A stretch of 34,170 nucleotides of DNA, taken from contig JANQHJ010000077.1 of NCBI GenBank assembly GCA_028282745.1, positions 1 to 34,170 on the forward strand. The letters are read 5' to 3'. The notes under the pieces are model-generated. The model was not told where the DNA came from and searched no databases. It saw nothing but the letters and a program-made list of their open reading frames with translations. Both the position numbers and the translations under genes were made by a program. Positions within the stretch are counted from its first letter, which is position 1, and each line of letters opens with the position of its first letter. Shown piece after piece: positions 1 to 34,170 of the stretch. This DNA comes from Sedimentisphaerales bacterium. Its GTDB lineage: Bacteria > Planctomycetota > Phycisphaerae > Sedimentisphaerales > Anaerobacaceae.

Positions 1-3
1 TAA

Positions 4-360
4 ATGAAGGAAAAGCTCGAAAACATAGCTCGCAACGACGGCAGATACCACCCCCGGGCCCTGCAGTTCGTCTATGACGGTCTGGGTTATACATTGAAAA
101 ACTTCCTCACCGAGCCCGACCACGTCAGCGGCCAGACTCTGTGCGACGGCCTGCGAGACTTCGCCATAAAGAAATGGGGCCGGCTTGCCAAGATGGTACT
201 CAACGACTGGGGTATCCAAAAGACACGCGACTTCGGCGAGATAGTTTACCTTATGATAGACCACAAGTGGATGAGCGCCCAGCCGTCAGATACTATCGAG
301 GACTTTAACGGCATTTATGATTTCGATACTGTCTTCAAAAAAAATTTCAATTTCCAGTAG
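4..360 (+). CDS. Minf_1886 family conserved protein
   Basis: A 118-residue soluble protein that I recognise as the Minf_1886 family, a short conserved family of unknown function known mainly from Planctomycetes and Verrucomicrobia. Recognition rests on the family-like segments YHPRALQFVYDGLGYT near residues 15-28, SGQTLCDGLRDFAIKKWG around 42-59, and an acidic/aromatic C-terminus with DFDTVFKKNF. No signal peptide, membrane segment or metal-binding cluster is visible. The ATG follows a TAA triplet at the very edge of the window, so an upstream gene may end there, but that and any ribosome binding site are cut off. It ends 6 bp before the converging MarC gene. It is useful as a lineage marker; no function can be given. 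Confidence 0.85.
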   Translation: MKEKLENIARNDGRYHPRALQFVYDGLGYTLKNFLTEPDHVSGQTLCDGLRDFAIKKWGRLAKMVLNDWGIQKTRDFGEIVYLMIDHKWMSAQPSDTIEDFNGIYDFDTVFKKNFNFQ

Positions 361-366
361 GCTAAC

Positions 367-1011
367 TTAAGTTTGAAAGTAAGCCTTCAATCCTGCCATT
401 ATCATGTGCACGCCAATCGAAGCGATAAACATGCACATAACCTTCGAAAAGACTGTGCAGAACAATCTTCCGAGTATTTTGTGAATTGGCTGCAGGAATC
501 TTGTTATTATCCATACCAAAGCAAAAACTGCTGTAATTGCAATTACAGCCGCAGCCGGTCCCCGGCTTTGAAAAGTCGTTAAACTTGTCACCATTGCCCC
601 AGGCCCTGCCAATAGCGGACAGGCCATCGGAATACAGCCAATTTCTACAGCGCTCAAAGTTCCACTGACAGCGACTGATCTTTTCAGTGTCCCGAATATC
701 AAATGATCTATCGCGATGATCAATAATAGTACACCGCCGGCTAATTGCAGGTCTGCGAGAACAACATGAAAGATATTTTCGAGGATCCAGTTGCCGGCAA
801 AAGAAAAAATCAAAAGGATTGCTACCGCAACACCAATAGCAGTATTATATGCTTTCCCGCTCTGACCTGCTGGAACATGGTCACCAACATGCAGAAATAC
901 CGGAATATTCCCCACCGGATCGACAATTGCGAATAACGCTAATATGGCCTCAAGATAAACCATATTATTATTTCGGCAAATCCCCACTATTTTGAACAGA
1001 GTAAACGCCAT
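367..1011 (-). CDS. MarC family integral membrane protein
   Basis: A 214-residue polytopic inner-membrane protein of the MarC (UPF0056) family. The family signature LEAILALFAIVDPVGNIPVFL lies near the N-terminus (residues about 20-40), followed by about five more hydrophobic segments, including ILLIFSFAGNWIL, LAGGVLLLIIAIDHLIFG, CPLLAGPGAMVTSL and AAVIAITAVFALVWI. The SAVEIGCIPMACPLLAGPGA stretch is the usual second conserved loop of the family. Substrate and role are unknown; the historical link of E. coli MarC to antibiotic resistance is not supported for the family in general. The first 16 residues are atypical. A second Met at residue 17 (position 963) matches the normal family N-terminus and may be the real start; neither start has a strong ribosome binding site. 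It is divergent from the next gene. Confidence 0.9.
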   Translation of the reverse strand: MAFTLFKIVGICRNNNMVYLEAILALFAIVDPVGNIPVFLHVGDHVPAGQSGKAYNTAIGVAVAILLIFSFAGNWILENIFHVVLADLQLAGGVLLLIIAIDHLIFGTLKRSVAVSGTLSAVEIGCIPMACPLLAGPGAMVTSLTTFQSRGPAAAVIAITAVFALVWIITRFLQPIHKILGRLFCTVFSKVMCMFIASIGVHMIMAGLKAYFQT

Positions 1012-1046
1012 AATTTCTTAATAGCTAAATGTTTCAAGAAAATCAC

Positions 1047-1075
1047 TTGCCTTAAATAAATATAAGACAGATAAT
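1047..1075 (+). promoter_or_regulatory. Sigma70-like promoter for the membrane-protein gene
   Basis: TTGCCT at 1047-1052 and GATAAT at 1070-1075 are 17 bp apart, a good fit to a housekeeping promoter. The predicted start of transcription would be at about 1082, only a few bases before the ATG at 1085, and no ribosome binding site is visible. The transcript could therefore be nearly leaderless. This rests on sequence matching only. Confidence 0.4.
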
Positions 1076-1084
1076 AGCCCAATA

Positions 1085-1894
1085 ATGAGCGAGCTTAAAA
1101 AAACCCTACTAATACTTAAATCACGATGGCCGCAGGTTGCTATGCTTGTTAGCTTATCTATTACTTCTACTATTTTGGGTACATTAACAAGATTAGCTCG
1201 TAGTTCAGGTACTCAATTATCAGCTACATCTATTCAGGCAGGCTTTTTTTTATTTTCTCTAATACTCTGGATTTTCACTATTTTACTCTTTAACGGTTTT
1301 TTAAGAAGTGTTTATTTAGGCGAAGCTGAACATTACGCACTTGATAAATTATTTAAACACGGCTGTCACTTTTTCTGGCGACTATTTGTTTTCGCCATTC
1401 TTTTTGGGATTTTATATATTCTGGTTCTTTTGATTGCCAATTCACTAATAAGACACTTTTATCAAGATGTGGCAACACAACAAATAATACGCTTGATTGC
1501 TGTATCCATTTCAATTCTATTCGTGAATATAGTATTGATCAAAGTCTGCTTATTCCTACCCGCAACAATTATAACACTCGACTGCAAGCTATTTCGAAGC
1601 TTCAAATACCTTAGAAATTGTAAGCTATCAGATGTAAAATTACTAATTGTCATATATTGCGGAAACCTCATGTTTTCTACATTATTCTCATTTTTATTGA
1701 ATACCATATACGAAAATTCATATAGTATTATTTCGTTTTTATGTCGAGCAGTAGTTTCGATCTTGGGCACTCTAATAGGCCTTGTTGTTTCTATCATGGC
1801 TATAAGGTATGTAACATCTCTAAATATCAATACAATAAAAGAAATCTTGCAAATGAAATTGGATGATCCGCGAAGCTATAAGCTTATTACTTAG
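1085..1894 (+). CDS. Unknown polytopic membrane protein
   Basis: A 269-residue hydrophobic protein that I do not recognise. About six membrane segments can be seen: residues around 16-34 (AMLVSLSITSTILGTL), 50-70 (AGFFLFSLILWIFTILLF), 95-118 (FWRLFVFAILFGILYILVLLI), 138-160 (LIAVSISILFVNIVLIKVCLF), 184-208 and 218-242. No catalytic motif, transporter signature or signal peptide is evident. The overall shape resembles DUF-type multi-pass proteins of the YciC/DUF975 sort, but no diagnostic motif supports that. It is clearly more AT-rich than its neighbours, and is single and divergent from the marC-like gene. The sequence right after its stop codon is an inverted copy of the bamA-ompH intergenic region, suggesting recombination at this site. 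Confidence 0.75.
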   Translation: MSELKKTLLILKSRWPQVAMLVSLSITSTILGTLTRLARSSGTQLSATSIQAGFFLFSLILWIFTILLFNGFLRSVYLGEAEHYALDKLFKHGCHFFWRLFVFAILFGILYILVLLIANSLIRHFYQDVATQQIIRLIAVSISILFVNIVLIKVCLFLPATIITLDCKLFRSFKYLRNCKLSDVKLLIVIYCGNLMFSTLFSFLLNTIYENSYSIISFLCRAVVSILGTLIGLVVSIMAIRYVTSLNINTIKEILQMKLDDPRSYKLIT

Positions 1895-1896
1895 AA

Positions 1897-1955
1897 TCTC
1901 TAACTTAATGAATAAAAAGAACTTTTTTAATAGTCAAAACCGGCATTTGTCTTCT
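1897..1955 (+). repeat. 59-bp dispersed repeat, copy 1
   Basis: This stretch starts two bases after the stop codon of the unknown membrane protein. It is identical, base for base, to the reverse complement of 30647-30705. Similarity continues to about 1970 with two mismatches in the next six bases and then nine identical ones. It contains a short A5G/CT5 inverted repeat at about 1914-1926 followed by AATAG, which could act as a weak terminator for the gene before it. In both copies the repeat follows the stop codon of a gene in the same relative orientation. Confidence 0.85.
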
Positions 1956-1970
1956 CTTTGTTATATACTA

Positions 1971-3089
1971 TTAGAGAAACTCTCTAATTATCTTTTTAAA
2001 AACCTCAACCGCCTCTTCTAGTTCTGCTATCTCAACGAACTCATCCGGCTGATGACAGCTTGCACCATCTGCCGCTCCGCATACAACAACAGGCTTACCT
2101 AATTGTGCAAAGAAAGGCCCATCTGTTCCATATCCAACCGATGCCGTCTTCGCAGCCCCTACAACAGAGCACAATCCTTTGACAAATTCGCTGTTATCAT
2201 CCGTCTCCAAAGCTCCAACGTTCCTTACTATCGAGACCTCAGCATCAAAACTACTGTCCGCCTCTTTCAACCGCTTAAAGATGTTTTCTATCATTTCAAT
2301 TATTTCATCGTTCGACTCACCCGGCACCGTGCGAATATCCAGACTTGTCTTACACATATCCGGTACGACATTTATAGCATCGCCAGCGTTTATTGTATTG
2401 ATACTAACCGAACACTTACCAAGCTTCGGGTGCTCGACATTACCAAATTCGACTTTATCAAGTTCATCCAGAAACTTTCTCATCGAATTAATAGCGTTGA
2501 CACCGGTATGAGGCCGTGACCCATGAGCCGTTCTGCCCCTGGTCTTAACCTCTAACCACAGTATCCCGCGATGCGCCGTTATTACCTTAAAATTCGTCGG
2601 CTCAGCTATGATAACACCAGCTATTTCCGGCAGCTTATCCTTGTTCTCCGCTACGAATTTTTTAGCACCGCAACTGTCCGTCTCCTCACCTGCGTTGCAT
2701 GTAATTATGAGATCACCTGCCGGTTCTTCGCCAGCCTGTATAAGGTCGCACACTGCAGTAATTAAAGCCGCAGCCGATCCCTTCATATCACATGCACCAC
2801 GCCCGTAGATTTTCCCATCTTCTTCTGTAGCCGAGAACGGCGGATACTTCCACTGCTGCTCACCGGGCGGTACGACATCTATATGACAGGCAAATAACAA
2901 GCCCGGCTTATCGTCTTCAGATTTGATATGCGCCGTAACATTAGCCCGATCATTACCCCAGCTATCTAACTGGCAATCAATACCAAATCGCTGGAAATGT
3001 TCTTTTATCACCTTAGCTACCGCAAGTTCACCTGTATGCTCGGTACTCTCGGCCTGTATAAGTTTCTTCAATAATTCTTTCACAAACAA
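1971..3089 (-). CDS. M20 family peptidase/deacylase (ArgE/DapE-like)
   Basis: A 372-residue cytoplasmic zinc amidohydrolase of the M20 family. All metal and catalytic positions are visible: H69xD71 (CHIDVVPP), D101 in YGRGACDMKG, the Glu pair E135-E136 in NAGEET, E163 in EPTNFK, and the C-terminal His H346 in GASCHQPDEF. The middle section (HRGILWLEVKTRGRTAHGSRPHTGVNAI) is the dimerisation/lid domain typical of ArgE, DapE and CPG2-like enzymes. Family members hydrolyse N-acyl amino acids (acetylornithine, succinyl-diaminopimelate) or small peptides. Nothing here decides between these: there is no arginine or lysine gene nearby. It lies 17 bp downstream of thyX on the same strand and is probably co-transcribed. 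Length is normal for the family. Confidence 0.9.
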   Translation of the reverse strand: MFVKELLKKLIQAESTEHTGELAVAKVIKEHFQRFGIDCQLDSWGNDRANVTAHIKSEDDKPGLLFACHIDVVPPGEQQWKYPPFSATEEDGKIYGRGACDMKGSAAALITAVCDLIQAGEEPAGDLIITCNAGEETDSCGAKKFVAENKDKLPEIAGVIIAEPTNFKVITAHRGILWLEVKTRGRTAHGSRPHTGVNAINSMRKFLDELDKVEFGNVEHPKLGKCSVSINTINAGDAINVVPDMCKTSLDIRTVPGESNDEIIEMIENIFKRLKEADSSFDAEVSIVRNVGALETDDNSEFVKGLCSVVGAAKTASVGYGTDGPFFAQLGKPVVVCGAADGASCHQPDEFVEIAELEEAVEVFKKIIREFL

Positions 3090-3106
3090 CTCTTTCTACG
3101 CAACAA

Positions 3107-3793
3107 TCATCCTTCATACTTATCAAAAACGACCGCCATTTTTTCCTTAATGTCATCCAATAACATGAACGCGATCTCCCGCATTTGTGGATGAGCAGCC
3201 TTGTCGCATCTTAACTCAAAAAAATTCATCCACTGGCGCAAATTCCCGGTTACGACAATTTCTGTTTTCAGAGAATGAATAAGAATTGAACGTGCTTGCT
3301 GGGGGGTCCAGCCTGCTTTTATAAGGCTGATATATTGTTCTTCGCATTGACCGCACGCTCTCAGCCAGACAGCCGTTTCTTTATCCAGAGCTGACAGCTC
3401 GATGACATTGCCATCTTCATATTCAAGGCTATCGTTTTGTGAATTTAATTTTAGATCCCCCGGCAGCAGCTTTTCATCAACCCAGGGTGGTAAGATGTAT
3501 TGAATACCGCCTAAATAGTTACAGTATCTGGTCGATTCCTGTGCGAAACTGAACAATCGATGCCTGACAATTTCATGAGTGATGCCGCGGTCACAGATAA
3601 TGCGATATGAAGCCGAAGCATGCTCGACCATAGCCAAATGATCACGGGCGACAAGCCTCTTTACAAATTCTATCGATGAAGTGTCGGTTATTTTGTCTTC
3701 GCTTTTATAGCAGATCCTGCCTGCCCTCTCAATTGCCTGCAAAGGATCAGGAGTAGCCCATAAAAATTCGATAGACGGTTTAATCAAGATCAT
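3107..3793 (-). CDS. thyX: Flavin-dependent thymidylate synthase ThyX
   Basis: A 228-residue protein that makes dTMP from dUMP using methylenetetrahydrofolate, FAD and NADPH. The diagnostic ThyX motif is intact: RHRLFSFAQESTR, with R77-H78-R79 and R89, matching the RHRxxSxxxxSxR signature that binds dUMP and FAD. The C-terminal part LIHSLKTEIVVTGNLRQWMNFFELRCDKAAHPQMREIA is also typical, including the NLRxWxxFFxLR stretch. No classical ThyA is in the window. The ATG lies directly after AAAGG, too close for ideal initiation, but a second AAAGG lies about 12 bases upstream. Upstream are 422 bp without a gene; downstream the M20 peptidase follows after 17 bp. Confidence 0.96.
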   Translation of the reverse strand: MILIKPSIEFLWATPDPLQAIERAGRICYKSEDKITDTSSIEFVKRLVARDHLAMVEHASASYRIICDRGITHEIVRHRLFSFAQESTRYCNYLGGIQYILPPWVDEKLLPGDLKLNSQNDSLEYEDGNVIELSALDKETAVWLRACGQCEEQYISLIKAGWTPQQARSILIHSLKTEIVVTGNLRQWMNFFELRCDKAAHPQMREIAFMLLDDIKEKMAVVFDKYEG

Positions 3794-4215
3794 CCTTTAT
3801 TTACCTTTCTTACCATAATACCTTTGTTGTTGCAGGTATAAATCCCAAGATATTCTTTCATGCTAAGAGATTACACATATTTTTCTGCTTGTACAAGAGT
3901 CTGACTGTGAATTCCATTGTTTTAAACTATAAACTATAATTTGTCGCTTTTCATTTCGAGTCCAAGCTGCATAAAGACTATGGCACTGGTTATCTTCAAA
4001 AGCGAAACAGTTGGTAAAGTCGAAATCTGGACCTAATCATAATCACAAAATACAATCTACGACCTGCAACATACGAATTACGGGCATCCTACATCCTGAA
4101 TCGAGTAACTACTCATTTTCGCGATAAAATCCGCTCCGAGCCAATTTTCTATTGAATATCAGGGCAATTTCTGTAATATTGGGGGGCTAAATTGGCAATT
4201 TTATAAGGAGCGAAA
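3794..4215. other. Intergenic region thyX to zinc-ribbon gene
   Basis: This 422-bp divergent gap has no convincing gene on either strand. It is AT-rich with a short tandem ACTATAA-type repeat at about 3926-3940. A clean ribosome binding site AAGGAG at 4205-4210 stands five bases before the ATG at 4216. Promoters for thyX and for the zinc-ribbon gene must lie here, but I found no pair of boxes good enough to name. No RNA gene was recognised. Confidence 0.4.
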
Positions 4216-4956
4216 ATGGGCCCAGTACTAAGCGGCTTAACTAAGTTACAGAGCGTGGAAAATCGCCTAAGGGTGATAAAGAACAAGCTGGCAAGATGCA
4301 GGCGAAGCGTTATTTTACAGGAAAACCAGGTTCGAACCCTGACGAACAGCCTGGAAGCCAAAAAGGAAGAGATACAGCTTACAAAGGTCCAGTCCGACCG
4401 GCTGGAACTCGAGCTAAAAAGCCGCGACGAGGCCATCGCCAAGCTCCGGGCATCATTGAACTCTGCAAAAACAAACAAGGAATATGCTGCCGTCCTGACC
4501 CAGCTCAATACAACAAAAGCTGATAATTCCAAACTCGAAGGCCAGATCCTCGATCTAATGAAGGATATCGAAGCCGACGAAGCTGAGTGTCAGCAGATTG
4601 AGGAGCAGATCGCTGAGCAGAAAAAAACGCTCGAAAACACCAGAACCGAATCCGAGCAGCAGGCCGTAAAACATCAGGCTGAGATAGACGGAATCCAAAA
4701 GGAGTGGGATCAGGCTGCAAAGGACGTACCTGAAGAGGCACTTCATATTTTCAAACGAGTCGCTGAAACCTACGACGGAGAAGCGTTATCTATCGTCGAA
4801 GAACAGGAAGAAAACTCCGCCGTTTATAGCTGCGGTGGCTGCTTCATGTCTATCACCCCGGAAACGGTAAATTTACTGATGACGAAGGATGACATTATTA
4901 GGTGTCCGAATTGCACCAGGATTTTGGTATTAAGTGTGACGGGTGAACAAACTTAA
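4216..4956 (+). CDS. Coiled-coil protein with C-terminal C4 zinc ribbon (COG1579 type)
   Basis: A 246-residue protein. Residues about 10-175 form a long, heptad-rich coiled coil dense in Lys, Glu, Gln and Leu (for example LRVIKNKLARCRRSVILQEN). The C-terminus carries a four-cysteine zinc ribbon, C206xxC209 and C230xxC233, spaced as in the COG1579 family of putative nucleic-acid-binding proteins. A perfect AAGGAG lies five bases before the ATG. The function of the family is not established. In several bacterial groups such genes neighbour an RNase HI gene, and the same pairing occurs here 63 bp downstream, which suggests but does not prove a shared role in RNA or RNA:DNA hybrid metabolism. Confidence 0.88.
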   Translation: MGPVLSGLTKLQSVENRLRVIKNKLARCRRSVILQENQVRTLTNSLEAKKEEIQLTKVQSDRLELELKSRDEAIAKLRASLNSAKTNKEYAAVLTQLNTTKADNSKLEGQILDLMKDIEADEAECQQIEEQIAEQKKTLENTRTESEQQAVKHQAEIDGIQKEWDQAAKDVPEEALHIFKRVAETYDGEALSIVEEQEENSAVYSCGGCFMSITPETVNLLMTKDDIIRCPNCTRILVLSVTGEQT

Positions 4957-5010
4957 CCTTGTCAATTGATCATAGTTTTATTCGTTTGGTGATGATATTG
5001 AGTCAGGACT

Positions 5011-5017
5011 AAGGGAG
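5011..5017 (+). promoter_or_regulatory. Ribosome binding site that bears on the start of the RNase H-PurN gene
   Basis: AAGGGAG lies only two bases before the GTG at 5020 but eight bases before an in-frame TTG at 5026. Spacing favours TTG as the actual initiation codon, which would remove two residues. Confidence 0.5.
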
Positions 5018-5019
5018 TA

Positions 5020-6102
5020 GTGCATTTGGGTAGTCAGATCAGTCACTTAATAGTTTATACAGATGGAGCCAGCAGGGGTAATCCCGGGCCCGGGGCAGCG
5101 GCTTACGTGCTGCTCGATGGGCATGATAAAGAAGTATCAGCTCGTGCGGTATTTTTAGGTGAGTGCACAAATAATGTCGCTGAATATACGGGATTAGTTA
5201 AAGCTCTCGAAGAAGCCAACGATCTCGGGGCTAAAACTTTAGAGATTTTCAGCGACAGTGAGCTGATGGTCAAGCAGATAACCGGGCAGTATAAAGTTAA
5301 AAGCGATCTGATCCGGCCTTTATTCGAACAGATAAAGGAATTGCTGGCACAGTTCGATAACTGGAGGATCGGGCACGTTAGAAGAAATAATAACAAGCGT
5401 GCAGATGAGCTTTGTAATATCTGTCTCGATAGAGGTGAAGATATTAATACCGAACCTAAGAATTTGACTAAGGGACAGAGGCATTTACGGTTAGGGGTAT
5501 TGGTAAGCGGTGGAGGCAGGACGTTAGTAAACATCCTTGAATGTATCGAACGTGGTGAGCTGGACGCTGAAGTGCCGGTCGTGATCTGTTCCCGTTCACA
5601 AATCAAGGGAGTTGAGCGAGCTAAAAAAGCCGGCTTGAAAGTAGTGATAATTCGCAAGAAAGATCATCCGGATATAGACTCGTTCAGTAAGGCAATCGAA
5701 GATGAATTAATACAAGAAAAAATCGATCTGGTTATTCAAGCGGGCTGGCTTTGTTTATGGAAGATACCTGAACGGTTGACCAATAAGGTTATGAATATTC
5801 ACCCGGCATTGTTGCCGAGCTTCGGCGGTAAGGGCATGTGGGGTCATCACGTTCACGAGGCTGTATTGGCGGCGAGTTGCAAAGTCAGTGGCTGTACGGT
5901 ACATTTTTGTACGAATGAATACGATGACGGCCCGATCATTGTACAGCGATGCTGCACAGTTGAAGAAGGTGACACAGCAGATGATCTTGCCGATCGTGTA
6001 TTTGGGCAGGAATGTATTGCTTATCCACAAGCTATAAAGCTGTTCTCACTGGGACGATTGAAAGTCGAGAATAAAATAGTCAAGATATTGCCTGGGGCTT
6101 AG
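5020..6102 (+). CDS. RNase HI-like / phosphoribosylglycinamide formyltransferase (PurN) fusion
   Basis: A 360-residue protein with two enzyme domains in one frame. Residues 8-137 are an RNase HI fold with all four acidic catalytic positions: D15 in YTDGASRGNPGPG, E55 in NNVAEYTGL, D79 in FSDSEL and D129 in KRADEL. Residues about 156-360 are a PurN-type GAR formyltransferase, with the catalytic trio N259, H261 (MNIHPALLPSF) and D302 (YDDGPI). The nucleotide loop SGGGRTLVN replaces the SGNGSN of E. coli PurN, and an insertion GGKGMWGHHVHEAV follows the HPALLP motif. The first domain would cut RNA in hybrids or act on short RNA; the second makes formyl-GAR in purine synthesis. The joint (residues about 138-156) is short, and no stop or frameshift lies between the domains. 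It follows the zinc-ribbon gene by 63 bp. Confidence 0.9.
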   Translation: MHLGSQISHLIVYTDGASRGNPGPGAAAYVLLDGHDKEVSARAVFLGECTNNVAEYTGLVKALEEANDLGAKTLEIFSDSELMVKQITGQYKVKSDLIRPLFEQIKELLAQFDNWRIGHVRRNNNKRADELCNICLDRGEDINTEPKNLTKGQRHLRLGVLVSGGGRTLVNILECIERGELDAEVPVVICSRSQIKGVERAKKAGLKVVIIRKKDHPDIDSFSKAIEDELIQEKIDLVIQAGWLCLWKIPERLTNKVMNIHPALLPSFGGKGMWGHHVHEAVLAASCKVSGCTVHFCTNEYDDGPIIVQRCCTVEEGDTADDLADRVFGQECIAYPQAIKLFSLGRLKVENKIVKILPGA

Positions 6103-6106
6103 TAAA

Positions 6107-6595
6107 ATGAAGCTGAATAAAAGGCAAAAAAGAATTATTGCCGATTTCATTGTAGTTGTAACCGTAACGATTGCGCTTGTCATCGGTATCACAAACTTCA
6201 AGGATCATGTCAATCGTTCCGAGGGTAAGCGAGCAATAACTCATCTTGGCGAGATAGTAGTTAACTATAGAGAGCAACACGGCTATGTGCCCCCAGAACG
6301 CGTGGTTGAACAGATCAAAGATAATCTGGAGGGTAGGGCAAGACTTGGCAAATTGACTTACCGGGGATTGTATGCCGACCTTAGCGGTAAAGAAAAAGAG
6401 TTGTTGGCCTATACGCAAGAAAACTACAGAAGCTGGTTCATTGAGCCGGGCTTTATAGTTCTGTGGGTCACAGATATCAAGGGCATAGGGCAAAAGACAA
6501 CAGAATATCAAGTGGAATGGATAGCTAAAGATAAGTTCCAGGAGCAGCTCGATAAGTATGAGACAGACTACGAGAGATCACTGCGAGGGAAATGA
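6107..6595 (+). CDS. Small single-pass membrane protein of unknown function
   Basis: A 162-residue protein I do not recognise. A basic start (MKLNKRQKR) precedes one hydrophobic segment at residues about 11-30 (IADFIVVVTVTIALVIGIT), then a soluble domain of about 130 residues, predicted outside the cytoplasm, with the stretch ITHLGEIVVNYREQHGYVPPE. The shape (short basic start, one N-terminal helix, then HGYVPPE) is reminiscent of pseudopilin-like proteins, but no prepilin peptidase site (G before F with Glu at +5) is visible, so I do not call it one. It begins four bases after the stop codon of the RNase H-PurN gene and is almost certainly in the same transcript. It converges with clpC, 99 bp away. 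Confidence 0.75.
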   Translation: MKLNKRQKRIIADFIVVVTVTIALVIGITNFKDHVNRSEGKRAITHLGEIVVNYREQHGYVPPERVVEQIKDNLEGRARLGKLTYRGLYADLSGKEKELLAYTQENYRSWFIEPGFIVLWVTDIKGIGQKTTEYQVEWIAKDKFQEQLDKYETDYERSLRGK

Positions 6596-6680
6596 TACCC
6601 CGCCTTCGGAAAGATAGTAAAAAAGCCCCAGCGATTTTTGATAAATCAGACGCTAGAGCTAAAATATTTTAAAGTGTTTT

Positions 6681-6716
6681 AGTAACTTACAGTTTTATTT
6701 TGAAGTTACTTTTTCT
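6681..6716 (+). terminator. Rho-independent terminator-like hairpin between converging genes
   Basis: AGTAACTT at 6681-6688 pairs perfectly with AAGTTACT at 6703-6710, with a 14-base loop, and a T-run (TTTTTC) follows on the plus strand. It would end transcription of the plus-strand genes and overlaps the last codons of clpC on the other strand. A second, weaker hairpin (GATTT 6633-6637 with AAATC 6643-6647) lies upstream in the same gap. Confidence 0.5.
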
Positions 6717-9211
6717 TTCTTCTTTTTCTTCTTTTCATCTTTTTCTTCAGGTGCGTTCATGGCGTCGAACTTCAGGTGCTCTTCGTCGAGGACATCTATC
6801 TTTACCAGATTCTTGCCCTTGAATTCACCACGAAGTGAAGATTCACTGAGCGGATCCTCGATGTAATGCTCTATAGCACGGCGCAAAGGCCTTGCGCCAA
6901 ACTCAGGATTATAGCCTTTATCAATGAGAAATTCCTTAGCCTGTTCAGTGAGTTCGAGTTTGAGGCCGTGCTCAATTACACGTTTGAAGACCTTTGAAAG
7001 TTCGTACTCAACCACCGTTTGCAGGTTCTCACGCGTAAGTGGTTTGAAGACAACGACATCATCGACACGGTTGAGGAACTCAGGCCTGAAGTAACGCTCG
7101 ACTTCCTTGTTGATGAGATCTTTCATCTTTTCATAGTTGGACTCTTCAGTTTTTTTGCCAAATCCGAAGCCTGACTGGTTCTTGATAAGGTCAGCGCCGA
7201 TGTTACTTGTCATAATAAGTATGACATTCTTAAAGTCAATATGTCTGCCGAAGCTATCGGTGAGCCTGCCTTCTTCCATTATCTGAAGCAGCATGTTGTA
7301 AACATCCGAGTGTGCCTTTTCAATTTCATCAAGCAGCAGAACAGCATAAGGCTTCCTTCTAATACGCTCGGTTAGTTGGCCACCTTCTTCATATCCGACA
7401 TACCCGGGAGGGGCACCGACAAGTCTGCTGACATTATGTTTTTCCATGAACTCACTCATATCAAGCTGGACGAGAGCGGATTCATCGCTAAAGAGGAATT
7501 CGGCAAGTGCTCTTGCCAGCAGTGTTTTACCGACACCACTAGGGCCGAGAAACACGAAGCAGCCCATTGGACGATTCGGATCTTTCAGGCCTGAACGAGA
7601 ACGCCTTACCGCCTTTGCGATAGCGTTAATACCTTCGTCCTGAGATACGACTCTTTTGTGGAGCTCAGTTTCAAGCTCGAGCAACCTTTGGGCTTCCTTT
7701 TTCTCAAGCCTTGTTAACGGAACACCGGTCATCTTACTTACAACTTCGGCGATTATCTCTTCATCAACCTCACCGGTAGATTCCTTGTTCTTTTCGTACC
7801 AGTCTTTCTGCATTTGATTTTTCTGCTCGAGCATTTTCTGAGCTTCATCCCTGAGTGAGGCGGCTCTTTCATACTCTGCATTTTTGACGGCTTCGTCTTT
7901 TTCACGCTGTAGTTTTTCGACCCTCTCTTCGATCTCTGCGAGATCCGGCGGAGGTGTCATATTTTTGAGTCTGACACGAGCACCTGCTTCGTCAACGACG
8001 TCGATAGCTTTATCAGGCAGGCATCTGCCGGTGATGTATCGTGTCGAGAGCTCAACCGCCTGGAAGAGGGCTTCGTCGGTAAAGTGTACCTTATGGTGAG
8101 CCTCATATCTGTCGCGAAGGCCGCGTAATATTTCGACCGCTTCATCTTTGTTAGGCGGATCGACTATAATAGTCTGGAACCTTCTTTCGAGAGCTCCATC
8201 CTTTTCAATATGTTTTCTGTATTCATCGAGCGTGGTAGCGCCGACACACTGGACTTCGCCGCGAGCGAGAGCCGGCTTCAGGACATTCGATGCGTCGATA
8301 GCGCCTTCGGCACCACCTGCACCGACTAGTGTATGCAGCTCATCGATAAAGAGTATTACATTCTTTGCTCGCCTTACTTCATTGATAACAGCTTTGATGC
8401 GTTCTTCGAATTGTCCACGGTATTTCGTACCGGCAACCATCATTGCCAGGTCTAATACGACTATTCTTTTTTCCTTTAGAATTTCCGGGACATCTTTAGA
8501 AATGATCTGCTGGCTAAGACCTTCGACGATAGCGGTTTTTCCAACTCCAGGCTCACCAAGTAGTACAGGATTATTCTTTGTACGACGGCAGAGTATCTGG
8601 ACGAGACGTTCGATCTCATTATGTCTGCCAATAACAGGATCGAGCTCTTTATTTGCAGCAAGCTCGGTCAGATCCCTGCCGAAGCTGTCGAGAGCGGGTG
8701 TTTTGCTCTTTGTTTTTGGCCTGGCTGCAGCGGGACCCATGCTCATACCGACCTCGCCGGGTTCAGAATCAACACCGGCTCCGAGAAGGTTCAGGACTTC
8801 CTGCCTGACCTCTTCGAGCTTTAGGCCGAGACCGATGAGTATCTGGGCGGCAATGCCTTCGGTCTCTCGCAAAAGACCCAAAAGGATGTGCTCTGTGCCG
8901 ACATAGTTATGGTTGAGAGCCCTTGCTTCTTCGATAGCATATTCGATGACCTTCTTGGCCTTTGGTGTCTGGGGGAGTTTTCCCATAGTTACCAGGTCCG
9001 GCCCGCTTTTTACATGCTTTTCGACCTCAAGGCGAAGCTTTTTGATATCGACATCGAGATTCTTGAGCACTGTGGCTCCGACGCCACTGCCCTCTTTAAC
9101 GAGGCCGAGCAGGATGTGTTCGGTGCCGATGTGTTCGTGATTGAATCGCTGGGCCTCCTGGTTGGCCAGCGCCATTACTTTTCTTGCCCTGTCAGTAAAA
9201 CGCTCAAACAT
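6695..9211 (-). CDS. clpC: ATP-dependent Clp protease ATPase subunit ClpC
   Basis: An 838-residue Hsp100 unfoldase that feeds substrates to ClpP in the cytoplasm. Order of parts: two Clp_N repeats (residues about 1-145, each with GTEHILLGL), AAA+ domain D1 with Walker A GEPGVGKT at 219-226 and Walker B VILFIDELHTL, a middle UVR-type coiled coil (LQREKDEAVKNAEYERAASLRDEA), AAA+ domain D2 with Walker A GPSGVGKT at about 556-563 and LLLDEIEKAH, then the D2-small domain ending FGARPLRRAIE. The combination of short middle domain and UVR motif makes it ClpC rather than ClpA or ClpB. An unusual lysine-rich tail (KKKKKKEK) ends the protein. It is monocistronic, with a near-consensus promoter and several hairpins upstream, and AGAGG before the ATG. 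Confidence 0.97.
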   Translation of the reverse strand: MFERFTDRARKVMALANQEAQRFNHEHIGTEHILLGLVKEGSGVGATVLKNLDVDIKKLRLEVEKHVKSGPDLVTMGKLPQTPKAKKVIEYAIEEARALNHNYVGTEHILLGLLRETEGIAAQILIGLGLKLEEVRQEVLNLLGAGVDSEPGEVGMSMGPAAARPKTKSKTPALDSFGRDLTELAANKELDPVIGRHNEIERLVQILCRRTKNNPVLLGEPGVGKTAIVEGLSQQIISKDVPEILKEKRIVVLDLAMMVAGTKYRGQFEERIKAVINEVRRAKNVILFIDELHTLVGAGGAEGAIDASNVLKPALARGEVQCVGATTLDEYRKHIEKDGALERRFQTIIVDPPNKDEAVEILRGLRDRYEAHHKVHFTDEALFQAVELSTRYITGRCLPDKAIDVVDEAGARVRLKNMTPPPDLAEIEERVEKLQREKDEAVKNAEYERAASLRDEAQKMLEQKNQMQKDWYEKNKESTGEVDEEIIAEVVSKMTGVPLTRLEKKEAQRLLELETELHKRVVSQDEGINAIAKAVRRSRSGLKDPNRPMGCFVFLGPSGVGKTLLARALAEFLFSDESALVQLDMSEFMEKHNVSRLVGAPPGYVGYEEGGQLTERIRRKPYAVLLLDEIEKAHSDVYNMLLQIMEEGRLTDSFGRHIDFKNVILIMTSNIGADLIKNQSGFGFGKKTEESNYEKMKDLINKEVERYFRPEFLNRVDDVVVFKPLTRENLQTVVEYELSKVFKRVIEHGLKLELTEQAKEFLIDKGYNPEFGARPLRRAIEHYIEDPLSESSLRGEFKGKNLVKIDVLDEEHLKFDAMNAPEEKDEKKKKKKEKVTSK

Positions 9212-9316
9212 TTCAAACCTCTAAGCTGTAGTTAATAAAAACACTCGATAATCAAAGAGCAAATATTGTTCCATCTTAACTAATTTGCCAGATAAGCTGT
9301 TTTCCGCAATAAACGC

Positions 9317-9344
9317 ATTATATCGCGTCGGCTGTGCCTGTCAA
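9317..9344 (-). promoter_or_regulatory. Near-consensus sigma70 promoter of clpC
   Basis: On the minus strand TTGACA (9339-9344) and TATAAT (9317-9322) are both perfect hexamers with a 16-bp spacer. Transcription would start near 9310, leaving a leader of about 100 bases before the clpC ATG at 9211. A GGCGG-AAA-CCGCC inverted repeat sits directly upstream of the -35 box. No CIRCE (HrcA) or CtsR heptad operator was seen. Confidence 0.8.
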
Positions 9345-9347
9345 TTA

Positions 9348-9471
9348 GGCGGAAACCGCCAAAATGGCAGTTGCTGTTTCACTATTTATATGCTCGATAT
9401 GGATAGATTGTTCGGTATCCATAACTAAAGTGAAACAACTGCTTTTTGTATCGGCAAATATGGGCCGATAC
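9348..9471. other. Cluster of three hairpins upstream of clpC
   Basis: Three inverted repeats follow each other. First is GGCGG 9348-9352 with CCGCC 9356-9360. Second is a long imperfect stem from about 9367 to 9442 (GCAGTTG and GTTTCACT on the left, AGTGAAAC and AACTGC on the right) with an inner perfect TATGGATA/TATCCATA pair and a T5 run at 9443-9447. Third is GTATCGGC 9448-9455 with GCCGATAC 9464-9471. The remaining gap to 9601 shows no gene. The second hairpin with its T-run looks like a plus-strand terminator, but no plus-strand gene precedes it. Confidence 0.55.
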
Positions 9472-9601
9472 TTTCCGCATATTGGGGCAAAAACCGATTT
9501 TTACGTGGAAAATAAGATTTTCTACATATGACTCACCATGGATTGCAGGCGGCGATACAGTCCTATATTGGAGGGCTAAAAAAGCTTATTACAAGGGGCT
9601 T

Positions 9602-9991
9602 CTATATATAATCGACTATGCTCTCATAAAGTTCATCCACCTGCTCCTTACGGCTGTTGGCGTAGTGAATGCGAATGCAAATCTTCGTGGCGCCATCTTC
9701 TGTACCTTCGAGCTTAACTTTTACTTCTTCGCCGTCGGGATTTTCTCCGATGATCAGGGCTTCATTTGCCCTCATAGTGGTTTCTACGATCTCAATATCG
9801 CTTTCATTAATTGCTTTTTCAGTAGCGCTAAGCATGTCATCATATTCTACTTCTTCCACGCTATTTAGATCCCATGAATTTGTTTCCACAAAAAATGCTG
9901 TGCCCCCCATAGCTATAGCTGCTGCGCAGCCTTGCAAAAGAAGTAAAGCACAACCGATCAAGATAAAGAGTAAAATCTGTAAATTTTTCAT
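9602..9991 (-). CDS. DUF3568-like small lipoprotein
   Basis: A 129-residue lipoprotein. The N-terminal signal MKNLQILLFILIGCALLLLQ ends in the lipobox LQGC, with the lipidated Cys at residue 22, so the protein is anchored to a membrane after export. The mature part begins AAAIAMGGTAFFV and contains EVEYDDMLSATEKAINESDIEIVE and KVKLEGTEDGATKICIRIHYA, resembling the DUF3568 family of small periplasmic lipoproteins with unknown role. AAGGG lies ahead of the ATG. It stands alone between murG (45 bp upstream) and the clpC promoter region; co-transcription with ftsW-murG is possible because no terminator is obvious in the 45-bp gap. Confidence 0.8.
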   Translation of the reverse strand: MKNLQILLFILIGCALLLLQGCAAAIAMGGTAFFVETNSWDLNSVEEVEYDDMLSATEKAINESDIEIVETTMRANEALIIGENPDGEEVKVKLEGTEDGATKICIRIHYANSRKEQVDELYESIVDYI

Positions 9992-10036
9992 TTTTTATCC
10001 CTTCTAAAAGAGCCTGTTTCAATCCAAGATTTTCAG

Positions 10037-11131
10037 TTATAGAACAGATGAAACAATCGTGTCAGCAGCATTTTTTATAGCCACTTTCTCACAATTGTGC
10101 TTCATCGACTCTAATACATCGGCTTCTTTTAAGAGGGTCTGAAGTTCCTGCCAGAGCCAATCCGCTCTTTCATCTAAGTCCGGTAAATCGTCAACAACAA
10201 TTGCGGCTTCGGCAAGTACGAGTTTTTCAGCATTTAAGTACTGATGCATGTCCCTGTGATGGGGATATGGTATGCAAATGGCCGGAGTATTCGAAGCGGC
10301 AAATTCAGCTACACTTACTGCACCGCTTCGACCGATAACCAAATCGGCGGCGGCTAAAAGGTCAGCCATGTCGTCGTAATAATCTAAAATGGTATGCTCA
10401 ATATCAGCAGAACCATATTTACCTTTAACGGCATCATAGTTTGCTTTGCCACTAAGATGGACTATCTGCCAATTGTCCTTGAACTGTGAAAGTTTTGACA
10501 GTAATGAACACACCGCTTCATTAATATTTTGGGCTCCACTGGAGGCTCCGGTAACGAGAAGTATTTTTTTACTTTCATTAAGTCCAAGAGCGGCTTTTGC
10601 CTTTTTAGCTTCAGCCTTTTCGAATTCTTTTCTCAAAGGACAACCTGTAGCAGTTACCTTGATAGCCCTGTTTTTAAAGTATCCGGCGGTATCTTCGAAT
10701 TGCACAAATACTTCGTTAGCCCACCTTTTACAGAGTTTGTTTGACTTACCCGGTACTATGTCAACATTTACCAGTTTGACAGGTATGTTTAGCCGATGGG
10801 CAGCAAAGCAAACAGGCGCCGAAGCAAAACCACCAATGCCAATTACGAGAGCATTTTCGCGCGGGACCAAAGTTTCTTTAGCAATTTTACAGCTCTGGTT
10901 GAAAGCGCCAATAAACCGTAATATTCCTCGTACAGAAAGACCAACTGCTGGTAACTGCGTGAAAGTAAAATTTGTCTTCGAGAGAATCTGGGCATCTATC
11001 GGCCTGTTGCTGCAAAAAAAATGAATATTCACATCCGGGTGCTTTTCAGCTATCTTTTGAGCGACGGCAAGGCCGGGGTAAATGTGCCCTCCGGTTCCAC
11101 CCCCTGCCAGAAAAACATTTTGTACCGCCAT
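10037..11131 (-). CDS. murG: UDP-GlcNAc:lipid I transferase MurG
   Basis: A 364-residue GT28 glycosyltransferase that adds GlcNAc to undecaprenyl-pyrophosphoryl-MurNAc-pentapeptide (lipid I to lipid II) on the cytoplasmic face of the inner membrane. The N-terminal glycine loop GGGTGGHIYPGLAVAQ (residues 10-25) is diagnostic. The second loop GIGGFASAPVCFAAH and the C-terminal donor-binding region GRSGAVSVAEFAASNTPAICIPYPHHRDMHQYLNA are also present. Length is normal. Its start codon overlaps the ftsW stop by one base (TAATG), so translation is coupled. Presence of murG and ftsW supports a peptidoglycan wall in this organism, which fits Phycisphaerae and argues against wall-poor planctomycete lineages. 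Confidence 0.97.
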   Translation of the reverse strand: MAVQNVFLAGGGTGGHIYPGLAVAQKIAEKHPDVNIHFFCSNRPIDAQILSKTNFTFTQLPAVGLSVRGILRFIGAFNQSCKIAKETLVPRENALVIGIGGFASAPVCFAAHRLNIPVKLVNVDIVPGKSNKLCKRWANEVFVQFEDTAGYFKNRAIKVTATGCPLRKEFEKAEAKKAKAALGLNESKKILLVTGASSGAQNINEAVCSLLSKLSQFKDNWQIVHLSGKANYDAVKGKYGSADIEHTILDYYDDMADLLAAADLVIGRSGAVSVAEFAASNTPAICIPYPHHRDMHQYLNAEKLVLAEAAIVVDDLPDLDERADWLWQELQTLLKEADVLESMKHNCEKVAIKNAADTIVSSVL

Positions 11132-12294
11132 TAGCCAAGCTCTCCAATAGTATCATTGCCAGAGTGTTTTGCTATGTTAATTAATACCCCGATAGCTGCA
11201 GAAGATAACAATAAACTTGTACCGCCAGCGCTAATAAACGGCAGTGGGATACCTTTTGTTGGAAGTACGACAGTAACAACTCCTATATTAAGAGCAGCCT
11301 GTAAGGCAACTGCAAGAGTTATAGCCGCCGCGATCAGTTTACCGAGCGGATCTTTACACCCAAGAGCAACTGTCACTCCAAGGCAAATAAATACTACAAA
11401 GAGCAGAATCACGCTAACAGTGCCAATAAAGCCAAGCTCTTCGGCTATTACGGAGAATATAAAATCGGTGGTATCTTCGGGCAGGTGCCCGTATTTCGAG
11501 ACTCCCATACCAAGGCCTTTACCCCAGAGTCCGCCCGAGCCAATAGCAATGAGCGACTGGTTAGGCTGATAATTAATTGAATCGGTCCATTTGTCAGGGT
11601 GAAGAAAAGCCAATATTCTCTGGCAGCGTTCGGGTGAAATTCTAATAGCTGTGTAAAAACCCCCGGCAGCAAACGGCAATGGTGTTAAGATATAGTTCAG
11701 CTTAACACCCGCCATGATAAACATGAAAAACGTAATAAGAGCAATGAAGGCAGCAGTGCCAAAATCCTCAATGAGTACCAGGCCAACTATAATACCTATC
11801 CCCAGACATAACGGTACGAACCCATTAAGGAATAATCCAAGCTCTTCTCGATACCGGCAGGAGAACCCGGCGAGGAAGAAAATTACCGTCCATTTTGCAA
11901 GCTCGGAGGGTTGAAAGCTGATTTTAATCGGGCCAAGAGGGATATGCAGCCAGCGTCTTGCAAAATTGACCTGTGAACCCAGGCCGGGTATTAATACAAG
12001 AATCAGCAAAATGACACTTACAAATAAAAAATATGTCGAAAGCGACTTGAGTAATCCACGATTCATACCCAGGCAGCGGTAATCGATGCAGGAAATTACA
12101 TACATAACCAAAATCGCCAGTGGGAAAAATAATAACTGGCGAAGTGATGTGTATTCGTAGAATTTTTTCAGCTCAATATTCTCTGTCACATTGGCACTGG
12201 CGCTGAAAACGAAGACGACACCTATGGCCATAAGCGTTATCGTAACCATGGCTATCTGACGAGGCAACGAGTTTTCAGGCTGTTGAATGTCCAT
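11131..12294 (-). CDS. ftsW: SEDS-family lipid II polymerase FtsW
   Basis: A 387-residue membrane protein of the SEDS (FtsW/RodA/SpoVE) family with about ten membrane helices. The family signatures are seen in FQPSELAKWTVIFFLAGF, GDWG-equivalent EDFGTAAFIALITFFMFIMAG, the GLGMGVSKYGHLPEDTTDFIFSVIAEELGFIG stretch and the C-terminal LPTKGIPLPFISAGGTSLL. SEDS proteins polymerise glycan strands from lipid II with a cognate class B penicillin-binding protein. The pairing with murG in a one-base overlap, as in dcw clusters, favours FtsW (division) over RodA (elongation). The ribosome binding site is weak. It is divergent from the GH2 gene. Confidence 0.92.
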   Translation of the reverse strand: MDIQQPENSLPRQIAMVTITLMAIGVVFVFSASANVTENIELKKFYEYTSLRQLLFFPLAILVMYVISCIDYRCLGMNRGLLKSLSTYFLFVSVILLILVLIPGLGSQVNFARRWLHIPLGPIKISFQPSELAKWTVIFFLAGFSCRYREELGLFLNGFVPLCLGIGIIVGLVLIEDFGTAAFIALITFFMFIMAGVKLNYILTPLPFAAGGFYTAIRISPERCQRILAFLHPDKWTDSINYQPNQSLIAIGSGGLWGKGLGMGVSKYGHLPEDTTDFIFSVIAEELGFIGTVSVILLFVVFICLGVTVALGCKDPLGKLIAAAITLAVALQAALNIGVVTVVLPTKGIPLPFISAGGTSLLLSSAAIGVLINIAKHSGNDTIGELG

Positions 12295-12402
12295 TAAGGC
12301 TCATCGATCTCAAAAAGTACCCTCTCCATTCTTTTTTCGGCTTGCGGGGGCCAATTACCCCAGAAATAGTGTAGCTAATTTATAAAAGTTAACAGCTGGA
12401 TT

Positions 12403-12439
12403 GCCGCAAGGTTGTAATGCGGCTAAGCGCTGGTATAAT
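12403..12439 (+). promoter_or_regulatory. Promoter with overlapping hairpin upstream of the GH2 gene
   Basis: TTGTAA (12412-12417) and a perfect TATAAT (12434-12439) are 16 bp apart. GCCGCA (12403-12408) and TGCGGC (12418-12423) form an inverted repeat that encloses the -35 box, a layout typical of an operator, though I do not recognise a named regulator site. The ATG is at 12470 with only a weak ribosome binding site. Confidence 0.6.
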
Positions 12440-12469
12440 GTCGAAGTCATTAATAAACGGATTTAATAT

Positions 12470-14989
12470 ATGGCGAAAAACTCACTTGATCTTACAGGTA
12501 AATGGCAGTTTAAGGAATACCCGCTGACGGCACGCCGTATGCGGGACCTTGAAGACAGCGATTGGTTTGATTGCAGCTGTCCCAATTCAATATTTATCAA
12601 TCTTGTCGAAGCAGGCCAAATAGAACAGGAGCAAATATACGCAAATCCTGAGGATTTCAAATGGGTAAGTGAAAAACACTGGATATATCGCAAGGTTTTC
12701 GATGCTAATGAGGAGCTGCTGCAATCAGGCGAGATCGACTTGGTATTCGACGGGCTGGATACGGTCGCCAGCGTGTGGCTAAATGAGAAGCTGATAGGCA
12801 AGTGTGAAAACATGTTCGTCGAGCACAGGTTCGATGTAACGAAATACCTGAAAGAAACCAATAATGTGTTAATGGTAAAATTCTCGCCTGCTGTAGAACA
12901 CGCCAAAAAACAGATGGATCGTCACACAGAATTCAGCGAGGAACAATTTTTAAATCCTTATAGGGCATATATACGTAAAGCACAGTATCAATTCGGCTGG
13001 GATTTTTGTCCCCTGCTGCCAGGCTGCGGAATATTTAGAAATGTACGGCTCGAAGGCATCAGTAAAGCCCACATAGAGAATCTGCACATAAGAACGATTC
13101 ATTGCAATGATAAGTCCGCGGACATCAGGGTCGCTGTAAGGCTAAAAGCAATAAGTCATGCCAAGCTGAACTGCTCGCTGAAAATTTATGATCAAGAGAA
13201 TAATATCGCAGCGAGCCTTGAATTCGAACCCCACGGCAGTTCGGGATCGACTGTATTTCACATTAACGAACCTCTTTTATGGTGGCCGAACGGTTATGGT
13301 AAGGCGAATTTATACAAGTACAGGCTTCAATTATTAACTGGCGATGAAATTTTGGACATCCGCCAAGGTGAGTTCGGTATAAGAACTATAGAACTGAATC
13401 GAGAGGCTGATAAGGCGGGAAGTAAATTCCAATTTTTAATAAACGGACAAAAAGTTTATGTTCGAGGTGCTAATTGGATCCCGACTTCGATATTTGCAGG
13501 ATCGACAAAAGAAAGGGATTATGAAAAATTAGTCTCAGCCGCAGCCGAAGCTAATATGAACATGCTGAGGGTTTGGGCAGGGGGATATTATGAGGATAAT
13601 AAATTCTACAAACTGTGCGACAAACACGGAATAATGGTATGGCAGGACTTCATGTTCGCCTGCTGCTATTATCCCGACAGACAGTGGTTTTTGGATGAAA
13701 TAAAAAAAGAAGCTCGCGATGTTATCGAACGTCTTTACAATCACCCATCGTTAGTTCTTTGGTGCGGCAATAACGAATGCCAGTGGATACATTACAAATC
13801 TACTAACGGCAGCGGTAAACGTCTTCATGGTAAAAAAATATGGGAAAAACTCCTACCAAAATTAGTTTCAGAGATGGATCCCGACAGGCCTTACATTCCC
13901 ACGACACCATTTAGCGATTTAAAAGACCCTAACAATAACAACAGCGGTACTACTCATAACTGGTCAGTCTGGTCCGGGCATAAACCAATGATAGATTATA
14001 TAACCGCCCCTTCATTGATCCCGCGGTTTGTTACAGAATTCGGTCTTCAATCATTGCCAAATATAAAAACTATCACAAAATCCTGCCAGTCTGAAAAGTT
14101 GAAATTAGCAGGCCGAGAGCTTGAAAAACATAATTATCAAGTAGATGGTAATAGCCGCCTTCATCGATACTGCTGTGATTTGTTTGGCCCTGTTCGAGAC
14201 CTTGAGCAACTCATATATTTTTCACAACTGACACAAGCCAGAGCTGTCAAAAGCTATGTCGAATATCTGCGTGCCCACAATTACAGAAATTACGGGGCGA
14301 TGTTTTGGCAATTAAACGACTGCTTTAGCTCCGTCAGCTTCTCGGCAATCGATCATTTTAATAATGCTAAAGCCGTATATTACTATGCTAGGCAGTCTTA
14401 TGCCCCAATTATTACAACAATTGTGCCTGAATATGATCGTTCAAAGATCGGCATTAAGCCAGAACTTTTAACGCTTGGTGCATCGGTTATTAATGATACT
14501 ACTGAGCCCGTTACCGGCAGGGTAATTTGCGGACTTAAAGACCTTTATGGCAATCAATTGGACAAAGTTGAGCTGCCAATAACTGTAATGCCGTTTTCAT
14601 GTGCCAGACCGATACAATTATCCAAGTCGCTGGTATCCCCTGAGCACCCTGAAAAATCTTTTTTACAAATCATGCTCGAAATTGAAGGGCAGATAAAATC
14701 AGAAAACAGTTTTTTTTACCTTCCGGATAAATATATAAAATGGCCTCAGCCCAAATTAACTTACGAAATCCACAAGCTGGATGAGCATAATTGCCTTTTA
14801 ACAATAAAGTCAGATGTGTTCGCTAAAGATGTAGTTATCGATACAGGAAATGATATTTTTCCAAGTGATAATTATATTGATATCGTTGGGGGGACAAATA
14901 AACAGATAAAAATGGCAATCAACAGGCCTTTTGACACCACGGAAAAGATGGTATCTCTAAGCAGCTTAGCTGAAATACTGGGAGAATAG
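12470..14989 (+). CDS. Glycoside hydrolase family 2, beta-mannosidase type
   Basis: An 839-residue exo-glycosidase resembling GH2 beta-mannosidases. Parts in order: N-terminal sugar-binding jelly roll (residues 1 to about 180, with WIYRKVFDA and LVFDGLDTVASVWLNEKLIG), an Ig-like domain, a TIM barrel (about 310-640, with GANWIPTSIF and MLRVWAGGYYEDNKFY), and C-terminal beta domains. The acid/base is E436 in CGNNEC; the nucleophile is E523 in VTEFGLQSLP. WAGGYYE and the GNNE motif favour mannosidase over galactosidase. No signal peptide is present, so it acts on imported mannosides, releasing mannose from short beta-mannooligosaccharides or N-glycan cores. No transporter or other glycosidase adjoins it. 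Exo-glucosaminidase is an alternative in the same family. Confidence 0.92.
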   Translation: MAKNSLDLTGKWQFKEYPLTARRMRDLEDSDWFDCSCPNSIFINLVEAGQIEQEQIYANPEDFKWVSEKHWIYRKVFDANEELLQSGEIDLVFDGLDTVASVWLNEKLIGKCENMFVEHRFDVTKYLKETNNVLMVKFSPAVEHAKKQMDRHTEFSEEQFLNPYRAYIRKAQYQFGWDFCPLLPGCGIFRNVRLEGISKAHIENLHIRTIHCNDKSADIRVAVRLKAISHAKLNCSLKIYDQENNIAASLEFEPHGSSGSTVFHINEPLLWWPNGYGKANLYKYRLQLLTGDEILDIRQGEFGIRTIELNREADKAGSKFQFLINGQKVYVRGANWIPTSIFAGSTKERDYEKLVSAAAEANMNMLRVWAGGYYEDNKFYKLCDKHGIMVWQDFMFACCYYPDRQWFLDEIKKEARDVIERLYNHPSLVLWCGNNECQWIHYKSTNGSGKRLHGKKIWEKLLPKLVSEMDPDRPYIPTTPFSDLKDPNNNNSGTTHNWSVWSGHKPMIDYITAPSLIPRFVTEFGLQSLPNIKTITKSCQSEKLKLAGRELEKHNYQVDGNSRLHRYCCDLFGPVRDLEQLIYFSQLTQARAVKSYVEYLRAHNYRNYGAMFWQLNDCFSSVSFSAIDHFNNAKAVYYYARQSYAPIITTIVPEYDRSKIGIKPELLTLGASVINDTTEPVTGRVICGLKDLYGNQLDKVELPITVMPFSCARPIQLSKSLVSPEHPEKSFLQIMLEIEGQIKSENSFFYLPDKYIKWPQPKLTYEIHKLDEHNCLLTIKSDVFAKDVVIDTGNDIFPSDNYIDIVGGTNKQIKMAINRPFDTTEKMVSLSSLAEILGE

Positions 14990-15006
14990 GCCACACTTAG
15001 TTTGTT

Positions 15007-16899
15007 TTACAATCCACCGCCATACACAGATTGTTCCATATAACTACTGCCCGGCGGCCTGAGAGGCCTCCTTGTCTTTTTGACAGAGTTCTGAATATTT
15101 CTATATTGAATTCTCATGTCATCAGGCCAGTAAATCTGTTTAATTGGCATGCTTTCAATTAAGCTGCCGTCATAAGTATATAGCATCTTATAATAGTGCC
15201 TTGACCTTAGATTACTGATGCCCGCCCAATCGTCAACTATTACTGCATCAACCATTACTGCACCTGTCGAAAAATCTACCTGCTCCGGCAAAGTTGTTTC
15301 TGCAATATCAAAGCTGAATTCATTCGAAACAAAGCCTTCGGCATCTTCGTTTTGGGGCTTTTGAGGCTGCTCAATATCATCGATCCTGCCAATTTCCTCC
15401 CCCACCTGAATTGGATATTCTTTACTATGCCAATATCCCATGGCATATCGACAAACCTCAACTTTGACCGTTTTTGTTACGTCTTTAATATCTTTTGCAA
15501 AGAAGTACATTTTTTTAGGTATTTCAATCTCATCGGTTTCGAGAGTATTGCTCCAAATAATCACTTGGTTTTTGTATTGCTGATACTCCGGTTTAATCAT
15601 CGCAGTACCCGCTACAGGATTAAAAACACCAAGTCTAATCTGATATCGATACGTCTTACCCGATTCAACTGTATCATCGATTGCCCAAAACAACAGTGGT
15701 TCAGGATAAGACCGCAAGTCTTCTATATTTTCTACAAGCACCCCTTCAAATTCCTCGGCAATATCGCCGGGAGTTTCCATCTCTTGCTCTCTCCGCCGTC
15801 TTTTTTCTTCAAGCTCTTCATCGCGTCTATTGTCTTTAACTGGACGCATACGAGTAGGTAATTCATCAATTGTATCATCCGTAACATAGGTTTCTCTTTG
15901 CGTGTCTGTTCGTTTTCTGCCATCCTTTTGTTTTGAGCGGTTTTCCTCTCTCTCTCTTTCTCTTTCTTCTCTAATTCTTTGCATTTCAGCACGTCGTATT
16001 TTTGCTGATTGTTTTTCAACAACCTTAATAAATCTTGAGTGAAAACTCGGAGGGTACCAGAACTGGTCCGCCGAAGCAATCTGATATGACAGCGGTTGAA
16101 CAACCTCGGACATTATTTCAAGACTACTAAAATGTAATAGTCGAACTTTCATTCCCCCTCGAGGCAAATCCTCGACATTTTCGATTATTTCCATCATATC
16201 GCTTCTTGGATCGATCTTAAGGCGAGGTATATCCACAGGTTCAGCCCAGGAGCCGTCTTCGAGCTTCTCGCTGCGTTGCAGATGGACAGCTGCGAATATC
16301 GGCTCAGCTAAATCGGGATCGCGCCACTGAGGTTTTACCGACATCCCATTAAAAGCTTCTTCAAATGCCTCATAGAGTGAAGCTAATTCAAGTTTAGCTT
16401 CGACCGTAACCAAGTCAACATCGTTATGTTCAAATCCCAAATTCATAGAATAGAGATCATCAGCTGTATTTTCTTTAGGAAAGTAAGCAACGGCCCGCAT
16501 TCTCTCTATTTTCGGGTCTTCAATTACAGGACCGGAAGGCAGAGCATATTGCCTGCCATCCACTTCTTTACCGGGATTTTTTGGAGGGGGTATTATCGGC
16601 CCACCAAGTTTCGAATCTATTTTTACAGGAGCATTCATAGTATCAAGAAATACTTGAAGAACACTATTGTAATCCTTAGAAGATTTTGGTTTCTGGGTTA
16701 AAACATCCTCGACGATTCTCGCTTCTTTAAGAACCTCCGGATCAATCTCAGTTGGATTATAGTTTTTATTTTTGTATTCAACCTTATTTGGGCTTACTAA
16801 AACTCCGGTGAACAAAAATATTAAACATAACAACGCCAATATTGGAAGGGTAACCTTCTCAATATTATCAGCAATCAAATTTCCTACATTCTTCATCAT
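15007..16899 (-). CDS. Membrane-anchored protein of the PilM operon, unknown function
   Basis: A 630-residue protein, third in the pilM-led operon. One membrane helix lies at residues about 17-36 (VTLPILALLCLIFLFTGVLV), and the rest is predicted periplasmic. Residues about 298-376 form a highly charged Arg/Glu-rich segment (IREEREREREENRSKQ), encoded by a simple CT-rich tract near 15945-15985. After it comes a domain with LLFWAIDDTVESGKTYRYQIRLGVFNPVAGT, which looks like a beta-sandwich. It is not homologous to PilP or PilQ by any motif I can see, but its place after PilM/PilN- and PilO-like proteins suggests a structural part of a pilus or type II secretion platform. AGGGA lies eight bases before the ATG. 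Its 3' end converges on the GH2 gene with a 17-bp gap. Confidence 0.75.
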   Translation of the reverse strand: MMKNVGNLIADNIEKVTLPILALLCLIFLFTGVLVSPNKVEYKNKNYNPTEIDPEVLKEARIVEDVLTQKPKSSKDYNSVLQVFLDTMNAPVKIDSKLGGPIIPPPKNPGKEVDGRQYALPSGPVIEDPKIERMRAVAYFPKENTADDLYSMNLGFEHNDVDLVTVEAKLELASLYEAFEEAFNGMSVKPQWRDPDLAEPIFAAVHLQRSEKLEDGSWAEPVDIPRLKIDPRSDMMEIIENVEDLPRGGMKVRLLHFSSLEIMSEVVQPLSYQIASADQFWYPPSFHSRFIKVVEKQSAKIRRAEMQRIREEREREREENRSKQKDGRKRTDTQRETYVTDDTIDELPTRMRPVKDNRRDEELEEKRRRREQEMETPGDIAEEFEGVLVENIEDLRSYPEPLLFWAIDDTVESGKTYRYQIRLGVFNPVAGTAMIKPEYQQYKNQVIIWSNTLETDEIEIPKKMYFFAKDIKDVTKTVKVEVCRYAMGYWHSKEYPIQVGEEIGRIDDIEQPQKPQNEDAEGFVSNEFSFDIAETTLPEQVDFSTGAVMVDAVIVDDWAGISNLRSRHYYKMLYTYDGSLIESMPIKQIYWPDDMRIQYRNIQNSVKKTRRPLRPPGSSYMEQSVYGGGL

Positions 16900-16953
16900 T
16901 AGAATTTTCCCTGATCACAGAGAAACAATAACTTTACAGAATCCCCGTTAATA

Positions 16954-18327
16954 CTATCCACCTTCATCGTAATATTCATCAAAATCATCCTGTGAACTTT
17001 CGAGATCCTTAACCGGTACCGGTTTAATATCTTCATAAGCTCTTCTGCTGAAAATATATTCACATACTAACTCTAATTCGACAACTGCATCATCGCCATA
17101 ACGATAAAATTCGATATCCTCTTTACTATCCGCCTTAGAGCTTCCCGAAAGCGCTACAGTAAAAGCTTCAACTATAGTTATCTGGTTATGTTGAAATGTC
17201 TGCTCAGGATCAGCACCCTGCCATCCTTTAAACTTATGTTTTTTAGGACTACAGACTTGATTCATGAATTTTTGTACGCTTTTAGCATTTATTACAACAG
17301 CAAATCGAAAGCGTGTCACGTCCCAGTCTTCATTAGAAAGGCGTTTAGTATGAGCACTAGTTACACTCTCGGTTACTGCAGAAATGTTAGGATCCATCAA
17401 ATAAAACGGAGACTCGGCCTCTCCTTGTGCACCTTTTTGGTTTTTAGTAATTTCTGGTGAAAAATCAATAAATACCAGGTGTTTGACCGGACAATCCAAA
17501 ACATTTTTGCAGCTCTTATTCATAGCTGATATACTACTAAAAACATCTTCAATCATCCAATATCCTATTTGCCAAAACCAACAGTTTTTAAGCGCATCCT
17601 GCTCATCAACATATTCAAAAACTTTGGAGGATGATTGCTGACTATGCTCAGGTTTGGCCCAATATAAATAACCGGCAATATCGAGTGGATCAGCATAGAA
17701 AGACGCACTTCTGGCAGCCTCTAAACATATTTCATCAATGATAGCCTGCTCGACCTCGTCTCCCTGGTCACTTGCTCTACGTGATGTTTTTCTCGCACGT
17801 TTACTGCTACTCAACTCCATACCGATTGTCTCTGTCATAGAACTTGTTCTTGTAACAGCTATTTCGATCTCCTGTCGACTTGGACATTGCCTGGCCTTAT
17901 GTTGCGTCATTAAATTCTCTATACTCTGCCGATAAGCCTGCCCAAAACCCCAATAAACTGATATCGATTTATCTTTGGATTCGGGAAATAATCCATACTG
18001 AAGAAGTTCTCTTTGTGTCGTTTGCATGGACATTTTAGATATATGATTTACATCGGCAGCCAAAGCATCCTGATATTTTTTTTCTTCTTTCCACTGATCC
18101 CGTGAAATCTCCTGGGATTGTAATCTCTGTATGGCTTTAGCATTTTTGACACTTTGATTTCGTATCGATTTTTTTAGATTGCTGCTCATTAAAGGCCTGA
18201 CACCAAACAAAATCACCAGAGCTATCAAAAAGATAATCAAGGGCAAAAGATATGCGGTGTAGCTGCGCAAAAATTCCAGCTTGGATAACACTTGTTTTAT
18301 TTGTGCCGCATCAATTTTCTTGCTCAT
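16954..18327 (-). CDS. PilO-like bitopic membrane protein of the PilM operon
   Basis: A 457-residue protein with a cytoplasmic N-terminus, a single helix at about residues 26-46 (AYLLPLIIFLIALVILFGVRPL) and a following coiled coil (KNAKAIQRLQSQEISRDQWKEEKKYQDALA). This layout matches PilO or PilN/GspM-type inner-membrane assembly proteins, though the protein is roughly twice as long as PilO and its C-terminal half has no family signature I recognise. A longer reading frame starts at a TTG at 18345; I chose the ATG at 18327 because AGGA sits six bases ahead of it. It follows the pilM-like gene by 24 bp and precedes the 630-residue gene by 54 bp, all on one strand. The role as an alignment-complex part is inferred from context. 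Confidence 0.75.
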   Translation of the reverse strand: MSKKIDAAQIKQVLSKLEFLRSYTAYLLPLIIFLIALVILFGVRPLMSSNLKKSIRNQSVKNAKAIQRLQSQEISRDQWKEEKKYQDALAADVNHISKMSMQTTQRELLQYGLFPESKDKSISVYWGFGQAYRQSIENLMTQHKARQCPSRQEIEIAVTRTSSMTETIGMELSSSKRARKTSRRASDQGDEVEQAIIDEICLEAARSASFYADPLDIAGYLYWAKPEHSQQSSSKVFEYVDEQDALKNCWFWQIGYWMIEDVFSSISAMNKSCKNVLDCPVKHLVFIDFSPEITKNQKGAQGEAESPFYLMDPNISAVTESVTSAHTKRLSNEDWDVTRFRFAVVINAKSVQKFMNQVCSPKKHKFKGWQGADPEQTFQHNQITIVEAFTVALSGSSKADSKEDIEFYRYGDDAVVELELVCEYIFSRRAYEDIKPVPVKDLESSQDDFDEYYDEGG

Positions 18328-18351
18328 TTCAATTCCTGGCAACAATAATCC

Positions 18352-20493
18352 TTACAACTGTTCATTATAAGTGTCTGTCAGATCACTTTGATCTTTAAGC
18401 CAAAGTAACTTAAAATTCAGAACGAACCACTGGTCATTTGTTTTGTACAGTTCTCGTTCGCTTTTATCTCGCATTATATTCCCCTGTTCATCAGTAATGG
18501 GAACGCTGCTTATTGTTTCCCTGGTCATAGGATCGACCAGCACTATATTGTCCCCGCGATATCCTGCTCTCGAATCCCTCATATTGTCCAATTGAATTTC
18601 TACTTTTTCCTGCCCAATCCCCTGAGGCATAGTGGTTCCGGTAACCACAGGCCGTATTATCGGTTCAAAATGTTCCGATTTTGTTTTATCATAAATCCTG
18701 AAAGGGCAATTTCCATCCACAATTTCATTTGGATGTGCTAACCAGGTCACCAATCCCCATTTTCTTTTATCATCACCAATACCTGCGGGATCAAGCAGCT
18801 CCATGGGAAATTCATAAGGGCTGTAGCCTGCAATGGCAATAACAAATCCCGGCCCATTAATGGCTTGCCCTGCTTCTTCTTCCATAAATATATTACGTTC
18901 GGGTTTACTGCCGAATTTTGAAGTTGATAATTCTGAAAAACTTTGATCCAAAGATGCCGCAGCGATATTATCTACGTACTTGATTTTAATGCCTGTTATA
19001 AATAGCTGTCTTCGCTGTTTTCTCGGGGTCTTTAAAACAGTTGCCACGTCACCACGGTGAAATGCCTCGTAAAGTTCCTTTTGCAATGAATCTTCATAAG
19101 CATCTGGTAAAGATGAAGTTATTAAATTATAAATCGAAGGTATTATTTCGCGATGCTGGAACATTTCATTAGCTTTATCAATCAAGGCTTGCGACTGTAC
19201 ACCGCGACTTTCTTGCTCATTGAGCAGGCTATCAGCATCTTCAGCTTCAGCAATTATTCTGTTTATCTGGTTTCTTTCATTAGTCAGTTTTTTATACCGG
19301 GCACTGTCAAGCATAATCCTGCCTACAGAAAGAATTGAAATAATAAGCAAAGCAATAGTACCAAGAGTGATAAATTTGGCTTTGTTTGCCATTGCCATCG
19401 AACTTGCTATTGCCCTGGGTAACAGGTTGCTCTCAATTTTTCCTAAACCGAGTTCTTGCAAACCCAACCCGTAAACAACAGCTAAGTTATTAATATTCTC
19501 ACCATACTTTGCGGAAGAAACATCTTCGGTCAGCTGAACCTTTCTAAACGAATCAAGTCTCTCTACCGAAATTTGCAAAGTCTGCTGTAAATATTTAAGC
19601 AAACCTCTTAATTTTGTACCGCCTCCCAATGCCACGATATGGGTGATTTTGCTATCGGGATTACTATTGCCGTAGAAGCCGAGTGATCGCTGTACCTCTC
19701 CGGCAAAATCTGTAAATACAGGCCTCATTGCCTGGAACACCTGTCTGGCATACTTGCTCATAGCTGCAGAGCGTTTAAGTTTTTCAGCCTTACTAAAATT
19801 AATTTTAAACGCTTCACTTATCGCATTGGTAAAAGAGTTTCCGCCCATAGGAATACATCTTTGCCAAACGCCGGATCTGGTACATACTACTAAGTCGGTA
19901 TTCTCTGCACCAATATTAATGACAGCCACGGCTTTTCGATCGGACTTAAATAGTTCCGGCCTATCAAAAAGAACGTAGTTGTAAAGTGCCATTGGTGACA
20001 TTTGAACGGTACTGACATGAATATCTTCGTTAATAAGATATTCGAGTTCATGAGTTACGGTTTCGTTCTTGATGGCAAAGATACCGATACGCGTTTGCTC
20101 TTCATTGGGCTTGCTCATCAACTGCCAGTCCCACTGCACCTCACTCATATCGAATGGAATCTGCATTCCGGCCTCAAGCTGCACTACCTGATCCATTTTC
20201 TTTTCTTCTACAGGCGGCAGATTAACAAATCGAGCGAAGCTGTTCTGGCTGGGTACCGCAATGATTACAGGATCTTTACCAAGGTCGTGGTCACGTGCGA
20301 ATTGACGCAGGCTAAGTGCTATCAATTCATCTTTTTCTATTTCAGTGATACCGGGCGAGCTTAAGACCTTGCCGTATGGAATGTTGTTGAAATCGAGTAC
20401 CTGTACATTACTATCGGCAGCGCCCAATTTAAGTGCTTTAAGAGATTCGTTTCCAATCTCAATCGCCCATACACTACCGGTATATGCTGCCAT
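18352..20493 (-). CDS. pilM: PilM-like ATPase fused to a PilN-like membrane segment
   Basis: A 713-residue protein. Residues 1 to about 350 are the actin-like PilM fold: VWAIEIGNESLKALKLG at the start, AVINIGAENTDLVVC in the middle and HIVALGGGTKLRGLLKYLQ near the end of the fold. A membrane helix follows (about 372-392, FITLGTIALLIISILSVG) and a coiled coil (KKLTNERNQINRIIAEAEDADSLL), which is the architecture of PilN. In most bacteria PilM is soluble and binds a separate PilN; here both seem joined. About 300 further residues, with beta-rich sequence and no motif I know, complete it. It belongs to a type IV pilus or type II secretion inner-membrane platform. The ATG at 20493 gives a PilM-like N-terminus; an upstream TTG at 20505 would add four residues. 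No pilQ, pilT or pilin gene is in view. Confidence 0.85.
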   Translation of the reverse strand: MAAYTGSVWAIEIGNESLKALKLGAADSNVQVLDFNNIPYGKVLSSPGITEIEKDELIALSLRQFARDHDLGKDPVIIAVPSQNSFARFVNLPPVEEKKMDQVVQLEAGMQIPFDMSEVQWDWQLMSKPNEEQTRIGIFAIKNETVTHELEYLINEDIHVSTVQMSPMALYNYVLFDRPELFKSDRKAVAVINIGAENTDLVVCTRSGVWQRCIPMGGNSFTNAISEAFKINFSKAEKLKRSAAMSKYARQVFQAMRPVFTDFAGEVQRSLGFYGNSNPDSKITHIVALGGGTKLRGLLKYLQQTLQISVERLDSFRKVQLTEDVSSAKYGENINNLAVVYGLGLQELGLGKIESNLLPRAIASSMAMANKAKFITLGTIALLIISILSVGRIMLDSARYKKLTNERNQINRIIAEAEDADSLLNEQESRGVQSQALIDKANEMFQHREIIPSIYNLITSSLPDAYEDSLQKELYEAFHRGDVATVLKTPRKQRRQLFITGIKIKYVDNIAAASLDQSFSELSTSKFGSKPERNIFMEEEAGQAINGPGFVIAIAGYSPYEFPMELLDPAGIGDDKRKWGLVTWLAHPNEIVDGNCPFRIYDKTKSEHFEPIIRPVVTGTTMPQGIGQEKVEIQLDNMRDSRAGYRGDNIVLVDPMTRETISSVPITDEQGNIMRDKSERELYKTNDQWFVLNFKLLWLKDQSDLTDTYNEQL

Positions 20494-20576
20494 ACTCAAC
20501 CCCAACTATAAATTACCTGTCTAAACAATAAGAGCAGGTGTTGTAATTACCATGATATAAATATAAATTATACCAC

Positions 20577-21953
20577 ATGTTAAAAACTTATGCCATAGAT
20601 ACCCTTGGCTGTAAAGTCAATCAATATGAGAGCAGGCAGATGAAACTGCTGCTTGAACAGCTCGGCCTGACCACTACTGTATCCGCCGAGAAGCCGGACA
20701 TTGTAATTGTCAATACCTGCTGCGTTACTCATATCGCTTCAGCCAAAAGCCGTCAATATATCCGCAAAGCCCTAAAAAATTCGATTGTAGTAGTAGTCGG
20801 CTGTCTTACCGCCGCCCCTGCAGATGAATTACGCGATCTTGGCGAAAACATCTACCTGATAAAAAACAGGTCAAATTTAGTAACTGAATTGAGCAGGATT
20901 GCACTGGGTCAATCCCCCTCAAAACGACATAATCAAGGCCTTGATATTAAAGACCCAAGCTCAACTATTAAAACACAAAATAGCCCTAAAATCAAGGACA
21001 AAAATCCCCCTAAGCCACCGAAACTCCCCGATTTAACAGAATTTAGTAATCAAACGCGAGCTTTTTTGAAGGTTCAGGACGGCTGTGACAGTTATTGTAC
21101 ATATTGTATCATACCCAAAGTTCGCCCGGACATTCAAAACAGGGACATAAAGTCTATCCTTAATGAAGCGCAAAACCTTGTAGAAGCAGGACATAAGGAA
21201 ATTGTCCTTACCGGTATAAATCTCGGGGCCTATGGCAGGGAAACTACTAAAAGAAGACTATGGCAAAATAATGGACAGGATTATCTGCCAGAATTAGTAG
21301 CTGAACTTGCGAAAGTACCGGGATTGGCACGGATACGACTTAGTTCGCTCAATCCACAGGACATTTCTGAGCAATTGCTGGCCGTTTTTGTAAAAAATAA
21401 AAATATATTACCTCATTTGCATCTATCTTTACAGTCCGGTTCAAGCAGTGTTTTAAAACGAATGGCACGTCAATATACAGCGAATGATTACCTCGAAAAA
21501 GTCGAAATGATAAAGGATCGGCTCAAAGCCCCCGCTATTACTACGGATATTATTGTTGGCTTTGTTGGTGAGACTGACTCTGAATTTAAGGAAACGCTGG
21601 ACTTTGCTAAAGAGGTCGGCTTTTCGAGGATCCATGTATTTAGCTATTCAAAACGAGCTGGTACAGCTGCTGCAAAAATGAAACCGCACATAAAACCACA
21701 GGTAATTAAAAGCAGGGCCGCCGAGCTTCAAGAATTAGCTGATGATCTAGCTTACGATTTTCGACAGCAGTTCATAGGCAAAACCGCTGAGGTATTGGTC
21801 GAAAATATAAAAGATGGTTTTGCAATAGGCCGGGCAGAGAGATATTTCCAGGTAAAAATCGAAAACCCACCCGAAAATTTGGCCAAAGGCCAAATAATAA
21901 AAACCAAACTAATAAAAAACCAAAAAGACCACGCCATATCAATTCCTGTTTGA
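20577..21953 (+). CDS. mtaB: MtaB-type tRNA methylthiotransferase
   Basis: A 458-residue radical-SAM enzyme of the MiaB/MtaB family. The N-terminal UPF0004 domain starts YAIDTLGCKVNQYESRQM with conserved cysteines in TLGC, VNTCC and VVGC for the second iron-sulfur cluster. The radical SAM cluster is C170, C174 and C177 (CDSYCTYC). The later LHLSLQSGSSSVLKRMARQYT and ITTDIIVGFVGET stretches are typical. The KVNQYES motif and overall length favour MtaB, which thiomethylates t6A at position 37 of tRNAs reading ANN codons, over MiaB. Residues about 118-160 are a Pro/Lys-rich insertion (KDKNPPKPPKLP) between domains. The C-terminal TRAM domain is short but present. No clear ribosome binding site precedes the ATG. 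It is divergent from pilM by 83 bp. Confidence 0.9.
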   Translation: MLKTYAIDTLGCKVNQYESRQMKLLLEQLGLTTTVSAEKPDIVIVNTCCVTHIASAKSRQYIRKALKNSIVVVVGCLTAAPADELRDLGENIYLIKNRSNLVTELSRIALGQSPSKRHNQGLDIKDPSSTIKTQNSPKIKDKNPPKPPKLPDLTEFSNQTRAFLKVQDGCDSYCTYCIIPKVRPDIQNRDIKSILNEAQNLVEAGHKEIVLTGINLGAYGRETTKRRLWQNNGQDYLPELVAELAKVPGLARIRLSSLNPQDISEQLLAVFVKNKNILPHLHLSLQSGSSSVLKRMARQYTANDYLEKVEMIKDRLKAPAITTDIIVGFVGETDSEFKETLDFAKEVGFSRIHVFSYSKRAGTAAAKMKPHIKPQVIKSRAAELQELADDLAYDFRQQFIGKTAEVLVENIKDGFAIGRAERYFQVKIENPPENLAKGQIIKTKLIKNQKDHAISIPV

Positions 21954-22017
21954 TAATAAGTTCTAATGTCTAAATCCTAAATTCTAAACAATATATAATT
22001 TTCAAAATCCAAATTCA

Positions 22018-22134
22018 CCGCCCACAGGTGGCGGAGTTATCTCGACCGAAGTGGAGAGATCCATTCACTTGTCATTCCCGCGAAAGCGGGAATCCACGTT
22101 TTAGGATTTCTGGATTCCGCATCAAGTGCGGAAT
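22018..22134. repeat. Cluster of REP-like palindromes
   Basis: Four short inverted repeats stand in a row: CCGCC/GGCGG (22018-22022 with 22030-22034); ATCTC/GAGAT (22039-22043 with 22056-22060); ATTCCCGC-GAAA-GCGGGAAT (22074-22093, perfect 8-bp stem, GAAA loop); and ATTCCGCA/TGCGGAAT (22114-22121 with 22127-22134). Elements reading TCATTCCCGCGAAAGCGGGA are widespread interspersed REP-type repeats in bacteria. No transposase is near. They lie 65 bp after mtaB and may also serve as its terminator. Confidence 0.75.
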
Positions 22135-22145
22135 AACATCGAAAG

Positions 22146-22262
22146 CCAATTAATTGGGTTCGTTTTTGGCTTTTTACAAAAATGTAGTTTTGATGTATCT
22201 CCTTTTCTCATTATTATTTGTGTCATTTTTACGTCGTAAAAATTGGGTTCGTTTTGCATAAA
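22146..22262 (-). repeat. Interspersed repeat of the NEPNF type
   Basis: The 14-base sequence ATTGGGTTCGTTTT occurs at 22153-22166 and again at 22242-22255. A perfect 12-bp palindrome (CCAATTAATTGG, 22146-22157) and a TTTTTACG/CGTAAAAA palindrome (22226-22233 with 22235-22242) accompany it. On the minus strand the repeat would translate as NEPNF and KTNPI. From memory, short ORFs with these peptides recur in Phycisphaerae genomes as part of a dispersed repeat, so I do not call a gene. Confidence 0.55.
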
Positions 22263-22323
22263 AAGGTGTAGTTGGACACATGGGTTTTGGCACAAAATGT
22301 CCAACAGTTTTGAGTTCTTAGTT

Positions 22324-22446
22324 TTAAGTTAATAGCAATTTGCATGGAATAATCCCTGTATCTAAGGCATCTTCGATTTTTTTCTGGAAATCAGGATTTT
22401 TAATCTGTCTTTGATAATATATGTTTTTCTATAAACACGTGCGCAT
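22324..22446 (-). pseudogene. Possible remnant of a small gene
   Basis: On the minus strand, ATG at 22444-22446 opens a 41-codon frame interrupted by TAG at codon 6. The 34 residues after the stop read like real protein (YYQRQIKNPDFQKKIEDALD, ending in IIPCKLLLT and TAA). Composition and a clean terminal stop suggest the end of a decayed or disrupted gene, but it is short and unrecognised, and chance cannot be excluded. Confidence 0.25.
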
Positions 22447-22504
22447 GTTAACAGAATATCAAATTTTTGTCAAGAGAAAATTTTTAAAAATTTTAAATTT
22501 TTTT

Positions 22505-22563
22505 AACCATAGAGGGTGTCCCCTGCTTACTGCATGCAGTGACAGGTGAGAACACAGAGATAC
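22505..22563 (+). repeat. CACAGAG-type interspersed repeat with an internal palindrome
   Basis: ACCATAGAGGG and AACACAGAGAT are halves of a common interspersed repeat (often translated HREHRGHRE). Between them lies a hairpin with a perfect 12-bp palindrome ACTGCATGCAGT at 22529-22540, flanked by CCTG/CAGG arms (22522-22525 and 22543-22546), as if a small palindromic unit had been inserted. A related repeat lies inverted at 25715-25743. Confidence 0.5.
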
Positions 22564-22678
22564 AGTAAAAATTAGATAGCAAAATGCAAAATTACAAAGT
22601 AAAATTAGAAAATAAAAGTCGGGGGTCTTTTAATGGGAACTCCGCAAAAATTAACTTTAAGATGATATAGGATATCAC

Positions 22679-23251
22679 ATGTTAAAGTGGTTCAAAATTC
22701 TGACCTATGGTACTAATATCTTGGACCGCCTTTTTGGAAAAACGAAAAAGAATGAGTCATCTAAAGGCGCTAATACAAACATGAAAGCGAAGCAAAAAAC
22801 AGTTGGAGATAATTCTCCGTCAATTATCACACAAGGACCGAACAGTCCTGTTACTGTAAATTACCCTAACAATGAAACCAAAGAACAACAAACCTCAGAA
22901 AACATATTGGACATGACCCCTAAGGGTATTATAGATGATCTTAGAAATACGCCTCCATATCAAAGACAAGATAAGGCCAAATACTATATTGGTTCAAAAG
23001 TGAAATGGAAGCTTTATTTGAGTCATGTTGAGATATCAGAGGGGGACACCGCGCAGTTTGCTATGAGTACATTTAATACAACAGATAATGTAAAGCCAGA
23101 TAATGCATACTATACTTCAATTACCTGTGAAATTGAAGTTTCCAACTATCCACAGCTAAAACGTGCGAAAGAAGGCACGGAAGTATTGGTATCTGGGGAA
23201 ATTGCCGATGTGGATATTCTTCATATTTCGTTATCTAATGTCTCGCTATAA
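22679..23251 (+). CDS. Small protein with OB-fold-like C-terminal domain
   Basis: A 190-residue protein with three parts. The first 20 residues are hydrophobic/aromatic (MLKWFKILTYGTNILDRLFG) and could bind a membrane weakly, though they are not a normal signal peptide. Residues about 22-75 are a low-complexity linker with GDNSPSIITQGPNSPVTVNY, a style common in small proteins of accessory regions. Residues about 80-190 (PKGIIDDLRNTPPYQRQDKAKYYIGSKVKWKLYLSHVEI through VLVSGEIADVDILHISLSNVSL) have the alternating pattern of a five-stranded OB fold of the tRNA-anti-like type. Binding of nucleic acid or protein is possible, not shown. AGGA precedes the ATG. It is single and lies in the accessory island, 374 bp before the methyltransferase gene. 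The fold is my inference. Confidence 0.7.
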   Translation: MLKWFKILTYGTNILDRLFGKTKKNESSKGANTNMKAKQKTVGDNSPSIITQGPNSPVTVNYPNNETKEQQTSENILDMTPKGIIDDLRNTPPYQRQDKAKYYIGSKVKWKLYLSHVEISEGDTAQFAMSTFNTTDNVKPDNAYYTSITCEIEVSNYPQLKRAKEGTEVLVSGEIADVDILHISLSNVSL

Positions 23252-23409
23252 ATTAAGTGATTTTTGATTGAGGCAATACTCTAAATCCTAAAAATGCAAC
23301 TTTACAGCAAACTTGCACAGGTTTATAATACAGCGATAGATGAGTAAATAACTGCGAATGAACACGGATTTAAGGGAAGAATAATAAGGTAAATTGAAAA
23401 ATTAAGTTG

Positions 23410-23426
23410 AAAGTTCACTGAACTTT
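23410..23426 (+). terminator. Short palindrome, possible terminator of the OB-fold gene
   Basis: AAAGTTCA-C-TGAACTTT is a perfect 8-bp inverted repeat about one base and is followed by TT. It could terminate the OB-fold gene or be an operator for the methyltransferase module. It starts 158 bp after the stop codon. The stretch between holds only a partial interspersed-repeat-like sequence (ACTGCGAATGAACACGGATT at about 23351-23370). Confidence 0.35.
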
Positions 23427-23428
23427 TT

Positions 23429-23566
23429 GGCGTTCATCTTCAAATCGCCAGTTTGAGAAATGCAGGAACGCAAAAGTGTCAGTGCCCCGAATGGGGCGCT
23501 GCGCTCGTGTCCTGCATGGGTTCTGGCGAACCTGAAGATGGCACGATGTTCGTAGCGCCCTTTTTT
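23429..23566 (+). ncRNA. Long nested stem-loop element, candidate structured RNA
   Basis: Four stems stack into one arm: CATCTTCA 23435-23442 with TGAAGATG 23533-23540; TCGCCAG 23445-23451 with CTGGCGA 23523-23529; ATGCAGGA 23460-23467 with TCCTGCAT 23510-23517; and CAGTGCCCC 23480-23488 with GGGGCGCTG 23493-23501 around a GAAT loop. GGCG 23429-23432 with CGCC 23556-23559 can close it, directly followed by a T6 run (23561-23566). Two local hairpins (TCAAA/TTTGA 23440-23456 and GGTTC/GAACC 23519-23532) are possible instead, and their loops are complementary to each other. The element is GC-rich in an AT-rich setting and begins right before the R-M-like gene pair. I cannot assign it to a known family. 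Confidence 0.5.
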
Positions 23567-23592
23567 ATTGCGCTGTTATCACGTTCATACAA

Positions 23593-23629
23593 TCATCGTT
23601 CTGCCAAAAAGATACAAGGCAGGCGATGA
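23593..23629 (+). promoter_or_regulatory. Hairpin covering the start codon of the methyltransferase gene
   Basis: TCATCG 23593-23598 pairs with CGATGA 23624-23629, and CTGCC 23601-23605 pairs with GGCAG 23618-23622. The 11-bp stem hides the ATG at 23626 and part of the ribosome binding site (AAGG at 23616-23619). This layout could limit translation of the methyltransferase, or serve as an operator at the DNA level. Confidence 0.5.
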
Positions 23630-24615
23630 GTATGAGTAAAAAGACATTAAACAAAAATCTCCATAAAGCAAAGAATGCCAAAAAGGATGAGTTTTATACT
23701 CAGCTCCCTGATATTGAAAGAGAATTGAAACACTATACGCGGCATTTTAAGAATAAAACGGTTCTTTGCAACTGCGATGACCCGAGAGTGAGCAATTTTT
23801 TCCACTATTTTTCATACAATTTCGAGGAACTCAAACTAAAGAAGCTCATTACCACCTGCTATAAAAATCAGGATATGGAACTGTTTAGCCGGAATAAATC
23901 AGAAAAGGCAATCTATCTGGAATACGAGGGCGATAAAAACAACAACAAAGTTCCAGACATCGAAGAGATTGGCATTAAACACTTAAAATCAGACGGCGAC
24001 TTTCGCAGCGAAGAATGTATTGAACTGTTAAAACAAGCCGACATTGTTGTTACCAATCCGCCTTTTTCATTGTTTAGAGAGTATGTCGCACAGTTAATTA
24101 AATACGATAAGAAGTTTGTAATTATTGGCGCCTACAATGCAATATCATATAAGGAAATCTTTCCTCTAATTAAAGATAACAAAATGTGGTTGGGTTATGG
24201 GTTTAAAGGTGGGAATGCTTACTTTCAAACTACGCATGCAAGGAAGTTCGCAAAAGGAGTTTACAACGAAGAAACAGGTCTTGTTAAATTTAGAAACGTT
24301 ACTTGGTACACCAATTTAGACATTGCTAAACGCCACGAGAAATTTATTTTTTACAAGCAATACAACAAAGATGAATATCCAACTTACGATAACTACGATG
24401 CGATAAATGTCAACAAGACTAAGGAAATTCCCGCAGACTATGACGGGGTTATGGGAGTGCCAATAACATTTTTAGATAAATACAATCCAGACCAATTTGA
24501 AATTATAGGCATAGACAGACCTTTAGTAGAAGAAATTACTGGCAGAGTGAGTCGTTTTAGAATTAACGGTAAAGAAATTTATGCAAGAATAGTTATAAAG
24601 AATAAAAGATTATGA
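23626..24615 (+). CDS. EcoRI-family adenine-specific DNA methyltransferase
   Basis: A 329-residue N6-adenine methyltransferase similar in size and layout to M.EcoRI (about 326 residues). The family-type start KNAKKDEFYTQLPDIEREL is at residues about 15-34; a SAM-site stretch LCNCDDPRVSNFFHYF spans about 47-62; and the catalytic NPPF motif is at 144-147 (VVTNPPFSLF). The later FRNVTWYTNLD and GVMGVPITFLDKYNP stretches also fit the family. It methylates adenine in duplex DNA with SAM; the recognition site cannot be read from the sequence. No EcoRI-type endonuclease gene is present: the downstream gene, overlapping by 4 bp (ATGA), is a DUF262-HNH protein. A second in-frame ATG lies at 23632. Genes of this pair are AT-rich compared with the flanking housekeeping genes, which suits acquisition. 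Confidence 0.92.
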   Translation: MSMSKKTLNKNLHKAKNAKKDEFYTQLPDIERELKHYTRHFKNKTVLCNCDDPRVSNFFHYFSYNFEELKLKKLITTCYKNQDMELFSRNKSEKAIYLEYEGDKNNNKVPDIEEIGIKHLKSDGDFRSEECIELLKQADIVVTNPPFSLFREYVAQLIKYDKKFVIIGAYNAISYKEIFPLIKDNKMWLGYGFKGGNAYFQTTHARKFAKGVYNEETGLVKFRNVTWYTNLDIAKRHEKFIFYKQYNKDEYPTYDNYDAINVNKTKEIPADYDGVMGVPITFLDKYNPDQFEIIGIDRPLVEEITGRVSRFRINGKEIYARIVIKNKRL

Positions 24616-25694
24616 AAATAGAACTTAAAGAGATTACAGTCCGTGAATTGACGGAGGGTTATGAAGATAATGCCGAGGGTGGTGTTGTCGGCTTTGGCGG
24701 CAGGCTGGATATTCGCCCGCCTTACCAGCGGGAGTTTATTTACAAGGATAAACAAAGAGACGCGGTTATAACTACCCTGACAAGGGATTTTCCGCTTAAT
24801 GTGATGTATTGGGCGGTTCGTGATGATGGTAATTTTGAAATTATAGACGGCCAGCAGCGAACGATTTCGGTTTGTCAATATGTAAGCGGCGATTTTTCAT
24901 ACGAAAGAAGATACTTTCACAACCTGCAGGATGACGAGCAGGAGCAGATACTTAACTACAAGCTGATGATATATTTTTGCAGCGGCACCGACAGCGAACG
25001 GCTGGATTGGTTTAGAACCATAAACATAGCAGGTGAACAACTTGCCGACCAGGAACTGCGAAATGCCGTATATGCAGGCTCGTGGGTAACAGACGCCAAG
25101 AGATATTTCAGCAAAACCGGTTGTGCTGCTTATGGTATGGGTGGTGATTATTTAAGCGGAACAGCAATACGTCAGGACTATTTAGAAGCTACCATTAAAT
25201 GGATTAGTAATGATGATATTGAGCATTATATGGCCAAGCATCAGCACGAGCCAAACGCAAATGAATTGTGGCTTTATTTTCAAAGTGTAATTAATTGGGC
25301 CAAAGCAGTATTTCCAGGGTATCGCAAGGAGATGAAAGGCATACAATGGGGAGTTCTTTATAATGAGTTCAAAGACCAAAAATTTGACTCAAAGAAACTT
25401 GAAGAAGAAATTACTAAACTGATGGAAGATGAAGATGTTACGAATAAAAAGGGTATTTACCCGTATGTTTTAACTCGAAACGAAAAGTATTTGAATATCC
25501 GCGCTTTCAGGCCTAAGCAAAAAAGAGAAGCGTACGAAAGACAAAAAGGGATTTGTCCGGCCTGTAAAAAACATTTTGAAATTGAAGAAATGGAAGCCGA
25601 CCATATCACACCCTGGCACGAAGGTGGAAAAACAACGGAAGATAATTGTCAAATGTTATGCAAAGAGGACAACAGAAGAAAAGCGGGAAGATAA
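24612..25694 (+). CDS. DUF262-HNH nuclease (GmrSD/SspE-like effector)
   Basis: A 360-residue protein. The N-terminal DUF262 (ParB/Srx-like) domain shows RPPYQREFIY with PYQR at 37-40 and IIDGQQRTISV with DGQQR at 79-83, the two signatures linked to nucleotide use in GmrS- and SspE-type proteins. The C-terminus is an HNH nuclease with a Cys4 zinc site: C315xxC318, H331 in EADHITPWH, N345, C346, C350 and N354. DUF262 proteins usually carry DUF1524 nuclease domains and act in defence against modified phage DNA; here a canonical HNH replaces it. The ATGA overlap with the methyltransferase implies coupled translation and joint function, most likely a restriction-modification-like unit. The residues needed for nicking appear intact. 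Confidence 0.9.
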   Translation: MKIELKEITVRELTEGYEDNAEGGVVGFGGRLDIRPPYQREFIYKDKQRDAVITTLTRDFPLNVMYWAVRDDGNFEIIDGQQRTISVCQYVSGDFSYERRYFHNLQDDEQEQILNYKLMIYFCSGTDSERLDWFRTINIAGEQLADQELRNAVYAGSWVTDAKRYFSKTGCAAYGMGGDYLSGTAIRQDYLEATIKWISNDDIEHYMAKHQHEPNANELWLYFQSVINWAKAVFPGYRKEMKGIQWGVLYNEFKDQKFDSKKLEEEITKLMEDEDVTNKKGIYPYVLTRNEKYLNIRAFRPKQKREAYERQKGICPACKKHFEIEEMEADHITPWHEGGKTTEDNCQMLCKEDNRRKAGR

Positions 25695-25714
25695 AAATTA
25701 CTGGACAAATAAAA

Positions 25715-25743
25715 TCCCTGTGCCCTCTATGCTCTCTGTGGCT
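25715..25743 (-). repeat. CACAGAG-type interspersed repeat, right copy
   Basis: Read on the minus strand this is GCCACAGAGAGCATAGAGGG followed by CACAGGGA, the common repeat that translates as HREHRGHRD. It lies 21 bp after the DUF262-HNH gene and is inverted relative to the related repeat at 22505-22563, so the accessory genes sit between the two. Confidence 0.55.
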
Positions 25744-25756
25744 AAAGAAAACTAAA

Positions 25757-26773
25757 TTACTGCCAGGTATGTTGTTTGACCGATTCGAGGATCGCATCGG
25801 CACATTGCATGGCGGCCAAGCCCTCGACGGCGGTTACTTCCGGCTTTTCGGATTTATTAGCAACCGCATTTAAGAATGATTCCTGCTCAACCCGCAGCGG
25901 CTCTTTGTCGTCGATCTGCAGCTTTTCGTAATGCACCATGTCAGACCAGCCGGCTTTTAAGAGGTCGAATTTCCCGACGTTTTTCTGCTGGCGTATTTTG
26001 TTGATAAGCTCCATATTATTAGTGTCAGCCTTTATTATTGTGCCAGTCTTTTTGAAATAGTCCAGGCTCAGATAAGCATGTTTGCTGAAAACCCTGACCT
26101 TTCGCTCGGTCTTTAGCGCTATTCGCGAGGCGGTGACATTAGCGATACAGCCGTTCTCGAAAACGAGTCTTGCATTACAGATGTCTTCTTTGTCTTCCTC
26201 AATAACCCCGATGCCTACGGCTTCGGCGCGTTTTAGTTTACTGCCAGCCAGTGAAAGGATAATATCGATATCATGGATCATCACGTCCATTACAACGCCG
26301 ATATCTGTCGAGCGGAAAGGATAGGGGCTGATGCGGTGCGATTCGATAAACTTGGCTTCGATCTCAAGTCTTTTCATCGCCTGAACGACGGGATTGCATC
26401 TCTCTGAATGACCGACCGCGACAACGACGTTATTTTTTTCCGCGAGAGCAACTATCTCTTCGGCCTGGGCTACGTTAAGTGCGAGAGGTTTTTCTATTAG
26501 AACGGCAACACCACGCTCGATAAAAGGTACAGCTATATCTTTATGGTTGATGGTTGGGGTTGAAATTGTAACGGCGTCAACCTTGTCGAGTATCTGCTGG
26601 TAATCAGTGTGGTATTGACATTTAAATTTTTTAGCAAGTTGCTTAGCGCTCTTTTCGTCGCTGTCAACAACAGCGACGAGTTGGCTCTGTGGTAACTGGT
26701 GATAGACCTTGGCATGGATCTGGCCCATTTTCCCTGCGCCGATGATCGCGGTTCGTAGTTTTGTGTCTGACAT
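25757..26773 (-). CDS. Gfo/Idh/MocA family oxidoreductase, possible UDP-GlcNAc 3-dehydrogenase
   Basis: A 338-residue NAD(P)-dependent sugar dehydrogenase. The Rossmann loop AIIGAGKMGQIHAKVY is at residues about 9-24, the EKPLALN motif at about 94-100, and MIHDIDIILSLAG (around 164-176) supplies the catalytic His region of the family. It begins 7 bp after lpxA on the same strand as the last gene of the lpx block. In some bacteria a protein of this family, GnnA, oxidises UDP-GlcNAc at C3 ahead of GnnB transamination, giving amide-linked lipid A, and its gene also sits beside lpxA. That context makes GnnA a good guess, but no GnnB aminotransferase gene is in the window. Otherwise it could act on another nucleotide sugar. 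Confidence 0.88.
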   Translation of the reverse strand: MSDTKLRTAIIGAGKMGQIHAKVYHQLPQSQLVAVVDSDEKSAKQLAKKFKCQYHTDYQQILDKVDAVTISTPTINHKDIAVPFIERGVAVLIEKPLALNVAQAEEIVALAEKNNVVVAVGHSERCNPVVQAMKRLEIEAKFIESHRISPYPFRSTDIGVVMDVMIHDIDIILSLAGSKLKRAEAVGIGVIEEDKEDICNARLVFENGCIANVTASRIALKTERKVRVFSKHAYLSLDYFKKTGTIIKADTNNMELINKIRQQKNVGKFDLLKAGWSDMVHYEKLQIDDKEPLRVEQESFLNAVANKSEKPEVTAVEGLAAMQCADAILESVKQHTWQ

Positions 26774-26780
26774 AAGTAGA

Positions 26781-27584
26781 TTAATCCCTGAATGTTTCGA
26801 GGTATCTGCCGAATCTGTGCTTTGAGCTGTTGATTATTATGTCAACCATCTCACGTACATTCTCGTCGATATTTTCATCAGCCATGTTTTTAGCGGCTTC
26901 AAGTAAAGGCTGACCGTTTCTATAAAGTTTTTTAAAGGCACTGAAAATGCTCTTCTGTTGGTCATCGTCAAGACCGGCACGGCCGAGTCCTCTTTTATTA
27001 ATACTTCGAACTTCCGGCGGGTAATGACCGCTGACAATAACGAACGGCGGAACATCATGGTTCAATCCTGCCAGACCCGCCGCATAGGACCATCTGCCAA
27101 CGGTAACGAACTGGTGCATCAGCACCATACCGCTGAGCCAGACACCGGTGCCTATATGACAATGGCCGCTGACCTGAACATAGTTACTGAGTACGATCTT
27201 ATCGTCAAGGATGCTGTCATGGCCGATATGCACACCGATCATAAGAAAATTCTGATTTCCGATCTTCGTCAGCTCATCTGCGTGCATACTCGGGTGTATG
27301 GTAACCTGCTCACGACAGGTATTGTCGTCGCCAATTATAAGACCGCCGACAGGAGCGTCGAGAGCCATTCCAAGTATTTGCGGTCTTCCGCCAATAGAAC
27401 AGTTCGGGAAAAACTGATTGTTCTTTCCGATCTTTACATCCGGGCCGACAACAACATTGGCCATTAAATTAGTGTTATCACCGATGGTTGTGCCCTTTTC
27501 GATAACACAATTGGGGCCGATGATAACGCCGTCACCTAACTCCACCGTTTTGTCAACAACCGCACTTGGGTGAACCTGTGCCAT
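26781..27584 (-). CDS. lpxA: UDP-GlcNAc acyltransferase LpxA
   Basis: A 267-residue left-handed beta-helix acyltransferase catalysing the first step of lipid A synthesis: transfer of a 3-hydroxyacyl chain from acyl carrier protein to UDP-GlcNAc in the cytoplasm. Hexapeptide repeats run from residue about 4 to 190. The catalytic base His is at 122 in GVHIGHDS, aligned with His125 of E. coli LpxA, and H119 matches His122. The C-terminal helical domain begins around 196 (SINKRGLGRAGLDDDQQKSIFSAFKKLY), which distinguishes LpxA from LpxD. It lies 41 bp downstream of lpxC/fabZ and 7 bp before the dehydrogenase gene. Acyl chain length preference cannot be judged here. Confidence 0.96.
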   Translation of the reverse strand: MAQVHPSAVVDKTVELGDGVIIGPNCVIEKGTTIGDNTNLMANVVVGPDVKIGKNNQFFPNCSIGGRPQILGMALDAPVGGLIIGDDNTCREQVTIHPSMHADELTKIGNQNFLMIGVHIGHDSILDDKIVLSNYVQVSGHCHIGTGVWLSGMVLMHQFVTVGRWSYAAGLAGLNHDVPPFVIVSGHYPPEVRSINKRGLGRAGLDDDQQKSIFSAFKKLYRNGQPLLEAAKNMADENIDENVREMVDIIINSSKHRFGRYLETFRD

Positions 27585-27625
27585 TTAAAGTGTCCTTACA
27601 ATTTAAATTAAAGCCGCTTATAAAA

Positions 27626-28936
27626 TCATATTTTTTCGTCGTCAACAAGCATAAACTTGATATCAGCCTCCGCGGCTACAGCATCGCCGACGATAGCCTT
27701 GCACTTACATTGTGCCGTTCTGCTTCTTACCCTGTCGGATTCTGCGGTAAGAACAAGCTGGTCGCCCGGTACAACAGCCTTTCGCAACTTCACATTATCC
27801 ATACTCAACAAAACCGCAAGCATACCTGTGTGTTCCAGCTTCTGGGCAAAAAGCAATCCGCACATCTGGGCCATTGCTTCGACGATAAGCACGCCCGGCA
27901 TGACAGGCGTACCGGGGAAATGCCCCTGGAAAAAATGCTCGTTGAAAGTTACGTTTTTAATACCTTTTATCTTATGGTCACCTTCTATCTCGATCACTTT
28001 ATCCACAAGCAGGAACGGATACCTGTGTGGAAGTATTTTCTGTATTCTTCTTATATCCAGCACAGCATCGGTGCCGAACTTTTTCATTCTCTCGGTCTTT
28101 TCGGCCAGTTCGTAAAGCTTTCTCGCTAACTGCTGGTTCAGGCTGTGGCCACTTTTGTAGGCAACGATCCTGCCGCTTATTTCTCTACCGACAAAAGCCA
28201 GGTCACCGATCAGATCGACTATCTTGTGCCTGACGCATTCATTAGGAAATCTGAAGCTGTTCTTGATAGGGCCATCGGAATTTATCACGAGAACTTCACG
28301 CGGGCTAAGGTGGGTACCTATACCACGTGACTGAAAATGCTTTGCCTCTGCTTCAAGAAGAAAAGTTCTGGCGGGAGCAAGATTCTTTTCAAAGCTTTCG
28401 GGGCTGACGCGACAGCCGTATATCTGTCTTCCTATCCCTGTGTGGCCTGTGTAATCAAGGTCATAAGTTATGCTCAGGGCATCTTCGTCATTTGGTAAAG
28501 CGTAAATGGATGCCCCACCGGTATTGATACTGATAGGCTCGGTAATTTTAAATTGTCTTTTCTCGACATCGAGCTTTGCGACCTCGGCTTGTTGTAATAA
28601 TTGCAGAAATTTAATACTGCTGCAATCCAGGCCTGGCAGTTCAGGTCCATGCAGTTCGATGGTTAGATTATCGATGCCCAAAGCGACAACCGCCGCCAAA
28701 CAATGTTCGGTCGTATCGATCGTCACGGCGCCTTTTTTAAGAGTAGTTCTTCTCGGCTGCGGGGTAAGGTTCAGAGGGGAAACGCTGATCTTTACCGGCT
28801 CGGCTACATCGGTACGAATGAAATTTATACCGGAATTCGCCTCGGCAGGTTTGAAAGCTAACTGTGCCGGCTCACCAGAGAATAATCCCTTGCCGGAAAC
28901 CCTTACCTCATTTTTTATTGTCGTCTGCAGCTTCAA
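27626..28936 (-). CDS. lpxC/fabZ: Bifunctional LpxC deacetylase / FabZ dehydratase
   Basis: A 436-residue fusion. Residues 1 to about 285 are LpxC, the zinc deacetylase that commits UDP-3-acyl-GlcNAc to lipid A. The zinc ligands H78 (TTEHCLA), H237 and D241 ([10 protein letters not shown]) and the catalytic His H264 (KSGHSL) are all present. Residues about 296-436 are FabZ, the 3-hydroxyacyl-ACP dehydratase of fatty-acid synthesis: [14 protein letters not shown], with catalytic H339 in [11 protein letters not shown] and E353 in IVEAMAQ. The two compete for 3-hydroxyacyl chains, so the fusion may balance lipid A against phospholipid. The same fusion is known from Bacteroidetes and some Planctomycetes. 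The start overlaps lpxD by 29 bp, implying coupling. No frameshift separates the domains. Confidence 0.97.
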
Positions 28937-29945
28937 GAGCTTCTACCTTTTTCGTCAGTTTTTTAAGCTGCTTTGCCAATTCGGGCAGCTTCTGTGTTAT
29001 TGCTATCTGTTTCATTTTATCGACAACATTGATAGCAGGTGACCCGACAACCTTTTCGCCCGCGGGTATATCATTCATAACACCAGCCTGAGCCCCGATC
29101 ATCACACCATCACCTATTTTTACATTATCTCTTATTCCGACCTGCCCGGCAAGCACTACTCCGTCGCCGAGCTTGCTGCTGCCCGCAAGGCCCACATTTG
29201 CCATTATAAGACAGCATTTGCCTATAATTACATTATGAGCTACATGGACGAGATTGTCCATTTTCGTCCCGGCCCCGATAACCGTATTGCCGAATTTGGC
29301 TCTGTCGATACAACAACCAGCTCCTATTTCCACGAAATCCTCGACGACAACACCACCGTTATGTGGTACTAATTGATGGCTATTATTTATGAAATTATAG
29401 CCGTAACCGGTCGAGCCGATAACACTGTTGGCTTGGATAATAACATTATTGCCAACTGTGCAGTTATGATAAACAACAACATTGCAGTCCAGGCGTGTAT
29501 TATTACCTATTACAGAATTCTGGTTTATTTTACAACCTGCGCCTATCACGCATTTACTGCCGACCGTCACATCATCGGCAATTACTACACCCGGCCCAAT
29601 CGCTGCATCGTCGGCGACTTTTACATTAGAGCCTAACACCACAGAGGAATGTATCCCAGCAGGTACCGGTTTTAACTCGGGAGCAAAGATATTGAGTGTC
29701 TCTATAAGGGTGGCATTGACATCATCGACGATCAGCTGGGGCCCGGCAAAACCTTCAGCAGGTGCCGCTAATATAACCGCGGCCGCATTGGTTTTTTCCA
29801 ATAAGGATAGATGTTTTTCGTCCGCGATGAAAGTAATATCATCAGGATTGGCCCCTTCGACGGGACCAACCGCTTTTATTCTAATACTACCGTCGCCTTT
29901 GAGCTTGGCGTTTATCTTTTCTGCAAGTTCCGAAACTGTAAGCAT
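28908..29945 (-). CDS. lpxD: UDP-3-O-acylglucosamine N-acyltransferase LpxD
   Basis: A 345-residue enzyme adding the second 3-hydroxyacyl chain to the deacetylated UDP-GlcN intermediate. The N-terminal uridine-binding domain (residues about 1-95, with GPVEGANPDDITFI) precedes hexapeptide repeats forming a left-handed beta helix from about 98 to 310. Catalytic His H237 lies in VHVAHNVIIG, equivalent to His239 in E. coli. The C-terminal helix is rich in Lys and Leu ([28 protein letters not shown]). It is the third step of the lipid A pathway. It follows ompH by 28 bp and overlaps lpxC/fabZ by 29 bp. Confidence 0.97.
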   Translation of the reverse strand: MLTVSELAEKINAKLKGDGSIRIKAVGPVEGANPDDITFIADEKHLSLLEKTNAAAVILAAPAEGFAGPQLIVDDVNATLIETLNIFAPELKPVPAGIHSSVVLGSNVKVADDAAIGPGVVIADDVTVGSKCVIGAGCKINQNSVIGNNTRLDCNVVVYHNCTVGNNVIIQANSVIGSTGYGYNFINNSHQLVPHNGGVVVEDFVEIGAGCCIDRAKFGNTVIGAGTKMDNLVHVAHNVIIGKCCLIMANVGLAGSSKLGDGVVLAGQVGIRDNVKIGDGVMIGAQAGVMNDIPAGEKVVGSPAINVVDKMKQIAITQKLPELAKQLKKLTKKVEALEAADDNKK

Positions 29946-29973
29946 GATATTTAATCAGCATTAAAAATGCCTG

Positions 29974-30564
29974 TTAACTTTTGTCCAGCTTGGCCATAAC
30001 TTCATCTGTTATATCCACACAACCTTCGGTGTGCACTACTGTGCGCATCAGTATGCTCATAACAAGCAGGTCATCCGGAACTGAGGTAAGATCCAGCTCG
30101 CTTCTTTCGAGGACCAGATCGAGATTTCTCTTCTTTGCGACCTCACCGGCTATTTCCATAATTTTACTATATGAATCAATAATGAACTTTCTCTGCTCGA
30201 TCTCGGCTTTTTGTTTATAGAATTCGTTTTGTGCCTGAAGCTCACCCTGTTTCGACACAATATTTTTCCACAATTCCATATACTCAGTACTGCCCTGTTT
30301 TACGGTTTTCAGGCCTGCTCTTTGAGCTTCGATCTCTTTGTGCATTGTATCGAGTTCGTTCATAACCCTTTCCTGCTCGGCAGTTATCTGGGTTCTGGCA
30401 TCCTCGAATTTTTTTGATTCGTCGAATATCTTTTTGACACTAACGATACCAACGTTCAGCTTGCCGGATTTCGATTCTTTGGAAACAGCAACATTACCGT
30501 TATAGGCCAGAGCCAAAGTGATAACTGTAATCGCGGAACATACAAAAAGTGTCTTTTTATTCAT
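29974..30564 (-). CDS. OmpH/Skp family periplasmic chaperone
   Basis: A 196-residue exported protein of the OmpH (Skp) family. It has a signal peptide (MNKKTLFVCSAITVITLALA) and then a long helical, charged region typical of the tentacle arms of Skp (DARTQITAEQERVMNELDTMHKEIEAQ, EFYKQKAEIEQRKFIIDSYSKIMEIAGEVAKKRNLDLVLER). The family holds unfolded outer-membrane proteins in the periplasm for the BAM complex, and its placement between bamA and lpxD is the classic arrangement seen in many Gram-negative bacteria. AAGGA lies close ahead of the ATG. The length is slightly above E. coli Skp. Confidence 0.92.
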   Translation of the reverse strand: MNKKTLFVCSAITVITLALAYNGNVAVSKESKSGKLNVGIVSVKKIFDESKKFEDARTQITAEQERVMNELDTMHKEIEAQRAGLKTVKQGSTEYMELWKNIVSKQGELQAQNEFYKQKAEIEQRKFIIDSYSKIMEIAGEVAKKRNLDLVLERSELDLTSVPDDLLVMSILMRTVVHTEGCVDITDEVMAKLDKS

Positions 30565-30646
30565 TCTTTTTCCTTTCTGAATTACGGTAAAAACTTACAA
30601 AGTCATTGTAATCTCGATTAAACATACTTATTAGTATATAATAAAA

Positions 30647-30705
30647 AGAAGACAAATGCCGGTTTTGACTATTAAAAAAGTTCTTTTTATTCATTAAGTT
30701 AGAGA
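30647..30705 (-). repeat. 59-bp dispersed repeat, copy 2
   Basis: This part of the bamA-ompH gap is identical, in reverse complement, to 1897-1955, and weaker identity continues to about 30633. On the minus strand it starts four bases after the bamA stop codon, the same relative position as copy 1 after the unknown membrane gene. No transposase or tRNA is close. Confidence 0.85.
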
Positions 30706-30708
30706 CTC

Positions 30709-33117
30709 TTAGAACAACCTGCCCACAGAGAAGCTGAACATTTGCGTATCATCATCTTCGTGCTTCATGAACGGATGGGCGAGCTCAAATCTCATCGGTA
30801 CAGGCCCAAACCACTGCGGTATCATGATCTGCAACCCAATACCGGCACTGGCACGATAGCCGCCCTCTTCGATAATACCGCTATCGACAAACAGGATTCC
30901 CGCAAAGGTGTCTCCCCCAAGCGGAACTGTAACTTCAGCATTAGCGATAAATATCCAGTCACTACCGACCGGATCTTCATCCCCAGGAACGGTCGTACCA
31001 ACAAAGTTTGCGTCACATGGATCGTCCCAGTCAAAAGCAGGTGGTGCAACCCGTGGGCTGATACCGCGATATTCAAAGCCCCTGATGCCGTAAGCACCTG
31101 TACCACCGGCATAGAACCTTTCGAAAATCGGGACATCGCCGATAGCGGCTGCACCAAGTAGCTTGATAGCGAGAATAGTCTTGTTCTCAGCAAGGTCCTC
31201 GTGAAGTGTGTAGTATCTTCTGTAAACGGCATCTAAAACGCCAAAAGTGTAATCACCAGCAACCTGTTCGTAGCCGGCTGCAAAACTGTAGCCGGAGCTT
31301 GGGTTGTATCTGTCGTCACGTTTATCTTTACCAAAACCGTATCTCAGTCCGAAGATGCTGCTTTTGCCTTTATACTTGATAATTTCTCTTGCAACACCAT
31401 TAGGCAATGGAGTGCTCGTACCTGGTATAAGTTGGTTCGGGCCGGGCTTGTCGAAATCGTTTAAGTTTACGATCTCACCTCTGAACGCAATGCTTCTTCT
31501 CCAGCCGCTCTGATACCTTTTTTCGAAGCTGAAAGAGCCTTTTACTCTTTGCTCGTCATAGACTTCTCTTCCGCGCTCATAACTTGACACGCCCGTATCG
31601 AAGGTGATCGGTTTTTCCTGGAAATATGGATCGGAGAAAGACACCGAATACTGGCTGACCTCGGTACCAGGTTCCAGGGCGATTCTCAGGGTCTGGCCGC
31701 CGCCTTTAAATGCCTTACCTGTAAATATGTCCTTTAGGCTTTTAGGCCTGTCCTTGATATTGAAGTTTCTCTGCTGGTAAACCAATTGTCCAACAATGCC
31801 ACTATCGCTACCGACGCCGGCACCAAACATAATCATACCGGTTTGACCTTCGGTAATATCGACCTGCGCATCCTTTAGTCCGGGCAGCTTACCAGTGGGT
31901 GTAATAGCGGCCCCTTCAGTCACAGCCATATTCCTGATTGTCTTTTCCAGGTACCCCTGGCCGTCACCTTTGGCGATCTCGGCGTTATACCACTGGCCGG
32001 GTGTGAAGCCATATTCGTCAAGGATATGGCGGATAACTTTGTCTTGCGTGCCTTTATTGCCCGTAATATTAATTTGATTAATCTTAAATCTCTCACCGGA
32101 AACAATGGCATATTCAATATTAACCTTATCACCATCGACAAAAACTTTTTTCTTATCAACTTTTGCCTCGATATAGCCTGTTCCACGAAACTTGCCGAGA
32201 AGCTTTTTCACATCGAAGTCTGCCTTTCGGTCATTGTATGTTTTGCCCTGCTCAAGTCTCATTTCCGCGGTCAGTTCTGCTTCTTCGAATACAGTGTTGC
32301 CTGTTATTGAGATCCGGCCGACTGTGTAGGATGGGCCCTCAACAATAACAAAAGTAATTGTCACTTTGCTCTTATCTTCATTGAAATCAAGTTTAGTGGT
32401 AATTTTAATGTCAAGGAAACCGTGTTTATAATAAACCTTCTGCATTTTCTGGATGTCTTTCTCAACTGTCTCGGCCACATAATACTGTTTCATAACCACA
32501 AACTTTCTGGGCCTGGTCTTAACGACCTTTTGCAGCTCTTTGGTCTTTAGCTGCTCGTTACCTTCGAATTTGACATCAGCGATTCTGACACGAGAGCCTT
32601 CCTTAATTCGGTAAATAATGCGTCCCATCGAAAGCTTCTCGGCATCGAGGGTAACCTTTGTGTAGGGATAGCCTTTTGCCTCGTAATGCTCGGCAATGGC
32701 CTTTGCCCCGGTACGGGCCTGGAGAGGGTCGAGATAGTCGCCGAGTTTGAATTCGAGCTTCTCGGCAAGCGTAGTTGACTTGACCCGGGTGTTCCCGACG
32801 AAAACTATAGCTCGAACAAGATTCCTTTCCACAACTACGAATGTGAGTACTACCTTATTGCCCACAATATCAGTACTATAATATGAAAACTCTACTCCTG
32901 AGAGCTGCGCTATCTTTTTTGTGTCCTCTTCGGCGACAGCTGTGCTGAAGACCTGCCCGGCTCGGGAACTTACCTTCTCAAGCACTGAGGTTTCGCTGAT
33001 ACTGCGAATGCCGACGACCTTTACTTCTGAAATAATTTGCTGGGCTAAAACTGTAGATGTAAAAAGAATACATAAAGCCGCAATCAGACTTAATCGGAGA
33101 AAGTACGATTTACGCAT
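30709..33117 (-). CDS. bamA: Outer-membrane assembly protein BamA
   Basis: An 802-residue Omp85 protein that inserts beta-barrel proteins into the outer membrane. A signal peptide (MRKSYFLRLSLIAALCILFTS, cleaved after VLA) precedes five POTRA repeats (residues about 28-400) and the C-terminal beta barrel. The barrel carries GIRGFEYRG, the RGF motif of lid loop L6, and ends in FSFSVGRLF with the terminal Phe required for barrel recognition. The reading frame is open up to 33345, but I chose the ATG at 33117: AGGAG at 33128-33132 stands ten bases ahead of it, a normal signal peptide follows, and the longer version would overlap the dnaB coding sequence. It is 13 bp downstream of the dnaB stop and upstream of ompH. 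Confidence 0.96.
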   Translation of the reverse strand: MRKSYFLRLSLIAALCILFTSTVLAQQIISEVKVVGIRSISETSVLEKVSSRAGQVFSTAVAEEDTKKIAQLSGVEFSYYSTDIVGNKVVLTFVVVERNLVRAIVFVGNTRVKSTTLAEKLEFKLGDYLDPLQARTGAKAIAEHYEAKGYPYTKVTLDAEKLSMGRIIYRIKEGSRVRIADVKFEGNEQLKTKELQKVVKTRPRKFVVMKQYYVAETVEKDIQKMQKVYYKHGFLDIKITTKLDFNEDKSKVTITFVIVEGPSYTVGRISITGNTVFEEAELTAEMRLEQGKTYNDRKADFDVKKLLGKFRGTGYIEAKVDKKKVFVDGDKVNIEYAIVSGERFKINQINITGNKGTQDKVIRHILDEYGFTPGQWYNAEIAKGDGQGYLEKTIRNMAVTEGAAITPTGKLPGLKDAQVDITEGQTGMIMFGAGVGSDSGIVGQLVYQQRNFNIKDRPKSLKDIFTGKAFKGGGQTLRIALEPGTEVSQYSVSFSDPYFQEKPITFDTGVSSYERGREVYDEQRVKGSFSFEKRYQSGWRRSIAFRGEIVNLNDFDKPGPNQLIPGTSTPLPNGVAREIIKYKGKSSIFGLRYGFGKDKRDDRYNPSSGYSFAAGYEQVAGDYTFGVLDAVYRRYYTLHEDLAENKTILAIKLLGAAAIGDVPIFERFYAGGTGAYGIRGFEYRGISPRVAPPAFDWDDPCDANFVGTTVPGDEDPVGSDWIFIANAEVTVPLGGDTFAGILFVDSGIIEEGGYRASAGIGLQIMIPQWFGPVPMRFELAHPFMKHEDDDTQMFSFSVGRLF

Positions 33118-33130
33118 AGCTTCCATGCTC

Positions 33131-34170
33131 CTAAAATGGTTCTTCCGTATGAGAGAGGTTCTCAAACCTCGTGTATTTTTCAAGAAACGCCAACTGCACA
33201 TTGCCTGTCGGGCCGTTACGCTGTTTGGCGATGATAACTTCTGCAAGATTAGTATCCTGGTATTCGGTATCACCGCGATGATAATAATCGTCACGGTGCA
33301 GTAACATAATGACATCCGCGTCCTGCTCGATACTTCCTGACTCACGCAGGTCGCTCATTCTGGGCTTGTGACCTTCCCTGCTCTCAGCCGAGCGGTTAAG
33401 CTGGCTAAGCACAACAACAGGGACACTTAATTCACGCGCCAATGCTTTTAAATATCGGCTAATTGTAGTGATTTCCTGTTGTCTGGACTCGACTCTTGAG
33501 GTGCCTAATGACATTAATTGCAAATAATCTATGACAATGCATTTAATATCATAGCGGGCTTTCAATCTCCTGGCCTTTGCACGCATTTCCAGCGGTGTTA
33601 TGCCGGCTGTATCGTCAATATAAATCTGGGCCTCGGAAAGCACTCCACAGGCCGTGATGAGCTTTTGATAATGCTCTGTACTGAGCATGCCCTTGCGAAC
33701 AAGTTGTGACTCTATCTTGCTGTTACTGCACAAAAGACGCTCTGCCAACTGCTGTTGGCCCATTTCCAGCGAAAAAATTGCAACAGGCTGCTGCTCGATG
33801 ACCGCTATATGCTCGGCAATATTCAAAGCCAGAGCCGTTTTGCCCATACTCGGCCTGCCCGCAATAATTACCATTTCGCCGTTCTGCAGTCCGCATGTCA
33901 TTTCATCCAGCTCATAATACCCCGTTGCCAGCCCTGTTACGTGGTGTCCGGTACGGTTTTCGATCGTTTCGTAGGCTCTTGTCACCAAATCCTTCAAGGC
34001 TGCGGCCTGGCCGGTTATTTTCTGGTTAGTTATGGAGAATATACGCTGCTCAGCATGGTCGAGCTTTTCGTCCGTATCACCATTGATATCGTGGGCTGTA
34101 TCCAAAATCTCGCTCGCAGCCGAGATCAATTCACGCAACAGCTGCTTGTCCTTGATGATCTTGGTGTAAT
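33131..34170 (-). CDS. dnaB: Replicative DNA helicase DnaB, C-terminal part (truncated by window)
   Basis: About 345 residues of the replicative helicase, running off the right edge of the window; the frame is open to the last base. The visible part begins in the linker region (YTKIIKDKQLLRELISAASEI) and contains the RecA-like motor: Walker A GRPSMGKTALALNIAEH, Walker B region IKCIVIDYLQLM, the SRQQEITTISRYLKALA stretch and the arginine-finger region SGSIEQDADVIMLLHRDDYY. DnaB forms a hexamer that unwinds DNA at the fork. No intein is visible in the portion present. It lies directly upstream of bamA on the same strand, so dnaB may contribute to transcription of the envelope genes, an unusual pairing. 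Confidence 0.97.
   Translation of the reverse strand, partial: YTKIIKDKQLLRELISAASEILDTAHDINGDTDEKLDHAEQRIFSITNQKITGQAAALKDLVTRAYETIENRTGHHVTGLATGYYELDEMTCGLQNGEMVIIAGRPSMGKTALALNIAEHIAVIEQQPVAIFSLEMGQQQLAERLLCSNSKIESQLVRKGMLSTEHYQKLITACGVLSEAQIYIDDTAGITPLEMRAKARRLKARYDIKCIVIDYLQLMSLGTSRVESRQQEITTISRYLKALARELSVPVVVLSQLNRSAESREGHKPRMSDLRESGSIEQDADVIMLLHRDDYYHRGDTEYQDTNLAEVIIAKQRNGPTGNVQLAFLEKYTRFENLSHTEEPF

Follow-up and report, generated by a model that had tools for sequence, protein, structure and literature searches.

The closest known analogue of the gene described here is the mycobacterial RNase HI-CobC protein (Rv2228c / MSMEG_4305; NCBIfam NF005567, PRK07238), in which an N-terminal RNase HI is followed by a CobC-type phosphatase. 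According to the accessible part of PMC7466739, that fusion is reported only in Actinomycetales, its linker is variable, both of its domains are under purifying selection and can be dissociated in vivo, and its authors favour drift as the explanation for the joining. The window analysed here, a stretch of 34,170 nucleotides from a Sedimentisphaerales bacterium (Planctomycetota), carries a gene of comparable build. Its N-terminal half is an RNase HI of the same structural type (TMt 0.92 and 36% identity to 3hst), residues 9-145 of the product align with profile positions 3-140 of NF005567, and an unrelated metabolic enzyme again stands at the C-terminus behind a variable linker, with purifying selection on both halves. 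In contrast to the mycobacterial protein, this C-terminal enzyme is PurN (Formyl_trans_N), and the range of the fusion lies in Planctomycetota; against NF005567, the model of the bifunctional RNase H/acid phosphatase, the product scores 119.4 bits with a cut-off of 326, the RNase HI being present and the phosphatase domain absent. A literature search, with most subscription papers outside its scope, returned no description of an RNase HI-PurN fusion, which is apparently undescribed in the literature searched.

With a probability of roughly three in four, we regard the product as a bifunctional housekeeping enzyme whose two functionally independent domains sit on a flexible tether. This reading draws on the conservation of the fusion, its intact active sites, purifying selection, the sole-copy status of its halves in the window's genome and three related genomes that lack the RNase H half and possess a different RNase HI. 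PurN adds a new partner to a type of RNase HI fusion already on record, and the chain most likely holds two housekeeping enzymes that work independently.

The original prediction of a single chain combining RNase HI with a PurN-type formyltransferase was borne out by one continuous frame of 360 codons devoid of internal stops, by Pfam domains in both halves and by a PurN model score above its cut-off. Translation probably starts at TTG 5026 rather than at GTG 5020, because the candidate ribosome-binding site lies 8 bases from the former and 2 bases from the latter. The coordinates of the gene, its parts and its neighbours are collected in Table 1.

Table 1. Features of the RNase HI-PurN locus, in positions of the window.
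Feature	Position	Strand	Remarks
C4-type zinc-ribbon / coiled-coil protein (CT398/DUF164-like, COG1579 type)	4216..4956	+	Pfam Zn_ribbon_9 1.2e-12; conserved upstream neighbour
GGGAG, candidate ribosome-binding site	5013..5017	+	8 bases before TTG 5026; sequence and scan
RNase HI-PurN fusion gene	5020..6102	+	360 codons from GTG 5020; 358 from the likelier TTG 5026
RNase HI domain, residues 10-138	5047..5433	+	Pfam RVT_3/RNase_H; catalytic D15, E55, D79, D129; fold match 4e19, 3hst
Linker, residues 139-155	5434..5484	+	length and sequence vary among relatives
PurN (GAR formyltransferase) domain, residues 156-360	5485..6099	+	TIGR00639, 3auf fold match; N259, H261, D302
GGKGMWG insertion, residues 269-275, after HPALLPSF	5824..5844	+	five residues beyond 3auf, 2ywr and human GART; also in standalone PurNs of the phylum
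162-codon ORF, N-terminal hydrophobic stretch	6107..6595	+	begins 4 bases past the stop codon of the fusion

The N-terminal half matched Pfam RVT_3 (residues 14-134, E 1.9e-21) and RNase_H (residues 10-131, E 1.5e-14) and displays both the fold and the D-E-D-D active site of RNase HI of the RVT_3/Rv2228c type. Foldseek matched this half to 4e19 (TMt 0.95-0.96) and to the Rv2228c RNase H domain solved as 3hst (0.92 and 0.96), and the best solved matches were Halobacterium RNase H1, LC11 RNase H1 and that same Rv2228c domain. Identity over the RNase H domain amounts to 44% with the Halobacterium-type enzyme (4e19) and 39% with LC11 RNase H1 (3u3g, TMt 0.89), the D-E-D-D residues being common to all; in both of these solved proteins the match is confined to the RNase H domain and the PurN partner is absent. 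Judged from its sequence, this half would cleave RNA in RNA-DNA hybrids, for which its complementary distribution with classical RNase HI, described below, is indirect support.

The C-terminal half matched Formyl_trans_N (residues 157-339, E 1.6e-31) and reached 154.1 bits with the NCBIfam PurN equivalog TIGR00639, narrowly over the curated cut-off of 150.1; six of the eight relatives tested (144-167 bits) also passed it. Its Foldseek matches are GAR transformylases, 3auf (TMt 0.89) among them, and the best solved matches are the enzymes of this kind from Symbiobacterium, Aquifex and human. Fold, N-H-D active-site residues, HPALLP motif and length are common to the fusion and to PurN/GAR transformylases (TIGR00639; 3auf, 2ywr, human GART domain), the differences from the solved enzymes being the RNase HI in front and a loop longer by five residues. 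N259, H261 and D302 we take, as did the original prediction, to be the catalytic Asn, His and Asp of PurN. These residues and the four catalytic residues of the RNase H half were all present as predicted and are invariant in 90/90 distinct complete fusions. The C-terminal half would be the GAR formyltransferase (PurN) of the cell's purine synthesis, predicted to formylate GAR with 10-formyl-THF.

A different amine substrate had also been proposed for the PurN half, on account of a supposedly unusual SGGGRT loop and an insertion after HPALLP. Both features exist: at the insertion the protein is five residues longer than 3auf, 2ywr and human GART, and this segment is near-invariant across the fusions and modelled less confidently than the core (pLDDT 75-78 in blocks 261-280). 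Neither feature, however, is special to the fusion. The classes SGGGRT, SGSGRT and SGGGTT predominate in standalone PurNs of the phylum as well, and in all 45 distinct standalone stretches compared the loop classes and the insertion length were matched, 33 of them showing a strict GGxGMWG-like pattern and the remaining 12 being same-length variants by eye. The fusion and six of eight relatives moreover score as PurN, and the genome has PurD and PurH and no PurN besides the fusion. A change of substrate brought about by the GGKGMWGHH insertion and the SGGGRT loop is therefore very unlikely, and it was abandoned as the main reading. A further insertion of ~23 residues occurs directly after HPALLPS in the PurN half of one related fusion (G453, locus L162, 1161-2519, minus strand).

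Apart from the fusion, neither a PurN nor an RNase HI was found in the window's genome, at an assembly completeness of ~94% that keeps this count from being absolute. No second RVT_3 or RNase_H match was detected in this genome, and its other Formyl_trans_N protein, on contig C61, reads as Fmt, the methionyl-tRNA formyltransferase. PurD and PurH both score over their cut-offs, so that the pathway context of PurN is present, and the question whether another purN or purT exists in this genome is answered by the finding of no second PurN and no true PurT, the best PurT score being 46 bits with the cut-off at 502; such sub-threshold matches are taken to be other ATP-grasp enzymes. The purH match (G000:C77:14237-15829, locus L149) contains one TGA. 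An apparent lack of canonical RNase HII was also considered and rejected, as a divergent protein of 319 residues on contig C134 (L148, 1489-2445) scores 41.2 bits as a whole protein, over the cut-off. It bears the motif IDEAGYGP at a site where RNase HII usually has IDEAGRGP, and similar proteins of ~320 residues occur in many relatives.

Our search for the fusion in other planctomycetes revealed it in 134 of the 161 genomes of the window's order and in six of the families of that order. This count comprises 120 full-length matches (one of which, in G398, has a TAA inside), 8 partial matches across the domain boundary and 6 genomes with long linkers or an insertion; G453, G465, G466, G468, G469 and G499 are fused on reading of their loci. 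Genus g306 and G499 had been candidates for unfused genomes, with matches starting at 146-153, and were reassigned since their loci show the fusion with linkers of ~34-56 residues. The remaining 27 genomes include standalone PurNs in seven members of family f2 and three of family f3 (G127, G311, G331). Five f2 genomes (G515, G517, G518, G519, G523) gave only matches of 1e-41 or worse, with no query position given, the match in G402 is cut inside PurN, and G450, G467, G504, G508 and G511 have weak or fragmentary matches only; among the 161 genomes searched, G431, G432, G497, G506, G521 and G529 gave no match. In the scan of genome contigs, the best 80 of 579 relatives comprised 72 with the full fusion and one with a contig-cut fusion (L069), that is 73/80, together with one locus cut by a contig end within the PurN half (L070) and six unfused ones (L074, L077, L079, L080, L081, L082). 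No full-length RNase HI-PurN fusion appeared outside the order among the matches listed for 392 genomes of the phylum, evenly sampled, and 397 genomes of the class, to E ~1e-55 and ~1e-67, respectively, depths at which a strongly diverged fusion might be missed.

The window's assembly consists of 163 contigs, a circumstance in which an assembly or frameshift artefact might be suspected. The same architecture nevertheless recurs in 73 of the best 80 loci and in 134 of the 161 genomes of the order, including the single-contig genomes G287 and G420-G424, and these independent assemblies refute such an origin, leaving it practically no probability. One record titled Candidatus Kuenenia stuttgartiensis (L039) contains the full fusion, probably through a binning or naming error. 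A candidate for a partial fusion outside the order (G551, query 94-357) was discarded, as its N-terminus is a HEPN domain. This protein, from the same class (locus L213, 1551-2582, minus strand), joins HEPN (PF05168, E 2.1e-14) and PurN in one frame and was seen in one genome only.

Both halves of the fusion are under purifying selection: Nei-Gojobori dN/dS medians are 0.21 for RNase H and 0.15 for PurN, with maxima of 0.68 and 0.42, as calculated from the 65 of 4005 pairs with dS of 0.05-1.0 in both domains. Both halves accordingly look functional as far as their sequences tell. The linker, predicted to be shorter than 20 residues and found to span ~17 between the end of the final RNase H helix at 138 and the start of the initial PurN strand at 156 in the model, behaves differently. 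Among the fusions it ranges from 8 to 56 residues (median 13), and its mean pairwise identity is 25%, against 57% for the RNase H domain and 72% for PurN (90 distinct complete fusions). The AlphaFold2 model, built with 36 sequences, has a mean pLDDT of 89.5, mostly >90 within the domains and <50 at residues 148-150, and a pTM of 0.62, which amounts to two confidently modelled domains whose mutual orientation is unsettled. In locus L151 the linker contains an apparent translated sequence that we take to be a dispersed repeat. Variable length and this repeat-like linker fit a passive tether.

Nucleotide-salvage coupling or co-regulation had been suggested as the rationale of the fusion. One part of this suggestion stands, as in a genuine two-enzyme fusion with intact active sites the two activities are necessarily produced together; biochemical or salvage coupling was not supported. 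A functional coupling would have the RNase H half tie purine synthesis to replication or transcription, through hybrid removal and nucleotide supply, or would have one half regulate the other. Such a role would be in line with the retention of the fusion by most of the order, with purifying selection on both halves and with the constant place after the zinc-ribbon gene, relatives of which are encoded close to rpoD, dnaG and rnhA in certain bacteria according to the accessible part of PMC3372290. It is opposed by the variable and poorly ordered linker with its apparent translated repeat in L151, by the lack of a confidently predicted domain orientation and by three complete genomes of the same order that dispense with the RNase H half, keep PurN in place and have a classical RNase HI elsewhere; we consider it unlikely. 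We infer two enzyme activities with no obligatory cross-talk between the halves, an independence that resembles that of MSMEG_4305, whose RNase HI and CobC domains are dissociable in vivo according to the part of PMC7466739 consulted. Retention across six families speaks against complete independence and may reflect an advantage of making both halves together.

Alternatively, two separate proteins might arise through translation starting inside the linker or through proteolysis. In-frame start codons occur in 44/90 linkers and are accompanied by a ribosome-site-like sequence in 7/90 (7.8%), a frequency not convincingly over that of control windows within the PurN domain (n=720), where any start was found in 68% and a start plus site in 3.3%. 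In the window, the in-frame starts at residues 108, 149 and 161 all stand without a ribosome-site-like sequence. An internal start in the linker was thus rejected, and the production of two separate proteins has a slim chance at best.

As to the origin of the bifunctional enzyme, purN most likely became joined, within one planctomycete order, to the RNase HI gene that followed the zinc-ribbon gene, and the fusion would persist because the genome then usually has no second copy of either half. In a comparison of 20 related genomes, hand-chosen for completeness and kinship, a classical RNase HI was found in 7 of the 8 genomes that have no RVT_3 type (G368, G356, G095, G034, G198, G127, G331, G311) vs 2 of the 12 that have one (one-sided Fisher p 0.003). 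The only exception among the eight, G356, has neither type, and the fusion and a classical RNase HI occur together in G423 and G466.

Family f3 contains both states. G527 and G528 are fused, and in the complete genomes G127, G311 and G331 PurN comes immediately after the zinc-ribbon gene; no RVT_3 match was found in these three genomes, and their classical RNase HI is located elsewhere. The simplest reading is that the RNase H half was lost in f3 once a classical rnhA had made it redundant, a direction of change that we infer. This replacement parallels the mutual exclusion of RNase HI and HIII through redundancy described in the accessible part of PMC1950709. In the PurN tree (67 rows), the standalone PurNs of f3 fall among fused rows (92/88), G127 adjoining the fused G527 and G528 (83/95), and those of f2 stand beside f3 and f4 (87/91). 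The fused rows do not form one clade in this tree, the bootstrap of which was not fully settled; in the AU test neither one clade of fused and f3 rows (p-AU 0.317) nor one of fused rows alone (0.15) was rejected, so that the tree is compatible with a single origin as well as with fission or two origins. A tblastn search of plasmids with the PurN half gave matches of <60% identity only and was left out of further use.

The zinc-ribbon gene precedes the fusion in 86/87 distinct loci with enough flank. The downstream ORF, present in 42 of 85 such loci, gave no Pfam or NCBIfam match. In the part of PMC3372290 consulted, a figure legend lists rnhA among the genes coloured around zinc-ribbon (DUF164) homologues, Planctomyces maris being among the bacteria shown, and PMC8469502, in its accessible part, names COG1579 and COG0328 among DUF34 neighbours and fusions. 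In family f2, 11 of 13 genomes yielded an RVT_3-type RNase HI, which stands directly after the zinc-ribbon gene in 10 of the 11 loci (L185 shows none), and the standalone PurN of seven f2 genomes is not adjacent to that gene. All 11 of these RNase HI proteins (L170-L172, L174, L175, L179, L182, L183, L185, L187, L188) have a C-terminal extension of ~110 residues with at best a sub-threshold cupin match, in 2 of the 6 proteins scanned, possibly representing a second fusion at the same locus. That the zinc-ribbon/RNase HI locus is a recurrent site of fusion, with CobC in Actinomycetales, PurN in most of this order and a cupin-like domain in f2, and reflects a shared role rather than drift, the zinc-ribbon protein for example bringing RNase HI and a passenger enzyme to sites of transcription or replication, seems distinctly doubtful.

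With this fusion the order becomes a second lineage, after the actinobacteria, that has RNase HI attached to a biosynthetic enzyme unrelated to it, and most of the order has inherited the attachment. Together with the genomes that have apparently reversed it and taken up the classical enzyme in place of this RNase H, it makes the question of selection or drift testable by comparison. For annotation, a record named PurN in this group may conceal the only RNase HI of a genome.

Elsewhere in the window, two adjacent ORFs (23626-25694, plus strand) read by translation like a DNA modification methyltransferase and a DUF262/HNH-type protein and are possibly defence genes. A 436-codon ORF (27626-28936, minus strand) reads by translation like LpxC fused to FabZ, a known fusion.

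Follow-up and report, generated by a model that had tools for sequence, protein, structure and literature searches.

An apparently undescribed leader-RNA family with two covarying, mutually exclusive folds, a likely transcription attenuator upstream of accessory genes in the planctomycete order Sedimentisphaerales

Results

The locus and the two arrangements of its leader

The window, which is the entire 34,170-nucleotide stretch of a Sedimentisphaerales genome that we analyzed (contig JANQHJ010000077.1), codes on its forward strand for an EcoRI-type adenine methyltransferase (23626-24615; PF13651, E 2e-135) and a second protein combining a GmrSD_N (DUF262-type) domain with an HNH nuclease (24612-25694; PF03235 and PF01844). 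Homologues suggest that the true start of the methyltransferase might be its second ATG at about 23632, as DNA homology to other loci begins at 23631. Elsewhere in the window, positions 1890-1973 and 30629-30712 constitute an 84-nt inverted repeat (94% complementary, arms 28.7 kb apart), which is probably an interspersed repeat.

The element studied here precedes the methyltransferase on the same strand and ends at 23576; it begins at about 23412, or at 23395 if one includes the A/T-rich motif TGAAAAATTAAGTTGAA (23395-23411) just 5' of the folded part. Read from its 5' end, the folded part starts with segment 1 (CACTGA, 23416-23421), x1 (GCGTT, 23430-23434) and the 5' strand of helix P1 (23435-23441), which leads into the local hairpin A (23441-23455) with the loop TCGCCAG (23445-23451). 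These are followed by the 5' strand of P3 (23460-23467), x2 (AACGC, 23467-23471) and the two arms of the apical hairpin P4, namely segment 2 or L (TCAGTGCCCC, 23479-23488) and segment 3 or R (GGGGCGCTGCG, 23493-23503), whose P4 strands in this copy are 23480-23488 and 23493-23501. The 3' half comprises x3 (CGTGT, 23506-23510), the 3' strand of P3 (23510-23517), the local hairpin B (GGTT-CTGGCG-AACC, 23519-23532), the 3' strand of P1 (23534-23540; flanking pairs add to P1 in this copy) together with x4 (GCACG, 23541-23545), and segment 4 or the tail (GTAGCGCCC, 23552-23560). A U-run (23561-23566) and segment 5 or D (GCGCTGT, 23570-23576) complete the element. The loops of hairpins A and B are the two strands of helix P2 (23445-23451 with 23523-23529).

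These parts can be paired in two ways. In state I, the 5' half would fold on itself as H1 (segment 1 with L and x1 with x2) and the 3' half as H2 (R with the tail and x3 with x4), with the loops at the tips of H1 and H2 kissing via P2. In state II, the two halves would pair with each other as a rod made up of P1, P2, P3 and L:R as P4, in which x2 has x3 as its partner. P2 is thus common to both states.

The window copy folds far better than expected by chance: positions 23410-23590 have a minimum energy of -77.3 kcal/mol, against a mean of -51.6 (sd 4.3) for 200 dinucleotide shuffles, none of which was equally stable (z -6.0). The reverse strand of the same interval folds about equally well. 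The preliminary description of this DNA, made from sequence alone, had proposed a strong nested stem-loop with four stacked stems of 8, 7, 8 and 9 bp and, as an alternative, two local hairpins with complementary loops. These claims held: P1-P4 were recovered within a few bases, as were both hairpins with their loops TCGCCAG and TGGC. Two others needed correction. First, the extent it had proposed, 23429-23566, is too short, as it leaves out segments 1 and 5. Second, it had placed a T-run after the closing stem; the run actually comes after the tail, whose pairing with the right arm of P4 has the strongest support.

A leader-RNA family largely of one order

Blastn searches of 60 related genomes recovered full-length relatives (about 164 nt) with 70-82% identity from other genera and families. 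A covariance model built from 17 of these (R1) finds nine copies in the window's own genome, seven with E below 1e-21, and copies in 87 of 161 genomes of Sedimentisphaerales (order judged from the titles of homologous records). The family numbers at least 151 copies, at least 150 of them in the order, with up to 10 different copies in a single genome; hence, the element is not unique. Across the phylum Planctomycetota, R1 has matches in 17 of 392 sampled genomes; those from outside the order reach no more than about 32-52 bits but retain the core. The titles of records with matching contigs nearly always name Sedimentisphaerales, Phycisphaerae or Planctomycetota; matches in records titled Syntrophaceae, Odoribacter and Kuenenia are all in metagenome-assembled genomes that are possibly mislabelled. 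One contig of IMG/VR carries a copy: this high-scoring leader (3300031566_005571, 2235-2400) lies on a viral-classed contig without an obvious gene directly downstream.

Neither the window nor 15 homologous loci have a match in Rfam 15 at the gathering threshold or a convincing weaker one, and a literature search for such leaders in planctomycetes or with PEP-CTERM genes returned nothing relevant. The element is one copy of an apparently undescribed family of leader RNAs, each about 160 bases long. Several genomes have groups of two or three leaders (L066-L072) in the same orientation, with spacings of about 400-1,800 nt and, in some cases, paralogous PEP-CTERM genes in between.

Covariation of two mutually exclusive sets of helices

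Both arrangements show compensatory change. In 89 non-redundant copies, the helices of the rod are 93-99% paired with covariation z of 20 to 45 (P1, 98% and 45; P2, 98% and 30; P3, 93% and 43); 44 of its 45 pairs show double changes, with 976 double-change cells against 263 in shuffles, and 95% of the cells are paired against 32-41% when the strands are slid. For state I, double changes are seen at 38 of 40 pairs (P2 included), in 383 cells against 103 in shuffles, and 94% of the cells are paired against 35-48% in slid versions. P2 excepted, the state I pairs were absent from the model used for the alignment. Among its helices, R:tail (right P4 arm with the segment preceding the U-run) is 97% paired (z 11), x1:x2 94% (z 8.8) and x3:x4 93% (z 10). 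The stem of hairpin B is likewise well supported (PB, 96% paired, z 11) and that of hairpin A in part (73-79% paired).

We further used a chain test that depends little on the alignment, in which each copy's own partner segment is compared with partners swapped in from other copies (143 non-redundant copies). All pairs of neighbors score strongly (5':L, z -10.2; L:R, -17.7; R:T, -14.6; T:D, -8.1, where T is the tail), as against the non-neighbors (5':T, -1.5; L:D, -2.9; R:D, +1.6; 5':R, +0.9; L:T, +2.8; little or none for 5':D). The same order is obtained with a strict set of 54 dissimilar copies. The shuffles and swaps ignore phylogeny, for which the non-neighbor pairs and the slid versions serve as the controls. 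A disjoint set of 56 sequences (A5) reproduces the main helices; here, however, the pairing of the 5' segment with the tail scores as well as 5':L, making that part of the chain less certain. In set A4, both 5':tail and a local pairing of the 3' strand of P1 with the tail covary barely or not at all. Of 151 copies, 123 have all four neighbor pairings. Four or more consecutive T residues within 14 nt of the tail are likewise seen in 123 of the 151, against a background of 9%, and about a fifth of the copies lack a clear U-run.

The wobble pairs identify the folding molecule: across all helices, G-U cells outnumber A-C cells by 520 to 53, or about 10:1, pointing to selection on the RNA of the + strand rather than on folded DNA or the opposite strand. 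P2 has a single G-U among 643 cells, which we interpret as befitting a strict loop-loop helix. Conserved spots are seen in the AAA before the loop of hairpin A, in the GG/CC of hairpin B and in an A-U pair within P2; as they lie in the kissing core and largely persist in distant relatives, this core is the likely sensor.

Two other hairpins were considered and rejected. A local terminator GGGCAC...GTGCCC at the 3' end is tempting in several sequences, but the pairing (Ploc) has a z of only about 2 in set A4 and 0.2 in set A5. The 5' dyad AAAGTTC-ACT-GAACTTT is 66% paired as a hairpin and shows no covariation.

Position, orientation and promoters

The leaders face genes. In the set of 151 copies, 127 of the 144 closest downstream genes run in the same direction as the leader, at a median distance of about 60 nt, and most copies have start codons with ribosome-binding sites downstream; upstream neighbors share the leader's orientation in 58 of 125 cases, as expected by chance. 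Promoter-like hexamers, often sigma-70-like, are found upstream, with the -10 box ending about 24 nt 5' of the element (mean best promoter score 9.6 versus 8.5 in shuffles). Where transcripts would be expected to begin, 82 of 150 copies have the motif (G)ACAATTnAATA, as against none at the control position; in the window copy, this place is taken by TGAAAAATTAAGTTGAA. No clear -35/-10 promoter was seen for the window copy, and a sigma-54 promoter at GGCACGATGTAGC was rejected for its unsuitable spacing, which was judged by eye and not tested. In the copies that we read, the stretch from the expected transcript start to segment 1 has no start codon for a leader peptide.

A portable module upstream of unrelated genes

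The downstream genes are mostly unrelated to each other. A Pfam scan of 124 of their products recovered the PEP-CTERM motif in 26, beta-helix repeats in 14 and dockerin in at least six, with others containing laminin-G-like, zinc-ribbon, subtilase and further domains. Several of the genes code for DNA methyltransferases or restriction proteins (EcoRI-type, N6_Mtase, D12, MT-A70 and HSDR_N), and single NCBIfam matches name the anti-phage proteins IteA and MADS2.

The nearest relative of a leader is in the same genome in 30 of 151 cases (2.6 expected) and precedes a homologous gene in only 23 of 151. Unrelated genes of different genera can be preceded by leaders about 85-90% identical, most such pairs losing similarity within about 20 nt 5' and 0-40 nt 3' of the element. 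The nearest homologues of the methyltransferase, with 79, 76, 56 and 54% identity (in genomes G050, G022, G068 and G124, respectively), lack a leader, and homologues in G041 and G148 possess one. We therefore reject any special link to the restriction-modification pair: the preliminary description was correct in placing the element upstream of such a pair, but the association is incidental. Further, two sister species of one genus (g46) are devoid of the element. The leader is gained or lost independently of the gene, and is most likely a portable module placed before unrelated accessory genes, by a route that remains undetermined. A comparison in g46 aimed at the ends of the insertion found no orthologous empty locus. 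In one of the loci with a leader (L176, G148:C120:1017-3566), the EcoRI-type methyltransferase gene is in two parts about 1.4 kb apart, as if by insertion.

Discussion

A likely attenuator

Two of three features that define an attenuator, mutually exclusive helices that covary in both states and a stem directly followed by a U-run upstream of a gene, are present; the third, regulated termination at that site, is inferred. We consider it likely, with a probability of about 0.7, that the leader attenuates transcription by choosing between two mutually exclusive folds. Under this proposal, H2 ending at the U-run would act as an intrinsic terminator. The rod would occupy R such that the terminator cannot form, and, once the polymerase has passed the U-run, the tail would pair with segment 5. 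P2, being shared, could nucleate the exchange of strands, and the choice would be tilted during RNA synthesis by an unidentified signal, whether a small molecule or a protein, acting at the kissing core. That the leader is transcribed, that H2 terminates transcription, that a signal drives the choice and which of the states is on are all inferences made without transcript or transcript-end data.

Energetics raise an objection to this mechanism. Up to the U-run, the window copy has -74.4 kcal/mol as the rod and -59.3 kcal/mol in state I computed without the kissing loop; with a rod more stable by 15 kcal/mol, the RNA might simply stay in it. The 7-bp kissing helix, we infer, would narrow this gap. 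Moreover, the 5' half of the window copy on its own folds as H1 before the right arm exists, making it plausible that the outcome is decided during transcription. The signal cannot be deduced because the downstream genes share no metabolite; a riboswitch remains possible, though these genes indicate no single metabolite and there are no binding data.

The preliminary description had offered three readings: a structured RNA, an attenuator whose competing folds include a kissing loop, and a mobile-element site of folded single-stranded DNA. The first is supported by compensatory changes in homologues. The second has comparative support from compensation in both folds, the U-run after the alternative helix and the fixed place and orientation before genes. 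The third is unsupported in light of the G-U bias, the orientation toward genes and the lack of an integron integrase above the cut-off in the window's own genome. Among the observations that it held would refute a structured element, a single occurrence and variation without compensatory changes did not apply, as both a family and compensation were found; the Rfam search that it suggested matched no family.

Alternative explanations

The alternative that survives best, although we regard it as unlikely, is a leader of fixed structure without a switch, which protects or insulates the 5' end of the mRNA or acts in translation, the alternative pairings being a by-product of an ancestral hairpin duplication. 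In its favor, the rod is computed as the stable form and the halves are alike (segment 1 resembles R, L the tail, and AACGC GCACG); some pairings may indeed look alike if the halves are diverged copies of one hairpin. However, if the alternative pairings were merely left over from duplication, double changes would not repeatedly restore 5':L, R:T, x1:x2 and x3:x4 in diverged copies, nor would the non-neighbor combinations be spared, and a U-run at the end of a stabilizer is left unexplained.

The remaining alternatives are far weaker. A gene for a trans-acting small RNA that stops at the U-run and just happens to precede genes often would accord with the promoter-like sites that many copies have of their own and with the terminal U-run. 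This is very improbable, because genomes can hold as many as 10 distinct copies and almost every copy closely precedes a start codon in its own orientation. Against it, too, segment 5, which lies 3' of the U-run, shows conservation and covariation with the tail.

Also very improbable is a recombination site of folded single-stranded DNA (comparable to the attC of integrons) or a short mobile element carried with genes. Such an element would account for similar copies before unrelated genes across genera, the similarity being confined to the element and a few bases, and for its absence from some sister species. It is already disfavored by the roughly tenfold excess of G-U over A-C, a mark of selection on the RNA of one strand, by the nearly constant direction toward a gene with random orientation of the upstream neighbor, and by the integron integrase (TIGR02249), which exceeds the cut-off in only three of 41 relatives and not in the window's own genome. 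An integron cassette or attC site was accordingly rejected. The three genomes with integrases above the family cut-off are G022, G012 and G024, of which G022 also has many weaker matches; no link to the leader was apparent.

Finally, a processive antitermination RNA like put or EAR, modifying the RNA polymerase instead of choosing between folds, might suit the long secreted-protein genes found downstream of many copies, somewhat as EAR sits in exopolysaccharide operons, but it is very unlikely, as the best supported feature here is a covarying terminator/antiterminator pair, and neither put nor EAR is known to rest on one of this kind.

Parallels in known regulatory RNAs

The attenuator that we favor has partial parallels in several systems. 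As in the trp-type attenuators, consecutive segments pair with their neighbors, with 1:2, 3:4 and the U-run opposed to 2:3 (with 4:5). Unlike them, the planctomycete leader has no apparent leader peptide and adds P1, P2, P3 and the kissing core between the switching segments; by analogy, it would work like a trp-type attenuator without being a member of that class. The guanidine-II riboswitch (mini-ykkC) is likewise built from a tandem of hairpins, with a proposed kissing interaction between the two loops (PMC7544219, PMC9300104). Its hairpins bind guanidinium, whereas the planctomycete loops are about 7 nt long and covary freely, and the planctomycete hairpins additionally swap strands into the rod; further, the Rfam model for guanidine-II has no match at the gathering score in the window or the 15 homologues. 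In the ColE1 RNA I/RNA II pair, 7-nt loops kiss prior to forming an extended duplex. The planctomycete leader resembles it in having complementary hairpin loops able to nucleate a longer duplex and differs in having both hairpins on one leader with a terminator-like U-run at its end. The Rhodopirellula-1 motif was described as a candidate cis-regulatory RNA of Planctomycetes and Proteobacteria, with no Rfam accession in the accompanying table (Weinberg et al., 2010; PMC2864571). As its consensus was not compared, it remains possible that a relative of the present family was discovered earlier under that name.

Implications for the accessory genome

The family is large and apparently undescribed, and it shows compensatory changes for both conformations, which is uncommon for a switch found from sequence alone. 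The occurrence of one RNA before secreted surface proteins as well as restriction-modification genes suggests that a single signal governs part of the accessory genes of the order, and the portability of the leader offers a case of a regulatory part moving independently of the gene it controls. A bolder reading, on which we would not quite wager, is that these leaders are a new class of signal-sensing RNA, in which a kissing-loop core shuttles strands between a two-hairpin terminator and a rod, and which has been passed between genera to place the accessory genome of one planctomycete order under a common signal. If this were true, much of that accessory genome, both surface proteins and anti-phage genes, would answer to one signal.

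Variations on the architecture are seen on the 3' side of the U-run. First, six loci (L194, L195, L196, L200, L201 and L121) have an extra ACGCCA(A) box 20-30 nt 3' of the U-run, complementary to a TTGGCGT near the 5' end, which may close the read-through RNA with one more helix. Second, in L187, L188, L189 and L199, the U-run is directly followed by a strong ribosome-binding site, together with a very short open frame (ATGAAAATAG...), both of them 5' of the gene chosen as the downstream one.
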